From Psychroserpens algicola (GTDB lineage: Bacteria > Bacteroidota > Bacteroidia > Flavobacteriales > Flavobacteriaceae), in the NCBI RefSeq assembly GCF_014526325.1, contig NZ_JACNMJ010000003.1, forward strand, positions 186,001 through 250,000: a DNA stretch of 64,000 bases, written 5' to 3'. The notes beneath the pieces are model-generated. The model searched no databases and was not told the origin of the DNA. It was given only the letters and a program-made list of their open reading frames with translations. Numbering within the stretch: position 1 is the first letter of the stretch; every line of letters begins with the position of its first letter. The position numbers and the translations under genes are program-made. Positions 1 to 64,000 of this stretch are shown here, piece by piece.

Positions 1-1
1 A

Positions 2-478
2 ACAGGAACAAAAATTCTAGATACTCGAAAAACGACACCAGGAATTAGAGCTCTCGAAAAATGGGCTGTAAAGATTGGTGGAGGCGAGAATCATAGATTC
101 GCATTATACGATATGATTATGCTTAAAGATAATCATATTGATTTTTCTGGAGGCATCACAAAAGCAATCAATACAACCAAACAGTATTTAAAAGATACCA
201 ATCGCGATTTAAAAATTATTGTCGAAGCGAGAAATCTTGATGAAATTAAAGAAATTCTCGAAACAGAAGGCGTGTATCGTATTTTAATTGATAACTTTAA
301 TTATGAAGATACCAGAACTGCTGTTGCATTAATTGGCGACCAGTGCTTAACCGAATCTTCAGGAGGAATTAATGAAAAAACAATTAGGAAGTATGCCGAA
401 TGTGGTGTGGATTATATTTCTTCTGGAGCATTAACACATTCTGTATATAATTTAGATTTAAGCTTAAAAGCTGTTTAA
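2..478 (+). CDS. nadC: nicotinate-nucleotide pyrophosphorylase (carboxylating), 3' part
   Basis: Quinolinate phosphoribosyltransferase of de novo NAD synthesis: quinolinate plus PRPP gives nicotinate mononucleotide, CO2 and pyrophosphate. The gene enters from the left edge; the frame is open from base 2, upstream of the first in-frame ATG at 113. The visible part holds hallmark motifs of the family: DTRKTTPG, then KIGGGENHR, MLKDNHI, and EARNLDE, a late SSGGI and the YISSGALTHS end. About 158 residues are visible of a usual ~285, so the N-terminal domain lies outside. The stop codon overlaps the next ATG by one base (TAATG), so it is probably translationally coupled to the YihY gene. Identification is secure from the motifs. 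Confidence 0.95.
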   Translation, partial: TGTKILDTRKTTPGIRALEKWAVKIGGGENHRFALYDMIMLKDNHIDFSGGITKAINTTKQYLKDTNRDLKIIVEARNLDEIKEILETEGVYRILIDNFNYEDTRTAVALIGDQCLTESSGGINEKTIRKYAECGVDYISSGALTHSVYNLDLSLKAV

Positions 479-1434
479 TGTCAAAATCCTTAAAAGAGAT
501 ACTAAGTGGGATTCCTATTGTTAATCGAATTGTAGATTTACTTAGGAAATTAAAACTTCCCGGACTCGAAGGTTTGTCATTTTATGATTTACTCGAATTG
601 TATGCTATAGGCATTTTCAAAGGAGCTCTAACAGCCAGAGCGAGTGCCATTGCTTTTAGTTTTTTTACAGCGATATTTCCGTTTTTACTATTTGTTTTAA
701 TCGTCATTCCATATATCCCAATCGAAGGTTTTAGAACAGAGTTTTTAGCATTTTTAGATTCCTTTCTTCCGCCTCAAACATCTGATTTTTTCTTTACAAA
801 TATTTTTGATAATATCGAAAGTACAGAACGAGGTGGTCTTTTATCATCAGTGCTTTTAGTGTCTGTGTTTCTAATGGCTAATGGTGTAAATGCTGTGTTT
901 TCAGGGTTTGAGAATTCTTACCATCAGGAACTGACTAGAAATGTATTTAAGCAATATCTCTATGCGCTGGGTGTTGCATTGATTTTGGCCTTATTATTAA
1001 TTCTTACTGTTGCGGTTTTTGGATATTTTCAAATTTATGTCATACAACCTTTATATGAACAGTTTGAAAATTTAGAGTACGCATCTAAAGATGCCAATCT
1101 ATTTTGGGTGGTTTTTGCTAAATATCTGTTTTTTGTGTTAATGGTTTACTTGGCTACAGCAACCTTGTATTACTTCGGGACAAAGGAAGGAAAGTCTTCA
1201 AAGTTTTTCTCTATTGGCGCTTTGTTTACCACCTTGTTAATTATTTTAACTTCTTATTTATTCGGTATTTATATTGAAAATTTCTCACAATATAATAAGC
1301 TCTATGGTTCTATTGGAGCCTTATTGATTTTACTATTTTATCTATGGCTTAATGCTAATATTTTATTACTTGGATATGAACTAAATGCCACAATTAGACG
1401 TTTAAAGAAAAAAGGAACTGAGGATGAAGAATAA
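478..1434 (+). CDS. YihY/virulence factor BrkB family membrane protein
   Basis: 318-residue integral membrane protein of the YihY/BrkB family (once misnamed ribonuclease BN). Visible features: the family segment with TARASAIAFSFFTAIFPFLLF near residues 50-75 and six hydrophobic segments, ending with the GSIGALLILLFYLWLNANILLLGYELNA region near 275-305 that is typical of the C-terminal helix. The molecular function of the family is not established. The start codon overlaps the nadC stop (TAATG), and the C-terminus overlaps the following DUF2147 gene by 11 bases, so the three genes form one coupled unit. No catalytic residues can be pointed to. Confidence 0.88.
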   Translation: MSKSLKEILSGIPIVNRIVDLLRKLKLPGLEGLSFYDLLELYAIGIFKGALTARASAIAFSFFTAIFPFLLFVLIVIPYIPIEGFRTEFLAFLDSFLPPQTSDFFFTNIFDNIESTERGGLLSSVLLVSVFLMANGVNAVFSGFENSYHQELTRNVFKQYLYALGVALILALLLILTVAVFGYFQIYVIQPLYEQFENLEYASKDANLFWVVFAKYLFFVLMVYLATATLYYFGTKEGKSSKFFSIGALFTTLLIILTSYLFGIYIENFSQYNKLYGSIGALLILLFYLWLNANILLLGYELNATIRRLKKKGTEDEE

Positions 1435-1852
1435 ATATTGGTTACTCATAGTGGTGCTTTTAATGAGTTTGTCAATAAACTCCCAGAGTATTTTAGGACA
1501 ATGGAAAACAGTAGATGATAAAACTGGCGAAGAGAAATCTATTGTAGAAATCTATATGAAAAACGGGAAAGTCTATGGTAAAATCGTAGATATATTCGAT
1601 CCCGAAAAAAGAGATTTGCCTTGTCAGTTTTGCGAAGGAGCCGACTATAATCAACCTATTCTGGGCTTAAATATCATTAAAGAGATGACCAAGTCTGGAA
1701 ATGCATATAAAAACGGAACCATAACCAATCCTGAAGATGGTAAAGTTTATGATTGCCGACTTAAGTTAGATGAGGATGATGTTAACAAACTTCAGGTAAG
1801 AGGCTATGTTGCCTTTTTCTACAGAACGCAATACTGGATTAGAGTCAACTAA
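1424..1852 (+). CDS. exported DUF2147 family protein
   Basis: 142 residues with an N-terminal signal peptide (about 1-20, ending near INSQS), followed by a DUF2147 domain: the opening GQWKTVDDKTGE, the IVEIYMKNGKVYGKI strand region, a CQFC motif near residues 65-68, and the ending YWIRV. DUF2147 proteins are small envelope beta-barrel-like proteins of unknown function found in Bacteroidota and Proteobacteria. The gene overlaps the YihY gene at its start. Its stop overlaps by 4 bases the stop of the convergent LytTR gene, so no intergenic space exists at that junction. Family assignment is good, function unknown. Confidence 0.85.
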   Translation: MKNKYWLLIVVLLMSLSINSQSILGQWKTVDDKTGEEKSIVEIYMKNGKVYGKIVDIFDPEKRDLPCQFCEGADYNQPILGLNIIKEMTKSGNAYKNGTITNPEDGKVYDCRLKLDEDDVNKLQVRGYVAFFYRTQYWIRVN

Positions 1853-2583
1853 TTAAAATGTCTTAAGAAGTCTTCTTTTTTACGTACGGAAATAGGCACT
1901 TTCGAGTTATTAGTCATCACCACATAACTCTGCTTTCCTTTATAATATTTTTGGACGTGATTGATATTAATCAAATGCGACTTATGTGTCTTAAAAAAGG
2001 TGGTGTCATCCAATAGGTCTTCATAATATTTAATAGGCTTTGAAACTACAATCTTTTTATTTTTAGTGTAAATATGAGTAATACTAGTATCGGCTTCTAG
2101 GTGAACAATATCTCCAACTTTAAGTGTTTCAAACCCTGTTAATGAAGGTATGGTTATAATTTTTGCCTGATTGGGTTTAAGATTGTTAAACAGATTTTGA
2201 ATTTGGTGTTCAATGGATTGTTGTGAGAGTTCCGTTTTTAAACGTTCTATCGAATTACTAAAATCATCACTATCTATTGGTTTCAATAAATAGTCAAAAG
2301 CACTAAATTTAAAGGCCTTAATTGCAAAATTGTCAAAGGCTGTGGTGAAAATAATCTTGAAATTGATAGTGTCTAAACCTTTTAAAAAATCAAAACCAGT
2401 CTTTTCATGAATTTTTATATCTAGAAACACGAGATCAGGTTGTAGCTTTGGAACCACCTCTAGAGCTTCTTCAACAGTAGTACAGGTTGCAATAATATCA
2501 AAAGTGTTCGGTTGCCTATTTATTAAATCCAATAAGCGTGTGATGCAATGTTGTTCATCATCAATAAGTATCGTTTTTATCAT
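1849..2583 (-). CDS. LytTR-family response regulator
   Basis: 244-residue response regulator: an N-terminal receiver domain (about 1-115) with acidic pocket residues D8-D9, phospho-acceptor D55 in LVFLDIKI, T85 region FTTAFD and K106 (LLKPI), then a LytTR DNA-binding domain (about 140-240) with the typical FFKTHKSHLININHV segment. LytTR domains bind tandem direct 9-bp repeats about one turn apart in their spacer. It abuts the sensor kinase gene upstream: the kinase stop is immediately followed by this ATG, so the two make a classic LytS/LytT-like pair. Targets are unknown; tandem 9-bp repeats upstream of the two T9SS genes of this window are one speculative candidate. Confidence 0.93.
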   Translation of the reverse strand: MIKTILIDDEQHCITRLLDLINRQPNTFDIIATCTTVEEALEVVPKLQPDLVFLDIKIHEKTGFDFLKGLDTINFKIIFTTAFDNFAIKAFKFSAFDYLLKPIDSDDFSNSIERLKTELSQQSIEHQIQNLFNNLKPNQAKIITIPSLTGFETLKVGDIVHLEADTSITHIYTKNKKIVVSKPIKYYEDLLDDTTFFKTHKSHLININHVQKYYKGKQSYVVMTNNSKVPISVRKKEDFLRHFN

Positions 2584-4365
2584 CTAGTAAGCAAATTGTA
2601 TAGGTAGCGAAACTTCAACTCTGGTGCCTTTAGCCTTATCAATAATTTTAAGGTCTCCATTAGTGTTTTTTAGTTTATTAATAATGTCAATTCTACTTTT
2701 AGTTATAGCAATTCCCATAGATGTATTACTAGTATTCGATGTTGCTGATTCTGAATTTTGACGTCCAACACCATTGTCATCGACACTACATACAATCATA
2801 TTGTTTTGGTCTTTAAAACTAATAATAATTTGTCCTTTTTCGGTGTTTTTATTTAAGCCATGAATAATACTGTTTTCTAAAAAAGGTTGAAGTATCATTG
2901 GCGGAATCAAAATATTATCGACATCTAAAGTGTCATCAACTTCAATGCAATAATCAAATCTATTCTCAAAACGTTTACGCTCTATATCTAAATAGGTTTT
3001 TAAAAGCGAAATATCTTCAGAAAGTAGAATTTCACTTTTTTCAGAATTTTCTAAAGTTAGACGCATCAGTTTAGCAAATTTGCCCAAGTAGTCACTTGCA
3101 GATTGTGTATCATTTTTTAAAATATAGTCGCCTATCGAATTTAGCGAATTAAATATAAAATGCGGATTCATTTGCGACCTGAGTGCTTTAAGTTCTGTAT
3201 CTGAAACCTTAGCATTAAATTCGGCTTCTTTGGTTTTAGTTACGGCTTCTTGCTTTCTTCTGTATAGTATAAATCCAATTAAAGAAGCAGCTATAAGTCC
3301 GCTACCTCCAATAATTGAAGCATTTTTTATAGATTTTTGACGCGCTATTTCAACCTGAGCTATGGCGCGATCTTTATCTGCCTCGTACTGAATTTCCTTT
3401 CTCGAAATTTCTAATTTCCTGTCAGCATTAATCACGCTATCTTTTATAATGATATGTTCTTTATAATGGCTTAAAGCATTTTTGTAATCGCCTTTACGTT
3501 CATATACATGAGCAAGAGTTTCTAGTGCGCTATTTTTTGTAGCCAAACTGTTTAAGGCTTCATTGAGCTTTAAGCTATTGGTAGCGTAATATTCGGCTTT
3601 TTCAATATTGTCATTTTTTAAATACACTTCGGCAGCATTAACATAAGCAGAAACTCTCAGCATCTCAAGATTGTTTTCTTCAACAAGTGCTAAGCTTTCA
3701 GTAGTGTTTTTTAAGCCTTCATTTAAATATCCTGCAGTGCTTTGCACAAGTCCTAAATTGCTTTTAATATTAGCAATATGCATGATATTATTACTTTTTT
3801 CTGCTTCAAAAATAGCGTCCTTATAGTAATAGATCGAGGAGTCTAATTGTTTTTTATGGCCATAAATATTGCCAATATTAAAAAGGGTGTTGGTTCTATA
3901 ATCTGGATATTCTAATAGTGTTTTAAAGGTTTTTAGAGACTTGTCATATTCTTGTTGCTCATAATTAATAAGTCCAATATTTGTAAGCACACCAACGGCA
4001 TATTTTTTTAGCGTAGGTTCATTTTCAATAATCGCATAACTTTCCTGATAATAATCTAAAGCGTCTAATGGATCTGACAGAAAATAATGTTGAATAATCC
4101 CTAAACTATTATATGATAATGCAATGCCTTTAGCGTATTTGAGACGTTTTGAAATTTCTAAAGTTTTACGATTATAATCCGTCCAGGTTGTGTCTGATGG
4201 AGTCAGAAACATTTTTTTTGCAACATAAGAGATCCTTAAATTAACGTATGTGGTGTCTTCAGATTTATGATTTTTAATCACTCTGTCGAGGGAATCTATG
4301 ACTGCATTTTGAGAAAAACAAAAAAGCGAAGTCATGAAAAAGATGATTGGTAAAACTCTTTTCAT
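2584..4365 (-). CDS. TPR-repeat sensor histidine kinase (LytS/His_kinase type)
   Basis: 593 residues from the chosen ATG at 4365, which gives a signal peptide (MKRVLPIIFFMTSLFCFSQ); an upstream in-frame ATG at 4404 would add 13 residues that disrupt it. Order: signal peptide, periplasmic tetratricopeptide repeats (about 50-310), a short coiled coil, one membrane helix (near 350-370), then a His_kinase (PF06580) domain with the phospho-acceptor motif LRSQMNPHFIFNSLNS near residue 395, and an HATPase domain with PPMILQPFLENSIIHG and DDNGVG. This architecture is very common in Flavobacteria. It ends directly before the LytTR regulator and is presumably its partner. The stimulus cannot be inferred. 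Confidence 0.92.
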   Translation of the reverse strand: MKRVLPIIFFMTSLFCFSQNAVIDSLDRVIKNHKSEDTTYVNLRISYVAKKMFLTPSDTTWTDYNRKTLEISKRLKYAKGIALSYNSLGIIQHYFLSDPLDALDYYQESYAIIENEPTLKKYAVGVLTNIGLINYEQQEYDKSLKTFKTLLEYPDYRTNTLFNIGNIYGHKKQLDSSIYYYKDAIFEAEKSNNIMHIANIKSNLGLVQSTAGYLNEGLKNTTESLALVEENNLEMLRVSAYVNAAEVYLKNDNIEKAEYYATNSLKLNEALNSLATKNSALETLAHVYERKGDYKNALSHYKEHIIIKDSVINADRKLEISRKEIQYEADKDRAIAQVEIARQKSIKNASIIGGSGLIAASLIGFILYRRKQEAVTKTKEAEFNAKVSDTELKALRSQMNPHFIFNSLNSIGDYILKNDTQSASDYLGKFAKLMRLTLENSEKSEILLSEDISLLKTYLDIERKRFENRFDYCIEVDDTLDVDNILIPPMILQPFLENSIIHGLNKNTEKGQIIISFKDQNNMIVCSVDDNGVGRQNSESATSNTSNTSMGIAITKSRIDIINKLKNTNGDLKIIDKAKGTRVEVSLPIQFAY

Positions 4366-4530
4366 ATAAGACCTTAATAAAAAATAGCTGTATAAAAGTA
4401 GCAATTAAATGTCATAAATAGACTACAAGTGCTACGTTAATATGTTCAATGTCAACGATAATAAGTTTTCTGTGGTTTTTTTCTTAAGTAAAGGGTTTCT
4501 TTAAGTTTTTAACCTTGAAACTTGTGTCTT

Positions 4531-5064
4531 ATGAAAACGAAAATTTATGTATTAAAAATTGTATTACTGGCTTTATGTGTAATTGGTTGTTCAAGCGACG
4601 ATGATGGTAATTCAGGAAGTGGCGATATTTTTGGAAACATTCAATTATCAGGAACCGATACGTCTACTGTTGGTAGTGTACTGGTTGTTGGTAATATTGA
4701 TGAAAGTGCGCTTTCAACAACTGGAACGACAAGTTCAGTTGTACTATTTGATGAAAACACGAGTATAGTAGGCGGTGAATTGGTATCAACCGATTTCACT
4801 AATGGCTTTGTTATAGTAGCTGCACAGTTTGATAGCGATGATAATGCCGAAGTTGAAACTGCCATTTCAATGACTATTGTTAAAAATAGTGAAGAGTTTA
4901 GTTACGTCTGTACTAATCCTCCATCTTCTGGTGGCGATAATACCGATTGTGGTACAGGTTTTAGTGTAGATAAAATAGCAAAGAAAATAGTATTTGATAA
5001 TACTACGGTTATAAATGTAGATTCTGGCGCTATACTAACCATGGATGGAATTATTAACTATTAA
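4531..5064 (+). CDS. putative lipoprotein of unknown function
   Basis: 177 residues from the ATG at 4531. The N-terminus is a lipoprotein signal peptide with lipobox VIGC (Cys about residue 20) followed by SSDDDGNSGSG, an acidic Asp-rich stretch after the lipidated Cys; such +2/+3 signals are associated with surface export of lipoproteins in Bacteroidota. The remainder is Ser/Thr/Val rich and probably beta-structured, with one Cys pair (YVCTNPP and DNTDCG). No domain was recognised. It heads a run of three exported proteins on the + strand with short spacing (10 and 22 bp), suggesting one transcript that ends at the terminator near 6444. Confidence 0.7.
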   Translation: MKTKIYVLKIVLLALCVIGCSSDDDGNSGSGDIFGNIQLSGTDTSTVGSVLVVGNIDESALSTTGTTSSVVLFDENTSIVGGELVSTDFTNGFVIVAAQFDSDDNAEVETAISMTIVKNSEEFSYVCTNPPSSGGDNTDCGTGFSVDKIAKKIVFDNTTVINVDSGAILTMDGIINY

Positions 5065-5074
5065 TTTGAACCTG

Positions 5075-5518
5075 ATGAAAATAAGTTATTGTATACAACA
5101 GCGATTGTCTCTATTTATACTGATTGGTTTTTTTATTCCTCTTAGTGGTTATGCCCAACCCAAACGATTAAAACCACCAAAGAGACCCTCTAAAATTCAA
5201 AGTGTAGATCGCTTTGTCGATAATGCTTTTGAACTGTATCATAATGTGTTTGTATATGACAGTTTAACGCAAATGGGTGTGGAGGTACCTACGGAAATTG
5301 AAGATGCTCTGGTTGAACGGGCTGAAAGAGATATTGATAGTCTATGGCAGGTTTTGCCAACAATTGTGGATGATATGTCTAGCGGAAATGCTAATATCAT
5401 GAAAAAAGGAAAGGCTACAATAAATCTGAATAAATCAAAAAAAGCTTTGAAATACTGTATGCAAACCGTGAAGGCTTATTTTATTGGCTCTAAGGACGAT
5501 GAGGAAGATAATGAGTAA
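5075..5518 (+). CDS. exported protein of unknown function
   Basis: 147 residues from the ATG at 5075, chosen because it begins a clean signal peptide (MKISYCIQQRLSLF through PLSGYAQ); the longer reading from 5045 starts inside the preceding gene. After cleavage the protein is basic (RLKPPKRPSK) and then mostly helical, with a very acidic end (DDEEDNE). No family was recognised. It lies 10 bases after the lipoprotein gene and 22 bases before the TPR protein, so a shared transcript is likely. Function unknown. Confidence 0.68.
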   Translation: MKISYCIQQRLSLFILIGFFIPLSGYAQPKRLKPPKRPSKIQSVDRFVDNAFELYHNVFVYDSLTQMGVEVPTEIEDALVERAERDIDSLWQVLPTIVDDMSSGNANIMKKGKATINLNKSKKALKYCMQTVKAYFIGSKDDEEDNE

Positions 5519-5540
5519 TCGTTTTTAAAATTTTAAAAAA

Positions 5541-6425
5541 ATGAAAAATATCAGCATCATAACAACTTTGATAATTAGTATACATATCAGTTATAGTCAG
5601 GCTTATAAAACAGCTTTTAGAGCAGAGATGTGTGATTGTCTCACCACTGAAAGTTTAAAAAGGCCGCTTTCAGAAAATACTTATAAAACATGCTTTAGAG
5701 AAACCTTGCCTAAATTTGCTAATCAAATAGATGCGTTAATCATTGAAGAAGATCTTAATCAAAAATACCTATTAGGACAAATTGCCAGGCGAGATTTGAT
5801 TGTTGAAATACAACCAGAATTGGTATATACGTGTACAACATATTTTGAGTATTTAGAACGTGGAAAACTAAGTAAAAAACTCATAGCTCAAGAATCTATA
5901 AATGAGAGTGCTTTGGAAGCTCAAAATCAATATGTAGCAATGTCTCCGAATGCTTATGCATATTTTTCTAGAGCACAACTGCATTATAATCTTGGGAATT
6001 TGGCGGAGTCTGAAGCCGATATCAGAAAAAGCCTAGAGGTAAATCCTAATAGTGATAATCCAAAATCGACACGAAACGAATTACTTTTACTCGCTTTGAT
6101 CTATGAAGAAAATCAGCAGTATGAAAAAGCCATAGCGATATACGATCAGGTTTATATGGGAGTTTATGACTCTGGAACTGCTATTCTACGAGCGTTAGCC
6201 GATAAAAAAAATGGTGGAACGATTTCTAATATACCTAAGTTCAGTGAAGATAAATTATCATCAGTCAATTCGAACTCTAGAAGAAATGGACGAGCGGCTA
6301 GATCAGGTAAAAATAAGGAAGCGGGACAGCAAAATGCTAAGGCTAAAGCCAGAAATGAAAAGAATCGTAGCAAAAAAAAGTCTGACACATCAGCTCTCAA
6401 AAAATTATTTAAAATCGATAATTGA
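5541..6425 (+). CDS. exported TPR-containing protein of unknown function
   Basis: 294 residues: signal peptide (1-19, ending SYSQ), an N-terminal region with three Cys (EMCDCLTTES, KTCFRETL), then two to three tetratricopeptide-like repeats (about 125-220, with SPNAYAYFSRAQLHYNLGN and YEKAIAIYDQVY). The last 60 residues are highly basic and low complexity (SRRNGRAARSGKNKEAGQ, KSRKKK-like), likely disordered. The first part resembles cysteine-containing exported proteins common in flavobacteria, but I do not recognise a named family. It is the last gene of the trio and is followed by a strong terminator hairpin at 6444-6475. Confidence 0.72.
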   Translation: MKNISIITTLIISIHISYSQAYKTAFRAEMCDCLTTESLKRPLSENTYKTCFRETLPKFANQIDALIIEEDLNQKYLLGQIARRDLIVEIQPELVYTCTTYFEYLERGKLSKKLIAQESINESALEAQNQYVAMSPNAYAYFSRAQLHYNLGNLAESEADIRKSLEVNPNSDNPKSTRNELLLLALIYEENQQYEKAIAIYDQVYMGVYDSGTAILRALADKKNGGTISNIPKFSEDKLSSVNSNSRRNGRAARSGKNKEAGQQNAKAKARNEKNRSKKKSDTSALKKLFKIDN

Positions 6426-6443
6426 TGCTACAAAATAGCTTGT

Positions 6444-6475
6444 AAAAAACCATCACTCTCTACGATGGTTTTTTT
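6444..6475 (+). terminator. Rho-independent terminator after the TPR protein
   Basis: Perfect 11-bp stem (AAAAAACCATC, 6444-6454, pairing with 6464-6474), a 9-base loop and a T run. It sits 18 bases after the stop of the TPR gene and just before priA, so it closes the three-gene unit. Confidence 0.85.
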
Positions 6476-6499
6476 GTGTAAACCTATTACCTTTGGCAT

Positions 6500-8953
6500 G
6501 TGGATTACTTCATTAATGTCATATTACCAATTCCCTTAGAAAAGAGCTTTACGTATGCTATTACAAAAGCAGAAGCCGATTTTTTGAAGCCTGGTATTCG
6601 TGTGTCTGTTCCCTTCGGAAAATCAAAAATTTATACCGCGTTAGTCATCGAAATTCACACCAATGCTCCTTTAGTTTACGAAGCAAAAGAGATTCACCAA
6701 ATACTCGATGAAGTTCCAATTGTGACAACTGAGCAACTAAAACATTGGACTTGGATTTCTAACTATTATATGTGTACCCTGGGAGAGGTGATGCGTGCTG
6801 CTTTGCCAAGTGCTTTTATTTTAGAAAGCGAAACTGTAATTAGTAAAAATGATGAGGTCAGACTTAATGATGAGGACTTAAAAGATGATGAGTTTATTGT
6901 TTACGAAGCCTTACACCATCAGTCTTCGTTAAAAATTCAGGATTTAATGGCAATTCTTGATAAGAAAAATGTATTGCCAGTTATTAAGCGCTTGTTAGAA
7001 AAAAATGTAATTTCAGTTCAAGAAGAAATCTATGAAAAGTATAAACCTAAGTTAGTCCGTTATGTCAAGTTAGGTGCTAATTACTCCTCAGAAAAGTCGC
7101 TGCAAAACTTAATGGAAGATTTAAGCCGTGCGCCAAAACAGAGAGATGTGGTTATGACATTATTTTCTGTTTCTGCGCAAACTAAAAAACCTGTCAAGGT
7201 ATCTGATTTATCTCTGGAAAGTGGTGCGTCATCATCGATTATAAAAACATTAATTGATAAAAGTATTCTTGAAGAATATCATATTCAAACCGATAGAGTT
7301 CAATATGATGGAGGCGATAATGAAGCTTCAAAACATTTAAACGAACACCAAAAGAAAGCTTTAAGTAATATTAGTGAATCTTTTGAAAATCAAAATATTA
7401 CATTATTGCATGGTGTGACATCTTCAGGTAAAACTGAAGTTTATGTTAAGCTCATCGAAGCTCAGCTTGACGCCAATAAACAAGTTTTATATTTATTACC
7501 TGAAATTGCATTAACAACGCAATTGGTCGAGCGTCTTCAAAATTATTTCGGAGAGAAAGTCGCGGTGTTTCACAGTAAGTATTCGTCTCATGAACGTGTT
7601 GAAGTGTGGAATAATGTCCTTCATAATGCACCAACAGCTCAAGTGATTTTAGGAGCCCGTTCATCAGTTTTGTTACCGTTTCAAAATCTAGGACTTATCA
7701 TCGTTGATGAAGAGCACGAATCATCTTATAAGCAGTTTGATCCAGCACCTAGATATCATGCTCGTGACACAGCAATAGTGTTGGCAAGTATTTTCAATAG
7801 TAAAACCCTTTTAGGGTCAGCTACTCCAAGTTTAGAAAGCTATTATAATGCCAAGCAAGGTAAGTACGGTTTAGTAGAATTAAATCATCGTTATAATAAT
7901 GTTCTTATGCCTGATATCGAACTGGTTGATATCAAGGACAAGCATAAACGAAAACGAATGCAAGGTCATTTTAGTGATCGTTTAATAGAGGAAATGACAG
8001 AAACCTTAAAGAATAACCATCAAATTATTCTGTTTCAAAATCGACGCGGTTTTTCTCCGATAGTTGAATGTCAAACTTGCGGACATTCGCCACAATGTCC
8101 TAATTGTGATGTGAGTTTAACTTTTCATCAATATAGAAATCAGTTGCGTTGCCATTATTGTGGCTATCATACAGTCATGCCTAAAACCTGTGATGCTTGT
8201 GGTAGTGTAGAACTAGATAGTAAAGGTTTTGGTACTGAGCAGGTAGAGCAGGAGGCAAAGTTGCTATTTCCTGATCATAATGTGGCTCGTATGGATTTAG
8301 ATACAACCCGAGGTAAGTACGGTTATGAGAAAATTATAACCGCTTTGGAGCAAGGTGAAATTGATATTTTAGTCGGAACGCAAATGCTGACCAAAGGTTT
8401 GGATTTTAGAAATGTAAAATTGGTTGGCATTATGAATGCTGATAATATGCTCAATTTTCCAGATTTCAGAGCGCATGAACGCAGTTATCAGTTAATGGCT
8501 CAGGTATCGGGTAGGGCAGGACGCACTGAAGAACGCGGAAAAGTGCTTATTCAAACCTATAATCCGTATCATAAAATACTTCAGCAAGTCTCAACAAATA
8601 ACTACCAGCAAATGTTTGAAGAGCAATTGGATGAGCGACATATTTATAAATATCCGCCAGTGTTTCGAATGATAAAAATTACGTTGAAGCATAAAGATTA
8701 CAATCGGGTAAATATTGGAGCCGACTGGTATGCGAGATCGCTTCGAACGGTTTTTGACGCCCATGTTTTAGGTCCGGAATATCCTCCAGTAGCTCGTATA
8801 CGTAATCAGTATTTAAAGCATATTTTGGTAAAGATTCCTCAAAAACAATCGCTATCAAAAACAAAAGAAGCTATTATTAAAATAAATAATAGCTTCTTGA
8901 GTGTAAAAGATTTTAGGGCAATAAGAGTAATTTTAAATGTCGATAATTACTAA
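6500..8953 (+). CDS. priA: primosomal protein N' (replication restart helicase PriA)
   Basis: 817-residue superfamily 2 helicase that recognises stalled forks and loads the replisome for restart. Order: N-terminal 3'-DNA-binding domain (VILPIPLEKSFTYAI), winged helix, helicase lobe 1 with Walker A GVTSSGKTE (about 305-313) and DEEH box (near 401), a zinc-binding insert with eight Cys (about 523-565: CQTCGH, CPNC, CHYC, CDAC), helicase lobe 2 (VGTQMLTKGLDF, QVSGRAGR) and C-terminal domain. A GTG at 6500 is the only start that keeps the conserved N-terminus; an ATG two bases earlier is out of frame. A 14-bp perfect inverted repeat lies inside the 3' end of the gene. Confidence 0.97.
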   Translation: MDYFINVILPIPLEKSFTYAITKAEADFLKPGIRVSVPFGKSKIYTALVIEIHTNAPLVYEAKEIHQILDEVPIVTTEQLKHWTWISNYYMCTLGEVMRAALPSAFILESETVISKNDEVRLNDEDLKDDEFIVYEALHHQSSLKIQDLMAILDKKNVLPVIKRLLEKNVISVQEEIYEKYKPKLVRYVKLGANYSSEKSLQNLMEDLSRAPKQRDVVMTLFSVSAQTKKPVKVSDLSLESGASSSIIKTLIDKSILEEYHIQTDRVQYDGGDNEASKHLNEHQKKALSNISESFENQNITLLHGVTSSGKTEVYVKLIEAQLDANKQVLYLLPEIALTTQLVERLQNYFGEKVAVFHSKYSSHERVEVWNNVLHNAPTAQVILGARSSVLLPFQNLGLIIVDEEHESSYKQFDPAPRYHARDTAIVLASIFNSKTLLGSATPSLESYYNAKQGKYGLVELNHRYNNVLMPDIELVDIKDKHKRKRMQGHFSDRLIEEMTETLKNNHQIILFQNRRGFSPIVECQTCGHSPQCPNCDVSLTFHQYRNQLRCHYCGYHTVMPKTCDACGSVELDSKGFGTEQVEQEAKLLFPDHNVARMDLDTTRGKYGYEKIITALEQGEIDILVGTQMLTKGLDFRNVKLVGIMNADNMLNFPDFRAHERSYQLMAQVSGRAGRTEERGKVLIQTYNPYHKILQQVSTNNYQQMFEEQLDERHIYKYPPVFRMIKITLKHKDYNRVNIGADWYARSLRTVFDAHVLGPEYPPVARIRNQYLKHILVKIPQKQSLSKTKEAIIKINNSFLSVKDFRAIRVILNVDNY

Positions 8954-9015
8954 GTTAAAGTCAATTGGTTAAATATTTAACGTTATATCTTCAAACGAAA
9001 TCGTCTTTATTGGCC

Positions 9016-9711
9016 TTAAATATTATTTAATGCGTCTACAAGTTGGGTTTTCTTGTTTCTACTTAATGGAATTTCATAAGCTCCAACTTCAACATTTTTA
9101 CTGTTAAATCGATCAACCTTATCAAGGTTTACAATATAAGATTTATGGATTCTTAGAAATTTACCTTCTGGTAATTCATGTTCGAAAGCTTTCATTGTAG
9201 ATAAAACGACCAAGCTGTTTTCTTCAGTAACTAGTTTTACGTAATCACCAAGTGCTTCAATCCATTTAATATCTTTGATGTAAACTTTTCGTTTTTTCAA
9301 GTTACTTTTGACGAAAATATGTTCGCCATCAGTTTCATTGAAATCTAGCTTAAGTTTATGTTGCTCAAGTGCTTTTTCTACAGACGTATTAAAACGTTCC
9401 CTTGTTATAGGCTTTTGTAGGTAGTCGGTTGCATCATAATTAAAAGCTTTAAACGCGTATTCAGTTTTACCTGTAACGAAAATAATTTGGGGTTTGTTGT
9501 TGAGTACATCGAGCAGTTCAAAACCATTGAGTACAGGCATCTCAATATCTAAGAAGATTAAATCTACTTTATGAGTATTGAGCCCGTTCTTGGTCTCTAA
9601 TGCGCTACTGTATTCTGCAATAAGGTTAAGTGAGGAATGATTCTCAATTAACTTTACAATTGATAATCGTTGAATCGCAGAATCATCAACTACTACACAG
9701 TTTAAAGTCAT
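9016..9711 (-). CDS. orphan LytTR-family response regulator
   Basis: 231 residues from the ATG at 9711, which begins MTLNCVVVDDSAIQR, the usual receiver start; the longer reading adds an atypical 14-residue extension. Receiver domain (1-118) with D9-D10, phospho-acceptor D55 (LIFLDIEMPV) and K105 (LQKPITRE); LytTR DNA-binding domain (about 135-230) with FLRIHKSYIVNL and a final PLSRNKK. No kinase gene adjoins it, so its partner is elsewhere. It is convergent with priA and divergent from rpsF, separated from the latter by 200 bp that contains the ribosomal promoter. Confidence 0.92.
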   Translation of the reverse strand: MTLNCVVVDDSAIQRLSIVKLIENHSSLNLIAEYSSALETKNGLNTHKVDLIFLDIEMPVLNGFELLDVLNNKPQIIFVTGKTEYAFKAFNYDATDYLQKPITRERFNTSVEKALEQHKLKLDFNETDGEHIFVKSNLKKRKVYIKDIKWIEALGDYVKLVTEENSLVVLSTMKAFEHELPEGKFLRIHKSYIVNLDKVDRFNSKNVEVGAYEIPLSRNKKTQLVDALNNI

Positions 9712-9848
9712 AACATTATTATATTTTAGGTTAAGATATCGACAATAGTACAAAAAATTCGGTTAAAAACCAAAAAACATCGGTAAAGTGTTAATTTTAA
9801 CAAAATTTTAAGAAACTAATAGAATCCAAATTTTTATATGCAAAAACG

Positions 9849-9879
9849 TTGCCAGAAAAAGAAATTATAGTTATTTTTG
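9849..9879 (+). promoter_or_regulatory. Bacteroidota-type promoter of rpsF-rpsR-rplI
   Basis: TTG at 9849-9851, a 20-base spacer, and TATTTTTG at 9872-9879, an exact fit to the -33 TTG / -7 TAnnTTTG consensus known from Bacteroides and Flavobacterium. It lies 32 bases before the rpsF ATG. Confidence 0.75.
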
Positions 9880-9911
9880 CACTCATTTTTAACACAATAA
9901 AATAGATTTTT

Positions 9912-10250
9912 ATGAATCATTATGAAACTGTTTTCATCTTAAATCCCGTTTTATCTGATGATCAGATAAAGGAAACAGTAAAGAAATATGAAGATTTTCT
10001 TGTTTCTAGAGGAGCGAAGATGGTAGCCAAAGAAGATTGGGGCTTAAAAAAATTAGCGTATCCAATCCAAAACAAAAAGAGTGGATTTTACCACTTATTT
10101 GAGTACACTGTAGATGGAGAAGTAATTACTCCATTAGAAGTAGAGTTTAGACGTGATGAGCGTTTTATGCGTTACTTAACAGTAAAATTAGACAAGCATG
10201 CGATTGCTTGGGCAGAAAAGAGAAGAAACAGAGATAAACAAAAAGCGTAA
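9912..10250 (+). CDS. rpsF: 30S ribosomal protein S6
   Basis: 112-residue S6, a platform protein of the small subunit that pairs with S18. Visible: the N-terminal [21 protein letters not shown]-like opening, [16 protein letters not shown] in the middle and [15 protein letters not shown] near the end, all typical. The chain ends soon after and lacks the long acidic tail seen in some bacteria. First gene of the conserved rpsF-rpsR-rplI operon with 2-base and 13-base gaps, driven by the promoter ending at 9879. Confidence 0.98.
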
Positions 10251-10252
10251 TT

Positions 10253-10549
10253 ATGTCTTCAATTGAACAACAAGCAAAAGGAAAAAAAGATGGAGAAATT
10301 AGATATCTAACTCCATTAAACATTGACACAAGTAAAACGAAGAAATATTGTCGTTTTAAGAAATCTGGAATTAAATACGTTGATTATAAAGATGCAGATT
10401 GGTTATTAGGTTTTGTTAACGAACAAGGTAAAATTTTACCAAGACGTTTAACTGGAACTTCATTAAAATACCAAAGAAAAGTATCTGTTGCTGTAAAAAG
10501 AGCACGTCACTTAGCGTTAATGCCATATGTGGCTGATTTATTAAAATAA
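10253..10549 (+). CDS. rpsR: 30S ribosomal protein S18
   Basis: 98-residue S18, partner of S6 on the small-subunit platform. The core shows [36 protein letters not shown] and a basic [11 protein letters not shown] ending. The N-terminal 25 residues ([14 protein letters not shown]) form an extension common in Bacteroidota. Second gene of the operon. Confidence 0.98.
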
Positions 10550-10562
10550 AATACCAATAACT

Positions 10563-11024
10563 ATGGAACTTATATTAAAACAAGACGTTGAGAACTTAGG
10601 ATTTAAAGACGATATTGTAACAGTAAAGAACGGTTATGGTAGAAACTTTTTAATTCCTCAAGGACAAGCTGTTATGGCAACGTCATCTGCTAAGAAAGTA
10701 TTAGCAGAAACTTTAAAGCAAAGAGCTTACAAAGAGAAAACAATTATTGCTGATGCTGAAAAAACTGCTGAAGCAATTAAAGGTTTAGATATTAAATTAA
10801 CGTCTAAAGCTGGAACAGGCGCTACTGCAGGTGATAAATTATTTGGTTCTATTACCAATATGGATTTAGCAAATGCATTAAAAAATGAAGGTCACGATGT
10901 AGATAAGAAATTTATCTCTATCACTGGTGGTAACATTAAGCGTTTAGGTCAGTACGAAGCTGTGATTAGATTACACAGAGAAGTAACTGTAGATTTAACT
11001 TTCGAAGTTATCGCAGAAGCTTAA
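10563..11024 (+). CDS. rplI: 50S ribosomal protein L9
   Basis: 153-residue L9: compact N-terminal RNA-binding domain (MELILKQDVENLGFKDD, VKNGYGRNFLIPQG), a long connecting helix (KKVLAETLKQRAYKEK) and the C-terminal domain (KAGTGATAGDKLFGSIT). L9 sits at the base of the L1 stalk and helps reading-frame maintenance. Last gene of the operon, followed by a strong terminator. Confidence 0.98.
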   Translation: MELILKQDVENLGFKDDIVTVKNGYGRNFLIPQGQAVMATSSAKKVLAETLKQRAYKEKTIIADAEKTAEAIKGLDIKLTSKAGTGATAGDKLFGSITNMDLANALKNEGHDVDKKFISITGGNIKRLGQYEAVIRLHREVTVDLTFEVIAEA

Positions 11025-11046
11025 GCGTTATTTTCTATAATATTTT

Positions 11047-11077
11047 AAAGCCTCAGCAAAATATGCTGAGGCTTTTT
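11047..11077 (+). terminator. Rho-independent terminator after rplI
   Basis: Perfect 12-bp stem AAAGCCTCAGCA / TGCTGAGGCTTT around a 5-base loop, then a T run; closes the ribosomal operon 22 bases after the rplI stop. Confidence 0.92.
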
Positions 11078-11125
11078 CAATACTAAATTTTAGTTATTAC
11101 ACATTTAAAGGCATAACATTTCAAA

Positions 11126-11599
11126 ATGAAATACTCAAGACTCACAAAAGAACAGTTTGAAGAATTGCATCAAGAATTTATCAATTTTTTGGCAACACAA
11201 TCTATCACGGCTGATGAATGGACCGATATAAAAGCTAATAAACCTGAAGTTGCCGAACAAGAACTGGATGTGTTTAGCGATTTAATATGGGAAGGTGTAT
11301 TGTCTAAAGTTAGTTACTTAGAGCACATTTCTCCACAACAAATGCACTTGTTTCATTGTACCGAAAAGCAAATGCGATTGATTGCTTTAAAAATAAATAA
11401 AGCAGATATAGACATTACAACTAAAGAAGGCTACAATTGGTTTAGAGATAATTTGATGTCTGATGATGTCGAATTTTATACTGCGACTAAAGACTATTCT
11501 GAAGATAAAGGCTTAGATAAATTCAAACTTATCCAAGAAGGCGCTACAATTACCAAAGGTCAGTTATATCAGTATTTTGAAAATTTAGTGAGTAAATAA
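11126..11599 (+). CDS. conserved flavobacterial protein (DUF6495-like)
   Basis: 157-residue soluble, mildly acidic protein, opening MKYSRLTKEQFEELHQEFI and rich in aromatic and acidic residues, with no signal peptide or membrane helix. I recall this family as DUF6495, a conserved Bacteroidota protein of unknown function, but this is memory of the sequence style, not a search. It is a single gene between the rplI terminator and the convergent ABC permease. Function unknown. Confidence 0.6.
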   Translation: MKYSRLTKEQFEELHQEFINFLATQSITADEWTDIKANKPEVAEQELDVFSDLIWEGVLSKVSYLEHISPQQMHLFHCTEKQMRLIALKINKADIDITTKEGYNWFRDNLMSDDVEFYTATKDYSEDKGLDKFKLIQEGATITKGQLYQYFENLVSK

Positions 11600-11626
11600 T
11601 ACGTTTTAAGTAACCAATAGTATTAT

Positions 11627-12865
11627 TTATTCATAACGTAAGGATTCTACAGGATCTAATTTTGAAGCTTTTACAGCAGGCATCAAACCAGAAACTATAG
11701 CGACAATGAAAGTGATACCTACAGCACTCATCATCGCAAACCATGGCGTTGTAAATTTAAATCCAAGTCCGGAAGAAATTCCCCAACCTGCTAAAATCCC
11801 GAGTAAAATCCCGAATAAACCACCTAACTGACTAATAATAAGGGTTTCAATTAAAAACTGAAATGCGATAGTACCGCGTTTAGCGCCTAAAGCTTTTCGT
11901 ACACCAATTTCTCTTGTTCTTTCAGAAACGGACACCAGCATCATGTTTAAAAGTGCAATAGTCGATCCGAAAATGGTGATAATTCCGACAATCCAGGCAA
12001 TAGTATTTAAAACGCTGGTCATTGAGCCTACACGATTTATCAAATCATCACTTCGTTCTAAACCAAAATTGTTTTCCTCTACAGGGTTAAGACCTCTAAT
12101 ATTTCTAAATAAAATAATAGCTTCGTCTTGAGCGCCTTCAAGCATATCCTTTTTTTCAGTTTTGATGCTTAAATTGTAGTTGATATTCGGATTTGTAAAA
12201 ATAGTTCGTGCTTTTTGAATAGGCATCAGTACGCGTAAATCCTGATTGTTTCCAAAGGTTGATCCTTTTTCTTTTAATACACCAATAACTTTAAATTTTG
12301 CACCTCTAATACTTATCATTTTATTTAAAGGGTTGACATCATCAAGTAATGCTTTTTTCAAATCACTACCAATCACACATACACTATTGTTGTTTTCAAC
12401 ATCAAAATAATTTAGCGATCGTCCCACTTCTAGTTCTAAACCAGAGTTTTGTATAAAATGTTCATTAATTCCGAAGACTTGTACCTCAGGATCAGTTTTT
12501 TTATTGTCAAACTTCACTTCTGCAGTACGTGTTCCTAAAAATGAAATGGCAGTTTTTGTAAATGGAAAATTATAATCTTCTTTAAAAGTTTTTACTTGTC
12601 GGTAACTGATTACAGGGTTTATTTTTTGAGCTTCATCACCACGACGCTGTGTGTTGAATTCATAACGCTGTATATTAAAGGTGTTAGCTCCCATCGAAGA
12701 AAAATCACTGGATATGGTGTTCTGTAATGCTGAAACAGCACTTAAAATGCAAACTAAGGCAGTTATTCCTATGGCTATGATTAATATGGTAAGAATGGTT
12801 CGTAAGAGCTGACTTTTAATAGAATCGAATGCAATACGAATATTTTCTCTGACTAATGAAAACAT
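11627..12865 (-). CDS. MacB/FtsX-type ABC transporter permease
   Basis: 412 residues with the MacB-like topology: a first membrane helix (about 20-42, LLRTILTILIIAIGITALVCIL), a large periplasmic MacB_PCD domain (about 45-270), then three helices in the FtsX domain (near 285-310, 335-360, 375-400) with SVSERTREIGVRKALGAKRGTI, the hallmark coupling segment, and the closing LDPVESLRYE. Such permeases power export of peptides, lipids or lipoproteins, or mechanotransmission at the envelope. The matching ATPase is not adjacent. Transcribed alone, convergent with the 11126 gene. Confidence 0.92.
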   Translation of the reverse strand: MFSLVRENIRIAFDSIKSQLLRTILTILIIAIGITALVCILSAVSALQNTISSDFSSMGANTFNIQRYEFNTQRRGDEAQKINPVISYRQVKTFKEDYNFPFTKTAISFLGTRTAEVKFDNKKTDPEVQVFGINEHFIQNSGLELEVGRSLNYFDVENNNSVCVIGSDLKKALLDDVNPLNKMISIRGAKFKVIGVLKEKGSTFGNNQDLRVLMPIQKARTIFTNPNINYNLSIKTEKKDMLEGAQDEAIILFRNIRGLNPVEENNFGLERSDDLINRVGSMTSVLNTIAWIVGIITIFGSTIALLNMMLVSVSERTREIGVRKALGAKRGTIAFQFLIETLIISQLGGLFGILLGILAGWGISSGLGFKFTTPWFAMMSAVGITFIVAIVSGLMPAVKASKLDPVESLRYE

Positions 12866-12966
12866 ATATGGTCTCTAAAGTGGTTGCGTTTTACAATAAG
12901 ACTACAAAACACCTATAAAGTTACTATAAAATTGAAATAAGTTTCGAATGCGACTAAAAATTATAA

Positions 12967-12974
12967 TATTTTTG
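12967..12974 (+). promoter_or_regulatory. possible -7 box (TATTTTTG) upstream of hisS
   Basis: Exact TAnnTTTG match about 93 bases before the hisS ATG; no TTG at the ideal distance, so it is a weak prediction. Confidence 0.4.
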
Positions 12975-13066
12975 TGCTAGATTAAACGAATTCAGCGCAT
13001 TTATTTCCTACGGAAATTTTAAATGAACACAAAAAATGAGATTCCTGATTTCTCAGGACGTTAACT

Positions 13067-14437
13067 ATGGCACAAAAACCAAGCATTCCAAAAGGCACAA
13101 GAGATTTTAATCCGCAAGAGGTCGCAAAGCGAAATTATATATTTAACACCATTCGTACACAATTTGAAATTTTCGGATTTCAACCTATTGAAACCCCAAG
13201 TTTTGAAAATTCAGAAACCTTGATGGGTAAATATGGAGATGAAGGCGATCGCTTGATTTTTAAGATTTTGAATTCTGGGGACTATTTAAGTAAAGTTAAT
13301 GATGACTTATATCAAACTAAAGATTCTCAAAAAATTACTTCTAGTATCTCAGAAAAAGCCCTACGCTACGATCTTACCGTTCCGTTTGCGAGATATGTGG
13401 TACAACATCAAAATGAGATTGACTTTCCGTTTAAGCGTTATCAAATTCAGCCAGTCTGGAGAGCCGATCGTCCTCAAAAAGGTCGTTTTAGAGAATTTTA
13501 TCAGTGTGATGCCGATGTTGTAGGAAGTGATTCTCTATGGCAGGAAGTGGAGTTCGTTCAACTTTACGATGCTGTTTTTACTGCTTTAGGTTTACATGGT
13601 GTAACGATTAAAATTAACAATCGTAAAATTTTATCAGGTATTGCAGAAGTGATTGGAGCACAAGATAAGCTCATCGATTTTACAGTAGCTTTAGATAAAT
13701 TGGATAAAATAGGAGAGGAGAAGGTAAAAGCTGAAATGTTAAGCAAAGGGATTCCTCAATCTGGAATAGACAGATTGCAACCGCTTTTTAATTTAAAAGG
13801 TGATTTCGGAACTCAAATTTCCGAATTAAAAGAGATGCTTTCGATATCTGAAGAAGGTAAAAAAGGTATAGAAGAGCTTGAGTTTATCAATACAGGAATT
13901 AATACCTTGGGCTTAAAAACAGCTACACTTCAATTGGATGTGACACTGGCTCGTGGCTTAAACTACTATACAGGTGCTATTTTTGAAGTGGCAGCGCCAG
14001 AAGGTGTAAAAATGGGCTCCATTGGAGGTGGTGGTCGTTATGATGATTTAACCGGGATTTTTGGATTAAAAGATGTAAGTGGCGTTGGGATTAGTTTTGG
14101 TCTCGATCGTATTGCTTTGGTTCTTGAAGATTTGAATTTGTTTCCTGAAACAATTACCAACACTGTTAAGGTGCTCTTTATTAATTTTGGTGAGGCTGAA
14201 GCAATGGCAAGTATGAAAGCGATTAAAGCGCTTAGAGAAAGAGGAGTGAGTGCCGAATTGTTTCCTGATCATAAAAAAACAATCAAGCAATTTAATTATG
14301 CTAATAAGCGTAACATCCCTTTTGTGGTATTATTAGGAGAGTCTGAACTTTCATCACATACTTACACACTAAAAAATATGAGTTCAGGTGAACAGCAGCA
14401 GTTAACTTTAGATGAGCTTATTTCTGCATTGCAATAA
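13067..14437 (+). CDS. hisS: histidine--tRNA ligase
   Basis: 456-residue class II aminoacyl-tRNA synthetase that charges tRNA-His. Motif 1 region near the start ([14 protein letters not shown]), motif 2 ([31 protein letters not shown] begins near residue 125), histidine-specific segment [18 protein letters not shown] near 290-305 and motif 3 [11 protein letters not shown] with GISFGLDRI around 325-350, then a C-terminal anticodon-binding domain ([10 protein letters not shown] onward). Length is normal. A 13-codon reading frame and a small hairpin directly precede it. A bidirectional terminator follows. Confidence 0.97.
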
Positions 14438-14468
14438 TATTTTAGAAATTAGAATTAGATATAAAAAT

Positions 14469-14500
14469 AAACCTCTTTCCAATTAAGGAAAGAGGTTTTT
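14469..14500 (+). terminator. bidirectional terminator between hisS and the T9SS gene
   Basis: Perfect 12-bp stem AAACCTCTTTCC (14469-14480) with GGAAAGAGGTTT (14487-14498), a 6-base loop, flanked by T run on the right and A-rich sequence on the left, so it can serve both the + strand hisS and the convergent surface-protein gene. Confidence 0.88.
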
Positions 14501-14530
14501 AAGTTAAGATCATGGTAGATTTGGGTCTAT

Positions 14531-17500
14531 TTATTTCACCAAAACTTTCTTAGACAACATACCGCTTAAAGTGTTTATCTTAATGATGTAAGTTCCAGTG
14601 CTTAGGCTCTTAACTTTGTATTCAGAATAGTCCAGTTCTGAAATATCTTCTATGGTTGTAATATTTTGTCCGATGATGTTTAATAATTCAATAGACTTTA
14701 CATCGACCAAATTAGGATTTAATAAGGCTATACTTCTAGTGTCGTTATTGTAGAACACATCTAAGGTTCTCAATTCAGTATCGTCAACACTTAGCGAATC
14801 GGCATTAACATCTCTAAACGTTAATTCAAATCTGTCTAAATATTCACCTGCAGGAAGGAAGAATTCAAAATCGCCTTCTCTTAGGTTGTGATACGTATCA
14901 TTATCGATATCATGAATGTAAATTTCAATACTATCAGGTACATTTTCTAAACTGTCAATAGTAATGGTGTTTAAACCGCTATCACTGGTTTTAATTCCTA
15001 GTGGGTATACACTTTCTGGTTCAGCTTCATTACTTCCCTGAATTGTATATTTTTCACTATCTATAATCCAGTATAAATCATCCATTTGATTGTCATAGAT
15101 TTTAGCATCAAATGCCCAGTCAAATCCAGTTGTCGTATTTTCATCAATAGTTAATAATAACTGTCTGTGAATAGTATTAATTGAATTGAAACCAATTCTA
15201 AATTTCATACGATCATCTAGATCCTCATTGTTATAAGCTGTGTTAGCACTACTGCCATCATTTCTAACAAATATTGAAGTACCAGGCGCTTCTTTTCTAT
15301 ACACACGCTGACCGTTATTAAAGTTAATAGTTCCTGTGCTTTCACCAACTACGAAGAATCCTTGACTTACTGGGATGTAACGGGCAGGTAACTTTGTAGG
15401 TGTTCCGCCTGTAGCTACATCTGGATCATTGGTTCCTAATGATGGAGCACCAACACCTCCTGAGAAGTTATAAGTTGCGTAACCACCTTGGTATTCGGCT
15501 AAATTATGACTTCCGCCTCCCCAATGTTCCCAGAAATAAAGTGTACCACTAATTAAAGGGTCAGCACCAGCACCAGTAATATTTGGTCCGTTATCTGTAA
15601 TGAATTGGTTGGCGTCAATTGCAGAAGGGTATGGGTTACCAACGAGGTAATCGTTTCCTGCATTGAGTGTAAGGTTCACATCTCCATTGTTAGGTTTTCC
15701 TAAGAACACATAGTTTTGTTGATCTACAATGGTTCCAGAACCTGGCCCTTTCATCGTAAACCCTTCACCTGTTAAAAGTGTTCCATTACGGCGTACATGT
15801 TGCCAAGCTGAATAGTCATCGTCTAACTGATTTGCAAATTTCCAAATCCAGTAATCAGCAATACTAATAGTAGCACCATCTGCACCATCATATCCTGATG
15901 TTATGAAGTTTATTGGGTTGACGCCATCATACATCACATCTGTAACAGAATATGAATTGTTATTTGTTGTGGCATTAGTTTCTCCAACTGGAGAAGACCA
16001 GTAATTATAAGTGTATACATCGGCAGTTCCTTGTTGATCCTTTTCTAAAGAACCAGATGATGTAGGATCTAAGTCACTACCAATTGTTTGAACCAATTGT
16101 GACTGTCCTTCAAGGTCAATTTTTCCGTCAAGTTTTAAATAGTGTGACACTGTTAAACCGTTTCCTGCAGCAGCATCGGCATTGTTGCCATCAACTGTTA
16201 ACTCTCCGGCATCTAGCATTAATCCGAGTACTTGTCGATCTCTTCCTAATACAACTTCAGTATCGATAGTCACATCATGACTTATTCTAACAATGTTCCA
16301 GTCTATCGGAGTAACATTATCTACAATAGATAATGCGTTTGGTAAGGTTTGAACAGCATTATTTAACCACGTAGCCTCTGTAGTCCAATCACCATTAGCT
16401 TGAGATTCATATGGAAGCGGAGCAGTTTGTCTGTCAACTGTATCTAAGTTTCGTAATGCACCTTGATTTCCATTACCAGAAGCATCTTCTGTATTTGTAT
16501 ACGTATATGTTGACATCGGGTAATATCCTGCTAATTCTGTCCAAGGAATCGTACCAACATCATTTTTAGTAATCGTAGTTGGTAATACATCTCCAGCAAC
16601 AAAAGCTGTGTTTTCTAAAATTTCTTGATTCATAATGAATCGTACTTGGTCTATAGTTAAATCTGTATCCCAGATACGTACTTCGTCAATATTTCCTCTA
16701 AAGTGTTGAACTGGACTGTTTTTACCAGCCGCTGCAATATAGAAGGATTCATTAGTGTCTACAGGAGGTGTTCTGTTATCAGAAATACTCAATACACCAT
16801 CAATGTATATCGATGCTCGCGTACCGTCATAAATTGCAGCAATATGATGCCACTCGCCATCAGGAATTCGTGTAGGAGCGTTTAATATTTGATTTGTTCC
16901 GTTTTTCCACCACAATTGAATTCTATCATTATTTAAAATTCTTAAGTCATAACCTTGAGTAAACGTTGCATCTCTTTTTGATAGAATAGATTTAGTGCCA
17001 GAATCTGCAGCATCTCTTTTTATCCATGCAGAGATTGTGAATCCTGTTGGGTTAAGATCTAAAGCATCTTCAACATCAATATAATCTACAGCACCATCAA
17101 AATAAACAGAACGTTCAACAATAACCTGAGGCGCATAACCAAAAGTGATATATTTTGTACCATCAAAATCGTAATTAGTTTCTAGATTACCATTTCCGTC
17201 GGCAGTCATTACTCTATAATCTGCAGTTGGATCAAATACACCAGTACTAGAGATAAACATGTAATAATTACCAGGAGGTGAAATGTTTCTAATAGCGTTT
17301 TGTGGTAGTCTTACTTTTACTGAAGGAATATCTCCACCAGTTTCAACAACCTTCCAAACACGTTGCATAGCTGTAAACGACACATCAGTTGTAAGCGCAG
17401 GAGAAATACCAGCACTCATATTAACCGTAATTGTAGATGAGGCTAAGTTAATATCTGCTCCATTATTTCCCCATACTAGAAATTCTCGGTCGTTAAAATT

Positions 17501-20500
17501 TGTAGCGTTACCAGATTGATTTAATTTGTTTGTATCATAGATGTCTGTTAAGCCCATGGTTAAGAATCCACTTGTAAATCCTGTTCCATCACTTTCAACA
17601 TTCTGACTTTTAGATTGCTTTTGGTTTAGTATAGATGCATTATCACGTCCAATACCAGCAATATCATAATTGTATGCACTATTAGCACTTGTATCCCAAA
17701 TCACTGTGCCTTGAGAGTCGATATAATCAACATCATTTTGTCTGTGATTGCTATGGGCATAGGCAGACGATGAACTTTGTAAAGTAACGCCGTATTTTAA
17801 TGCTAAATAACTTTGTATTTTTTGTTGATTTAAAGCTGAATTAGGAGATACATAAGAAATCACTTCAGCAATCATACCATTCATTTGTGATGATGTTCTT
17901 CCTGCAATTCCACTTCGTCCAGTTCCTATTAAAAAGGATAAGTTGTTAAATTCAGTGAAATTAAGAGTTCCACCATCACCAGAAACACCAGTTGTATTGT
18001 CAACGCGTTTTCCGTTTTTATAAATTTCTGAAGCTGTACCAGCTCCATTTGTTCTCACATTTACAATGGTAGGATGATTTTGGTAACTGTCTGTAGTAGT
18101 TGTAAAAGCTCTACCATAAGAATCGGCATCTGGAGGTCCAGACAATGGATAAGAATCAACAGTATGAGACAGGATTTCATCTGTGTATCTTGCAGAAACA
18201 CTTCCTAAGCCTAAACCAGTTGGGTCTTCATGGAAGCTAATGGCTGAAAATCGTCCTCCAATAGCAAATTGTCTTCCTGGAGAAAAAGCACCAGTATTGG
18301 TATCTACTTCATCATCACTATGAAAAACGACGTAATAATCTTGCGAAAAGAATCCACCTTTACCATTCATGTATTCTATATTATTATGGTCAAAGTCGGC
18401 TACTGGATTAAAATTGATATTTCTAGTAGCATTGTCTCTATAAGTAGGTGCAATCGAACTAGCAGCGCTAGCATCTTCTTTATCTAAGGCTGTGGCATAA
18501 GCTTGATCTTCCCAAGATGTTAAAGGATCTCCATCAGAAGCAGAGATGCCTTCATTCATTTTTAACCAAAGTCTTAAATTGTTTGTAAGGTTAGCAGGTG
18601 CTACAGAAGCATTAGATAAACTTGTAATTGGATCTGCTTCAATTCTGAAGTTATCAAAGGCGACACCATCATCAACATTAGAACCATCACTTCTAAACTG
18701 AATTCTAAATCTTACATTACTCTGATTAGAAAATGTACTCTCATCAAGATCTATTCTTGTGTTGTTAAATTGATTGTGAGGATTAAATGTTGGAGAAGCT
18801 GTGTGTGTATCTCCATTCCAGGCATCGCTACCAAATACAGATGTACTGCCTTCATACCAATTAGTTCCATCACCAGAAGCTCCAAGTGTTGTCCATGTGC
18901 CTCCAGATATAGAATACTGAATAATCATTCCATCATCACTATCTTCTGTTTTACACTTAACATCTAAACTTAGTTGTAAATTATACAAACCTGAAAGATC
19001 AATTACAGGACTTTGTATGACAATATCTGTATTGTTATTGTAGTTGTCAAAATTATTGTTTCTCCAAAAACTGCCTTCACCTAACTCATTTGTTGGAAAG
19101 CTATTCGTCCAAACCCAAGAATCATTTGTAGATGTAATGCTAGTCCAACCACCATTTGTTATGTCAAAATCTTCAAAATAAGTAGTGTATGATGGAGGTC
19201 CAGAAATACCTGAGCCTTCAATGTCAAAGTTGTATGGATTTTCATCACCATCATTATTAGCAATACTTACAGACGCTGTTCTAAGTCCGACACTACTAGC
19301 ATCGAAAGTAATGTCAAAAGTTGTACTTCCTCCAGAACCAACTGATCCGGCAGGCGCAGATGTTACAGTAAAATCTCCAGCATGAGCACCAGTTATAGAA
19401 ATAGTTCCTACAGATAATGGTAAAGCTCCTGTATTTCGAATTGTAAATGTATTTGTGTTTGAACCACTTACCGGGTTTACAACTCCAAAATAAGTGTCAT
19501 CGACAGCAGAAGGTGTTGTGTCCCCATCTACGATTAAAGTACCATTTCCTTGTACGTCAATCTCAGGTAAGGGAGACAGACCATTACCTTGTATATTGAA
19601 GGTGTAAGGGTTTTCGTCTGAATCGTCATTTAAAATGGTTACTGTTGCAGTTCTAAGTCCAACAGCACTCGGATTAAATGTAATATCAAATGTTGTTGAG
19701 GCTCCTCCAGCTCCTATGGTATTTGAAGGTGTTGAAGTAACAGTAAAATCTCCTGCATGAGCACCAGAAATGGATACATAAGGCGAAGGTCCAGTTAAAT
19801 TTAAAGTTGTAGTTCCAAAGTTTTGAATTGTAAATGTATTAACTTGAGTCGCCAAGGTAACACTTACTGTTCCGAAATCTGTATCATCAGCTGCCGAAGG
19901 TGTTGTGTCTCCATCAGCAATAGTAGTTCCGTTACCCAGAACACTAATTTCAGGACCAGAAACTACAGCAGTAGTTAATGAAATGTCATCAATAGCCATA
20001 TCACCTCTATAGTTTGAGCCTGTTGTACCATTAAAGCGTATCATGATAACTTGACCAACGTAGCTACTTAAATCTACATTAGCTAAAATCCATGCTTGGC
20101 CGCTACTTGTTTGTACTTGTCCGGATTGTGTCCAGACAGGAGTAGAGTAAGAAGCTCCACCATCGGTACTTACTTCTACGTCTAGAGTTCCCATGTCAGA
20201 ACCGTACATATGGTAATAAAATGAAAAATCAGCTGTCGATGCTGCAGATAAGTCAAAACACGGACTTACTAAATTGAATACATCATTAAAGTTGGGATCA
20301 CTGGCTTCTGTAAACATATACCATGAACCTCCATTAGCACTATTAGGACCTGTATCTGATGAAGGTGTTCCTCCTGAATTACGAGTCCAATCTCTATCGT
20401 CTCCAGTATCTTGAGACCAGTCTCCTAATCCTGATTCAAAACCTTCAGTATATGGGAATGAGTTTATTGGAGTAGCACAACCAGTACCAGTAATAAGGAC

Positions 20501-21019
20501 ATCATCCCAAACAGCCCATTCGTTTGTAGCATTACATCTTCCAACAAATCTAATTCTAGAATTGGCGTCAAACGTATATGTTCCTGAATTTATAGAGACA
20601 CTAAATGACTCTTGACCTGATCCAAAATAATCAGTTCCTTTTCTATAATCTTCTATTAATGTCCAACTAGAACCGTCAAAGTATTCTAAATCATAACCAT
20701 CTCCTGTATCCTGACGATTACTATTGATATTACAGAATGATATTGTAATGTCTGTGTATGGTGTAAAATCGTAAGTTGGAGAACTTAAGTAAGCACTACT
20801 GTCTAAATCAAAATCATAGTAGGTGTAAATTGCTCCATAATTGGTACAACTATTACCATTAAAATTACGTCCTGCTTGAGTTCCTCCATCGGTCCAACCT
20901 TCTAAATTAGATCCAAATGTATGATAAGCAATTGTAGTTTGTGAGTATGATAAGATTGATAGTAAAAGTATACAACACATTAGTGCATACTTTCTAAGTG
21001 AAAGTGTAGAAGTTTTCAT
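14531..21019 (-). CDS. giant T9SS cargo protein with LamG, choice-of-anchor and sorting domains
   Basis: 2162 residues. Signal peptide 1-27 (ILLLSILSYSQ). Then a jelly-roll region (30-180), a MAM-like jelly roll (about 188-350), two tandem choice-of-anchor D (ASH/HYDIN-like) modules (about 356-480 and 482-605, each with GAHAGDFTVTS), another jelly roll (about 605-800), a LamG-like plus DUF8202-like region (about 806-1130, ALKYGVTL then YDIAGIGRDN), a second LamG/concanavalin-like domain (about 1303-1450, YFDGAVDYIDV to EVRIWDTDL), a long region with DYLVGNPYPSAID, and a C-terminal type IX sorting domain (about 2085-2162) ending LSTGTYIIKINT and KKVLVK. Predicted to cross the outer membrane by T9SS and be surface-attached or released; the modules suggest glycan or protein binding (adhesin-like). 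No catalytic domain recognised. Confidence 0.9.
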   Translation of the reverse strand: MKTSTLSLRKYALMCCILLLSILSYSQTTIAYHTFGSNLEGWTDGGTQAGRNFNGNSCTNYGAIYTYYDFDLDSSAYLSSPTYDFTPYTDITISFCNINSNRQDTGDGYDLEYFDGSSWTLIEDYRKGTDYFGSGQESFSVSINSGTYTFDANSRIRFVGRCNATNEWAVWDDVLITGTGCATPINSFPYTEGFESGLGDWSQDTGDDRDWTRNSGGTPSSDTGPNSANGGSWYMFTEASDPNFNDVFNLVSPCFDLSAASTADFSFYYHMYGSDMGTLDVEVSTDGGASYSTPVWTQSGQVQTSSGQAWILANVDLSSYVGQVIMIRFNGTTGSNYRGDMAIDDISLTTAVVSGPEISVLGNGTTIADGDTTPSAADDTDFGTVSVTLATQVNTFTIQNFGTTTLNLTGPSPYVSISGAHAGDFTVTSTPSNTIGAGGASTTFDITFNPSAVGLRTATVTILNDDSDENPYTFNIQGNGLSPLPEIDVQGNGTLIVDGDTTPSAVDDTYFGVVNPVSGSNTNTFTIRNTGALPLSVGTISITGAHAGDFTVTSAPAGSVGSGGSTTFDITFDASSVGLRTASVSIANNDGDENPYNFDIEGSGISGPPSYTTYFEDFDITNGGWTSITSTNDSWVWTNSFPTNELGEGSFWRNNNFDNYNNNTDIVIQSPVIDLSGLYNLQLSLDVKCKTEDSDDGMIIQYSISGGTWTTLGASGDGTNWYEGSTSVFGSDAWNGDTHTASPTFNPHNQFNNTRIDLDESTFSNQSNVRFRIQFRSDGSNVDDGVAFDNFRIEADPITSLSNASVAPANLTNNLRLWLKMNEGISASDGDPLTSWEDQAYATALDKEDASAASSIAPTYRDNATRNINFNPVADFDHNNIEYMNGKGGFFSQDYYVVFHSDDEVDTNTGAFSPGRQFAIGGRFSAISFHEDPTGLGLGSVSARYTDEILSHTVDSYPLSGPPDADSYGRAFTTTTDSYQNHPTIVNVRTNGAGTASEIYKNGKRVDNTTGVSGDGGTLNFTEFNNLSFLIGTGRSGIAGRTSSQMNGMIAEVISYVSPNSALNQQKIQSYLALKYGVTLQSSSSAYAHSNHRQNDVDYIDSQGTVIWDTSANSAYNYDIAGIGRDNASILNQKQSKSQNVESDGTGFTSGFLTMGLTDIYDTNKLNQSGNATNFNDREFLVWGNNGADINLASSTITVNMSAGISPALTTDVSFTAMQRVWKVVETGGDIPSVKVRLPQNAIRNISPPGNYYMFISSTGVFDPTADYRVMTADGNGNLETNYDFDGTKYITFGYAPQVIVERSVYFDGAVDYIDVEDALDLNPTGFTISAWIKRDAADSGTKSILSKRDATFTQGYDLRILNNDRIQLWWKNGTNQILNAPTRIPDGEWHHIAAIYDGTRASIYIDGVLSISDNRTPPVDTNESFYIAAAGKNSPVQHFRGNIDEVRIWDTDLTIDQVRFIMNQEILENTAFVAGDVLPTTITKNDVGTIPWTELAGYYPMSTYTYTNTEDASGNGNQGALRNLDTVDRQTAPLPYESQANGDWTTEATWLNNAVQTLPNALSIVDNVTPIDWNIVRISHDVTIDTEVVLGRDRQVLGLMLDAGELTVDGNNADAAAGNGLTVSHYLKLDGKIDLEGQSQLVQTIGSDLDPTSSGSLEKDQQGTADVYTYNYWSSPVGETNATTNNNSYSVTDVMYDGVNPINFITSGYDGADGATISIADYWIWKFANQLDDDYSAWQHVRRNGTLLTGEGFTMKGPGSGTIVDQQNYVFLGKPNNGDVNLTLNAGNDYLVGNPYPSAIDANQFITDNGPNITGAGADPLISGTLYFWEHWGGGSHNLAEYQGGYATYNFSGGVGAPSLGTNDPDVATGGTPTKLPARYIPVSQGFFVVGESTGTINFNNGQRVYRKEAPGTSIFVRNDGSSANTAYNNEDLDDRMKFRIGFNSINTIHRQLLLTIDENTTTGFDWAFDAKIYDNQMDDLYWIIDSEKYTIQGSNEAEPESVYPLGIKTSDSGLNTITIDSLENVPDSIEIYIHDIDNDTYHNLREGDFEFFLPAGEYLDRFELTFRDVNADSLSVDDTELRTLDVFYNNDTRSIALLNPNLVDVKSIELLNIIGQNITTIEDISELDYSEYKVKSLSTGTYIIKINTLSGMLSKKVLVK

Positions 21020-21060
21020 AAGCGGTTAAATTTTAGTTTGGGACTAATAAAATTATGGTA

Positions 21061-21110
21061 CAAACTTAAGTTAATACTCTGTGAAATGCAAAAATAATCG
21101 ATGAAATGCA
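21061..21110 (-). promoter_or_regulatory. tandem TGCATTTCA repeat and -7 box upstream of the first T9SS gene
   Basis: On the coding (minus) strand, two identical 9-mers TGCATTTCA (plus-strand coordinates 21102-21110 and 21082-21090) are exactly 20 bp apart. 13 bp further downstream is TAAGTTTG (21061-21068), a perfect -7 box; the start codon follows about 40 bases later. The same pair, in the same orientation and spacing, precedes the second T9SS gene. The arrangement suggests an activator site replacing a -33 element. Confidence 0.6.
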
Positions 21111-21222
21111 TTATATATTTTTAAACTATTGATAATCAGTTAATTGGTAAGTCAAAGCGTTTTGAATAATTGTATAAGTTCAGGTTAGACTGTGTTTCTG
21201 TTTGATTATTAGTGAGTTAAAT

Positions 21223-21255
21223 AAAAAAAAAGCCAGAGCGTTAACTCTAGCTTTT
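21223..21255 (-). terminator. Rho-independent terminator after the carboxypeptidase gene
   Basis: Stem AAAAGC-C-AGAG / CTCT-A-GCTTTT with one C:A mismatch and a 6-base loop; read on the minus strand it ends in a run of T. It lies 21 bases past the stop codon and separates the two T9SS genes into independent transcripts. Confidence 0.82.
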
Positions 21256-21275
21256 CATATTTTGTAATGTTTATA

Positions 21276-24200
21276 TTAGAATTTAATTAGCTTTTTGGTG
21301 ACTACCAATCCGTTATCATTATTTGATATTCTAATGAAATAAGGTGCTTCCTCAAGTCTGTCAAGGTCATTTAATATTATTTCTCCATCTATACTTGATT
21401 TTTGTTTCTTGTAAACGATACGGCCATTAAGATCATATATGTTGATATTAAAATCACTTCCATTGAAACTTAATGGTAAGCTGATGGTAATTGTGGTTTT
21501 GAACGGGTTTGGTTTTATAGTCACTGTTCTGTTTATAATCTCATCAGTGTCTAAGGTGTTTTCATCCATTCCATCACAATCTTCATCTATACCATTATCA
21601 GGAATCTCTGTAGCTCCTGGGTAAATTTGATCATTAGTATCATCACAATCAGTATTGTCTGTTACATATCCGAAAGGTTGAGTACATGTAATGATTTCAT
21701 TTAGTGGGTCACCAAATCCATCTTCATCAGTATCAGCATAATACGTATTAGTAGCAGGTGTTACTGTAATATTAAGTGTTTGATCAGCATCACAGTTTTC
21801 ACCTTCAATCGTTACTGAAGTATTTCCATCGGCACCATTATAAGTTAAACCGTTAACTGTCCAAGTATAAGACTCATCCGAACAAATCGTCACATCAGTT
21901 ACAACTGCAGCAGGCTCAGGTGTTACTGTAATATTAAGTGTTTGATCAGCATCACAGTTTTCACCTTCAATCGTTACTGAAGTATTACCATCAGCACCAT
22001 TATAAGTTAAACCGTTAACTGTCCAAGTATAAGACTCATCCGAACAAATCGTCACATCAGTTACAACTGCAGCAGGCTCAGGTGTTACTGTAATATTAAG
22101 TGTTTGATCAGCATCACAGTTTTCACCTTCAATAGTTACCGAAGTATTACCATCAGCACCATTATACGTTAAACCGTTAACTGTCCAAGTATAAGACTCA
22201 TCAGAACAAATTGTCACATCAGTCACAACAGGAGCAGGCTCAGGCGTTACTGTAATATTAAGTGTTTGATCAGCATCACAGTTTTCACCTTCAATCGTTA
22301 CTGAAGTATTACCATCAGCACCATTATACGTTAAACCGTTAACTGTCCAAGTATAAGATTCATCTGAACAAATTGTTACATCAGTCACAACAGGAGCAGG
22401 CTCAGGCGTTACTGTAATATTAAGTGTTTGATCAGCATCACAGTTTTCACCTTCAATCGTTACCGAAGTATTACCATCAGCACCATTATAAGTTAATCCG
22501 TTAACTGTCCAAGTATAAGATTCATCTGAACAAATTGTTACATCAGTCACAACAGGAGCAGGCTCAGGCGTTACTGTAATATTAAGTGTTTGATCAGCAT
22601 CACAGTTTTCGCCTTCAATCGTTACTGAAGTATTACCATCAGCACCATTATAAGTTAATCCGTTAACTGTCCAAGTATAAGACTCATCCGAACAAATCGT
22701 TACATCAGTCACAACAGGAGCAGGCTCAGGCGTTACTGTAATATTAAGTGTTTGATCAGCATCACAGTTTTCACCTTCAATAGTTACCGAAGTATTACCA
22801 TCAGCACCATTATAAGTTAAACCGTTAACTGTCCAAGTGTAAGATTCATCCGAACAAATTGTTACATCAGTCACAACCGGAGCAGGCTCAGGCGTTACTG
22901 TAATATTAAGTGTTTGATCAGCATCACAGTTTTCACCTTCAATAGTTACTGAAGTATTACCATCTGCACCATTATAAGTTAAACCGTTAACTGTCCAAGT
23001 ATAAGACTCATCCGAACAAATCGTCACGACAGTTACAACCGGAGCAGGCTCAGGCGTTACCGTAATATTAAGTGTTTGATCAGCATCACAGTTTTCACCT
23101 TCAATCGTTACCGAAGTATTACCATCAGCACCATTATAAGTTAAACCGTTAACTGTCCATGTGTAAGATTCATCCGAACAAATCGTCACATCAGTCACAA
23201 CCGGAGCAGGCTCAGGCGTTACTGTAATATTAAGCGTTTGATCTGGATCGCAACCACTACCTGTGACAGTTACAGATGTGTCTCCATCAGCACCATTGTA
23301 AGTCAATCCATTAACAGACCAAGTGTAAGACTCGTCAGAACAAATTGTCACATCGGTCACTACAGGAGTAGGAGGAGTTCCGCTAACATCCCACATACAC
23401 GTTGTGTAATTATAGTTAGCAGTTTCCCAACATTCTAATCCTGTTGGAGCATCTTGTAATGTGATAGTAACTACAGCAGTGCATGTGTCCACATTTCCAT
23501 TGGTGTCAGTCACAGTAAGTGTAACGTTATTATCACCTTCATCAGCACATGTGAAATCTGTTTGAGATGCCGCAATTGATGCTATAGCACAATTATCAGT
23601 AGATCCATTATTTATTTGAGCAGCTGTAATTGTAGCATTTCCTGAAGCATCTAACTGAACAGTAATATTTTGACACACAGCTACCGGGTTTTGGTTATCG
23701 ACAACTACATTTACAGTAAATGATGCTGTATTTGTGTTTCCATTTCCATCGTCTACTGAATAACTGATGGTTGTTAATCCATCAGGAAATGTGCTTCCAC
23801 TATTAAGACCTGTTCCGTCAGTTCTTACAGGTGTTAAGCCTGTTCCGCAATTATCAGTAACGGTAGGATCTGTCCATGTTGGCTGATTATTTCCGCAGGT
23901 TAATGTAATATTAGCAGGAACATTAACAAATTCAGGATCTACTTGATCTTCAACAGTAACTGTTGCGATACATGTATCTGTTTGATTATCTCCATCGGTC
24001 ACTGTCAATGTCACATCAACAGGTGTTCCAATATCACTACAATCGAAAGTATCTATATCGATGCTTAAGTCGGTAATAAGAACATCATCTGTAGAACCAC
24101 CATCAACATCTGCAGCAACTATAGTTGCATTGCCAGCAGCATCTAACTGAACTGTTATGTTTTGGCAAAGAGCAGTAGGAGGAGCAGATACAGAAGCAAC

Positions 24201-27200
24201 ATCAGCTGTTATATTTATATAGTCAATAGCCATATCGCTTCTAAAGGGTGCATTTGAAGCAACACCACCACTAGTATCTAATGGTGTAGTACCCGAAAAA
24301 CGAATTTTAATAATTTGATTATTGTAAGCAGAGAGGTTGATATCTGCTTTTTCCCAGGCATCAGTTTCATCAGATTGTTCTTGTTGACCACTTAAGGTAT
24401 TTATGGTGCTCCAAGACGTTCCATTGTCAGTACTTACATCGACAGTTAATATGCCCATATCACTACCAAACATATGATAGTAAAAGGAGAAGTTTCCGTT
24501 TTCAAAACCACTTAGATCAATACAAGGACTTACTAAATAAACTGTACTTTCTGGTCCAGGGTTTTGATTAAGAGAAGCTTCAACATACATATAGTTACCT
24601 GAAGTTCTGTTCACAGTTGGGTTGGAAGGATCGAAGTCTCCACTCGGTCCAGTATCAGGAGATCCAGTACCAGCAGAATCAATGGTCCATTCACCATCAT
24701 CACTTGGATCATGATTCCATAATCCGAGTCCTCCATTAACAGCACTTTCAAAATCTTCAGTGTATGGGTATGAACTTACACTACTTCCAGTACAAGCAGC
24801 AGATGTAGTTGTTGTAAAGTTTTGTGATGTACTATACGATGATGTTGTCGAGACACATCTAGTTGCTATTTGTACCTCATAATCAGTATTTTCTGAAAGA
24901 CCAGATATAACGTACGGATTTACATCAACATCTGTAATTACAGTCCAAGTTGGAGCTCCAATTTCTCTATACCTTACATCATAAGTTGCTGAAGGGATAA
25001 TGTCCCAGCTAATTTCCGCTGAAATAGGAGTTACTATGTCAACGCTGAGATTATTAGGAGGCGTAGTGTTATCACAAGGTGTTTTTATTTCAATAACTCT
25101 GAAATCATCAAAAGTAAAACCTTCAAAATCTACATTTGTATATGAATCTTGTCTATTGTTGTTGCTTGATGGGGAATTACCTGTATCCGTTTTAAAATCA
25201 AATCTAAGAAATACTGTAGGTTGGTTCAATAGAAACGAATTATTAGAAGCATCAATTACGATTTCTTCCATGTTCCATTTATCCTGAGTATCACCATCGT
25301 ATAATGGTTCTCCAGCAGGCTGAAACGTATCTGTTGATTTCTGTGAATACTGATTGTTAATTTGAAGAAATCCTGCTTTTGTGAGTTTTCCACATAAAGG
25401 CGTCCATCCAGATGTTCCGTTTAATGAGGCCTCAATTTGAACATAATCAAAACTACGTTCAAGATCCCATTTTCCATAAAACTGAATCACTGTAGCATCT
25501 TTTCCACTCAAATCAATAGATTGATTGTATTGTAATTGTTTGTTTTCTCCATTAGAATAAGGAGCAGTAGCCGTTGTTGTGATTGCAGTTGTTCCAGAGT
25601 AAGCATCAGAAGTAGTAGACCATGTACCACCAGACGCTGTCCAGTTTCCTAAGTTAGTGGTGTCAGGATCATCACTTAATAGTACATTTGGATTATAAGC
25701 TTTTTTGATATTAGCTTCATATAATACATTGTCAGTTGCATAATCACTTGTCAATACTATTTTGTATTCTATAAGTTCTTCAGGAAGAATTCCTGGGTCT
25801 AAGGTATAACTTATATTTACATCTCTTTGGTCTAAAGTGACCTGAATCGGGTTCGTTTCTGTAGCAGGAAAATTTGGATTAGCTGCATTTGTAAAGCTTT
25901 CGGTAACAGCACCTCCAATAGATACAATGTTTGAAGATACTGGTGTTACTGTAAGTGTAAAATCACCAGCAGTTTGACCTAAACGTTCTATTTCGAATTT
26001 TAAATCTCCAGAAAGTGTGGTAAGGTTACTCTGTGTCATATCATGAACCTGAGCATATTTACCACTGAAGTATGCCGCCAGAAGATTCATACGCATAGCA
26101 CGTTTTGCAATAGGTAAAAAAGCTGATGGTGAAGGCCAAAATCCTCCATAAGTTCCACCTGTTGTTTCAATTCCAGTACCAGATCCATTTTCAGGAGTCC
26201 AAGCCATTGTGTGTTTGTTAGATCCTGTTCCACCTGAAGATACACCGTTTCCAGGATTAGTACCAGATGGTCCACCAAGCATCCAGTCATTCATATTACC
26301 ACTATTTAAAGAAGTAATAGATGTAGATGGTCCATAACCATATCTATTGTATTTGGTCATGTCATGGTTATATTTTGAATACTCATCAGGTCTAGGGTTT
26401 GGTATATGATCAACACCTGCATAAGCATGTAGCATTGTATTTTTAAAGGAATGGTGATTTAAAGCGATTTTAAAATCGTGCTGTAGAAAGAAATCACGCA
26501 TAATTTGTGTTTCATTCTCAGAGAATGCAGAAGATCCAGCATATATTGAACTACAGCTATCTGAAGTTGAAGAACCTCCATTGCCCCAATAGTAACCCGA
26601 ATTTCTATTTAAGTCAATACCTTCACTGTAAGTACCGCATGATCCAGATGTATTTCTGTTTTTTCGTTGTCCGCCACCACCATTTGGCGCTACTGTTTGA
26701 TTATAAACAAAACCATCTGGGTTAAAAACGGGAATAAAATATAACGCTTGATTATTTACTAAATTTCTTATCGCAGGATCAGTATCATAATTTTCGAGCA
26801 AGTACCACATGAAGAATAGTTGATTCATTACAGTAGCAGATTCTCTAGAGTGAATTAATGATTGATATAAAGTTTCTGGTTCACCAGCTTCATCAATATC
26901 TGGGTTATCAGATATTCTAACCATCCATACCGTTCTGTTTTCTAAGGTAAGTTGGTTGGTTGGTGATGCATTGGTTTTTGCTGAAATAAGATGTGGATAT
27001 AAGGCTCTCATATCATCTAACTCTTGAACAACCATGTCAAATGTTAAACAACCACCAAAATGATTTGTTTCTGCTGGATAATTTGCAGCATCATTTATAT
27101 TCCAGTTTGTTGGGACTGCCCAATCTATCTCGTCACATTCATTATATTGTCCTACATTATTAATCAATTCACTAACACTCAATGATCTTTGAGCGGCTAG

Positions 27201-27524
27201 TGATTTTTCTTGTTGAATTTCTAAACTTGCTTTTGGAAGGTCACTTATTGCTCGATCACTATAAAATTTAGTGACATCATCAATTAAAACAGTGTATGCA
27301 ATATTTTCACTTTCAAGTCGCTGTATTTGATAATCTTCGATTTCCATAAATATGCCATTACTCTCGATGAGTACGCCACATGTTAAATCGATGCTAAGAT
27401 GATCTAGCTTTTCGATAGTCATCTGATCAGAACTGTTGATGCGAATTCTTTTATAAGTCTCTTGCGCAAAGGAAGTTTGCACTATTATAAATAACAGTGC
27501 AATTAAGCAGGTAATTTTTCTCAT
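21276..27524 (-). CDS. T9SS-exported M14 zinc carboxypeptidase with ten tandem repeats
   Basis: 2082 residues from the ATG at 27524 (gives signal peptide MRKITCLIALLFIIVQTSFAQ; the longer reading does not). Peptidase M14 domain about 155-490: zinc ligands H225 and E228 (HSRE), substrate residues around FNPDGF and QRKNRN, DLNRN 304-308, third ligand in LNHHS (357-358), likely catalytic E445 in WTPENG. Then an accessory jelly roll, a fibronectin III domain (about 865-950), a MAM-like module, HYR-like modules with DNCGTG and DNCA, ten 54-residue repeats (about 1385-1922), a Cys/Asp-rich MopE-like metal-binding motif (YYADTDEDGFGDP, TDCDDTND, about 1925-1985) and a T9SS sorting domain (about 1995-2082). 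A surface or secreted peptidase on an unusually long stalk; probably nutrient scavenging. Confidence 0.93.
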   Translation of the reverse strand: MRKITCLIALLFIIVQTSFAQETYKRIRINSSDQMTIEKLDHLSIDLTCGVLIESNGIFMEIEDYQIQRLESENIAYTVLIDDVTKFYSDRAISDLPKASLEIQQEKSLAAQRSLSVSELINNVGQYNECDEIDWAVPTNWNINDAANYPAETNHFGGCLTFDMVVQELDDMRALYPHLISAKTNASPTNQLTLENRTVWMVRISDNPDIDEAGEPETLYQSLIHSRESATVMNQLFFMWYLLENYDTDPAIRNLVNNQALYFIPVFNPDGFVYNQTVAPNGGGGQRKNRNTSGSCGTYSEGIDLNRNSGYYWGNGGSSTSDSCSSIYAGSSAFSENETQIMRDFFLQHDFKIALNHHSFKNTMLHAYAGVDHIPNPRPDEYSKYNHDMTKYNRYGYGPSTSITSLNSGNMNDWMLGGPSGTNPGNGVSSGGTGSNKHTMAWTPENGSGTGIETTGGTYGGFWPSPSAFLPIAKRAMRMNLLAAYFSGKYAQVHDMTQSNLTTLSGDLKFEIERLGQTAGDFTLTVTPVSSNIVSIGGAVTESFTNAANPNFPATETNPIQVTLDQRDVNISYTLDPGILPEELIEYKIVLTSDYATDNVLYEANIKKAYNPNVLLSDDPDTTNLGNWTASGGTWSTTSDAYSGTTAITTTATAPYSNGENKQLQYNQSIDLSGKDATVIQFYGKWDLERSFDYVQIEASLNGTSGWTPLCGKLTKAGFLQINNQYSQKSTDTFQPAGEPLYDGDTQDKWNMEEIVIDASNNSFLLNQPTVFLRFDFKTDTGNSPSSNNNRQDSYTNVDFEGFTFDDFRVIEIKTPCDNTTPPNNLSVDIVTPISAEISWDIIPSATYDVRYREIGAPTWTVITDVDVNPYVISGLSENTDYEVQIATRCVSTTSSYSTSQNFTTTTSAACTGSSVSSYPYTEDFESAVNGGLGLWNHDPSDDGEWTIDSAGTGSPDTGPSGDFDPSNPTVNRTSGNYMYVEASLNQNPGPESTVYLVSPCIDLSGFENGNFSFYYHMFGSDMGILTVDVSTDNGTSWSTINTLSGQQEQSDETDAWEKADINLSAYNNQIIKIRFSGTTPLDTSGGVASNAPFRSDMAIDYINITADVASVSAPPTALCQNITVQLDAAGNATIVAADVDGGSTDDVLITDLSIDIDTFDCSDIGTPVDVTLTVTDGDNQTDTCIATVTVEDQVDPEFVNVPANITLTCGNNQPTWTDPTVTDNCGTGLTPVRTDGTGLNSGSTFPDGLTTISYSVDDGNGNTNTASFTVNVVVDNQNPVAVCQNITVQLDASGNATITAAQINNGSTDNCAIASIAASQTDFTCADEGDNNVTLTVTDTNGNVDTCTAVVTITLQDAPTGLECWETANYNYTTCMWDVSGTPPTPVVTDVTICSDESYTWSVNGLTYNGADGDTSVTVTGSGCDPDQTLNITVTPEPAPVVTDVTICSDESYTWTVNGLTYNGADGNTSVTIEGENCDADQTLNITVTPEPAPVVTVVTICSDESYTWTVNGLTYNGADGNTSVTIEGENCDADQTLNITVTPEPAPVVTDVTICSDESYTWTVNGLTYNGADGNTSVTIEGENCDADQTLNITVTPEPAPVVTDVTICSDESYTWTVNGLTYNGADGNTSVTIEGENCDADQTLNITVTPEPAPVVTDVTICSDESYTWTVNGLTYNGADGNTSVTIEGENCDADQTLNITVTPEPAPVVTDVTICSDESYTWTVNGLTYNGADGNTSVTIEGENCDADQTLNITVTPEPAPVVTDVTICSDESYTWTVNGLTYNGADGNTSVTIEGENCDADQTLNITVTPEPAAVVTDVTICSDESYTWTVNGLTYNGADGNTSVTIEGENCDADQTLNITVTPEPAAVVTDVTICSDESYTWTVNGLTYNGADGNTSVTIEGENCDADQTLNITVTPATNTYYADTDEDGFGDPLNEIITCTQPFGYVTDNTDCDDTNDQIYPGATEIPDNGIDEDCDGMDENTLDTDEIINRTVTIKPNPFKTTITISLPLSFNGSDFNINIYDLNGRIVYKKQKSSIDGEIILNDLDRLEEAPYFIRISNNDNGLVVTKKLIKF
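21756..23375 (-). repeat. ten tandem 162-bp coding repeats (54 residues each)
   Basis: Nine copies (about 21756-23219) are nearly identical at the DNA level and a tenth (about 23220-23375, the N-terminal one in the protein) is diverged (DPDQ in place of DADQ, SGSGCD in place of EGENCD). Each unit encodes VTPEPAPVVTDVTICSDE, then SYTWTVNGLTYNGADGN, then TSVTIEGENCDADQTLNIT, with two Cys. The copies differ by scattered synonymous changes and a PAP/PAA switch in the last two; one copy has V for D (VVTVVT). Even 162-bp period keeps the frame. Confidence 0.95.
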
Positions 27525-27597
27525 TAGTTTGGGGTTTAATGAATTTATGTCCAATAATTAGGTTGCTAATATATTACTTTATTTATAATTCACTCCA

Positions 27598-27626
27598 TAA
27601 AATGCAAAAAAAACCGTTGAAATGCA
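27598..27626 (-). promoter_or_regulatory. tandem TGCATTTCA repeat upstream of the carboxypeptidase gene
   Basis: On the minus strand TGCATTTCA (27618-27626) and TGCATTTTA (27598-27606) are 20 bp apart, about 74 bases before the start codon. It matches the element before the first T9SS gene over most of 30 bases. No canonical -7 box was found at the corresponding place here. Confidence 0.55.
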
Positions 27627-27756
27627 CTTTTTTAACATTTAAAAAAACACTTATAGATTTAATTGATTGATAATTAAGTGTTTATAAAAACTGTTAGATT
27701 GGACAAATTTTATTGGGAAAATTGGTAATAAGCAGGTATGTAAAAGGTCATAAAAT

Positions 27757-27790
27757 AAGAAAGTCTTATACAAACGTATAAGACTTTCTT
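27757..27790 (-). terminator. stem-loop terminator of tRNA-Met
   Basis: Perfect 15-bp inverted repeat (AAGAAAGTCTTATAC 27757-27771, GTATAAGACTTTCTT 27776-27790) with a 4-base loop, starting 3 bases after the tRNA 3' end and followed on the minus strand by TTATTTTAT. Confidence 0.8.
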
Positions 27791-27793
27791 CTG

Positions 27794-27867
27794 TAGCGAG
27801 AACGAGATTTGAACTCGTGACCTCTGGGTTATGAATCCAACGCTCTAACCAACTGAGCTACCTCGCC
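27794..27867 (-). tRNA. tRNA-Met (CAT anticodon)
   Basis: 74-base cloverleaf on the minus strand: acceptor GGCGAGG / TCTCGCT (with two G:U pairs), D arm GCTC...GAGC, anticodon loop TTCATAA with CAT, T arm ACGAG-TTCAAAT-CTCGT, discriminator A. The CCA end is not fully encoded (A then CA). Most likely the elongator methionine tRNA: the initiator would have three G:C pairs in the anticodon stem, and this stem does not. A lysidine-type tRNA-Ile(CAT) is the alternative. Confidence 0.93.
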
Positions 27868-27880
27868 ATTTATGAGGGTG

Positions 27881-27910
27881 CAAATATAAAAACAAAATTT
27901 ATCTGAACAA
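27881..27910 (-). promoter_or_regulatory. promoter of tRNA-Met
   Basis: Minus-strand TTG (27908-27910), 19-base spacer, TATATTTG (27881-27888): an ideal Bacteroidota promoter 13 bases before the tRNA. Confidence 0.75.
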
Positions 27911-27997
27911 ACATAAAATGGGCAAATTATTTTTTTTCAGTTTTAGTTTTAAACTCAACAATTAATGTATATATTGAGCACAATAATAAATATATCT

Positions 27998-28390
27998 ATG
28001 GAAGACAAAGTAAAAATTGAGATGGAGTTTGTAATACATGCGTCGCCTCAACTTTTGTATCAATATATATCAACACCTTCGGGCTTATCAGAATGGTTTG
28101 CTGATAATGTAAATTCTCGTGGAGAATTATTTACATTTATTTGGGACGGAAGTGAAGAAAAAGCAAAGTTGTTGAGCAAGAAAAGTGGAGAGCGTATAAA
28201 GTTTAGATGGTTAAATGACGATGAAGATGGCGCAAGTTATTTTTTTGAAATCAGAATTCAGGTTGATGAAATCACTAAAGACGTATCTATTATTGTAACT
28301 GATTTTGCTGATGAGGATGAAGTTGATGAAGCTAAAATGCTCTGGGATAATCAAATTTCAGATTTAAAGCAAGTTTTGGGTTCTGCCTAG
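27998..28390 (+). CDS. START-like (SRPBCC/AHSA1-type) domain protein
   Basis: 130 residues from the ATG at 27998 (MEDKVKIEMEFVIHASP), preferred over the upstream ATG at 27965, which adds a non-conserved hydrophobic leader. The helix-grip motif opening EFVIHASPQLLYQYISTPSGLSEWFADNV is typical of START-like/AHSA1 small-molecule-binding folds found in most flavobacteria. No ligand is known. It is followed by a hairpin terminator that abuts the start of the aminotransferase gene. Confidence 0.85.
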   Translation: MEDKVKIEMEFVIHASPQLLYQYISTPSGLSEWFADNVNSRGELFTFIWDGSEEKAKLLSKKSGERIKFRWLNDDEDGASYFFEIRIQVDEITKDVSIIVTDFADEDEVDEAKMLWDNQISDLKQVLGSA

Positions 28391-28411
28391 AACATAACAA
28401 TCAATAAGTTT

Positions 28412-28446
28412 TATATTTGTCTCGATGTTTAATCGAGACTTTTTTT
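28412..28446 (+). terminator. terminator hairpin overlapping a -7 box and abutting the next ATG
   Basis: Perfect 8-bp stem GTCTCGAT (28419-28426) / ATCGAGAC (28432-28439), loop GTTTA and seven T. The T run ends exactly at the ATG of the next gene (28447). TATATTTG (28412-28419), a perfect -7 box, overlaps the first base of the stem. Terminator for the START-like gene and probable promoter for the next are thus interlocked. Confidence 0.8.
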
Positions 28447-29292
28447 ATGATAAATTTTAATGGCAAACTTATAAAAGAGGATAACTTCATTACCAACGAT
28501 AATAGAGGGTATAAGTTTGGTGATGCACTTTTTGAAACATTAAAAGTAGTGCATGGTAAAATCTTATTTTGGGAGGATCACTATTTTAGACTCATGGCTT
28601 CTATGCGAATTATGCGTATGGAAATCCCAATGAATTTTACGATGGAGTTTCTTGAAGCTGAAATTTTAAAAACCATAAACGTTAATGGATTGGCAAAATC
28701 ATCAGCGAGAGTTCGTTTCAATGTCGATAGAGGTGATGGAGGTAGATATCTGCCAAAAGAAAACAGAGTTAGTTATAGTATTGATGCCGAGCCTTTACCT
28801 AATGATTTCTATACAGTATCTTCATTAAAATCTTATACTGTAGATTTATATAAAGATTATTCTGTTGCTCCTGGATTGTTATCTACACTCAAAACTAATA
28901 ATAAAGCGATTAATATTTTAGGAAGTATTTACGCCAAAGAGAATGATTTTGATAACTGTCTATTACTCAATACAAATAAAAGCGTCGTTGAAGCGTTACA
29001 AGGTAACTTGTTTTTAGTGTCTGGTGAACACATTAAAACACCACCAATAACAGATGGATGTTTAAATGGTGTTATGAGAAAGCAAATTATTGATGTTATA
29101 TTAAATTCTGGAGATTACGTCTTAGAAGAGGCATCAATTTCACCGTTTGAACTTCAGAAAGCAGATGAATTATTCATTACAAATGTCATTATAGGAATTC
29201 AACCCATATTGAAATATCGCAAAAAGGTGTTTGATACTAAAGTTTCCGAAGATATTTTGAGAAGGTTAAATACTAAGATGCGCTTATCTTAA
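28447..29292 (+). CDS. aminotransferase class IV (BCAT/ADC lyase fold)
   Basis: 281 residues from the ATG at 28447; the longer reading runs through the terminator hairpin. PLP-dependent fold type IV enzyme: N-terminal NGKLIKED and DNRGYKFGDALFETLKV, catalytic Lys in LLSTLKTNNKAINILGS near residue 155, then CLLLNTNKSVVEALQGNLFLV and TPPITDGCLNGVMR for cofactor phosphate binding. The family includes branched-chain aminotransferase, D-amino-acid aminotransferase and 4-amino-4-deoxychorismate lyase (PabC). The size and motifs are closest to PabC/DAAT-like members, but specificity cannot be assigned. Its stop overlaps by 4 bases that of the convergent YqgE gene. Confidence 0.88.
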   Translation: MINFNGKLIKEDNFITNDNRGYKFGDALFETLKVVHGKILFWEDHYFRLMASMRIMRMEIPMNFTMEFLEAEILKTINVNGLAKSSARVRFNVDRGDGGRYLPKENRVSYSIDAEPLPNDFYTVSSLKSYTVDLYKDYSVAPGLLSTLKTNNKAINILGSIYAKENDFDNCLLLNTNKSVVEALQGNLFLVSGEHIKTPPITDGCLNGVMRKQIIDVILNSGDYVLEEASISPFELQKADELFITNVIIGIQPILKYRKKVFDTKVSEDILRRLNTKMRLS

Positions 29293-29849
29293 TTATAACT
29301 TGGGTTTTCTGGCGCATTAGACCACAGCGAATAATCACCACCTAATTCTAGCATTTTTTCTTTCCAAAATGAATCACAACATTTATTGATGAGTTCGTTT
29401 TTGTAAACATTTTCAGAAACAATCCAGGCATTAGACTCTAATTCGTTATCTAACTGTTTGGCTTCCCAACCCGAATATCCTAAGAAAAATCTAATATCAG
29501 AGGTGGTCAGCTTTTCGTCTTTAAGAAGTTGTAAAACAATCTCAAAGTTTCCTCCCCAATATACGCCATGTGAAATTTCAATACTGTCTGGAATCAACTG
29601 TGGTACCTGATGTATAAAATATAAATTATCCTGCTCTACAGGACCTCCATTATGGACTTTGAATGTCGCTTCAGTATCAGGTATTAAATCGTTTAATGTG
29701 TATTCTAAAGGTTTATTAAGAATAAAGCCAATAGAACCTTCGTCATTATAATCTGCCAGTAGAATAACTGACCTATTAAATGATAAGTCACCAATAATTG
29801 ATGGTTCAGCAATGAGAAGATGTCCTTTTTTGGGCTTTGATATAATCAT
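29289..29849 (-). CDS. YqgE/AlgH family protein
   Basis: 186 residues. Hallmarks: KKGHLLIAEPSIIGDLSFNRSVILLADYNDEGSIGFILNKPL at the start (here split by me only for description), KVHNGGPVEQDNLYFIHQ in the middle, YWGGNFEI, and RFFLGYSGWEAKQLDNEL. YqgE/AlgH proteins are widespread; AlgH was linked to alginate regulation, and the wider function is unknown. It is transcribed away from HU-side genes and convergent with the aminotransferase. Confidence 0.92.
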   Translation of the reverse strand: MIISKPKKGHLLIAEPSIIGDLSFNRSVILLADYNDEGSIGFILNKPLEYTLNDLIPDTEATFKVHNGGPVEQDNLYFIHQVPQLIPDSIEISHGVYWGGNFEIVLQLLKDEKLTTSDIRFFLGYSGWEAKQLDNELESNAWIVSENVYKNELINKCCDSFWKEKMLELGGDYSLWSNAPENPSYN

Positions 29850-29923
29850 ATGTGCATGATTTACGTACTAATCTAAAACATATTTTTCTAATAACCAATA
29901 AATTCGAAGGAGAATATAAAAAC

Positions 29924-29952
29924 AAAAAAGCTCACTTTTAAGTGAGCTTTTC
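29924..29952 (-). terminator. terminator after the HU gene
   Basis: Stem AAAAGCTCACT / AGTGAGCTTTT with a very short loop and A-rich/T-rich flanks, 20 bases past the HU stop. Read on the minus strand it ends in a T run. Confidence 0.87.
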
Positions 29953-29972
29953 GTAATCTATTTAAAGACATA

Positions 29973-30245
29973 CTAGTTTACAGCACTACTTAAATCAGAT
30001 CCAGCTTTAAACTTTACTACGTTTTTAGCTTTGATTTGTATAGTTTTACCAGTTTGAGGGTTTCTTCCTTCTCTTGCAGATCTTTTAGAAACTGACCAAG
30101 ATCCAAATCCTACTAAAGAAACTCTGTTTCCTTTTTGTAAAGATCCTTCGATGTCAATTAATAATGAATCTAATGCTTTCTTAGCAGCTGCTTTAGTAAT
30201 TCCAGCATTTTCTGCCATCCCATTGATTAAATCTGTTTTGTTCAT
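29973..30245 (-). CDS. HU family DNA-binding protein
   Basis: 90-residue histone-like nucleoid protein: MNKTDLINGMAENAGITK, KKALDSLLIDIEGSLQKG, then the DNA-gripping arm VSLVGFGSWSVSKRSAREGRNPQTG and the C-terminal helix. Forms dimers that bend and compact DNA. Single gene with its own strong promoter and terminator. Confidence 0.96.
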   Translation of the reverse strand: MNKTDLINGMAENAGITKAAAKKALDSLLIDIEGSLQKGNRVSLVGFGSWSVSKRSAREGRNPQTGKTIQIKAKNVVKFKAGSDLSSAVN

Positions 30246-30308
30246 AAAATTTGTATTTTAAATTGTTAAAAAAATAGTTGGGTTAAACGTTATTGTTAAA
30301 TCCGTCTA

Positions 30309-30338
30309 CAAATTTATACGTAAAATCAACCTACGCAA
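30309..30338 (-). promoter_or_regulatory. promoter of the HU gene
   Basis: Minus-strand TTG (30336-30338), 19-base spacer, TAAATTTG (30309-30316): ideal Bacteroidota spacing, 64 bases before the HU start. Confidence 0.72.
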
Positions 30339-30443
30339 GTAATAGCAAGGGAAATACAAGTATTTGTTGATAACTTAGAGCATTTGTTAATAAAGGTTTG
30401 CATTTCATCGGATTTTTTTCAAATATCAATGTATACAAGGGTT

Positions 30444-31397
30444 TTAGAGCATTTTTGCATTTTTGTTAAAATCATAACCGTTTAATAGTGATTGTACATC
30501 CATTTTACGTTTGCCTGGAAGCTGGATTTCTTTAATTATAATGTAACCTCCTCTTACTGCTACTTTTAACTCTTTTTTTGATACTAGTAATGTGCCAGAG
30601 TCTAAATCATGCGAAGCCATTTCTTTTTCAACCTTATAAATCTTAATGTTTAAGGTGTCTTCTCCATTAATAAGTTGACACCATGCGGCAGGAAACGGAT
30701 TTAAACCTCTAATCTTATTATATATGGTGTCAAGGTCTAAACTCCAATCAATTTTACAATTGTCTTTATGAAGTTTGTAAGCCGTTTTTAAATGCTCTGT
30801 TTTGGGTTGTATAGTGGTTTCTATATCGCCTTCTTGAATTAGATGTACCGTTTTTAAAACTAAATCACTCCCTATATGCATTAATTTATCGTGAAGCGCA
30901 CCAACAGTTTCATCATTTTCAATAGGTATCTCTTCTTGAAGCATCATTGCGCCAGTATCAATTTTTTCATCTATAAAAAATGTAGTAACACCAGTTTTAG
31001 TCTCACCATTAATAATAGCCCAATGTATTGGAGCTGCACCTCGGTAATTTGGCAGTAGTGACGCATGTAAATTAAATGTGCCATATTTAGGCATGTCCCA
31101 TACCACTTTCGGAAGCATTCGAAACGCAACTACAATTTGAAGGTTAGCTCCTAGTGATTTCAATTCTGTAATAAACGCCTCATTTTTTAAATTGGTGGGT
31201 TGTAAAACAGTAAGCCCTTCCTTTACAGCATATTTTTTTACTGCCGATTCGTTCAATTGACGCCCTCGACCTGCTGGCTTGTCTGGTGCTGTAATAACGC
31301 CTACAACATCGTAATTGTTTTCAACTAATGTTTTAAGTGTGGCAACTGCGAAATCTGGAGTTCCCATGAAAATGATTTTTAATTTGTCGCGCTTCAT
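30444..31397 (-). CDS. fmt: methionyl-tRNA formyltransferase
   Basis: 317 residues. Formylates the methionine on initiator tRNA using 10-formyltetrahydrofolate. Motifs: IIFMGTPDFAV at the start, APDKPAGRGR, the catalytic region FNLHASLLPNYRGAAPIHWAI (near 110-130, with N, H and downstream D in IDEKIDTGAMM), and a C-terminal OB-like domain. Its start overlaps the recQ stop by 4 bases (ATGA), so it is the last gene of a P-loop protein-recQ-fmt unit. Confidence 0.97.
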   Translation of the reverse strand: MKRDKLKIIFMGTPDFAVATLKTLVENNYDVVGVITAPDKPAGRGRQLNESAVKKYAVKEGLTVLQPTNLKNEAFITELKSLGANLQIVVAFRMLPKVVWDMPKYGTFNLHASLLPNYRGAAPIHWAIINGETKTGVTTFFIDEKIDTGAMMLQEEIPIENDETVGALHDKLMHIGSDLVLKTVHLIQEGDIETTIQPKTEHLKTAYKLHKDNCKIDWSLDLDTIYNKIRGLNPFPAAWCQLINGEDTLNIKIYKVEKEMASHDLDSGTLLVSKKELKVAVRGGYIIIKEIQLPGKRKMDVQSLLNGYDFNKNAKML

Positions 31398-33298
31398 GTA
31401 TGTTTAATTTTATAGGTGTTTGCAGGTGTTAGTATAATCATATGATGTTCAAGCAATAACTGTAACACAGGTAATATGTGTTCTTTGTTCTGCGGAAATC
31501 GTTCTACGAGTTGTCTTGAAGTCATTGGTTGTTTCTCAAGGGCTTCAATGACTAGAGCTTTTATTTCCGGGATTGAGTTTGGATTTTGTGAAATGTCTTT
31601 TGATGTACACACCGAACATGTGTTGCAATTGACTTCAGAAACTTCTCCAAAGTAATGCAAAAGTTGTTTGTTTTTACACACTTTATCATTAGTGATATAC
31701 TCCAATACCGAATTCACCTGATAGCGTTTTAATTCTTGTTGTTGTTCTACAACATTAGCTATTCTATTAATTGTTTTGTCATCTTCTCTGGGTTGAAGAA
31801 ATATAACTTCAGAATCGGTATTAGAAAACAAAAAATCGACTATACCATCTTTATGTAGTTGATTTAAAATAGCAATGATTTGTTTTTCGCCGATTGTAGA
31901 TTTATCAGCAATGAGAGATATATTAATCGCTAGTTGATGCTCAAAAATTCCGCCGTAAGTCCTTAAAATTGTTTTTACAAGAATATTGTATTGCGCATGT
32001 GTTTCCAGATAAGAAAACAGAGCAGTGTTACTAACAATAAACTGAAGTTTGGTTTTATAATTAAACTGCTGTGATAATTTTATGATACTATTTCTATCTA
32101 GAAGTTGTAAGGTATTATAGGTTTTTGAACTTTTAAAGTCATAAGCTTTGCAAAAATCACTAAAGTTAAAGCGATGTGTGCTCAGTTCACCTTCGCCATA
32201 AGATATTTGAAAGAAATTACAGAGTTTTCGATATACAAGTTTAATCTCATCAAGAGATGGCAAACTGGCAATGAACTGATTTTTTAAAGTTTGCTCATCA
32301 GATTTATTAGTTAAGATGATAGCAAAGGCATCTTCATTATTTCGACCAGCACGTCCAGCTTCCTGATAGTAACTTTCAAGACTTTCGGGTAAATTAATAT
32401 GAATTACTGTTTTTACATCTGGTTTATCAATTCCCATACCAAAAGCAGTAGTTGCTACCATAATTTCTTTTTGGTTATTCATCCACTGCTGTAAGCGTTC
32501 CTGTTTGTCTTTTGAAGGAATGCCACCATGGAAAAACGTACTGCTAAATCCTTTTTTGCTTAAAACATTATGTAAATTAATACTCATTTTTCGACTACGA
32601 ACATATACAATAGATGACCCTTTATGCTTTTTTAGAAGCTGCTCCAGATCGTAAAGTTTGTCTTCACTAAACTTAACCTGATAGGATATATTTGGCCTTG
32701 AAAATGATGCTTTAAATACCTTAGGCGATATAAAATCCAATGCGCTTATAGTGTCTTTAATAACTTCAGGTTTTGCTGTTGCCGTAAGCGCAATTACATT
32801 TACACTTGGCTGTAACTGTCTTAGTAAAACGATATTTTTATAAGCAGGTCGAAAATCATTTCCCCATTGACTAATACAATGTGCTTCGTCTACAGCAATT
32901 AGGTTCACATTCATTTGCTGAATACGTTGCTGAACAATATCCTGTTGCAAGCGTTCGGGTGAGAGGTACAAAAATTTATAATTTCCGTAAATGCAATTGT
33001 CGAGTAAGGTATCTAATTCACTGTATTTTATCCCACTTGTAATCGCCATAGCTTTTATACCCTTAAGTTTCAAACTGTTTACCTGGTCTTTCATCAAAGC
33101 AATAAGCGGAGAAATAACGATACAGATACCTTCTTTAATGAGTGCTGGAATTTGAAAGCAAATCGATTTGCCACCACCAGTCGGCAGTAATACAAAGGTA
33201 TCGTTATTTTCTAAAACCGAATTGATAATATCTTCTTGAAGCGGTCTGAATGAGGTGTGATTCCAATACTGTTCTAATATGTTTATTGGATGTGGCAT
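31394..33298 (-). CDS. recQ: RecQ-family ATP-dependent DNA helicase
   Basis: 634-residue 3'-5' helicase of recombination and fork repair. N-terminal FRPLQEDII motif 0, Walker A LLPTGGGKS (37-45), DEAH at 137-140 followed by the aromatic-rich CISQWGNDFRP, motif III ALTATA, motifs V-VI TTAFGMGIDKPDV and QEAGRAGR, and a zinc-binding CNTCSVC cluster near residue 560. A full HRDC domain is not apparent; the C-terminus is a short winged-helix-like part. Flavobacteria often carry several RecQ paralogues, so the symbol indicates the family. Abuts the upstream kinase-like gene with no gap. Confidence 0.93.
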   Translation of the reverse strand: MPHPINILEQYWNHTSFRPLQEDIINSVLENNDTFVLLPTGGGKSICFQIPALIKEGICIVISPLIALMKDQVNSLKLKGIKAMAITSGIKYSELDTLLDNCIYGNYKFLYLSPERLQQDIVQQRIQQMNVNLIAVDEAHCISQWGNDFRPAYKNIVLLRQLQPSVNVIALTATAKPEVIKDTISALDFISPKVFKASFSRPNISYQVKFSEDKLYDLEQLLKKHKGSSIVYVRSRKMSINLHNVLSKKGFSSTFFHGGIPSKDKQERLQQWMNNQKEIMVATTAFGMGIDKPDVKTVIHINLPESLESYYQEAGRAGRNNEDAFAIILTNKSDEQTLKNQFIASLPSLDEIKLVYRKLCNFFQISYGEGELSTHRFNFSDFCKAYDFKSSKTYNTLQLLDRNSIIKLSQQFNYKTKLQFIVSNTALFSYLETHAQYNILVKTILRTYGGIFEHQLAINISLIADKSTIGEKQIIAILNQLHKDGIVDFLFSNTDSEVIFLQPREDDKTINRIANVVEQQQELKRYQVNSVLEYITNDKVCKNKQLLHYFGEVSEVNCNTCSVCTSKDISQNPNSIPEIKALVIEALEKQPMTSRQLVERFPQNKEHILPVLQLLLEHHMIILTPANTYKIKHT

Positions 33299-33838
33299 CT
33301 ATAATTTTAACACGTCTATAATGAAATCTGCTCGACTTGAAATACTTGCAAAAGGCACATCAATGAGATCATATCCAAATCGATTGTACGTGTCTATTAA
33401 TGAATGGTGAATTTCTACAGCTTGCTCAAAGTTTTCATAGCGTTCACTGTCGCTAACAAAAATTTCCTGCCATGGCGCTAATATAAATACTTGGTCATAC
33501 TTGTGTTGCTCACAAGTTTCGGTGAAATGTGCTGGGTAGTCTGTTTTAACAAAATTCATATAAGCTAAAACATCAGGTAAACCACGGTCAAGAAAAACTA
33601 CGGGTTCAGTAGAGGATGATGCATCTTTGTATTGTTGTATTCTTGCTTCTAATAACAATTCGCTAAAAAGTAGTGGTTTGGTTAAAAAAAGTTGGTCAAC
33701 GCCATCTTTTCGGGCTTCTAGTGTTACTTGTCTTGATACTTCTTCTAAACAAGTGTAACCTCTTGAAATTAATTCATTTATGATTGATGATTTTCCGGTT
33801 CCAGGACCACCAGTTATAACAATACGTTGTGTTTTCAA
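33299..33838 (-). CDS. P-loop ATPase (AAA_28, NadR/thymidylate kinase-like)
   Basis: 179 residues with Walker A GGPGTGKSS (10-18), a DRGLPD motif near residue 105 and a lid region. The domain matches AAA_28-type predicted nucleoside or nucleotide kinases (NadR kinase-like). No partner domain is present. It is the first gene of the unit with recQ and fmt, and divergent from the DUF493 gene across a 90-bp shared promoter region. Substrate unknown. Confidence 0.82.
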   Translation of the reverse strand: MKTQRIVITGGPGTGKSSIINELISRGYTCLEEVSRQVTLEARKDGVDQLFLTKPLLFSELLLEARIQQYKDASSSTEPVVFLDRGLPDVLAYMNFVKTDYPAHFTETCEQHKYDQVFILAPWQEIFVSDSERYENFEQAVEIHHSLIDTYNRFGYDLIDVPFASISSRADFIIDVLKL

Positions 33839-33901
33839 TTTGGCAAGATTTTGGTGATAAAATTAACAATAATTAAGCAAAGCAAAATGCAAAGTATAAT
33901 G

Positions 33902-33909
33902 TATCTTTG
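33902..33909 (+). promoter_or_regulatory. -7 box (TATCTTTG) upstream of the DUF493 gene
   Basis: Exact TAnnTTTG match 20 bases before the chosen ATG at 33929. No TTG at ideal spacing. It lies inside the longer reading frame that begins at 33827, which supports the shorter start. Confidence 0.5.
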
Positions 33910-33928
33910 CTTGGTAATAAAAAAAAGC

Positions 33929-34222
33929 ATGAGTTCACAGAAAAAAACAGAAGAATTTTATAAAAAACTTAGAAGCCAGTTGTACGAAACATCAAGCTGG
34001 CCTTCAGAATATCTATACAAGTTTATTGTTCCGACAGATGAACATAAAATCAAGCAAATAGAAGATTTATTTGACAATATAGGAGCCGTTATTACAACCA
34101 AAGAATCTGGAAAAGGAACCTATACAAGTGTTTCGGTAAATTTACATATGAAAGATCCTGATGCTGTCATTGCTAAATACAAGGAAGTTGCAGAGAAAGT
34201 AGAAGGTGTTATTTCTTTGTAA
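33929..34222 (+). CDS. DUF493 (YbeD-like) family protein
   Basis: 97 residues from the ATG at 33929 (MSSQKKTEEFYKKLRSQLYE); the longer frame would overlap the divergent gene and the promoter. DUF493/YbeD fold, a small ferredoxin-like ACT-related domain: WPSEYLYKFIVPTDEHKIKQIEDLF and GKGTYTSVSVNLHMKDPDAVIAKYKEV (parts). Function in bacteria is unknown, though YbeD in E. coli has regulatory-domain-like structure. First gene of a + strand unit with the DUF4290 gene and murA. Confidence 0.88.
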   Translation: MSSQKKTEEFYKKLRSQLYETSSWPSEYLYKFIVPTDEHKIKQIEDLFDNIGAVITTKESGKGTYTSVSVNLHMKDPDAVIAKYKEVAEKVEGVISL

Positions 34223-34313
34223 AAAACAGTTTCGATAATTATTTTTTTGTATTTTGCATCGATATGCAGAAATACTTCATGCATAGTTTACAAATACTAC
34301 ACAAATATATATT

Positions 34314-34964
34314 TTGATTGACGATTTAGAATACAACACAGAGCGTGAACATTTGATTATTCCTGAGTATGGAAGACATCTTCAAAAAATGATTAATTAC
34401 GCTAAAGAATTACCAACAAAAGAAGAACGCAATAAAGTGGCAAAATCTATCATTAATGTGATGGGTAATTTACAGCCACATTTACGTGATGTACCAGATT
34501 TTCAGCATAAACTTTGGGATCAGCTGTTTATTATAGCCGATTTTGAATTAGATGCAGATTCACCTTATCCAAAACCTTCAAAAGAAGAACTCTCAGAAGG
34601 TCCAGAACCTTTAAAATATCCGCAAAATCATCCTAAATACCGTTTCTACGGAAACAATATTAAGACGATGATTGATGTCGCTAATACATGGGAAGAAGGT
34701 GAGCTAAAAGAAGCATTAGTATATACTATTGCTAATCACATGAAAAAATGCTTTTTAAATTGGAACAAAGACACCGTTGAAGATGATGTTATTTTTAACC
34801 ACTTATACGAATTGTCTGGTGGGAAAATCAACTTAAAAGGAAGTGATGAGGATCTTTCAGATGCTACAAGTTTAATGCGTAATAAGAAGAAATATTCTAA
34901 TTCCAATTCTAAGAAATCACATCACAAAAAAAATAATTCTAACCGAAACAGAAAACGCTACTAA
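34314..34964 (+). CDS. DUF4290 domain protein, TTG start
   Basis: 216 residues. The conserved N-terminus LEYNTEREHLIIPEYGRHLQKM lies before the first in-frame ATG, so translation most likely starts at the TTG at 34314. The domain fills most of the protein; the last 30 residues are Ser/Lys/Asn-rich and basic (NSKKSHHKKNNSNRNRKR). DUF4290 is a Bacteroidota-specific family of unknown function that very often stands directly before murA, as it does here (9 bases apart). Confidence 0.88.
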   Translation: MIDDLEYNTEREHLIIPEYGRHLQKMINYAKELPTKEERNKVAKSIINVMGNLQPHLRDVPDFQHKLWDQLFIIADFELDADSPYPKPSKEELSEGPEPLKYPQNHPKYRFYGNNIKTMIDVANTWEEGELKEALVYTIANHMKKCFLNWNKDTVEDDVIFNHLYELSGGKINLKGSDEDLSDATSLMRNKKKYSNSNSKKSHHKKNNSNRNRKRY

Positions 34965-34973
34965 TCAAACTTC

Positions 34974-36290
34974 ATGGCAACATTTATTATTGAAGGAGGT
35001 CATAAATTAAAAGGAAGAATCCAACCTCAAGGCGCAAAAAACGAAGCATTACAAATTCTATGCGCAGTGCTCTTAACTGCCGAAGAAATTAAAATTGACA
35101 ACATACCAGACATCATAGATGTCAATAAATTGATAGCCTTACTTAAAAAATTAGGGGTGAAAATCAATAAAGTAGGTAAGGGGTCATATACATTTAAAGC
35201 TGATGATATCAATTTAAAATATCTGGAATCTGCCGAATTTAAAGAAGATGGAAAAGGTTTAAGAGGTTCAATTATGATTGTTGGTCCGTTATTAGCTCGC
35301 TTCGGAAAAGGTTACATTCCAAAACCTGGAGGTGACAAAATCGGACGTCGACGTCTGGATACCCATTTTGAAGGATTTATAAATTTAGGAGCTAAGTTTC
35401 GCTACAACAAAGAAGATTTATTCTATGGAGTAGAAGCCGATAAACTTACAGGAACCTATATGCTTCTCGATGAGGCATCAGTTACTGGTACAGCAAATAT
35501 TGTGATGGCAGCTGTTTTAGCAGAAGGAACCACAACGATTTATAATGCTGCTTGCGAACCTTATTTGCAACAACTTTGTAAGATGCTTAACAGAATGGGA
35601 GCTAAAATCAATGGTGTTGGCTCTAATATGTTGATTATAGAAGGGGTTGATAAATTAGGTGGTACAGACCACAGAATGCTACCAGATATGATTGAAATTG
35701 GAAGTTGGATCGGGTTAGCAGCAATGACAAAAAGTGAACTTACTATTACTAATGTAAGTTGGGATGATTTAGGACAAATCCCTAACGTGTTTAGAAAAAT
35801 TGGAATAACAGTAGAACGTCAAGGCGATGATATCTATATTCCTGCTCATACAAATGGGTATGAAGTACAAAACTATATTGACGGTTCTATTTTAACCGTT
35901 TCTGATGCACCTTGGCCAGGATTTACACCAGATTTACTAAGTATTATCTTAACTATTTTAACTCAAGCCAGAGGAAGTGCAGTTGTACATCAAAAGATGT
36001 TTGAAAGCCGTTTGTTCTTTGTAGATAAGTTGATTGATATGGGAGCAAAAATTATTCTTTGTGATCCTCATAGAGCTACAGTTATTGGTCACGATTTTAA
36101 ATCGACATTAAAAGCAACAACAATGACTTCTCCTGATATTAGAGCGGGTGTATCTTTATTAATAGCAGCATTATCAGCAAAAGGCACATCTACAATTCAT
36201 AATATTGAGCAAATTGACCGAGGTTATGAAAACATTGATGAGCGTTTACGTGCTATTGGTGCAAAGATTACTCGTGTGGATGGAAATTAA
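34974..36290 (+). CDS. murA: UDP-N-acetylglucosamine 1-carboxyvinyltransferase (Asp-type)
   Basis: 438-residue first committed enzyme of peptidoglycan synthesis: transfers enolpyruvate from PEP to UDP-GlcNAc. Substrate residues K22-N23 (QGAKNEAL) match the family. The active-site loop reads PKPGGDKIGRRR, so the position of the usual catalytic Cys115 of E. coli holds Asp121. Asp at this site is known from mycobacterial and chlamydial MurA and makes the enzyme insensitive to fosfomycin. A DMIEIGSWIGLAAM segment and the closing RGYENIDERL (active-site Arg region) are intact. Ends with a strong terminator. Confidence 0.97.
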   Translation: MATFIIEGGHKLKGRIQPQGAKNEALQILCAVLLTAEEIKIDNIPDIIDVNKLIALLKKLGVKINKVGKGSYTFKADDINLKYLESAEFKEDGKGLRGSIMIVGPLLARFGKGYIPKPGGDKIGRRRLDTHFEGFINLGAKFRYNKEDLFYGVEADKLTGTYMLLDEASVTGTANIVMAAVLAEGTTTIYNAACEPYLQQLCKMLNRMGAKINGVGSNMLIIEGVDKLGGTDHRMLPDMIEIGSWIGLAAMTKSELTITNVSWDDLGQIPNVFRKIGITVERQGDDIYIPAHTNGYEVQNYIDGSILTVSDAPWPGFTPDLLSIILTILTQARGSAVVHQKMFESRLFFVDKLIDMGAKIILCDPHRATVIGHDFKSTLKATTMTSPDIRAGVSLLIAALSAKGTSTIHNIEQIDRGYENIDERLRAIGAKITRVDGN

Positions 36291-36312
36291 TAATACCATA
36301 CTTTTAAAACAT

Positions 36313-36342
36313 AAAAAAGCCTTGATCAATCAAGGCTTTTTT
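36313..36342 (+). terminator. bidirectional terminator after murA
   Basis: Perfect 13-bp stem AAAAAAGCCTTGA / TCAAGGCTTTTTT around TCAA. It serves murA on + and the NTF2-like gene on -. Confidence 0.93.
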
Positions 36343-36364
36343 TATGTGAAATAATTAATATTGT

Positions 36365-36727
36365 TTATTCCATAGAATAGAAAAACTGTTCGCTGGCGAT
36401 TTTTCCATCTTTAACACCAAAAACAGCGACTTCTTCCATTTGCTGTCTGCCACGATCTTTAAAAGTCACATCAAAAGTCATTTTTGATGTAAAATGATTA
36501 TCTGCAATGACAGGGTCGCTAATCTGTCCTCCGTGAAATTCACTCACGTTATCTAACCATTCTTTGTTTTTGTTCCATACATTTTGTTTCCCTGAAACAA
36601 GCTCTCCTGGCATACCAGGCATTTCTCTACTCACTATATTTTCTGCATAGAGTTCGTTGATGCAATCCAGATTTTTACCTTCTCTACACATTTGTGTCCA
36701 TTTTTGAGCAACATCTTTAGTGTTCAT
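36365..36727 (-). CDS. NTF2-like (SnoaL type) protein
   Basis: 120 residues with an NTF2/SnoaL-like cone fold: N-terminal helices with VAQKWTQMCREGKNLDCINELYAENIVSRE, central strands (HFTSKMTFDVTFKDRG) and the ending GKIASEQFFYSM. Such proteins act as small enzymes or binders; the ligand is unknown. It follows the class I photolyase by 78 bases on the same strand and may be the tail of the photoprotection unit or a separate gene. Confidence 0.8.
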   Translation of the reverse strand: MNTKDVAQKWTQMCREGKNLDCINELYAENIVSREMPGMPGELVSGKQNVWNKNKEWLDNVSEFHGGQISDPVIADNHFTSKMTFDVTFKDRGRQQMEEVAVFGVKDGKIASEQFFYSME

Positions 36728-36805
36728 TGTTATTAGTTTTAAAAATTAGTACTTAAAGTTACTTAAAAATGAAGTATGGGATTTAAAAATAATGTTAATC
36801 TTATG

Positions 36806-38110
36806 TTAGCTAACTGCTTCTTTATAAGTTTTTAAACAGCGTTCTCTGGCTTCTTTATGATCAACTATTTGGTCTACATATTCGTCTGTGTCAAACTCTG
36901 GTACATAGGTTTTGATGTATTTTCGGTCTTTATCAAATTTTTCAATTTGAGTTGTCGGATTAAAAATTCTAAAATAAGGAGCAGCATCAACTCCCGAACC
37001 TGCTACCCATTGCCAGTTGCCAACATTACTCGCCATTTCATAATCGTGTAATTTTTCAGCGAAATACGCTTCACCCCAACGCCAATCGATAAGCAGATGT
37101 TTGCATAAAAAGCTACCAACAAGCATGCGAACACGGTTATGCATAAAACCAGTTTTATTAAGTTGACGCATTCCAGCATCAACTAGAGGATAACCTGTTT
37201 TACCTTCACACCACAACTTAAATTCATCTTCATTGTTTCGCCATTCAATGCGATCGTATTTCGGTTTAAACGCCTCTTTAGTGGTCTGTGGAAAATGCCA
37301 AAGAATTTGCATAAAAAACTCTCTCCAAATTAATTCTTGCCAAAAGACTTCATTACTCTCTGCTATGGCTTTTTTTACCATTTTCCGAATACTAACTGTC
37401 CCAAAACGTAAATGCGGACCCAATCTTGAAGTCGCATCTTTAGCTGGGAAATTCCTTGTATCCTCATAAGATTGGATGAGTGTTGGTGTAACTGTATATT
37501 CAGCAATAACCTGATTTGAAGTTTGAAAACCAATATCAGATAAACTTAAATTTGGTAATCGTGTATGCTTTACAAGATTATCGAGATACGCATTAGTATA
37601 GAAAATTTCTAAATCATGGGATTTAAATTTTTCTTTCCAGACTTTCATATAGGGTGTGTAAACAACATAAGGGTCGCCATCTTTTTTAACGACTTCATCT
37701 TTTTCAAAAATAACCTGGTCTTTATAGGTTTTAAATGCGATTCCATTTTCAGATAACATATCACTTACCTTGGTATCACGCTCTTTAGCATAGGGTTCAT
37801 AATCATGATTAGTATAAACTGTATGAATGCTATAAGTTTCTATGAGTTCTTTAAAAATGTCAAGAGGTTTTCCGTGATATATGGCAATACTACTGTCATG
37901 TTCATCTTGAAGCGTTGAGCGCATGCTCTGTAGTGTATTATGAATAAACGTTACTCTTGCATCATCTTCAGGCAGTTGGTCTAATATTTCAGAATCAAAA
38001 ATAAAAATGGGCAATACAGGATGCTCACTTTTTAAGGCTTCATAAAAACCAAGGTTGTCATCTAAGCGTAAATCGCGTCTAAACCAAAAAATATTGATGG
38101 GTTGTGTCAT
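36806..38110 (-). CDS. phrB: class I deoxyribodipyrimidine photolyase
   Basis: 434 residues. Uses FAD and light to split UV-induced cyclobutane pyrimidine dimers. N-terminal antenna-binding alpha/beta domain (NIFWFRRDLRLDDNLGF), C-terminal FAD domain with SRLGPHLRFGTVSIR, WREFFMQILWHFP, MRQLNKTGFMHNRVRMLVGS, and the DYEMASNVGNWQWVAGSG then DAAPYFRIFNPTTQ signature characteristic of class I CPD photolyases. Length slightly shorter than E. coli PhrB (472). Upstream SRPBCC gene is 14 bases away. One of three photolyase/cryptochrome genes in this block. Confidence 0.95.
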   Translation of the reverse strand: MTQPINIFWFRRDLRLDDNLGFYEALKSEHPVLPIFIFDSEILDQLPEDDARVTFIHNTLQSMRSTLQDEHDSSIAIYHGKPLDIFKELIETYSIHTVYTNHDYEPYAKERDTKVSDMLSENGIAFKTYKDQVIFEKDEVVKKDGDPYVVYTPYMKVWKEKFKSHDLEIFYTNAYLDNLVKHTRLPNLSLSDIGFQTSNQVIAEYTVTPTLIQSYEDTRNFPAKDATSRLGPHLRFGTVSIRKMVKKAIAESNEVFWQELIWREFFMQILWHFPQTTKEAFKPKYDRIEWRNNEDEFKLWCEGKTGYPLVDAGMRQLNKTGFMHNRVRMLVGSFLCKHLLIDWRWGEAYFAEKLHDYEMASNVGNWQWVAGSGVDAAPYFRIFNPTTQIEKFDKDRKYIKTYVPEFDTDEYVDQIVDHKEARERCLKTYKEAVS

Positions 38111-38124
38111 AATGTCAAGTGACT

Positions 38125-38592
38125 TTAAATGCTATAGGTTCCAAATAATTCTTCTAATTTTTTTGTGCGATAGTTGAAAATTTCCTCCAGTTTAGGTTTG
38201 ACTAAGATCGGATGTACCAGCTGTCCCAGAATTCCGAAAGGGACTTTGTAGTCAATAATATCTTCCATTTCAACACCACCTTCAATTTCCTTAATAAAAT
38301 GTTTGTGATGCCATAAGGCGTAAGGGCCGAAACGTTGTTCGTCAACAAAATAGTGATTGTCTATACTATGAGTGATTTCAGTAACCCATTTTGTTTTTAT
38401 ACCTAAAACTGGTGTTACAATATATTGTATAATCTGTCCTGCAAACATAGGTCTGTCTGCTCCAGACAAAATGTGAAAGCCCATATAATCAGGTGTTATA
38501 GTCTTAAGGTTATTAGGGTCTGATAAAAACTTCCAAGCAGTCTCCACTGTGATTGGTAAATTTTGTTTTTTATGTAGCCTGTATATTTTCAT
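38125..38592 (-). CDS. SRPBCC family protein (polyketide cyclase/START-like)
   Basis: 155 residues from the ATG at 38592 (MKIYRLHKKQNLPITVETAWKFL), which overlaps nothing but is 1 base past the TspO stop; an ATG 18 bases earlier is possible. Coenzyme Q-binding/START-like fold with SDPNNLKTITPDYMGFHI and VPFGILGQLVHPILV. These proteins bind hydrophobic ligands. In other bacteria homologues travel with photolyase genes. Ligand unknown. Confidence 0.85.
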   Translation of the reverse strand: MKIYRLHKKQNLPITVETAWKFLSDPNNLKTITPDYMGFHILSGADRPMFAGQIIQYIVTPVLGIKTKWVTEITHSIDNHYFVDEQRFGPYALWHHKHFIKEIEGGVEMEDIIDYKVPFGILGQLVHPILVKPKLEEIFNYRTKKLEELFGTYSI

Positions 38593-38593
38593 A

Positions 38594-39055
38594 TTAATTA
38601 TATAAAACAATGTATAAATTTAGTGAGGTGGCTATACAAAGCCAGATAAGGTAGGGAAGTATAAGTGCCGATTTTACTTTTAAATCTTTTGAGTAAGTCA
38701 ATAAAAATGCAGCAACTATAATGGTTAAAAGAATTATAGCAATTAAGCCTAATGTGGTGAGCCTCTGATTGAAAAATATAAAGTTCCAACCTATATTGAG
38801 TAAGAACTGTATAGTGAATAATAGTTTAACTTTGGACGTTGGTCGTATAGAATATAAGAATGCCATATACATTGAAAAACAAATCATGATGGTTGTCCAC
38901 GCGACTCCAAAAACCCATCCATCGGGAGTCCAAGGTGCTTTTGAAAGCGATTGATACCATTCCCCTTGAGGTCCATCAGCCATTAGCCAACTACCAATTC
39001 CTAGAGCTGCAAAATTGATAATTAAAAAGACGATAAATGGCTTAAAGAACTTCAT
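38594..39055 (-). CDS. tspO: TspO/MBR family tryptophan-rich sensory protein
   Basis: 153 residues with five membrane helices and the typical WYQSLSKAPWTPDGWVFGVAW motif (split: PxWxPP-like region near residues 33-50) and YSIRP / NIGWNFIFFNQR. TspO binds porphyrins and in Rhodobacter modulates photosynthesis gene expression in response to oxygen; in others it is a stress factor. Its place among photolyase genes fits a role in handling photosensitising tetrapyrroles. One base separates its ATG from the upstream microprotein stop. Confidence 0.93.
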   Translation of the reverse strand: MKFFKPFIVFLIINFAALGIGSWLMADGPQGEWYQSLSKAPWTPDGWVFGVAWTTIMICFSMYMAFLYSIRPTSKVKLLFTIQFLLNIGWNFIFFNQRLTTLGLIAIILLTIIVAAFLLTYSKDLKVKSALILPYLIWLCIATSLNLYIVLYN

Positions 39056-39056
39056 T

Positions 39057-39227
39057 TTAATGATTTTGTAATAATTCTATTTGCTCTTGAATTTTATTAG
39101 CTTCAGCATATTTTTTGTCACTCTCTGCTCGATTTGTGGTCGATAATGCATGCCACTCTTTCATTAGCTTTTCGTACTTTTTTTGAAGTTTTTCAACCTC
39201 CGATGTGTTTTTGAATAATCCAAACAT
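39057..39227 (-). CDS. Lacal_2735 family microprotein
   Basis: 56 residues: MFGLFKNTSEVEKLQKKYEK (opening), then LMKEWHALSTTNRAESDKKY and a helical end AEANKIQEQIELLQNH. An amphipathic, probably coiled-coil protein of a flavobacterial small family I recall as Lacal_2735; function unknown. It is too short for most gene callers but is tightly nested: its stop is one base before the tspO ATG, and its start is 6 bases after the glutathione peroxidase stop, so it is clearly part of the unit. Confidence 0.82.
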   Translation of the reverse strand: MFGLFKNTSEVEKLQKKYEKLMKEWHALSTTNRAESDKKYAEANKIQEQIELLQNH

Positions 39228-39233
39228 GATTAA

Positions 39234-39716
39234 TTATTTTAAGTGCTTTGTAATTTTTGAACTCGCTGGAGATGTAATTGAATAGTAATAATCTATTAAT
39301 TCACCATCAGGACTAATCAGATATTTCTGAAAATTCCATTTCACTTTGGAGTTCGTTATGCCGTTTTTATTTTTTTGAGTGAGCCAAGTATATAACGGGT
39401 GTTGTTGACTGCCTTTAACGTCTATTTTTTCTGTTATAGGAAACGTAACGCCATAGTTAATTTCGCAAAAGGATTCTATTTCACTGGCATTTCCTGGTTC
39501 TTGCATTCCAAATTGATTGCATGGGACGCCTATAACAATAAGATCATCCTTATATGTATCATAAAGGCTTTGTAAGTCCTTATACTGAGATGTGAAACCA
39601 CATTTTGATGCTACATTGACTAAAAGTATAAATTTTCCTTTGAAATTTGAAAGCGATAAAGGTACTCCGTTAAGGCTGTTGATTTCAATATCATATATAG
39701 ATGTTTTTTCTATCAT
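39234..39716 (-). CDS. glutathione peroxidase family protein (Cys type)
   Basis: 160 residues from the ATG at 39716 (MIEKTSIYDIEINSLNG); an ATG at 39752 would add 12 residues, and longer readings run into the upstream SDR gene. Thioredoxin-fold peroxidase with the redox-active Cys39 in LLVNVASKCGFTSQY, the GVPCNQFGMQEPG motif and the WNFQKYLI motif (catalytic tetrad partners Gln and Trp). Bacterial enzymes of this class usually use thioredoxin and reduce lipid or hydrogen peroxide. Fits the oxidative side of the photoprotection unit. Confidence 0.92.
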   Translation of the reverse strand: MIEKTSIYDIEINSLNGVPLSLSNFKGKFILLVNVASKCGFTSQYKDLQSLYDTYKDDLIVIGVPCNQFGMQEPGNASEIESFCEINYGVTFPITEKIDVKGSQQHPLYTWLTQKNKNGITNSKVKWNFQKYLISPDGELIDYYYSITSPASSKITKHLK

Positions 39717-39774
39717 ATGTGAATGTTTAGTTTTTGAAAAGAGTGTTACCATAAAAAAGCTAACAGGTTTATAA

Positions 39775-40458
39775 TTATAGTTTAAAGCTAACAATACCAC
39801 AATCCATTTCAAAGACTTGCCCAGAAATAGGACTCGATTTTTCTGATAATAAAAATTCTGCCATTTCGGCGACGTCTTTTGGTTGTAAGAACTTTTTCAT
39901 GGGATGTCGCTCTGTAATATTCTCAATCATTTTATCATTACGTAATAGTTTTGAAGCTAAATCGGTGTTTGTAACTGTTGGTGCAATTGCGTTAATTCTT
40001 AATGTTGTCGCTAGTTCGGCACCCAAAGATTTCACCAAGCCTTCAACACCAGATTTAGCAGCAGCAATGCTAGCATGATAAGGCATACCTAATTTTGCTG
40101 CAACAGTACTAAACAATACAATTGAAGGAGATTCGCTGTGTTTTAAACAACTTAGATAGTGCTGTATGGCTTTTACGGCACCAATGACGTTAATTTCATA
40201 ATCGTCTCTAAAATCTTCCAGACTTAATCTCCCTATTGGTTTTAAGTTGATACTACCAGGACAATACACCAATCCATCCGCACTTTTGATTTCAGGAAGT
40301 TCATCATTAAGTATATCACACTTGTAATGCGTTAAATTTTGATGAGATTGCTCAGGTGCTGTTCTACTTAAGTTAATTACCTTGTGATTTTGAAGTAAAT
40401 TATTGGTTAATGCGTTACCAATACCCTTACTGCCTCCAATAATGATGTATGTTTTCAT
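39775..40458 (-). CDS. short-chain dehydrogenase/reductase
   Basis: 227 residues, classical SDR: NAD(P)-binding IIGGSKGIGNAL at residues 5-16, Asn in YCPGSIN, catalytic Ser (STVAAKLG) and Tyr/Lys region. The segment MPYHASIAAAKSGVEG has H-A-S-I where the usual YxxxK has Tyr, so the catalytic Tyr may be shifted or replaced; Lys is present. Substrate unknown. A terminator-like hairpin lies in the 82-base gap upstream. Confidence 0.88.
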   Translation of the reverse strand: MKTYIIIGGSKGIGNALTNNLLQNHKVINLSRTAPEQSHQNLTHYKCDILNDELPEIKSADGLVYCPGSINLKPIGRLSLEDFRDDYEINVIGAVKAIQHYLSCLKHSESPSIVLFSTVAAKLGMPYHASIAAAKSGVEGLVKSLGAELATTLRINAIAPTVTNTDLASKLLRNDKMIENITERHPMKKFLQPKDVAEMAEFLLSEKSSPISGQVFEMDCGIVSFKL

Positions 40459-40474
40459 GAGTGTTATAATTTTA

Positions 40475-40515
40475 TAAAAAAGCGTAACAGATAGATTTTA
40501 TAATCCATTACGCTT
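40475..40515 (-). terminator. intra-unit terminator or attenuator
   Basis: On the minus strand, stem AAGCGTAA / TTACGCTT encloses 20 bases that hold a second small stem (GATT/AATC) and is followed by TTTTTT. It lies between the 74-residue gene and the SDR gene, with only about 17 bases left before the SDR start, too few for a new promoter, so partial read-through is likely. Confidence 0.6.
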
Positions 40516-40540
40516 ATGTTTTTTTAGTACGCATGACAGA

Positions 40541-40765
40541 CTATGCTGTTAGAGGTGCACCTTTTAAACGTTTCTCAACTTTACGTTTTATCGCTGTGAG
40601 ACGTTTCATGATATCCATAATATTTTGATCTTTCTTCTGCTTGTAAATTTGATTTAAATCCAAAATTAAGGCTTTGGCTTCACGAGAAATTTTTACACGA
40701 TCACTAGTGGATAAGGATCTCATTTTTCTTTGCTCGAACTCTAAGGCTTTGTTTATTAGTTCCAT
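40541..40765 (-). CDS. small basic helical protein
   Basis: 74 residues, highly charged and predicted all-helical (EFEQRKMRSLSTSDRVKIS, MKRLTAIKRKVEKRLKG), ending APLTA. No named family recognised, but the sequence style is that of conserved flavobacterial small proteins. Its ATG is 4 bases after the folE stop, so it is translationally linked to folE; a terminator-like hairpin follows. Function unknown; a nucleic-acid-binding role is only a guess from the charge. Confidence 0.75.
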   Translation of the reverse strand: MELINKALEFEQRKMRSLSTSDRVKISREAKALILDLNQIYKQKKDQNIMDIMKRLTAIKRKVEKRLKGAPLTA

Positions 40766-40769
40766 AATA

Positions 40770-41465
40770 TTAATTATTTATATAGTTGTGTAATTCTGCG
40801 ATTTTTTCTGGTGTATTAAATTGTCCGCCATAGTAAGTCGTAACCGTTGCTGAAGTATTATCTTTTATGCCTCTGGAAGACACACATAGATGTTTAGCAT
40901 CAATAATGACAGCGACGTCTTCGGTATTTAAAACAGCTTTTAATTCTTCGGCAATTTGGTTGGTCAAACGTTCTTGAACCTGAGGTCGTTTAGCGTAATA
41001 CTGTACAATTCTGTTCAGTTTTGATAGCCCTATAACTTTTCCGGAAGAGATATAAGCCACATGAGCTTTTCCTATTATTGGGACAAAGTGATGCTCGCAA
41101 TTAGAATAAAACGTGATAGATTTTTCAACCAGCATCTGATGGTATTGATACTTGTTATCAAATAAGGCGATTTGTGGTTTGTTTTTAGGGTTTAGGCCTG
41201 AAAATATTTCGTCAATATACATTTTAGCCACACGTTTAGGTGTTCCTTTCAGAGAATCATCTGTTAAATCTAAACCCATGACATCCATGATTTCTTCAAA
41301 CAGAATAGCAATGCGCTGCTTTTTTTCGTCATCACTTAATTTAAAAGCGTCTGCTTTCATTGGAGTTTGCAGACCAGTGTACATATGGTCTTCGCCAATG
41401 TCTTCTGTAGAGAAATTTGCAAGGCTCTGACCGTTAATTTTTGATTTTAAAGTTTTGGTATTCAT
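40770..41465 (-). CDS. folE: GTP cyclohydrolase I
   Basis: 231 residues. Converts GTP to dihydroneopterin triphosphate, first step to folate and pterins. Zinc ligands Cys123 and His126 (NCEHHF) and Cys194 (KHLCVSSRG) match the family with a 13-residue offset from E. coli (Cys110, His113, Cys181). The N-terminal 40 residues are an extension. Its presence inside a photolyase block fits supply of pterin or methenyltetrahydrofolate antenna; light-induced folE genes beside photolyases are known in LitR regulons of other bacteria. A hairpin with two arms lies just upstream. Confidence 0.96.
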   Translation of the reverse strand: MNTKTLKSKINGQSLANFSTEDIGEDHMYTGLQTPMKADAFKLSDDEKKQRIAILFEEIMDVMGLDLTDDSLKGTPKRVAKMYIDEIFSGLNPKNKPQIALFDNKYQYHQMLVEKSITFYSNCEHHFVPIIGKAHVAYISSGKVIGLSKLNRIVQYYAKRPQVQERLTNQIAEELKAVLNTEDVAVIIDAKHLCVSSRGIKDNTSATVTTYYGGQFNTPEKIAELHNYINN

Positions 41466-41479
41466 AATGTCTTTTTAGT

Positions 41480-41517
41480 GTGCTGTCCTTAAGAACTCAT
41501 CTCTTAAGTCAAAGCAC
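41480..41517 (-). other. two-armed hairpin between the TIGR03643 gene and folE
   Basis: Outer arms GTGCT (41480-41484) / AGCAC (41513-41517) and inner arms CTTAAGA (41488-41494) / TCTTAAG (41502-41508), with small internal loops. No T run follows, so it is more likely an RNA stability or translation element than a terminator. Confidence 0.45.
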
Positions 41518-41518
41518 G

Positions 41519-41791
41519 TTATCGTTTTGAAATCGAGTTTTGGGTGATTTGTTTTTGCCTTGAGCATTTGAAACGACCTTCTTGAAATGACCGAAGTTTT
41601 TCGTGTTTGGTTTTTCGACCTTGAACCCGCTTGCGCCACATTTTGAAACTTTTGGTTGTCATTTCTTTACGCATGAGCTCGATAACTTCCTGTTCTTTCA
41701 AACCAAATTGAAATTGTATAGCTTCAAATGTGGTTCTATCTTCCCAAGCCATTTCTATAATTCTATCTGTCGTTCTTATATCTAATTCCAT
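41519..41791 (-). CDS. TIGR03643 family protein (DUF2805)
   Basis: 90 residues opening MELDIRTTDRIIEMAWEDRTTFEAI, then a helix-turn-helix-like FGLKEQEVIELMRKEM and WRKRVQGRKTKH. This is the TIGR03643/DUF2805 family, whose members are almost always found beside photolyase or cryptochrome genes; its molecular role is not established. Five bases separate its ATG from the stop of the preceding unknown gene. Confidence 0.88.
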   Translation of the reverse strand: MELDIRTTDRIIEMAWEDRTTFEAIQFQFGLKEQEVIELMRKEMTTKSFKMWRKRVQGRKTKHEKLRSFQEGRFKCSRQKQITQNSISKR

Positions 41792-41796
41792 ACATT

Positions 41797-42222
41797 TTAA
41801 AACTGAAAACTGTATTGTTCGTCATGCTTTATTTTGGCATTCATTAATTTCTTAAAAAAAGTAGCATTCTCTTTGAATGTTTTAGTATTGCTAAAACGAA
41901 TAAATTTTCCTTGGGCATGAATACTCGTACCATTAGTTTTGTACAAAACAAGTTGATAATAAGGAATGACCCAAGTGTAATTTTTAAGCCCTTTGTTGAT
42001 GTAAATTAATATGCCATTTGGTCGCATTTCTATATTAGCATAATTGATGTCGGAAACTACGTTTAAATACTGTTCCATATTAGGGCTCACCTGCTCAATA
42101 ATCATACGCTTAGAACCAACGCCTCCCATTTTGAGCGCTTCAAAAAACGAATATGGTTTACCAATCAAATCAGCAATGATATGCTTGTGCTCTTTCTGAG
42201 TATAAGTGGAGTTGAGTATCAA
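41797..42222 (-). CDS. unknown protein heading photoprotection unit B
   Basis: 141 residues, soluble, mixed alpha/beta with strands such as GILIYINKGLKNYTWVIPYYQLVLY and a repeat-free, aromatic-rich core; no signal peptide. I do not recognise the family. It is the first gene after the shared 40-bp element, with the next gene 5 bases away, so it belongs to the photoprotection unit. The PYYQLVLYKT segment resembles PH-like folds but this is only an impression. Confidence 0.75.
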   Translation of the reverse strand: MILNSTYTQKEHKHIIADLIGKPYSFFEALKMGGVGSKRMIIEQVSPNMEQYLNVVSDINYANIEMRPNGILIYINKGLKNYTWVIPYYQLVLYKTNGTSIHAQGKFIRFSNTKTFKENATFFKKLMNAKIKHDEQYSFQF

Positions 42223-42242
42223 ATTATAATTTCTATTTGACT

Positions 42243-42295
42243 CAAATTTACAAAATGTTTAATGTTTTTTGTTAATCATTAAACAAAAATTAACA
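42243..42295 (-). promoter_or_regulatory. shared bipartite operator and promoter, copy 2 (unit B)
   Basis: Plus-strand order: CAAATTTA (42243-42250; on the coding strand the -7 box TAAATTTG), 5 bases, TGTTTAAT (42256-42263), 15 bases, TTAAACAAAAATTAACA (42279-42295). TGTTTAATG and CATTAAACA make a perfect 9-bp inverted repeat. The same arrangement precedes unit A. It lies 20 bases upstream of the unit B start codon. Confidence 0.72.
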
Positions 42296-42382
42296 TAATT
42301 ATAGGATTAATCATCTGCTTTGGATGTATATATTTGATTTTCAAATGATTAAAAATTATATTGAATTTAAGATTTAGCCTTG

Positions 42383-43915
42383 TTAGTAACTGTTTTGATG
42401 TGTAATAATATCTTGCGCCTTTTCTTTTATCTGTTGAAGATCTTGTGGATTCATTTTATCTAATATATTATACATCATTCCCATTCTGAAATTATCACCT
42501 AATTGATCTCGTTTATCATCTAAGAAATTCCAATACAGACTATTAAACGGACAAGCATCATCACCAATTTTTTTATTTTTATTATAGTGGCAAGACTTAC
42601 AATAGTTGCTCATTTTGTTGATATATGATCCTGAAGAGACATAAGGCTTGGTGGCAATTTGTCCGCCATCAGCAAATTGACTCATGCCTCTGGTATTTGG
42701 TAATTGCACCCATTCTATAGCATCTACATAGATTCCAAGATACCAGGCATCAACGTCATCAGGATTGGTTTGCGTTAATAAGGCGTAATTCCCTGTAATC
42801 ATCAATCGTTGAATATGATGCGCATAACCATTGTCAAGAGAATTGGTGATAGCATGCTTAAGGCAATTCATTTTGGTGTCACCAGTCCAGAAAAAATCAG
42901 CTAGTGAATTATGATTCTCTAATTCATTTTTAGATTTATAATCTGGCATTAAAGCCCAATACATACCTCTCATGTATTCCCTCCAGCCAATAACTTGCCT
43001 TATAAATCCTTCAACTTGCGAAATGTGAATGGCATCGCTATGTTTCCTGTAGTAATTCATTACTGTAGTAACAACATCTCTGGGAGATAACAATTTTAAA
43101 TTCATAGCAAATGATAAGCGTGAATGAAATAAATACGTTTCATCTGTGTGCATCGCATCCTGATAATCGCCAAAATGAACTAAAAGTGTTTCACAAAAAT
43201 ATTTAAGTTGTTTTAACGCTTGAGGCCTTGTAATAGGGTAGGAGAATGTTTTAGTTTCTAAGCGTCCAAATGTCTTAATTTGTGCTGTTTCTATATCTGT
43301 TTGTACTTCGGAAACATCATTTTTAAACAATTTATAAGTTGGTATGTCAACATCGCCTTTCCAAGTATTTCTATTGCTTTTATCATAGTTCCATTGTCCT
43401 CCTTCTGGCTGATCACTAATCATTAAAATATCATGCTTTTTGCGCATATCTCTGTAGAAATTTTCCATGAGATATTGTTTTTTTCCTTTAAAAAATTGAG
43501 CTAAGTCCTGACGTTTTGTGTAGAAATGCTCTACGGAAACAGCTTTTGATTCAAATTGGAGTGCTTTGCACAAAGTTTTAAGCTGAAGGTCTAAACGGTA
43601 CTCATCAGGTTGGATATATTCAAAACACTCGATATCGTGACGTTCAATTAATAACTTTAAGTTTTTAGTAAGGTCTTGCGTATTTTGTGTGTCGTTAATT
43701 CTGAAGTATTCGATATGATGACCTTCAGAAGCAACAGTCTTTGAAAATTCACGCATGGCAGCAAAAAAGCCAATTACTTTTTGAATGTGGTGCTTAACGT
43801 AGTCGGTTTCCTGGCGCATTTCAAACATACAGTAAGTCACATCTTTGGTAGTGCTTTTAAACCACGAATGCTTAATGTTGAGTTGGTCACCTAATATGAG
43901 CCTTAATGTTTTCAT
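42383..43915 (-). CDS. iron-sulfur bacterial cryptochrome/photolyase (FeS-BCP)
   Basis: 510 residues. Cryptochrome/photolyase of the FeS-BCP (prokaryotic 6-4 photolyase, PhrB-like) class. Four cysteines C351, C439, C442 and C455 fit the cluster ligands Cys350, 438, 441 and 454 reported for Agrobacterium PhrB with an offset of one. Other marks: opening LRLILGDQLN, WREYMRGMYW, and QFADGGQIATKPYVSSGSYI at the FAD site. This class uses a dimethyl-ribityllumazine antenna and repairs 6-4 photoproducts. It stops one base before the DASH gene start and ends unit A. Confidence 0.95.
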   Translation of the reverse strand: MKTLRLILGDQLNIKHSWFKSTTKDVTYCMFEMRQETDYVKHHIQKVIGFFAAMREFSKTVASEGHHIEYFRINDTQNTQDLTKNLKLLIERHDIECFEYIQPDEYRLDLQLKTLCKALQFESKAVSVEHFYTKRQDLAQFFKGKKQYLMENFYRDMRKKHDILMISDQPEGGQWNYDKSNRNTWKGDVDIPTYKLFKNDVSEVQTDIETAQIKTFGRLETKTFSYPITRPQALKQLKYFCETLLVHFGDYQDAMHTDETYLFHSRLSFAMNLKLLSPRDVVTTVMNYYRKHSDAIHISQVEGFIRQVIGWREYMRGMYWALMPDYKSKNELENHNSLADFFWTGDTKMNCLKHAITNSLDNGYAHHIQRLMITGNYALLTQTNPDDVDAWYLGIYVDAIEWVQLPNTRGMSQFADGGQIATKPYVSSGSYINKMSNYCKSCHYNKNKKIGDDACPFNSLYWNFLDDKRDQLGDNFRMGMMYNILDKMNPQDLQQIKEKAQDIITHQNSY

Positions 43916-45226
43916 TTAAAATAGTGTGTCTTGTAACCATAAGTTTTGAAATCTACCATTGGCATCATAACGCTCGGCTTGTAATTTGACATTGAATTTT
44001 CGGTCTCTTGGGTCATTTCCAACACCAGCAACATACATCCAGTTTCCGTAGTTGCTATGTACATCATAATCGATAAGCATGGATTCAAAATACGCGGCAC
44101 CAATACGCCAGTCTAAATGCATGTCTTTGGCAAAGTAAGACGCTACATTTTGCCGACCTCTATTGCTCATCCAGCCGGTTTTGGCGAGTTCAATCATATT
44201 CGCATTTACAAAATGTGATGGTGTAGTTCCGTTAATCCACTTTTTGATCTGATTTTCATTTTGATACCAATCATAATCTTTATGGAGAATACCACCAAGT
44301 TTGAAAATGTCATTTTGATGTTTCAAAGCAATGTATTTAAAATAGTCTCTCCATATAAGTTCAAAAATGAGCCAGTAGGTTGATTCATTTTTAATGTGTT
44401 TGTCTTCAAATGTTTTAATTTGCCAATAAATGGTTCTGGCAGAAATACTACCATTGGCTAACCAAGGTGAGAACTTTGAACTAAAATCTACTCCAACTAA
44501 GCCATTTCGTGTTTTTTTATAGGAGGCTATTTTTTTAGATTTAAAAAAATAATTATCAAGTCTTTGTGTGGCATTTGTTTCGCCACCCTCAAAAGGAAAA
44601 GCGCTGTTAGGGTGTTTGTCAAACACTTCAAAACCTAATTCCTGAAGTGTAGGAGCATAAGTGTCATTAGTAATCTCGCTAATTTGTTCAGATGGAGAAT
44701 TGATAGTAACAGGTCTAACTGTACTATTTAACTCCACATTTTTTCTAAACCTGGTAAAGACTTCAGGGATTTCATCAAACGACATCTGAATGTCATCTGG
44801 GTGAAATAAAAACTGATCGTAATATTCGTGAAATATAATCGTATTCGGTAAGCTGGATTTTGTTCTTGCTAATGTTTGGACTTCTTCATCTGTCCATTCC
44901 TTTTGTAAGTATATGGAAGAAATCGAGAATGTATCTACTAAGTTTTTTATAGCGTTTTCAGGGGTGTCTATGGCTATAAACAACTCGATGTTGAGTTGCT
45001 TTAGGTTGGTTTTTAACTGGTTAATGGTTTCAATCAAAAATTGAGTTCTGTAGCGTTCGGTTTTTTTAAAACCAAATTTAGAAATGCTATACTGTTTAGG
45101 ATCAAAACAATAACAAGCTATAAGGTGCTTATGATTTGAAATGGCCTGATTGAGTGTATAATTATCTTGAACTCTTAAGTCGTTTCTAAACCAAATTAAT
45201 CCTATGTTGTCTTGTTTCTTCTGCAC
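43916..45226 (-). CDS. DASH-family cryptochrome/photolyase
   Basis: 436 residues. N-terminal antenna domain ([19 protein letters not shown]), FAD domain with [38 protein letters not shown], and the DASH-type end region [21 protein letters not shown] with [18 protein letters not shown] proteins bind FAD and methenyltetrahydrofolate and repair dimers in single-stranded DNA; some also signal. Its start overlaps the DUF2256 gene by 25 bases and its stop abuts the FeS-BCP start. Confidence 0.94.
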
Positions 45227-45345
45227 TTTTCACTACAATATTTTACATGTTCCCAGTTCTTTGCCCACTTCTTTCTCCAGTTAAATGTGAGTCCGCAAGT
45301 TGGACACTGTTTTTCTGGAAGATGTTGTTTTTTATGATTAGACAT
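45202..45345 (-). CDS. DUF2256 zinc-ribbon-like microprotein
   Basis: 47 residues, overlooked by length filters: [34 protein letters not shown], and CSEKCRRNK. Two CxxC pairs (PTC and SEKC) predict a zinc-binding fold. DUF2256 proteins regularly neighbour cryptochromes. It overlaps the SDR gene stop by 8 bases upstream and the DASH start by 25 bases downstream, so the three are tightly coupled. Function unknown. Confidence 0.85.
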
Positions 45346-46762
45346 CGACAAGCTTATTAATCATACCTTTAAAAATTAAGCCATGAAACGGTAAAACGCT
45401 ATACCAGTACAAGCGTCCCCAAAGTCCACGAGGTCTAAACGTTGCTGTTTGTTTGAGTAAACCGTCTTCGATTTTAAATTCCAGCCAGGCTTCACCAGGC
45501 AGGCGCATTTCAGCATAGAGTAGAAGCTTTTTTTGAACTTTATCGACAAATATGACGCGCCAAAAATCCAATGCATCTCCAGCATCAAGTTGTGTCGGAC
45601 TTGTTCGTCCGCGACGCAAACCAATACCACCAAAAAGTTTGTCTATATAACCTCTAATTTTCCATAAAAAAGTACCATAATACCATCCTGTGGTGCCACC
45701 AATACGCCAGATTTTGTCAATAGTTTTTTCAGAATTTATGACAGGACGCTCTTTATAGTCCTGAAAACAACCGTACTTAGGAACATTCACGTATTTATGA
45801 AGGTTGTTTCTTAACCGACCACTACTTACCATAGAATCTTTCCAACTGGAAATGATACTATTCTGTTCTATCTTTTCAAATGCGTGTTCTACAGCTGCTT
45901 TATATGAAATAGGTTCTACCTGAAGTAAGGTGTTTATTTGACTTGGTTTTCCAATAATTTGAACACCCATACTATCAACGAGACTGGTTGCTAGTTTGTA
46001 AGAAGTAGATGTGACAAAATATAGCCAGTAGGATGATAATTTTGGAGTCATTACTGGGACTGTCAATATATAACGCTTTAATCCTCTCACTTCGGCAAAT
46101 TGTAAGAGCATTTGTTTGTAGGTTAAAACTTCAGGGCCAAACACATCAAATGATTTGTTATAGACCTTTTCAAAACCAACACTGCGATGTAAAAAGCTTA
46201 GAACATCTCTTACAGCAAGCGGTTGCGTTTTGGTATTTAGCCATTTTGGAGCAATCATAAACGGTAACTTTTCGACTAAATCTCTGATGATTTCAAAAGA
46301 AGAGCTTCCGGAGCCAACAATAATTCCTGCTTTAAAAATGGTAAGAGCATAGGCGTCAGACTTCAGTAGATTCTCAACATTTTTACGAGACTGAAGATGC
46401 TTAGATAAATTATCTTCGTTTGTAATCCCGCTTAAATAAATAACTTGTTTAACTATTGTTTTTTCAAGTTGATTTTTGAAGTTTTTTGCACAGCGTTCTT
46501 CAAGAGATTCGAAATCTTTAGAGGAATTAGACATGGAGTGAATGAGATAGAACGCAACGTCGATATCATCCGGAATAGAATGAAGTGTTTCAGGTTTTAA
46601 AAAATCGGCTTCAATAACATCGATTGAGGCTTCTTCAGCATAACTTTTATCGGCTCGTAATTTGTCTCTTACGGCACATACAACTTGGTGGTCGTCATTT
46701 GCTAATAACGGAATTAAACGCTTTCCAATATAACCTGTTGCTCCAGTAACCAGAATTTTCAT
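45338..46762 (-). CDS. SDR-family NAD(P)-binding protein with DUF2867 domain
   Basis: 474 residues. N-terminal extended-SDR Rossmann domain ([33 protein letters not shown]), about 1-300, followed by a DUF2867 domain (about 310-474) with [27 protein letters not shown] split near residue 350 and [21 protein letters not shown], and the end [10 protein letters not shown]. This fusion is a regular companion of photolyase clusters in Bacteroidota and Proteobacteria. Substrate unknown. Overlaps the flavin reductase start by 4 bases. Confidence 0.9.
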
Positions 46763-47385
46763 GACAAATCAGTTTTTGGTCTTTGGTATGCAAAGCGTGA
46801 TTTTAATTCGGGAATTGCGTAGCCATCCAAACCATTAATTGTGGCTACATTTCCTTTTGATAAATTTATAAACCCATCATCTTCAAGTAATTCGTTATCA
46901 ACATGTAATCCCATAATTTCTCCAATGACAAGGATGGTATCATTAGCTTTGATGTGATATTCTTCAACAAATTTCATGGCTAATTGGAGCGGAGCACCTT
47001 TGACGAAAGGCGCATAGAACTCATGTTTATATTCTGAAATGAGCTGTGTTTTATCAAATTCGGAAATATCTGAATCGTATTTGGCCGACGTATGATGCGC
47101 ATCTTCTAAAATAGGTTCATGAATATGGTTAATGGTATAAAATCCTGTAGACTTTATATTTTCATAGGTATGTCTCAATACCGTTGTTGGTCTACAGAAA
47201 AATCCAAGCATAGGCGGATTTGAACCTATATGGGTCACAGAACTAAATACAGCAACATTTTCTATGTCATTTTTAGATTTTGTACCTAATAAATTAGCCG
47301 ATTTGTAACCCGAACAACTATTGATTAAGTTAATGCGGTATACATGATGAAAGTTGTTCAACGCTTCATTGCTAATATAAGTCAT
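46759..47385 (-). CDS. flavin reductase-like domain protein
   Basis: 208 residues of the flavin reductase-like (FMN-binding split barrel) family: GYKSANLLGTKS, VAVFSSVTHIGSNPPMLGFFCRP, VLRHTYENIKSTGFYTINHI (parts). Such proteins bind FMN and reduce flavins with NAD(P)H. In this context it could keep the photolyase flavins reduced, which is inference. It overlaps the kinase-like gene by one base. Confidence 0.87.
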   Translation of the reverse strand: MTYISNEALNNFHHVYRINLINSCSGYKSANLLGTKSKNDIENVAVFSSVTHIGSNPPMLGFFCRPTTVLRHTYENIKSTGFYTINHIHEPILEDAHHTSAKYDSDISEFDKTQLISEYKHEFYAPFVKGAPLQLAMKFVEEYHIKANDTILVIGEIMGLHVDNELLEDDGFINLSKGNVATINGLDGYAIPELKSRFAYQRPKTDLS

Positions 47386-48695
47386 TATAAGGTTTTAAAA
47401 TTATTGATTTTGATGTCCTTGGCTTTTAAATCAAACATAAGATTGTATAGTCCAAAAAATGTTCTGTTGATGTAAATAAAATGTTTAGAACCACGATTAC
47501 CATTCATTTTTCTGAGTTCCGTACTTTTTGAATAACGTTCACCCAATTCGGCTATTTTTCCAAAAAAATCACCATCAGAAAAGTCGAAGGTTTTAGCATG
47601 AAAAGGCTGTGTGAACAGGCTTAGCATTTCGTGGAACATATCAGTGAAAAAAGCGATTTCGTTAGGTGTATCGTCTGGTCGTAATATTTCAAGTTGGTAT
47701 AGTTTTTCAATAAAATAATCACGATTATTAATATTGTCTTTTTCAGCTAATTCAAAATATGGGATATAGAATTCATTCGGAATGGTTTTCATACAGCCAA
47801 AATCGAGCGCAATCAATTGTCCGTTTTCAGATACCAAAAAGTTACCTGGATGCGGATCGGCATGTACCTTCTTTAATTTGTGAATCTGAAACATATAAAA
47901 ATCCCAAAGCGCTTGACCTAATTGGTTTGAAAATTCCTGATTGGTATTATGAGCTGTAAACTCTGAAAGGTGCTCACCAACCATATAATCCATAGTGATG
48001 ATACGGTCTGAAGATAAGTCTTCGTAATATTTGGGGAATAAGAGATTAGGAATATGAGCGCAATTTTGAGCAATTTCTTTACTCTGCTTAACTTCTAGAA
48101 TGTAATCGGTCTCTTCAATGAGTTTGCTTTCGACCTCTTTAAAATATTTGTCAGAATCTTTTCCTTTAATATTAAACATACTCATGGCTATGGGTTTTAC
48201 CATGGCGAGATCTGAAGCGATACTTTCTGCAACTCCTGGATATTGGATTTTCACAGCAAGTTTCTTCCCGTTTTTTTCTGCAATATGGACTTGTCCTATA
48301 CTGGCAGCATTAACAGAAGTTGCATTGAAGGTATCATAGATGTCACTTGGCAATTTTCCAAAGTAAGTTTTAAATGTTTTAAGAACCAGAGGAGCAGATA
48401 AGGGTGGTACAGAAAACTGCGCCAGAGAAAACTTTTCTACATAAGCCTGAGGTAATATGCTTTTTTCCATACTGAGCATTTGTGCTACTTTAAGAGCGCT
48501 GCCTTTGAGTTGTTTTAAACCATTGTATATGTCGTCAGCATTATTTTGATTGAGGCGTTCTTTAGCTTCGTTCTCTGTTTTAGTTAATTTGTCTCCATAG
48601 TATTTAAGATAATTAACTCCAACTTTTGCTCCTGTAGAAACCAGCTTTGTAGCTCTTTGTATTTTTGATGTAGGGATGTTGTCTATAGTTTTCAT
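47385..48695 (-). CDS. ABC1/AarF (UbiB-like) atypical kinase
   Basis: 436 residues of the ABC1/UbiB family: N-terminal LKGSALKVAQMLSME (KxGQ-like motif near residue 68), LAVKIQYPGVAESIA (catalytic Lys near residue 128), ETDYILEVKQSKEIA, HADPHPGNFLV and LALDFGCMK (DFG motif). Such proteins support isoprenoid quinone biosynthesis or lipid homeostasis as unusual ATPases. Following the TetR gene by 8 bases, it is the second gene of unit A. Its role in a photoprotection unit is unknown; redox quinone maintenance is a guess. Confidence 0.9.
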   Translation of the reverse strand: MKTIDNIPTSKIQRATKLVSTGAKVGVNYLKYYGDKLTKTENEAKERLNQNNADDIYNGLKQLKGSALKVAQMLSMEKSILPQAYVEKFSLAQFSVPPLSAPLVLKTFKTYFGKLPSDIYDTFNATSVNAASIGQVHIAEKNGKKLAVKIQYPGVAESIASDLAMVKPIAMSMFNIKGKDSDKYFKEVESKLIEETDYILEVKQSKEIAQNCAHIPNLLFPKYYEDLSSDRIITMDYMVGEHLSEFTAHNTNQEFSNQLGQALWDFYMFQIHKLKKVHADPHPGNFLVSENGQLIALDFGCMKTIPNEFYIPYFELAEKDNINNRDYFIEKLYQLEILRPDDTPNEIAFFTDMFHEMLSLFTQPFHAKTFDFSDGDFFGKIAELGERYSKSTELRKMNGNRGSKHFIYINRTFFGLYNLMFDLKAKDIKINNFKTL

Positions 48696-48703
48696 AGGAA
48701 AGT

Positions 48704-49360
48704 TTAATGCATTTGTACTTTTTCTTTAAAAATGAATTTCCCAAAGTCAATAAGGCTTTTTAGTGGAGCAATATTTAGAACATCAAAACTTGTGTTTACA
48801 GATTTTTCAATGAAAATATCGGTTTTTTCAAATCCAGGAGAGGTGTCGTCCATCCAAAACTTCATTGTTATCAGCAACTGCATCCAGGCAGTTTCTTTTA
48901 ATCCGCGACGTTGAATCTTATCTATTTGTTCTTGCTTGGTGTCTATAAGCTCAATCTCTAGTTGTGCTATATAATTTGTGAAAGCCTGCTTCAGTTGAGA
49001 CAGTAATGTTAAACCCTTTAAACTGTGTTTATGTCGTTCTAATGCATGTTTAACATAGCTGCGATTAGCAGTCAAGTTTTCAAAAAAAGTGAAATAAAAA
49101 CTTAAGAGTTTATTTCTTGCATCAAAATTAGTATAATCCTCGCTTTTTTCTAATATGGAAATAGTGTTGTGGAAAAAAGCATAAAAAATATGCTTTTCAA
49201 TGGCTTCAAATGACCCAAAATGCTCATAGAATTTTTGTTCTTCAAAATGATTTGCCTTTGCAAATGCGTATACCGTTTTAGGTTGAGTATTATGCTCCAA
49301 AACATAATCCATATAAAACGTAATAATGTCTGTGTTAGAGATAGTCTTCTTTTTTGCCAT
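48704..49360 (-). CDS. TetR-family transcriptional regulator
   Basis: 218 residues. N-terminal helix-turn-helix (about 1-55) with the TetR-type KTVYAFAKANHFEEQKFYEHFGS and a helical ligand/dimerisation domain with a TetR C-terminal pattern. It is the first gene of unit A and lies directly downstream of copy 1 of the 40-bp element, so autoregulation and control of both units are plausible. Its ligand cannot be seen. A MerR-type light receptor (LitR/CarH) that controls similar genes elsewhere is absent from this window. Confidence 0.86.
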   Translation of the reverse strand: MAKKKTISNTDIITFYMDYVLEHNTQPKTVYAFAKANHFEEQKFYEHFGSFEAIEKHIFYAFFHNTISILEKSEDYTNFDARNKLLSFYFTFFENLTANRSYVKHALERHKHSLKGLTLLSQLKQAFTNYIAQLEIELIDTKQEQIDKIQRRGLKETAWMQLLITMKFWMDDTSPGFEKTDIFIEKSVNTSFDVLNIAPLKSLIDFGKFIFKEKVQMH

Positions 49361-49378
49361 GTTTCATAAATTGTGTAG

Positions 49379-49430
49379 TAAAGATACGATTGTTTAATAT
49401 ATTTTGTATAATGTTAAACAAAATTTAACA
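49379..49430 (-). promoter_or_regulatory. shared bipartite operator and promoter, copy 1 (unit A)
   Basis: Plus-strand order: TAAAGATA (49379-49386; TATCTTTA on the coding strand, a -7-like box), 4 bases, TGTTTAAT (49391-49398), 15 bases, TTAAACAAAATTTAACA (49414-49430). TTGTTTAA and TTAAACAA form an 8-bp inverted repeat. Position and spacing match copy 2 before unit B, 19 bases upstream of the TetR start codon. Confidence 0.72.
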
Positions 49431-49531
49431 AGAGATTAGTAGTTTAATAGGTTTGGATATAATTTTATTGGTGATATAGCAGTGCATTTAGCCTTTGTCA
49501 AGTTCAAGAGGTTATATTTAAGGTTTTATTA

Positions 49532-49556
49532 ACAAACAAAGGCTTAGCTTGTTTGT
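49532..49556 (+). promoter_or_regulatory. inverted repeat upstream of the DUF2911 gene
   Basis: ACAAACAA (49532-49539) and TTGTTTGT (49549-49556), a perfect 8-bp inverted repeat with a 9-base centre, 43 bases before the DUF2911 ATG. Possible operator; no regulator can be named. The rest of the 238-bp divergent region is AT-rich with nothing else recognised apart from the unit A element. Confidence 0.45.
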
Positions 49557-49598
49557 AAATTTACGTGAATTAAAAACTAATCATTAAATCTGATACAA

Positions 49599-50447
49599 AT
49601 GAAAAAATTATTACTCGTGTTTGCAGTGTTTGCTATGACATTCACTTCATACGCACAAATCGAAACGCCAGCACCAAGTCCCTTAGCTAAGTTTGAACAA
49701 AAAGTAGGATTAACCGACATTACGATTGAGTATTCTCGTCCGAGTGTTAAAGGAAGAACTATTTTTGGGGATTTAGAACCTTATGGAGGTATGTGGAGAA
49801 CTGGAGCCAACAAAAACACTATAATTACTTTTAGTGATGATGTGACTATTGCAGGGCAAGATGTTAAAGCAGGAGCTTATGCTATGTTTACAAAATTGAA
49901 TTCTGCTAAGCAATGGGATGTTATATTTTACAGCGACACCGAAAACTGGGGAGCACCAAGAGAGTGGGATGATAGTAAAGTTGTAGCAACTGCTAAAGTT
50001 GATGTGATTGAAGTTCCATTTAGTATTGAGACGATGACTATAGATATTAATAATATCACTAACAATGGAGGAACCATTGATATCATATGGGAGAAATCTT
50101 ATGTGGCAATACCGTTTACTGTACCAACAGATAAAAAAGTGACTTCTGCAATTGATAGTGTGATGTCTGGTCCAAGCGCCAACGATTACTATGCCTCTGC
50201 TGTTTACTATTTAAACTCTGGTAAGGATATCAAAAAAGCAAAAACTTGGATTGATAAAGCGATGTCTATGATTGAGAAACCTGGATTCTGGCAAGTAAGA
50301 CAGCAGTCATTAATTTATGCAGCAGCTGGAGAGAAAAAAGCAGCTATAGAATTGGCAAAAAAATCAATGCAGGCAGCTAAAGAAGCTGGTAACCAAAATT
50401 ATGTGAATCAAAACATGGAATCTCTAAAAGAATGGGGAGCGATGTAA
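49599..50447 (+). CDS. exported DUF2911 domain protein
   Basis: 282 residues: signal peptide (1-20, ending TSYAQ), DUF2911 domain (about 25-175) with SPLAKFEQKVGLTDITIEYSRPSVKGR (parts), GMWRTGANKNTIITF and AGAYAMFTKL, then a C-terminal TPR-like helical half (about 190-275). DUF2911 proteins are common periplasmic proteins in Bacteroidota, of unknown function. It stands alone, divergent from the TetR regulator, and ends in a terminator. Confidence 0.9.
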   Translation: MKKLLLVFAVFAMTFTSYAQIETPAPSPLAKFEQKVGLTDITIEYSRPSVKGRTIFGDLEPYGGMWRTGANKNTIITFSDDVTIAGQDVKAGAYAMFTKLNSAKQWDVIFYSDTENWGAPREWDDSKVVATAKVDVIEVPFSIETMTIDINNITNNGGTIDIIWEKSYVAIPFTVPTDKKVTSAIDSVMSGPSANDYYASAVYYLNSGKDIKKAKTWIDKAMSMIEKPGFWQVRQQSLIYAAAGEKKAAIELAKKSMQAAKEAGNQNYVNQNMESLKEWGAM

Positions 50448-50469
50448 GCTTGTAATTGAATATAAAATT

Positions 50470-50504
50470 AAAGACCTTTTGAACTTCTCAAAGGGTCTTT
50501 TTTT
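50470..50504 (+). terminator. Rho-independent terminator after the DUF2911 gene
   Basis: 13-base arms AAAGACCTTTTGA / TCAAAGGGTCTTT (one G:T pair) with a 5-base loop and a T run; lies 22 bases past the stop. Confidence 0.88.
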
Positions 50505-50537
50505 ATGCGAATCTAAGATATGAGGCGTGGTGTAGCG

Positions 50538-51515
50538 CTAATAGGTTAAGCCTATCTGTTGTCTAACTGTATCGAGCATTGTGATGAGCTTTTTGCTAAA
50601 ATCAAAAGTCATAATATCACTTTCTGTTTTGTTTTGTCTTATAAGTTCGTTAAAATGATGCGCCTCATAGTTATACCCATTTGTAGTATAGTCAAATTCA
50701 TATGTGTCTTCGTTTCCTTCTGAAATTACTGTGACACTCGATGGTTCATGAAATCTTGAATTTATTTTAATAATGCCATTGTCACAATAAAAAATAGCTT
50801 CAGTAGGTGTCTGTTCTACTAAGGTGCTTTTCAAATGTGCCTCAACACCATTAGCATAGCTTAAAAGCATTAATGTTGACGAATCGACACCGTTTTCAAA
50901 GAATGTGGCTTTAGACTCTATTTGAACAGGTTCACCAAGAGTTGACAAAGCTGCAAAAAGAGGATAGATGCCAATATCAAGTAAGCTTCCGCCACCTAAA
51001 GATTTTTTAAACAATCTTGAAGTCATGTCTATTTCTGGTTGGAACCCAAAATCAGCTTCAATTTTTTTTATTCGTCCGTAAGTTGCTTGTTGTAAGTGGT
51101 TCAGAGTAAATTGATAATGCGGAAGGAAATAGGTCCACAGGGCTTCCATCAATAAGACATTATTAGCTTTTGCTGTGGCTATCATTTCGTCAACTTCACT
51201 TAGGCTCATGGCAAAAGGTTTCTCACATAACACCGCCTTTTTATGATTGAGACACAATATAGAATGCTCATTATGAAACGCATGAGGTGTAGCAATATAC
51301 ACAGCATCAATATTTTGATCTTCAACTAAAGCTTCATAATTACTGTATGCGATTTGAGAACCATACGATTTTGAAAAACGATTAGCTTTAAGTTGATCTC
51401 TGGAAGCAACTGCGTAGAGTTTACAGTTTGGCACATGGCTTAAGTCTTGCGCAAATTTATGAGCAATTTTTCCTAGGCCTATGATTCCCCAATGTATTGT
51501 TTTAGGATGCTGCAT
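50538..51515 (-). CDS. Gfo/Idh/MocA family oxidoreductase
   Basis: 325 residues: Rossmann domain with IIGLGKIAHKFAQDL (residues 12-26), the VYIATPHAFHN and VLCEKPFAM motif (EKP near 97), and a dehydrogenase C-terminal sheet domain. These NAD(P)-dependent enzymes act on sugars, inositol or dihydrodiols; this one is of the dihydrodiol dehydrogenase-like branch with the LLEALWTYFLPH segment. It overlaps the sodium symporter gene by 14 bases and follows it on the minus strand. Confidence 0.9.
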   Translation of the reverse strand: MQHPKTIHWGIIGLGKIAHKFAQDLSHVPNCKLYAVASRDQLKANRFSKSYGSQIAYSNYEALVEDQNIDAVYIATPHAFHNEHSILCLNHKKAVLCEKPFAMSLSEVDEMIATAKANNVLLMEALWTYFLPHYQFTLNHLQQATYGRIKKIEADFGFQPEIDMTSRLFKKSLGGGSLLDIGIYPLFAALSTLGEPVQIESKATFFENGVDSSTLMLLSYANGVEAHLKSTLVEQTPTEAIFYCDNGIIKINSRFHEPSSVTVISEGNEDTYEFDYTTNGYNYEAHHFNELIRQNKTESDIMTFDFSKKLITMLDTVRQQIGLTY

Positions 51516-53208
51516 AGTTTGTATTATTAGAACTAAGGGATTGAATTAAACACGCTATCACAATAACTATAAGACAGCCTACAAAATTAAGCCATAAAAA
51601 AGGCAGGTTAATGATGTCATATTCATTGAGTAAGAACAAGCCTATCACTAAAACCTGAGTTATCAGAGCTGCCGTAAATACAGCATTGGCTTTAACGAAT
51701 TTAAAAAAGAAAGCCAATAGGAAAATACCGAGCACATTTCCGTAGAAAATGGAACCAATAATATTAACCAGTTGAATTAAATTTTCAGCAAGATTGGCGA
51801 CACAAGCGACTCCAATGGCGATAATTCCCCATGCTAAAGTAAACCATCTTGAGGCTTTAACCATTTCGGTTTCAGATTTTTCAGAGGTATTTCGTTTGTA
51901 TAAATCCATAGTTGTAGTACTTGCTAATGCATTTAATTCACTAGAGGTACTTGACATGGCAGCACTTAAAATAACAGCAAGTAACAAACCGATTAATCCA
52001 CGAGGTAAATTATTTAAAATAAAGTGAATAAAGACATAATCTTTATCATTGCTCTCTACTTTTAAATTTTGAGAATCACCTGCTTTATCAATAAGTCGTC
52101 TTGCATTTGCACGTAACGTATCACTTTGTGCATTGTATTTGGCAATGACATCGGGATGCACTTTTCCATCGGATTTTGAAAATTCGTTTATAGACGCTTT
52201 TTTCATTAAGAAGTTGTCCTGCTGTGCTTTTTCTATAGCCTTATATTGGTCTGCATATTCAGAATTTAAAACAACTTCGGTCGCAGTAGGGTTAAAGTTT
52301 ACAGGCGCCTCATTAAATTGATAAAATACAAATACCATCACACCTACAAGTAGTATGAAAAATTGCATAGGTACTTTTAGTAAGCCATTAAACATCATTC
52401 CGATTTGCATTTCTTTAAGCGACTTTCCTGATAGGTAGCGTTGTACCTGGCTCTGGTCTGTTCCAAAATAGGAGAGCATTAAAAATGTACCACCAATGAG
52501 ACCACTCCAAACAGTATAGCGGTTATTGAGATTAAATGAGAAATCTAAGACTTCCATTTTGCCACTGGCTCCTGCAATATCAAGTGCTTTTGAAAAGGTA
52601 ATACCTTCGGGAAGTTTATCGATGATTAAGCAAAAGGCGATAATCATACCAGTAAAAATGACAATCATTTGGTGCTTTTGAGTCACATTTACGGCTTTAG
52701 TTCCTCCAGAAACCGTATAGATGATGACAAGAACACCGATAATAACATTAAGTAAGAGGAGATTCCAGCCTAAAACTGCAGATAAGATAATAGCTGGCGC
52801 AAAAATGGTAATTCCTGCGGCTAAACCGCGTTGTATCAAAAATAAAATAGCGGTTAATGTTCTGGTCTTTAAATCAAAGCGATTTTCTAAGAATTCATAA
52901 GCGGTATACACTTTTAAGCGATGGTATAATGGAATAAATACCATGCAAATGACGACCATGGCTATAGGAAGTCCGAAATAAAATTGTACGAAACCCATAC
53001 CATCATTAAAGGCCTGACCAGGAGTAGATAAAAATGTAATGGCACTGGCTTGAGTAGCCATAACCGATAAGCCGATAGTCCACCATTTAGAGGTATTGCC
53101 GCCTTTGAGGTAATCTTGTACATTTTTACTGCCTCTCGATTGAATGGTGCCATAAATGACAATAAGTAATAATGTGCTAATGAGCACAATCCAGTCTAAT
53201 GTTTGCAT
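51502..53208 (-). CDS. sodium:solute symporter (SSS family)
   Basis: 568 residues with about 13 membrane helices, including GLSVMATQASAITFLSTPGQAF (split: the family GxxxxxT/S-A motif near 48-70), GGTKAVNVTQKHQ and GLLLAVILSAAMSSTSSELNALAST (parts) near residues 405-430. SSS members take up sugars, amino acids or sialic acids with sodium. A hydrophilic insert (about 280-370) is unusual in length. The neighbours (oxidoreductase, PIG-L deacetylase) suggest a carbohydrate substrate, not proven. Confidence 0.92.
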   Translation of the reverse strand: MQTLDWIVLISTLLLIVIYGTIQSRGSKNVQDYLKGGNTSKWWTIGLSVMATQASAITFLSTPGQAFNDGMGFVQFYFGLPIAMVVICMVFIPLYHRLKVYTAYEFLENRFDLKTRTLTAILFLIQRGLAAGITIFAPAIILSAVLGWNLLLLNVIIGVLVIIYTVSGGTKAVNVTQKHQMIVIFTGMIIAFCLIIDKLPEGITFSKALDIAGASGKMEVLDFSFNLNNRYTVWSGLIGGTFLMLSYFGTDQSQVQRYLSGKSLKEMQIGMMFNGLLKVPMQFFILLVGVMVFVFYQFNEAPVNFNPTATEVVLNSEYADQYKAIEKAQQDNFLMKKASINEFSKSDGKVHPDVIAKYNAQSDTLRANARRLIDKAGDSQNLKVESNDKDYVFIHFILNNLPRGLIGLLLAVILSAAMSSTSSELNALASTTTMDLYKRNTSEKSETEMVKASRWFTLAWGIIAIGVACVANLAENLIQLVNIIGSIFYGNVLGIFLLAFFFKFVKANAVFTAALITQVLVIGLFLLNEYDIINLPFLWLNFVGCLIVIVIACLIQSLSSNNTNYAAS

Positions 53209-53210
53209 TT

Positions 53211-53306
53211 TTAAAAGGCTTTAGTGATGAAGTAAAATGCTATGATATAGATGATATTGGCGCAGAGTACAAGAGTGTACATTTTATTCCATTTGTACTT
53301 TTCCAT
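53211..53306 (-). CDS. 31-residue single-pass membrane microprotein
   Basis: MEKYKWNKMYTLVLCANIIY then IIAFYFITKAF: a short basic N-terminus and one hydrophobic helix. Its ATG overlaps the PIG-L stop by one base (TAATG, seen on the minus strand), and its stop is 2 bases before the symporter ATG. This coupling between two real genes, plus the clear single membrane span, argues that it is translated. It may be a subunit or regulator of the symporter, by analogy with small partner proteins of transporters; not proven. Confidence 0.65.
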   Translation of the reverse strand: MEKYKWNKMYTLVLCANIIYIIAFYFITKAF

Positions 53307-55831
53307 TAGTTTTTGATTTGATTAGGAGAGTTAATATCGTTTTTGCCTAGAGATAGCATATTTGCAAACAGGCGATAAGCACCTGAAACACCAGCAGGAA
53401 ATTCTCTAAAAAAACTCAAGCCTGTGTATATATAATACCCTTTACCATGTTTAGCAACGAGTAAACTTCCGGTTTTTGGTGTTTCGCCATCATCGTTCAT
53501 AGATAAGATTGGTGTGAAGTCTTCAGACCATTCATCAGGGAAATACAGACCGCGTTCTTGGGTCCAGCCTTCAAAATCGTTTGGCGAAATTTTATTCGGA
53601 AAGTTTAAAACCTCATGATCGGTCGCCAGAAGCTTAACTTCTGCAGTTTCATCAGTCACACGATCTCTCGACAACTTTAAGTCGTAAGGTGCAATTTGAT
53701 CGACTTTAATACGACGATTGGTATTGTACTGCACGATCATATTTCCGCCTTGAGCGACATAATCAAAAAGTATTTGTTGCTTAAAATTTAAGGTCTCGAC
53801 AGTGTTATAAGCTCTAATGCCAATAACCACAGCATCAAAACGACTCAGGTTTTCTGCGGAAATATCCTCAGGTTTTAAAATCGCTACGTTGTAACCAATT
53901 TGTCTCAGACTCTCTGGAACAACATCACCAGCACCTTCTATATAACCGATGTTCTCACCACGTTTTTGAATGTCTAAGCGTACAATTTTGCTTTCGCTTG
54001 GTAATAGTACGGTTTGAAATGGGATATGGTCATAATCGATTTCAATGAGTTCTTTAGTATAAATATTATCACCAATATGAACCATAGGAGTAAGCAAGCC
54101 TTCGCTTTGTTCCTTTGGTGGTATAACGGTAAAAATGATATGTGCTTCCTGACCTTTATGATTAATATTTATTTTTTGTTTTTCTGGATAAACGCTCCAG
54201 TTATTTGGGTACGCCAACTGGACATATCCTTCTACATTATCTCTTCCTGCTGTAACGATTACCTCAATGTCTCGCTGTTTGTCGGTATCTAGAATGATGA
54301 CTTTTTCTGAAATTTTAGCAGACACTTCTGGAATAATCTCAAACGGTTTATAAACTTCGCCTTTTACAGGGTCGTTAGTTTTATAGACTATAGGTTTGGT
54401 AAATGGAATACTGACATTTTCGATGGCTAGATGAAATGTAACGTTAAGATTTCTTGGTGTTTCAGGTTTCCCAATAAGTGATTTGTCGGTAACAGTGTAC
54501 ATGCCCAGAGTTCCTTTTTTTGTGAGCCAGTATGGCGTGGACACCTCCTGATTTGAATTGATTTTTAAAGTTTCCTTAAAATCAAATCGGGTGTTGTTAT
54601 CAAGTGGAATGTTTTTATCGATTTTAATACCATTTGGATTCACAAAGCTTGATAAGGTGATGTTGGCATCAGACCTGTTAATGACTTCAATATTTAAATC
54701 AACACGAGATCCAGCAGTCGTTTGGTTGGTATTAGAGGTGGCTTCCAGATATAATCCAGCACAAGCAGCAATGATATCTTTTATTTCTTTAGTTTTTACC
54801 GCTTTCCAGTGTTCATTTTTCAGATTTTGAATGGCTTTATACGCTCTCATAAGTTCGGTAAGAGACGCTGACGGATTTTTAAAATCATAATACTTTTCTA
54901 CAGCGTAAAGGATATCTCCAATAGCTTTACCTCCTTCAATGCGATTCCACGAAGTATCTATACCTTCAAAAATATTGGTTTTATCAGAAGGCAACTCGCC
55001 TTTGATGAGTTCTATGTATTCAATTTGTGAACCTCTGCTTCCTGTGCTTCCAAACCCTTGTGATTTATGCTGACTTCGACTTAGTGCAGCAATTTCAGGA
55101 TTACTCAATCCGTCACTAGGAAAAAAGACACCAGTGTCAATAGCTAAAAGATTGGTTTTATCGGCTTTGTCAAAATTTTCCTGACTACCATAAAACCACC
55201 ATGAGGTATTAAAGAAAAGGCGTTGAGGTTGCCAGGTATCGACCATAGATAATTGGTCTGGATAAGCAGTCTTGTCGCCAACAATATCAAAAGCTTCAAG
55301 ACTTAACATCGCCGAACTCGTATGATGACCATGTGTGGTACCAGGAGTTCTGTGATTAAAACGGTTGATAATCACATCAGGTTTAAATTTCCGAATCGCT
55401 AAAACAACATCGCTTAATACCTGTTCTTTATTCCAGATAGCTAGAGTTTCGTCGGGATGCTTAGAGTAACCAAAATCATTAGCTCTGGTAAATAATTGTT
55501 CGCCTCCATCAGTACGACGAGCTGCAAGCAACTCCTGAGTTCTTATCACACCAAGGAGCTCTCTAATTTCAGGGCCAACCAGGTTTTGACCACCATCACC
55601 ACGCGTTAGTGATAAGTAGGCAGTTCTAGCCTTAACTTCATTAGACATGTATGAAATGAGACGTGTATTCTCATCATCGGGATGTGCGGCAACATACAAT
55701 ACCGAGCCCAAAAAATTAAGTTTTTTAATGGACTCATAAATTTCAGATGAGGTAGGTTTTTTAGGTTGTTGCGCTGTAATTAACGTTGTAGAACATAGGA
55801 AAATAAAAAGTAGGCGTAATCTTGTTTTCAT
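53306..55831 (-). CDS. PIG-L family deacetylase with C-terminal extension
   Basis: 841 residues from the ATG at 55831 (signal peptide MKTRLRLLFIFLCSTTLITAQ). PIG-L/LmbE domain (about 40-240): zinc-binding AAHPDDE (H50, D53) and THGHHTSS near residue 175, with TRGDGGQNLVG. The C-terminal ~550 residues are beta-rich, followed by a final glutamine-amidotransferase-like or flavodoxin-like segment (DAVVIGIRAYN, then GGNMIVQYNTN). Such enzymes remove N-acetyl groups from sugars (e.g. GlcNAc-PI or MshB substrates). Predicted periplasmic and likely part of the sugar cluster with the symporter. Confidence 0.9.
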   Translation of the reverse strand: MKTRLRLLFIFLCSTTLITAQQPKKPTSSEIYESIKKLNFLGSVLYVAAHPDDENTRLISYMSNEVKARTAYLSLTRGDGGQNLVGPEIRELLGVIRTQELLAARRTDGGEQLFTRANDFGYSKHPDETLAIWNKEQVLSDVVLAIRKFKPDVIINRFNHRTPGTTHGHHTSSAMLSLEAFDIVGDKTAYPDQLSMVDTWQPQRLFFNTSWWFYGSQENFDKADKTNLLAIDTGVFFPSDGLSNPEIAALSRSQHKSQGFGSTGSRGSQIEYIELIKGELPSDKTNIFEGIDTSWNRIEGGKAIGDILYAVEKYYDFKNPSASLTELMRAYKAIQNLKNEHWKAVKTKEIKDIIAACAGLYLEATSNTNQTTAGSRVDLNIEVINRSDANITLSSFVNPNGIKIDKNIPLDNNTRFDFKETLKINSNQEVSTPYWLTKKGTLGMYTVTDKSLIGKPETPRNLNVTFHLAIENVSIPFTKPIVYKTNDPVKGEVYKPFEIIPEVSAKISEKVIILDTDKQRDIEVIVTAGRDNVEGYVQLAYPNNWSVYPEKQKININHKGQEAHIIFTVIPPKEQSEGLLTPMVHIGDNIYTKELIEIDYDHIPFQTVLLPSESKIVRLDIQKRGENIGYIEGAGDVVPESLRQIGYNVAILKPEDISAENLSRFDAVVIGIRAYNTVETLNFKQQILFDYVAQGGNMIVQYNTNRRIKVDQIAPYDLKLSRDRVTDETAEVKLLATDHEVLNFPNKISPNDFEGWTQERGLYFPDEWSEDFTPILSMNDDGETPKTGSLLVAKHGKGYYIYTGLSFFREFPAGVSGAYRLFANMLSLGKNDINSPNQIKN

Positions 55832-55925
55832 TATGATATAGTTAGTTATAACCAAATATAATGAAGTATCTCAGGGAAGCCCTTGGTTTTAGTTTTTCTT
55901 TAACGTTAGAAGCGTGAATTGAGTT

Positions 55926-56495
55926 TTAAATGGAATCGCTACCATCATCCAGCAAACCTTCAATAGCATCTTTTTCAATAAGGGTTACTGCTTTTTGAAG
56001 AATTAAATTGTTGGGATAGGTAACCAAATCACCATTGTCTAATCGAAGGTGAAGTTGAAATGCTCTAATGTCTTCAATGATGGCTTCAATAGGAAAGTCT
56101 TTGTCATGTATCTGAATTTTATCACCAACTTTATACGGAAAAGAGAAGAACATAATAATACCTGATGTTATATTGCTAAGGATAGACCAAATGGCAAATA
56201 AGGCAATTCCGATAACAGCAAAAACCGAAGAAAAGATAAGGGTCATATCTTTAAACTCTGCACCAAAAACAAAAGCTTCAATTATTAAAGCTATAATTAA
56301 GAAAGTTACAGATACATATCTGTTAATCAATTTTATACGTGCTTCATTAATATCGCTTTTCTTCCCTATTTTTCTAATAATTGTATGACTGAAAAAACGA
56401 ATGATTAATAGTATAAGAAGTACAATTCCTGTTATGATTAATTCAGTTTGATAGGTTTGAAAAAACATGTACATTGATTTTAGTTGATGTATCAA
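55926..56495 (-). CDS. small mechanosensitive ion channel (MscS family)
   Basis: 189 residues from 56495; ATGs at 56474 and 56468 are equally possible. Three membrane helices then the MscS beta domain: SVFAVIGIALFAIWSILSNITSGIIMFF (pore helix region, about 90-118), FPYKVGDKIQIHD and the ending YPNNLILQKAVTLIEK. Small MscS channels release solutes on hypo-osmotic shock. Shorter than E. coli MscS (286), lacking its C-terminal domain. Confidence 0.88.
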   Translation of the reverse strand: MIHQLKSMYMFFQTYQTELIITGIVLLILLIIRFFSHTIIRKIGKKSDINEARIKLINRYVSVTFLIIALIIEAFVFGAEFKDMTLIFSSVFAVIGIALFAIWSILSNITSGIIMFFSFPYKVGDKIQIHDKDFPIEAIIEDIRAFQLHLRLDNGDLVTYPNNLILQKAVTLIEKDAIEGLLDDGSDSI

Positions 56496-56518
56496 AGATA
56501 CATTTTAAGGATGAAATT

Positions 56519-57454
56519 TTACTTTAATTTTAGGGTGTCACGTAAGTGTAAATCAGCATTCGATTTTTTAGTCCAATACGGTGATTTTATCGTGTTTAAC
56601 AAAGTTGCTTTTGTAATGAGCATTTTGGAATTATCTCCATATCCATCTTTATAAGAGACTTCCCAGCTGGTAATCTGGTGAGGAAATGCTACAGCATAAT
56701 TGATGGTTAATTTACGGTCAAGTGTTTTAAAATCTATTATATATTGTCCTTTGGTATGTGTAACGTTTGCCTCGTATGCCTTTGTGTCTAGATGTTTAAG
56801 TCTCAGATATGCTAATGACGGAATGATGTTAAGCGTGCCAGTTGGTAAACTGGAAGGGTCGAGCCTTAACTGCGTCCATAGTTCATTTTCTAAAACCGCT
56901 TTATCTAATTTGAAATTGGCATCGCCTTCACTTTCAAAATAACTGTGTGAGCTTATTTCAAATTGCGACCTGTTATTGAGTTGGGAATATACGTGGCCAC
57001 ACCATTCCTGAACCGAGCAGCTCACTTTCATAGCGTGCGCTGTATTGCTTACAGGATAAAAAGTAGACTCCATAATGGAATACGGATAAATACCAGTCGT
57101 AAAGGTTTTCATAGCATTCAGCTTTAAAACTGGTGTATTCGCTTTGTCATACTGGTCTGCTTTTACTTGTGCTTCAGGTAAAAAATCTTCAGTAACGAAT
57201 ACTAAAACAGCTTCGCCATCACGTAATTCACCATAACGAGCCTGCTCTAATTTGTAGGATGATATTTCAGCTTCACCTGCATACCAATAAGATTTAAATG
57301 CTTCAGACGGAATAAAAGCATCTGTCGTTTCAATGTTGTCTTCAACTTCTGAAATAGACATAGAATGAAGGGTTTGGTCGTTTGAAACAGAAGGATTTTT
57401 ACAGGATACTAAAATTCCTAACAATATTGTCAAGGTCGGAATAAACGTTTTCAT
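56519..57454 (-). CDS. lipoprotein of a family often called septum formation inhibitor Maf
   Basis: 311 residues; lipoprotein signal with lipobox LVSC (Cys about 18). The rest is beta-rich with one Cys pair region CSVQEWCGHVYSQLNN near residue 145. Flavobacterial proteins of this type are often annotated as septum formation inhibitor Maf, which I consider a transfer from the adjacent true maf gene (34 bases upstream), since no Maf motif is present. Function unknown; the lipid tail places it at a membrane. Confidence 0.8.
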   Translation of the reverse strand: MKTFIPTLTILLGILVSCKNPSVSNDQTLHSMSISEVEDNIETTDAFIPSEAFKSYWYAGEAEISSYKLEQARYGELRDGEAVLVFVTEDFLPEAQVKADQYDKANTPVLKLNAMKTFTTGIYPYSIMESTFYPVSNTAHAMKVSCSVQEWCGHVYSQLNNRSQFEISSHSYFESEGDANFKLDKAVLENELWTQLRLDPSSLPTGTLNIIPSLAYLRLKHLDTKAYEANVTHTKGQYIIDFKTLDRKLTINYAVAFPHQITSWEVSYKDGYGDNSKMLITKATLLNTIKSPYWTKKSNADLHLRDTLKLK

Positions 57455-57488
57455 AATTAAAATTTACTACAAAATTACAACCGAAAAC

Positions 57489-58076
57489 TTATTGAACCAT
57501 ACTGTTTAACGTTTTGTAAAGGAGATGTGTTGGTAAGCCTACAACATTGGTATAAGAACCTTCAATGTTGACGATTCCAATTTGACCAATCCATTCTTGT
57601 ATGCCATAAGCACCAGCCTTATCAAAAGGTCGATAAGTTGTAATATAATGATTGATTTCGTCTTCAGTTAGTACTTTAAAGGTAACCTTAGTTACTGCAT
57701 TAACTGTTTTTTGAGTTGTAGGTGTTGTAAAGCAAATAGAGGTAATGACCTCATGTGTTGTTCCGCTCATAGAAGACAACATGTCAAAGGCTTCTTGGGC
57801 GTCTTTTGGTTTGCCAAGAGCTTTTTGATTATGCCATACAATAGTATCACTCGTGATTAAAATCTCTTTATCTTGAAGCTCATTTTTAAAGGGAAGAGAT
57901 TTTAATTGTGCTAAATAATCACTAATCTCAAAATGGCGCAACCGATCTGGATAAGACTCATCAACAGGCTTAAGTCTAATTTCAAAATCTAAACCCAATT
58001 CATTAAAAAACTGCTGACGCCTGGGAGAGCCAGAAGCCAGAATAATATGGTAGGTCGCAAGTTTATCGTTAATCAT
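57489..58076 (-). CDS. maf: Maf-type nucleoside triphosphate pyrophosphatase
   Basis: 195 residues: LASGSPRRQQFFNELGL at residues 14-30, VDESYP, ITSDTIVWHNQKALGKP (parts) near 70-90, SGTTHEVITSICF, and FDKAGAYGIQEW. Maf proteins hydrolyse non-canonical nucleotides (dTTP/UTP or m7GTP types) and restrain cell division. This matches the dTTP/UTP-type branch by its DES-TSDT motifs. It follows the UbiA gene by 7 bases on the same strand. Confidence 0.94.
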   Translation of the reverse strand: MINDKLATYHIILASGSPRRQQFFNELGLDFEIRLKPVDESYPDRLRHFEISDYLAQLKSLPFKNELQDKEILITSDTIVWHNQKALGKPKDAQEAFDMLSSMSGTTHEVITSICFTTPTTQKTVNAVTKVTFKVLTEDEINHYITTYRPFDKAGAYGIQEWIGQIGIVNIEGSYTNVVGLPTHLLYKTLNSMVQ

Positions 58077-58083
58077 GGTTGAG

Positions 58084-58998
58084 CTATTTTAGAAGTAAAG
58101 GTAATAGCACTAAAGATACTAAACCTAAACCTAATATGATTTTATACATCATACTAAGATGTGTGTAGTGTGATTTATGTTCTGCAGAGAACATTTTTAT
58201 TGTACAATACAGCAAAGGAGCAATAACAAAACATAAGAAGTAGCCAACGACAATAAGATTGGTATACAAAAATGTAACGATAACATAAATTAGTGCTCCA
58301 ATAGGTAACATGCTTAAAGCAAAGGCAATTTTGTTAGCACGTTCGCGGCCAATAGCTATTGGTAATGTGTTCATGCCTACTTTGTAATCGCCATCAACAT
58401 CCTGAATGTCTTTTATGATTTCACGAACAAGATTGATTAAAAAAGCAAAAAGCGCATAGACTCCTGCAATTTGTAAAAAGATAATTTGCGTGTCTCTAAT
58501 TTGCGGAACAGCTGCTGGTAATATATCAAAAACACCTACAATAATGATGCTCATTGCAACTAAAAATGAGATGAGCAGATTACCAATAAGTATAGTGCCT
58601 TTTAGATATGAGGCATACACATAGAGCAATATAGAAATGATAACAAATATTGAGAAAAACGAACTCTCACCAATGCTATGAGATAAATAGAGACCGAGTA
58701 AAACTCCTATAACATTGAGCGTAAAAAACAGGGTGTAGGCAAAAGATTCAGAGATCTGTTTACCAATAACAACCTGGTCAGGTTTATTTACCAAATCGGT
58801 GTCTACATCATAAATATCATTGATGATGTTTCCGGCTGCAGCAATACAGAGTGTTGTAAGTACTAAAAGAATAAAACGGGTAGTATCTAAAACAGTAATA
58901 GGAGCATAGGGCTCAAAAAGTGCATACTTAATAAGAACCTGAGCAATGATAATCATTACCAGATTTTTCCAGCGAATAAGGTTTAAAATACTTAGCAT
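58084..58998 (-). CDS. UbiA-family prenyltransferase (GGGP prenyltransferase-like)
   Basis: 304 residues with eight or nine membrane helices. First Asp-rich motif NDIYDVDTDLVNKP (near 60-73) and second KDIQDVDGDYKVG (near 195-207). In Bacteroidota this branch is annotated as geranylgeranylglycerol-phosphate geranylgeranyltransferase, but real specificity (polyprenyl lipid, menaquinone) is untested. Between the KdsC-like gene and maf, it is part of a minus-strand run of six genes. Confidence 0.87.
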   Translation of the reverse strand: MLSILNLIRWKNLVMIIIAQVLIKYALFEPYAPITVLDTTRFILLVLTTLCIAAAGNIINDIYDVDTDLVNKPDQVVIGKQISESFAYTLFFTLNVIGVLLGLYLSHSIGESSFFSIFVIISILLYVYASYLKGTILIGNLLISFLVAMSIIIVGVFDILPAAVPQIRDTQIIFLQIAGVYALFAFLINLVREIIKDIQDVDGDYKVGMNTLPIAIGRERANKIAFALSMLPIGALIYVIVTFLYTNLIVVGYFLCFVIAPLLYCTIKMFSAEHKSHYTHLSMMYKIILGLGLVSLVLLPLLLK

Positions 58999-59040
58999 TT
59001 ATGGTATCCGAAACGTTTAAGAAAATGTCCTAAGAGCGAC

Positions 59041-59571
59041 TTAATCATATTTAGCATCAAAATTCCCGTTCCATTTGCCTTGCACTTTCATAATTTGCTC
59101 AATAATATCTCTAGCAGCACCTTTTCCGCCGCCTTTATGTGATATGTACTTGCTCACTGCTTTAACTTCTATGGCTGCATCTTGTGGACAACACGGCAAG
59201 CCTACCAGTCGCATGACAGGAATATCAGGAATATCATCTCCCATATATAACACATGTTTAGGATCAATATTGTTATGGCTTAAGTACTCATGAAACTGAT
59301 TCACCTTTTGATGGGCACCTAAATAAATGTCAGTAATGCCTAAACCTTCTAACCGTTTTTGAACACCAAGGTTACTTCCGCCAGAAATAATACAAATATT
59401 AAAGCCAGCATCTTTTGCTGTTTTAAGCGCATAACCATCTTTAATATTCATACGTCGTAGCATGTCACCATTGGTCATAACAGTAACAGTGCCATCGGTA
59501 AGCACACCGTCAACATCAAAAATAAAGGTGGTAATTTCTGCCAGATATTCTTTGTAACTTTTATCGTCCAT
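59041..59571 (-). CDS. kdsC: KdsC-type HAD phosphatase
   Basis: 176 residues: HAD nucleophile motif FDVDGVLTDG (D19, D21), SGG (near 66), K near 98 (HQKV), and the GDDIPD motif IV. Matches 3-deoxy-D-manno-octulosonate 8-phosphate phosphatase, which makes KDO for lipopolysaccharide. The C-terminal GGGKGAARD loop is typical. Substrate could also be another KDSC-family ligand. Overlaps the upstream DUF2520 gene by 11 bases. Confidence 0.9.
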   Translation of the reverse strand: MDDKSYKEYLAEITTFIFDVDGVLTDGTVTVMTNGDMLRRMNIKDGYALKTAKDAGFNICIISGGSNLGVQKRLEGLGITDIYLGAHQKVNQFHEYLSHNNIDPKHVLYMGDDIPDIPVMRLVGLPCCPQDAAIEVKAVSKYISHKGGGKGAARDIIEQIMKVQGKWNGNFDAKYD

Positions 59572-60319
59572 GTGTATGTTGTATTGAAGCGGTTAGGAGT
59601 TTATAAATCTCTTTATGTTGTGCATTATCAAGTAATTTCAAATGCTTTTTTATGGTCTTTTTGTCTTTTCGTTTTGCAGGTCCGGTTTGCGACATAAAAG
59701 GCGAGTGGTCCTGAACTTTTTGTGCCGTTTCTAAAATTAAAGGTTTTAGTAAATCAAACTCTGCGCCTTGAGATTCGGTAATTTCATGTGCAATGCGATA
59801 GAGCTGATTGGTAAAATTGTTTACAAATACAGCTGCCAGATGCAGTGCAGCACGTTGATCACTATTAACACGTTTTGTAATATCAGAAATGCATATAGCT
59901 AACCGCTTTAAGGGCATATAATCTGTTTTTCTTAAGGTTTCCAGACAAATTGGAACCTGAGAAAAATCAACTTTTGCAGCTTTAGAAAAGGTTTGTAGCG
60001 GGTAAAAGACGCCACGTCTGTTTTTTTTATCGAGGTCATAAGCACTTACACTTCCTGAGGTATGTACAACAAATCGGTTCTCAAAAGGCAATTGCTCTGA
60101 TAATGGAGCAATAGCATCGTCACTAACGGCTATGATATAAATATCGGCCTCTACAAGTTGTGATATGTCATCAGTTATTTCAACCGTATTGCTATACGAT
60201 CTAATACCGTCCAAATGCCTGTTATACCACTGTTTTACAACAACGCCATCAGAGGCTTTAAACGCCTTGTACAAATGGGTTGCTACATTGCCAGCTCCTA
60301 AAATAACTACTGAAATCAT
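59561..60319 (-). CDS. Rossmann-like and DUF2520 domain protein
   Basis: 252 residues from the ATG at 60319 (MISVVILGAGNVATHLYKAF); the upstream ATG at 60373 would add a hydrophobic stretch. N-terminal NAD(P)-binding domain with GAGNVA and VVHTSGSVSAYDL, then a helical DUF2520 domain (about 130-250) with FVNNFTNQLYRIAHEI and TGPAKRKDKKTIKKHL. Found as a conserved flavobacterial gene beside kdsC. Biochemical role unknown; similarity to 6-phosphogluconate dehydrogenase-type folds is the family description. Confidence 0.88.
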   Translation of the reverse strand: MISVVILGAGNVATHLYKAFKASDGVVVKQWYNRHLDGIRSYSNTVEITDDISQLVEADIYIIAVSDDAIAPLSEQLPFENRFVVHTSGSVSAYDLDKKNRRGVFYPLQTFSKAAKVDFSQVPICLETLRKTDYMPLKRLAICISDITKRVNSDQRAALHLAAVFVNNFTNQLYRIAHEITESQGAEFDLLKPLILETAQKVQDHSPFMSQTGPAKRKDKKTIKKHLKLLDNAQHKEIYKLLTASIQHTHGR

Positions 60320-60404
60320 GTTGCAAACATACAATAGAAATACGACATATAAATATGATGTTTTACATTTCATATGAAGATGTATTCGATTATCTTAGCA
60401 GTAT

Positions 60405-60806
60405 ATGAAAAGAGATATTCAAAATAGAGATGATATTTTTTTGTTGGTAAAAACCTTTTATGATAAGGTGCGTGCTGATGAAACGCTCGGGCCTTTTTTT
60501 AATGAGACAATCAAAGATTGGGAAGCGCATTTAGACCATTTGACCACCTTCTGGGAAACAAGTCTCTTTATGACCAAAACCTTAGAGGAAAAGTACTATG
60601 GAAATCCGCTGGAAGTTCATGTAAAGGTCGATGCAATGCATGATAATAGCATCACCGAAATGCATTTTGGAATTTGGTTAAACCTCTGGGCGCAAACACT
60701 CAATAGCTTATTTGAAGGCGAAGTTGCCGAAAATGCCAAACGCAGAGCTCGTAAAATGGGAACCTTTATGTATCTTAAAATATTCGAAGCCAGACAACAG
60801 AAATAG
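60405..60806 (+). CDS. group III truncated hemoglobin
   Basis: 133 residues: the trHb-3 pattern of DIFLLVKTFYDKVRADETLGPFF (start, split), LDHLTTFWETSLFMTK, YYGNPLEVHVK and MHFGIWLNLWAQTL. Proximal His (H in EMHFGIW near residue 86) and other heme-pocket residues are present. Group III truncated hemoglobins may bind oxygen, NO or sulfide. It is directly before the cytochrome c maturation gene. Confidence 0.93.
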   Translation: MKRDIQNRDDIFLLVKTFYDKVRADETLGPFFNETIKDWEAHLDHLTTFWETSLFMTKTLEEKYYGNPLEVHVKVDAMHDNSITEMHFGIWLNLWAQTLNSLFEGEVAENAKRRARKMGTFMYLKIFEARQQK

Positions 60807-60878
60807 CAGTGTAAAACCTGCTAAAGTTTTAACAGATTTTTGGTGCTAAAAGTCAGGCCAGATACAAACAAAAATGGT

Positions 60879-60886
60879 TATCTTTG
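60879..60886 (+). promoter_or_regulatory. -7 box (TATCTTTG) upstream of ccsA
   Basis: Perfect TAnnTTTG match 27 bases before the ResB-CcsA start; no good -33 element, so only a moderate prediction. Confidence 0.45.
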
Positions 60887-60913
60887 CACAACAAAAAAAT
60901 AAGCTCTCGCGCT

Positions 60914-63900
60914 ATGCAAAAGAAACTTGCTAACATTCTCTTTTCTACACGTCTTACTGGTATTTTATTTATTGTTTACGCTATCGCTATGATAGTCGGC
61001 ACATTTATGGATGCTGGCCAGGAGACATCACCAACACCTTACTCAAGACATTACATCTATAATGCATGGTGGTTTGAAACCATAATGATTTTATTTATGG
61101 TGAATTTCATCGGAAATATCTTTAGATACAGACTCTTAAGAAAAGAAAAATGGGCAACCTTAATTTTGCATCTGGCATTTATTTTTATCCTTTTAGGTGC
61201 AGGAATTACCAGATATATTGGCTTCGAAGGTTGGATGCCAATTCGCGAAGGTGAAACAGAAAATACATTCCTTACCAGAGATATTTATGTTACGGCTTTT
61301 ATTGATGGTGACCTGGTTATCGACGGACAACAGCAACGACGTGTGATTCAGGAGCGTGTTGATTTTTCAGAGCGCTTAGATAATGACATGGACGTCGAAA
61401 CCGAATATAATGGTACACCTGTAAAGTTAAGTGTCAAAAAATTTGTCAAAGATGCCGAACTGGATATCATTCCGAGTGATGATGGTGAATCGTATTTAAA
61501 ACTTGTTGAGGCAGGTGATGAAGCGTCTCATAGTCACTTTATTAAAGATGGTGGTGAAGAACTAATCCATAATGTGGTATTTACCTTAAATAACCCTAAA
61601 AAGGGGGCAATCAATATCACGACTCAGGAACATCGATTATTTATCGAATCTCCGTTTGAAGGGGATTATATGACCATGGCAACGCAAGCGACAGGGACGC
61701 TTGTCAAAGATTCTATCCAGCCACTAATACTGCGTTCACGATATCAGATTGCAAATATGGCAATGGTGTTTCCAAAGCCCGTAATGAAAGGACAATTTGG
61801 CGTTGTAAAAAAATCGCAGTTGCTACGTAGTCGTGAAGATGGTGTGGTTATCGATGTCACTGCAAATGGAGAAACCAAAACAGTGAATTTGTTAGGCGGA
61901 CAATATGTCAACGGTCGTTTTGAGCAAGTTAATGTTGGCGGATTAGATATCGCTGTCAAATATGGCTCTATAGTCAAAGAACTTCCGTTTAGCATAAAAC
62001 TCAATGATTTTATGGCAGAACGTTATCCTGGTACCGAAGATAATTTTTCGTCATTCGCTAGTGAAGTAACGGTTATTAAGCCTGATGAAGCGCCTTATGA
62101 TTATCGCATTTTTATGAATAATATTCTGGATGAAGGTGGCTATCGCTTTTTCCAATCCAGCTTTTTTCCAGATGAAAAAGGAACCAAACTTTCGGTCAAT
62201 CATGACCAATGGGGAACTTGGGTAACCTATTTCGGATACATGTTATTGTACTTCGGCTTAATGGCTATTCTTTTTGCTAAAGGCACTCGTTTCGCAGATC
62301 TTAAACGTATGCTCGAAAAGGTAAAGGCTAAAAAAGAAAAGCTCTTATCTATTCTTGTATTGTGTTTCGGACTGGTAGGATTTGCTCAGGAACATACTGA
62401 AGATGATGGCCATAATCACGGTCAGAACCAACAGGAACATTTCGAAGGGGATGGGCATAACCACAGTGCGCAGGTAGCGTTTACTCGACCTTCAAAAGCT
62501 GAAATTGATTCGGTAATCAGAGCCAATATCAATCCGAAATCGCACAGTGATAAATTTGGCGAATTAGTTATTCAGGATTACAGTGGTCGTATGATGCCAG
62601 CCAACACGTTTGCTTCCGAAGTCCTGAGAAAACTGAGTAAAAAAGACCATTACGAAGAGTTTGATGCCAATCAGGTCTTATTGTCAATGCAAGAGAGTCC
62701 GCTCTTCTGGTATAACGTCCCTGTAATTTATCTGGCAAAACGTAAAGCCGATTCTATCCGAAAAATTATTGGTGTCGATACCGATGTGAAATATGTATCT
62801 ATCGCCGATTTCTTAACCGATGATGGTCGTAACAAATTGGGACCTTACTTACAGGATGCTTATAGTACAGATACGCCTAATGGGTTTCAAAAGGAATTCA
62901 GAGAAGCTTATGACCGCATGAGTTTGTTATTTAATACGCTCGACGGACGATCAATGAAAATTTTTCCTGTGCCTGGTGATGACAAAAACACATGGATTTC
63001 TCCAGTGGAATACAGAGAAGACTACCGAACTAAAATTAAAGATACACTCTACGGAAAGTTTATTGAAAACAGTTTAAGTTATTACCTGAGCGAATTGTAT
63101 AAAGCGAGACAATCGGGAGATTTCTCAACGGCAGACCGCTTGTTGGACGGATTTAAAAAGAACCAGCAACAGGAGGGAAGTGAAGTCATGCTTTCCGATG
63201 ATAAAATCAAAACCGAAATTTTATACAACAAATACGACATTTTCAAAAAACTGTATTTGTATTACATGCTTTTTGGTGTTGTTCTGTTTGTATTACTTAT
63301 CATTCAAATTTTTAAAACACGAAGTAAACTTATAGATGTTGCTGTAAAAGTTTTTGGTATTGCCATCCTCCTCACGTTTTTAGTGCATACAGGCGGATTA
63401 ATCGTCCGTTGGTATATTTCAGGGCACGCACCTTGGAGTGATGCCTACGAATCGATGATTTATGTCGCATGGGCAACCATGTTTTTTGGTCTCGCCTTCG
63501 GACGACAAAGTCGATTAACACTTGCAGCTACAGCCTTTGTAACGTCTATGATTTTACTGGTAGCGCATTTAAATTGGATGGATCCTGCCATCTCCAATCT
63601 GCAACCGGTTTTAGATAGTTACTGGTTAATGATTCACGTGGCAGTTATCGTGGCAAGTTATGGTCCGTTTACCTTAGGTATGATTTTAGGCTTGACCGTT
63701 TTATTGCTGATGATTTTTACAACCAAAGAAAATAAAGTTAAAATGGACATGAACATCAAAGAGCTCACCATTATTAACGAAATGGCACTTACGGTTGGTC
63801 TGGTGATGCTTACTATTGGAAATTTCCTTGGAGGTATGTGGGCAAACGAAAGTTGGGGACGTTATTGGGGCTGGGATCCAAAAGAAACCTGGGCACTCAT

Positions 63901-64000
63901 CAGTATTATGGTATATGCCTTTGTCATTCATATGCGTCTTATTCCTGGATTGCGTGGCCGCTTTGGTTTTAACCTGTTATCGGTTTTTGCATTCTCAAGC
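60914..64000 (+). CDS. ccsA: fused ResB-CcsA cytochrome c biogenesis protein, 3' end missing
   Basis: Open for 1029 codons from the ATG at 60914 to the window edge, without a stop. N-terminal ResB-like half (about 1-480): membrane helices near 10-30 and 55-75, then a large periplasmic domain; a helix followed by a His-rich stretch (residues about 475-515: EHTEDDGHNHGQNQQEH); second periplasmic part, and a CcsA half (from about 775) with membrane helices and the heme-handling motif near residue 985 (WGRYWGWDPKETW). System II heme ligation to apocytochrome c. The frame was checked at several points and no frameshift was found. Strongly supported; the C-terminal helices lie beyond the window. 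Confidence 0.95.
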   Translation, partial: MQKKLANILFSTRLTGILFIVYAIAMIVGTFMDAGQETSPTPYSRHYIYNAWWFETIMILFMVNFIGNIFRYRLLRKEKWATLILHLAFIFILLGAGITRYIGFEGWMPIREGETENTFLTRDIYVTAFIDGDLVIDGQQQRRVIQERVDFSERLDNDMDVETEYNGTPVKLSVKKFVKDAELDIIPSDDGESYLKLVEAGDEASHSHFIKDGGEELIHNVVFTLNNPKKGAINITTQEHRLFIESPFEGDYMTMATQATGTLVKDSIQPLILRSRYQIANMAMVFPKPVMKGQFGVVKKSQLLRSREDGVVIDVTANGETKTVNLLGGQYVNGRFEQVNVGGLDIAVKYGSIVKELPFSIKLNDFMAERYPGTEDNFSSFASEVTVIKPDEAPYDYRIFMNNILDEGGYRFFQSSFFPDEKGTKLSVNHDQWGTWVTYFGYMLLYFGLMAILFAKGTRFADLKRMLEKVKAKKEKLLSILVLCFGLVGFAQEHTEDDGHNHGQNQQEHFEGDGHNHSAQVAFTRPSKAEIDSVIRANINPKSHSDKFGELVIQDYSGRMMPANTFASEVLRKLSKKDHYEEFDANQVLLSMQESPLFWYNVPVIYLAKRKADSIRKIIGVDTDVKYVSIADFLTDDGRNKLGPYLQDAYSTDTPNGFQKEFREAYDRMSLLFNTLDGRSMKIFPVPGDDKNTWISPVEYREDYRTKIKDTLYGKFIENSLSYYLSELYKARQSGDFSTADRLLDGFKKNQQQEGSEVMLSDDKIKTEILYNKYDIFKKLYLYYMLFGVVLFVLLIIQIFKTRSKLIDVAVKVFGIAILLTFLVHTGGLIVRWYISGHAPWSDAYESMIYVAWATMFFGLAFGRQSRLTLAATAFVTSMILLVAHLNWMDPAISNLQPVLDSYWLMIHVAVIVASYGPFTLGMILGLTVLLLMIFTTKENKVKMDMNIKELTIINEMALTVGLVMLTIGNFLGGMWANESWGRYWGWDPKETWALISIMVYAFVIHMRLIPGLRGRFGFNLLSVFAFSS

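Follow-up and report, generated by a model that had tools for sequence, protein, structure and literature searches.

A conserved inverted repeat at photoprotection promoters of Psychroserpens algicola is a probable operator of a LitR/CarH-type regulator

Which protein acts on the element that is shared by the promoters of two photoprotection units in Psychroserpens algicola? In the 64,000-nucleotide stretch of DNA that we analysed (the window), a 40-bp element on the minus strand precedes both unit A, which starts with tetR (49391-49430), and unit B (42256-42295). The preliminary description had reported one bipartite element at both promoters, and this was confirmed: the outer parts are identical at 24 of 25 positions. 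With up to three mismatches allowed, TGTTTAAT-N15-TTAAACAAAAWTTAACA had two matches in the 3.8-Mb genome, while its reversed control had none. The inverted repeat noticed within the element turned out to be its conserved core. These predicted operators, both on the minus strand and free of mismatches, read TTTGTTTAAC-N14-ATTAAACA at tetR (49391..49422; arms 49413-49420 and 49391-49398) and TTTGTTTAAT-N14-ATTAAACA at unit B (42256..42287; arms 42278-42285 and 42256-42263). At two or fewer mismatches the core had four matches in the window, namely the tetR and unit B sites on both strands each, where 0.23 were expected and none of 100 shuffles reached four.

The -7 boxes lie on the same strand at 49379..49386 (TATCTTTA, tetR, offset +35) and 42243..42250 (TAAATTTG, unit B, offset +36). 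Neither promoter has a normal TTG at -33, as had been stated: in the stretches read, TTG stood 32 and 42 bp away at tetR and 33 and 0 bp away at unit B, and none stood 17-23 bp 5' of either -7 box. The additional half-sites fared less well. A direct half-site 10 bp further out is real but local: TGTTAAA (49424..49430, minus strand) recurs at 21 of 21 tetR promoters of the genus but at 5 of 19 others, and its unit B counterpart TGTTAAT (42289..42295, minus strand), which has direct orientation and is separated from the distal arm by 10 bp on its upstream side, is accessory. Across 106 sites of all kinds, oriented by contig and not by gene, an outer half-site at this spacing occurred in 19. The proposed inner half-site, at a distance of 14 bp from the first, lacks conservation (no more than 3 of the 106 sites have it, in either orientation), and four half-sites for one tetramer are not supported as a general rule across these sites.

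Unit A runs on the minus strand from tetR (TetR_C_23; 48704..49360) through genes for an ABC1/UbiB-like kinase (47385..48695), a flavin reductase-like protein (46759..47385) and an SDR-DUF2867 protein (45338..46762) to a DASH cryptochrome (TIGR02765; 43916..45226), a probable operon member judging from the spacing, and a photolyase-related protein (DPRP, PF04244; 42383..43915), the putative end of the operon. The TetR protein had no match among PDB sequences at an E-value of 0.01. Unit B, on the same strand, begins with a gene lacking any Pfam or NCBIfam match (41797..42222), whose orthologues are preceded by the core in eight loci. It continues with DUF2805/TIGR03643 (41519..41791), GTP cyclohydrolase I (FolE; 40770..41465) and presumed members encoding SDR, GSHPx, TspO, SRPBCC and DNA photolyase proteins (36806..40458), with the SRPBCC call scoring below the Pfam cut-off.

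A scan of the 3.8-Mb genome with the relaxed core TTTGTTTAAY-N14-RTTAAACA, a pattern derived from the tetR and unit B promoters themselves, yielded exactly four perfect sites. These precede unit A, unit B, a fasciclin lipoprotein gene and crtI, the first gene of the carotenoid cluster. The earlier statement that other promoters hold no copy is thus correct within the window but not beyond it, where two further perfect cores exist. The crtI site lies directly after litR, a gene for a CarH-related regulator with MerR and B12-binding domains located just upstream of crtI (contig C17:24081-24977). An anti-sigma-K-like (RskA_C) protein is also encoded near the carotenoid cluster. At one mismatch the core gave seven matches in this genome against two for the reversed control. 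The degenerate pattern TTGTTWAA-N16-TTWAACAA, also at one mismatch, was at background (nine against nine), and our genome counts therefore use only the core, the stricter of the two.

The targets are similar in relatives. We fetched 80 distinct perfect sites from 79 loci of chosen genomes in which the core was already known (a set of 22 minus one G066 site, plus our own C12, G039 and G041). Sixty-three lay near the start of a listed gene type, meaning no more than 300 bp upstream of an ORF start or 40 bp within the ORF, and 17 elsewhere. The genes were fasciclin (20), tetR (13), unit B (8), crtI (8), KatG-like (6), LacI (4) and four other unit A/B-type genes with one site each; the KatG-like and LacI labels reflect sequence motifs, with one protein of each checked against Pfam. 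The crtZ label was assigned by eye, and the 149-aa ORF bearing it had no Pfam match.

The regulator encoded by litR resembles CarH. Its N-terminus holds a MerR-type DNA-binding domain (PF13411, E-value 5.2e-15; PF00376, E-value 2.9e-9), followed by a B12-binding helical domain (PF02607, over the cut-off), while PF02310 was not reported at an E-value of 0.001. Across 12 sequences, W143, E153 and H154 of the W-x9-EH motif were invariant, as were E191, H193 and G196 of the lower-ligand histidine motif ExHxxG, where EVHELG aligns with ERHEIG of TtCarH. In a separate protein comparison, ExHxxG was absent from one of 12, the G062 protein. The regulator matched the CarH sequence 5c8d with an E-value of 1.1e-13. 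When the orthologue from Psychroserpens jangbogonensis was modelled (mean pLDDT 87.4), its best 12 PDB matches were full-length CarH structures (TM 0.49-0.59 by query length), which points to a predicted CarH fold over the whole chain; the rmsd of 8.8-14.6 indicates that domain placement differs. MliR of Bizionia argentinensis was rejected as the same regulator: the account of it, consulted in part, gives it 109 residues and no effector domain.

The position of the palindrome relative to the -7 box falls into few classes. The offset is -5 at litR (81 of 87), +16 after litR, mostly at crtI (52 of 55), +16 at fasciclin genes (13 of 21), +35 or +36 at tetR (39 of 43) and +36 at unit B orthologues (8 of 8, all fetched through the core). 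The box lies inside the palindrome or roughly 4-5 bp beyond it, a promoter overlap as seen in CarH-type operators. At crtI and fasciclin genes the box stands between the two arms, and the litR palindrome extends into the start codon. Such set offsets (-5, +16, +36) fit repression and not a sigma-factor motif. The half-site core TnnACA is present, whereas tandem 11-bp repeats (nnnnTnnACAn) were not found: TnnACA/TGTnnA at 11-bp spacing occurred at 1 to 3 of the 106 sites per position.

Across 146 relatives, the core follows the LitR/CarH-type regulator better than TetR. Of the 75 genomes that encode a close orthologue of the regulator (LitR-1), 73 had at least two core hits, counted on both strands so that one palindrome may yield two, as did 4 of the 71 without; the E-value boundary between close and distant (1e-50) was chosen after the list was seen. 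Within the same family these counts were 64 of 64 and 1 of 23. For TetR they were 61 of 69 with the gene and 16 of 77 without. Two genomes, G098 and G139, possess the regulator without core hits, which counts against a LitR operator.

Among the candidates that had been put forward (TetR, LitR/CarH and an alternative sigma factor), the LitR/CarH type is strongly supported by co-occurrence, by litR adjoining the crtI site and by the matched operator and regulator changes described below. We suggest, with a probability of about 0.8, that the element is an inverted-repeat operator of a LitR/CarH-type repressor that is encoded elsewhere and whose repression in the dark is lifted by light. LitR would bind TGTTTAAY-N14-RTTAAACA where this covers the tetR, unit B, crtI and fasciclin lipoprotein promoters, and probably also at the promoter of its own gene. 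Bound LitR would block RNA polymerase in the dark; light would destroy the bound adenosylcobalamin and release LitR, so that carotenoid, photolyase/cryptochrome and peroxidase genes may be expressed together. We infer from these genomic patterns that LitR physically binds the element, that it represses and does not activate, and that B12 and light control it.

An operator of the unit A TetR, serving autoregulation and control of unit B, would agree with the site at the tetR promoter and with the co-occurrence counts for TetR given above. The site does not track the TetR gene, however: 14 of 15 LitR-1 genomes lacking TetR keep their sites, and sites also stand before crtI and, partially, litR. 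In the 60 of 69 TetR-bearing genomes whose tetR promoter was examined, the core lay upstream of tetR at two or fewer mismatches in 41 of 51 with LitR-1 (our own included) but in only one of nine without, G047, which keeps the GTT element. TetR identity was at most 54% in all ten LitR-1 genomes without this operator. We consider TetR a very improbable binder. The least probable reading is an alternative sigma-factor promoter. In its favour, both promoters lack the -33 TTG, litR has ECF sigma genes as neighbours in G099, G116, G124 and G139, all of other families, and the RskA_C protein is encoded near the carotenoid cluster. Against this, the element is a palindrome without a fixed spacing to the -7 box, which instead shows three offset classes; the box next to it follows the usual TAnnTTTG pattern, and no sigma factor was found among the seven proteins of our own crt stretch run against Pfam.

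LitR might also bind the element and activate, or both activate and repress. Promoters without a -33 TTG may need help, and the tetR and unit B palindromes stand upstream of the -7 box, a place that would suit an activator. Yet a protein bound where the crtI and fasciclin arms straddle the box, or where the litR palindrome reaches the start codon, should block polymerase, and the parts of the literature consulted present both CarH and PmlR2 as repressors (PMC8156234, PMC9758184). Activation by LitR, alone or beside repression, is unlikely.

LitR as the binder also agrees with changes in a second subfamily, LitR-2, whose recognition helix has Lys in place of Ile (HT[LI]R-K-WE; one PTLRKWE). Beside litR-2, the wide palindrome has GTC where the other sites have GTT: TTGTCWAA-N16-TTWGACAA was found in 15 of 19 genomes at two or fewer mismatches (14 at one), and two of the 19 Lys loci (G302 and G325) also had a GTT match at two mismatches. 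Ile loci held the GTT form in 39 of 41 at two or fewer mismatches (29 at one) and the GTC form in none; the GTT matches at the start of litR-1 itself carry two mismatches, and one of 80 named Ile loci (L330) has a mixed palindrome. G060 shows the GTC form at tetR and, at unit B, one changed arm with the -7 box in place. G047 combines a LitR-2 that has Ile at the recognition-helix position with GTT sites, and GTTAGACA is present as well upstream of crtI in this genome. In 21 LitR-2 genomes, both GTC (59 against 31 in the control) and GTT (113 against 75) exceeded controls. GTC is therefore not exclusive genome-wide, and the claim for it rests on the litR-2-adjacent sites and the G060 promoters. 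Since Ile and Lys largely separate two clades, few independent changes are represented. As computed, there is one small set of sites, it tracks the LitR/CarH-type regulator, and operator and recognition-helix differences match.

The regulator shares its MerR and B12-binding domains, W-x9-EH, ExHxxG and its fold along the chain with CarH, the B12-based light-dependent repressor of Thermus thermophilus, Bacillus megaterium and Myxococcus, although the residue that follows the motif Trp is Gln in our regulator and His in TtCarH. Both adjoin carotenoid genes and have an operator over the promoter with TnnACA half-sites. Unlike CarH, the system here uses a wide inverted repeat without 11-bp repeats. 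Classical MerR members operate from within the -35/-10 spacer. In the sections consulted, their operators are likewise (pseudo)palindromic and overlap the promoter (PMC8156234); here, in contrast, the palindrome spans 30 bp and shifts relative to the -7 box in steps of 20-21 bp. As far as the sources consulted in part go, the CarH operators known so far consist of three to four 11-bp direct repeats in tandem (PMC9304148, PMC8156234), and what CarA of M. xanthus recognises is suggested to be direct repeats, not the earlier-proposed inverted repeats (PMC9304148); both points speak against the operator proposed here. In its favour, Pseudomonas LitR regulons include phrB, folE, cryB and an SDR in the portion consulted (PMC9758184). 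There, the class II LitR proteins PplR1 and PmlR2 likewise have light-inducible photolyase, cryptochrome and FolE genes and two spaced half-sites over the promoter, but these read TGTACA-N12-TGTACA.

No LitR/CarH operator or regulon in Bacteroidetes appeared among the top-ranked open-licence literature matches. Our results join photolyase, cryptochrome, pterin, peroxidase and carotenoid genes of a large bacterial group in a single light regulon, predicted to be B12-based, whose operator is readable, and they suggest an inverted repeat as the site used by a CarH-like protein. The recognition-helix residue, Ile or Lys, is a candidate specificity switch. Tentatively, flavobacteria may have evolved their own LitR/CarH operator code, in which a 30-bp inverted repeat takes positions relative to the -7 box that are quantised in two-helical-turn steps (-5, +16, +36) and a single recognition-helix residue, Ile or Lys, sets a GTT or a GTC half-site, and photoprotection regulons would have been re-keyed when the regulator subfamily changed.

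The preliminary description had placed one bipartite element ahead of both sunlight-protection gene units, and it was indeed found upstream of unit A (tetR, ABC1 kinase, flavin reductase, SDR-DUF2867, DASH cryptochrome and DPRP) and of unit B (an unknown gene, DUF2805, FolE, SDR, GSHPx, TspO, SRPBCC and photolyase). Both units lie on the minus strand; their gene names are Pfam/NCBIfam labels and the operon limits were inferred from spacing. The first gene of unit B (window 41797-42222) had no family match. A distant relative of it (22% identity, E 2.6e-8) adjoins a litR-like gene in a genome of another family (G125, L215:1552-2013). The strict 40-bp form has exactly two copies in the 3.8-Mb genome at up to three mismatches, both being the unit A and B elements. 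Its relaxed inverted-repeat core, TTTGTTTAAY-N14-RTTAAACA, has four perfect sites in the genome, two of them beyond these units. The three core matches with one mismatch are the same places on the opposite strand, and at up to three mismatches the core was no better than background in this genome (110 matches versus 136 for the reversed control).

The genome scan proposed earlier yielded one extra perfect core preceding carotenoid genes and another preceding a fasciclin lipoprotein gene. The former lies between crtI and the gene for a MerR/B12-binding protein, in a cluster of Amino_oxidase-family (read as CrtI), phytoene-synthase-family and lycopene-cyclase-family genes and a 149-aa ORF labelled CrtZ by eye (no Pfam match). 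The latter (L126:2424, G000:C12:228923) occupies the divergent promoter of the fasciclin lipoprotein and a MORN-repeat protein. Past the carotenoid cluster, L125:7618-8499 and 8572-9312 encode an anti-sigma-K-like protein (RskA_C) and a regulator of the Crp family.

We surveyed the core, counting matches on both strands, in 146 related genomes alongside TetR and LitR-1, the LitR/CarH-type regulator proposed as its binder (close orthologues at E of 1e-50 or better). At least two core matches occurred in 73 of 75 genomes with a close regulator versus 4 of 71 otherwise (Fisher P 6e-34, not corrected for relatedness), and in 61/69 genomes with TetR versus 16/77 without. Core sites were kept in 14 of the 15 genomes having the regulator but lacking TetR. 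Upstream of tetR itself, the core (up to two mismatches) was found in 41/51 regulator-bearing genomes versus 1/9 without the regulator.

Among 80 distinct perfect sites in fetched stretches (79 loci), 63 neighbored listed genes, 15 other genes and two none. Fasciclin genes were the commonest neighbors (20), followed by tetR (13), unit B (8), crtI (8), KatG-like (6) and LacI (4) genes, with one site each at SRPBCC, flavin reductase, TspO and DUF2867-SDR genes. Pairs of palindromes in tandem, spaced by about 43 bp (four helical turns), occur at G066:C3:283200, G056:C1:29498, G039:C3:325306, G041:C6:26343 and G070:C11:302752; the first four were read, and adjoin fasciclin genes. In four genomes of the same genus as this one (L155, L170, L182, L188) a LacI-family regulator gene has a perfect core a short way upstream and runs divergently from a long ORF, judged by eye to be of outer-membrane type; these cores may represent either an unexpected sugar-uptake link or the site of another protein. 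An ECF sigma gene (Pfam) adjoins litR in four genomes of other families (G099, L127; G124, L195; G139, L213; G116, L214), with a perfect core at the sigma gene in G099 and G124.

Six of the weaker MerR matches, from genomes of the same family, belong to a related subfamily, termed LitR-2, and adjoin fasciclin genes, one also lying beside crtI. We compared recognition helices at 60 loci, the 30 best for each subfamily. The residue after Arg, which falls within helix 21-31 of the structure predicted for a close orthologue, is Lys in 19 loci and Ile in 41. A GTC palindrome was found near 15 of the 19 Lys genes at up to two mismatches (14 at one; none in four), two of the 15 also having a GTT match at two mismatches. 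Ile loci had the GTT palindrome in 39/41 (29 at one mismatch; none in two) and GTC in 0/41; this matching represents a small number of independent events, and LitR-1 and LitR-2 differ at many further residues. The tetR promoter of G060 reads TTGTCTAAT...GTTAGACA and has its -7 box as usual, its unit B has one palindrome arm changed, and in G054 a GTC palindrome precedes SRPBCC-photolyase genes. In genus g26 the LitR-2 carries Ile, and neither of the two genomes has a GTC site near the gene. G047, also with an Ile LitR-2, has the GTT operator at tetR, but GTTAGACA is found ahead of its crtI too. All 80 named litR loci have Ile; a palindrome with at most one mismatch lies within 250 bp after litR in 28 of them versus 0/80 with one shuffle each, and a single one (L330) has a mixed GTT/GTC palindrome.

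Palindromes are regularly placed relative to the -7 box (TAnnTTT[GA], counted from palindrome start). The box lies at -5 for litR itself (81 of the 87 palindrome-bearing loci among 110 examined), at +16 after litR, mostly crtI (52/55; 110 examined), and for fasciclin genes (13/21; 24 examined), at +35/36 for tetR (39/43; 60 examined) and at +36 for unit B (8/8); the window sites have +35 and +36. These classes are 20-21 bp, or two helical turns, apart; at -5 and +16 the box TTTG is common to the arm, so part of the regularity follows from arm sequence; this does not hold at +36. At crtI and litR the palindrome covers the region where transcription should begin, which makes repression the simplest common mode. 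In several species the crtI start codon directly follows the operator. Here, crtI (L125:3003-3035) starts immediately 3' of the predicted operator, with the -7 box within it, and its transcript may have little or no leader. The litR start codon (L065:1477-1508) overlaps a partial palindrome, TTGTTTAA...ATGAACAA; of the 80 named litR loci, 61 show such a partial palindrome at up to two mismatches. Autoregulation is likely, and the second arm falls within coding sequence.

The regulator has every LitR/CarH sequence and fold feature that could be tested. All results on element and regulator come from sequence comparison, and the regulator's light, B12 and repression roles would carry over from that family. 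Known CarH operators are tandem 11-bp repeats, a design that the predicted operator lacks, but its arms hold the TnnACA core common to CarH sites (PMC9304148, PMC8156234). Carotenoids are light-induced in Chryseobacterium lacus, where the authors speculate that one gene plays a LitR-like role (PMC7064467). Pseudomonas LitR acts through TGTACA-N12-TGTACA and controls a gene set similar to the one found here (PMC9758184).
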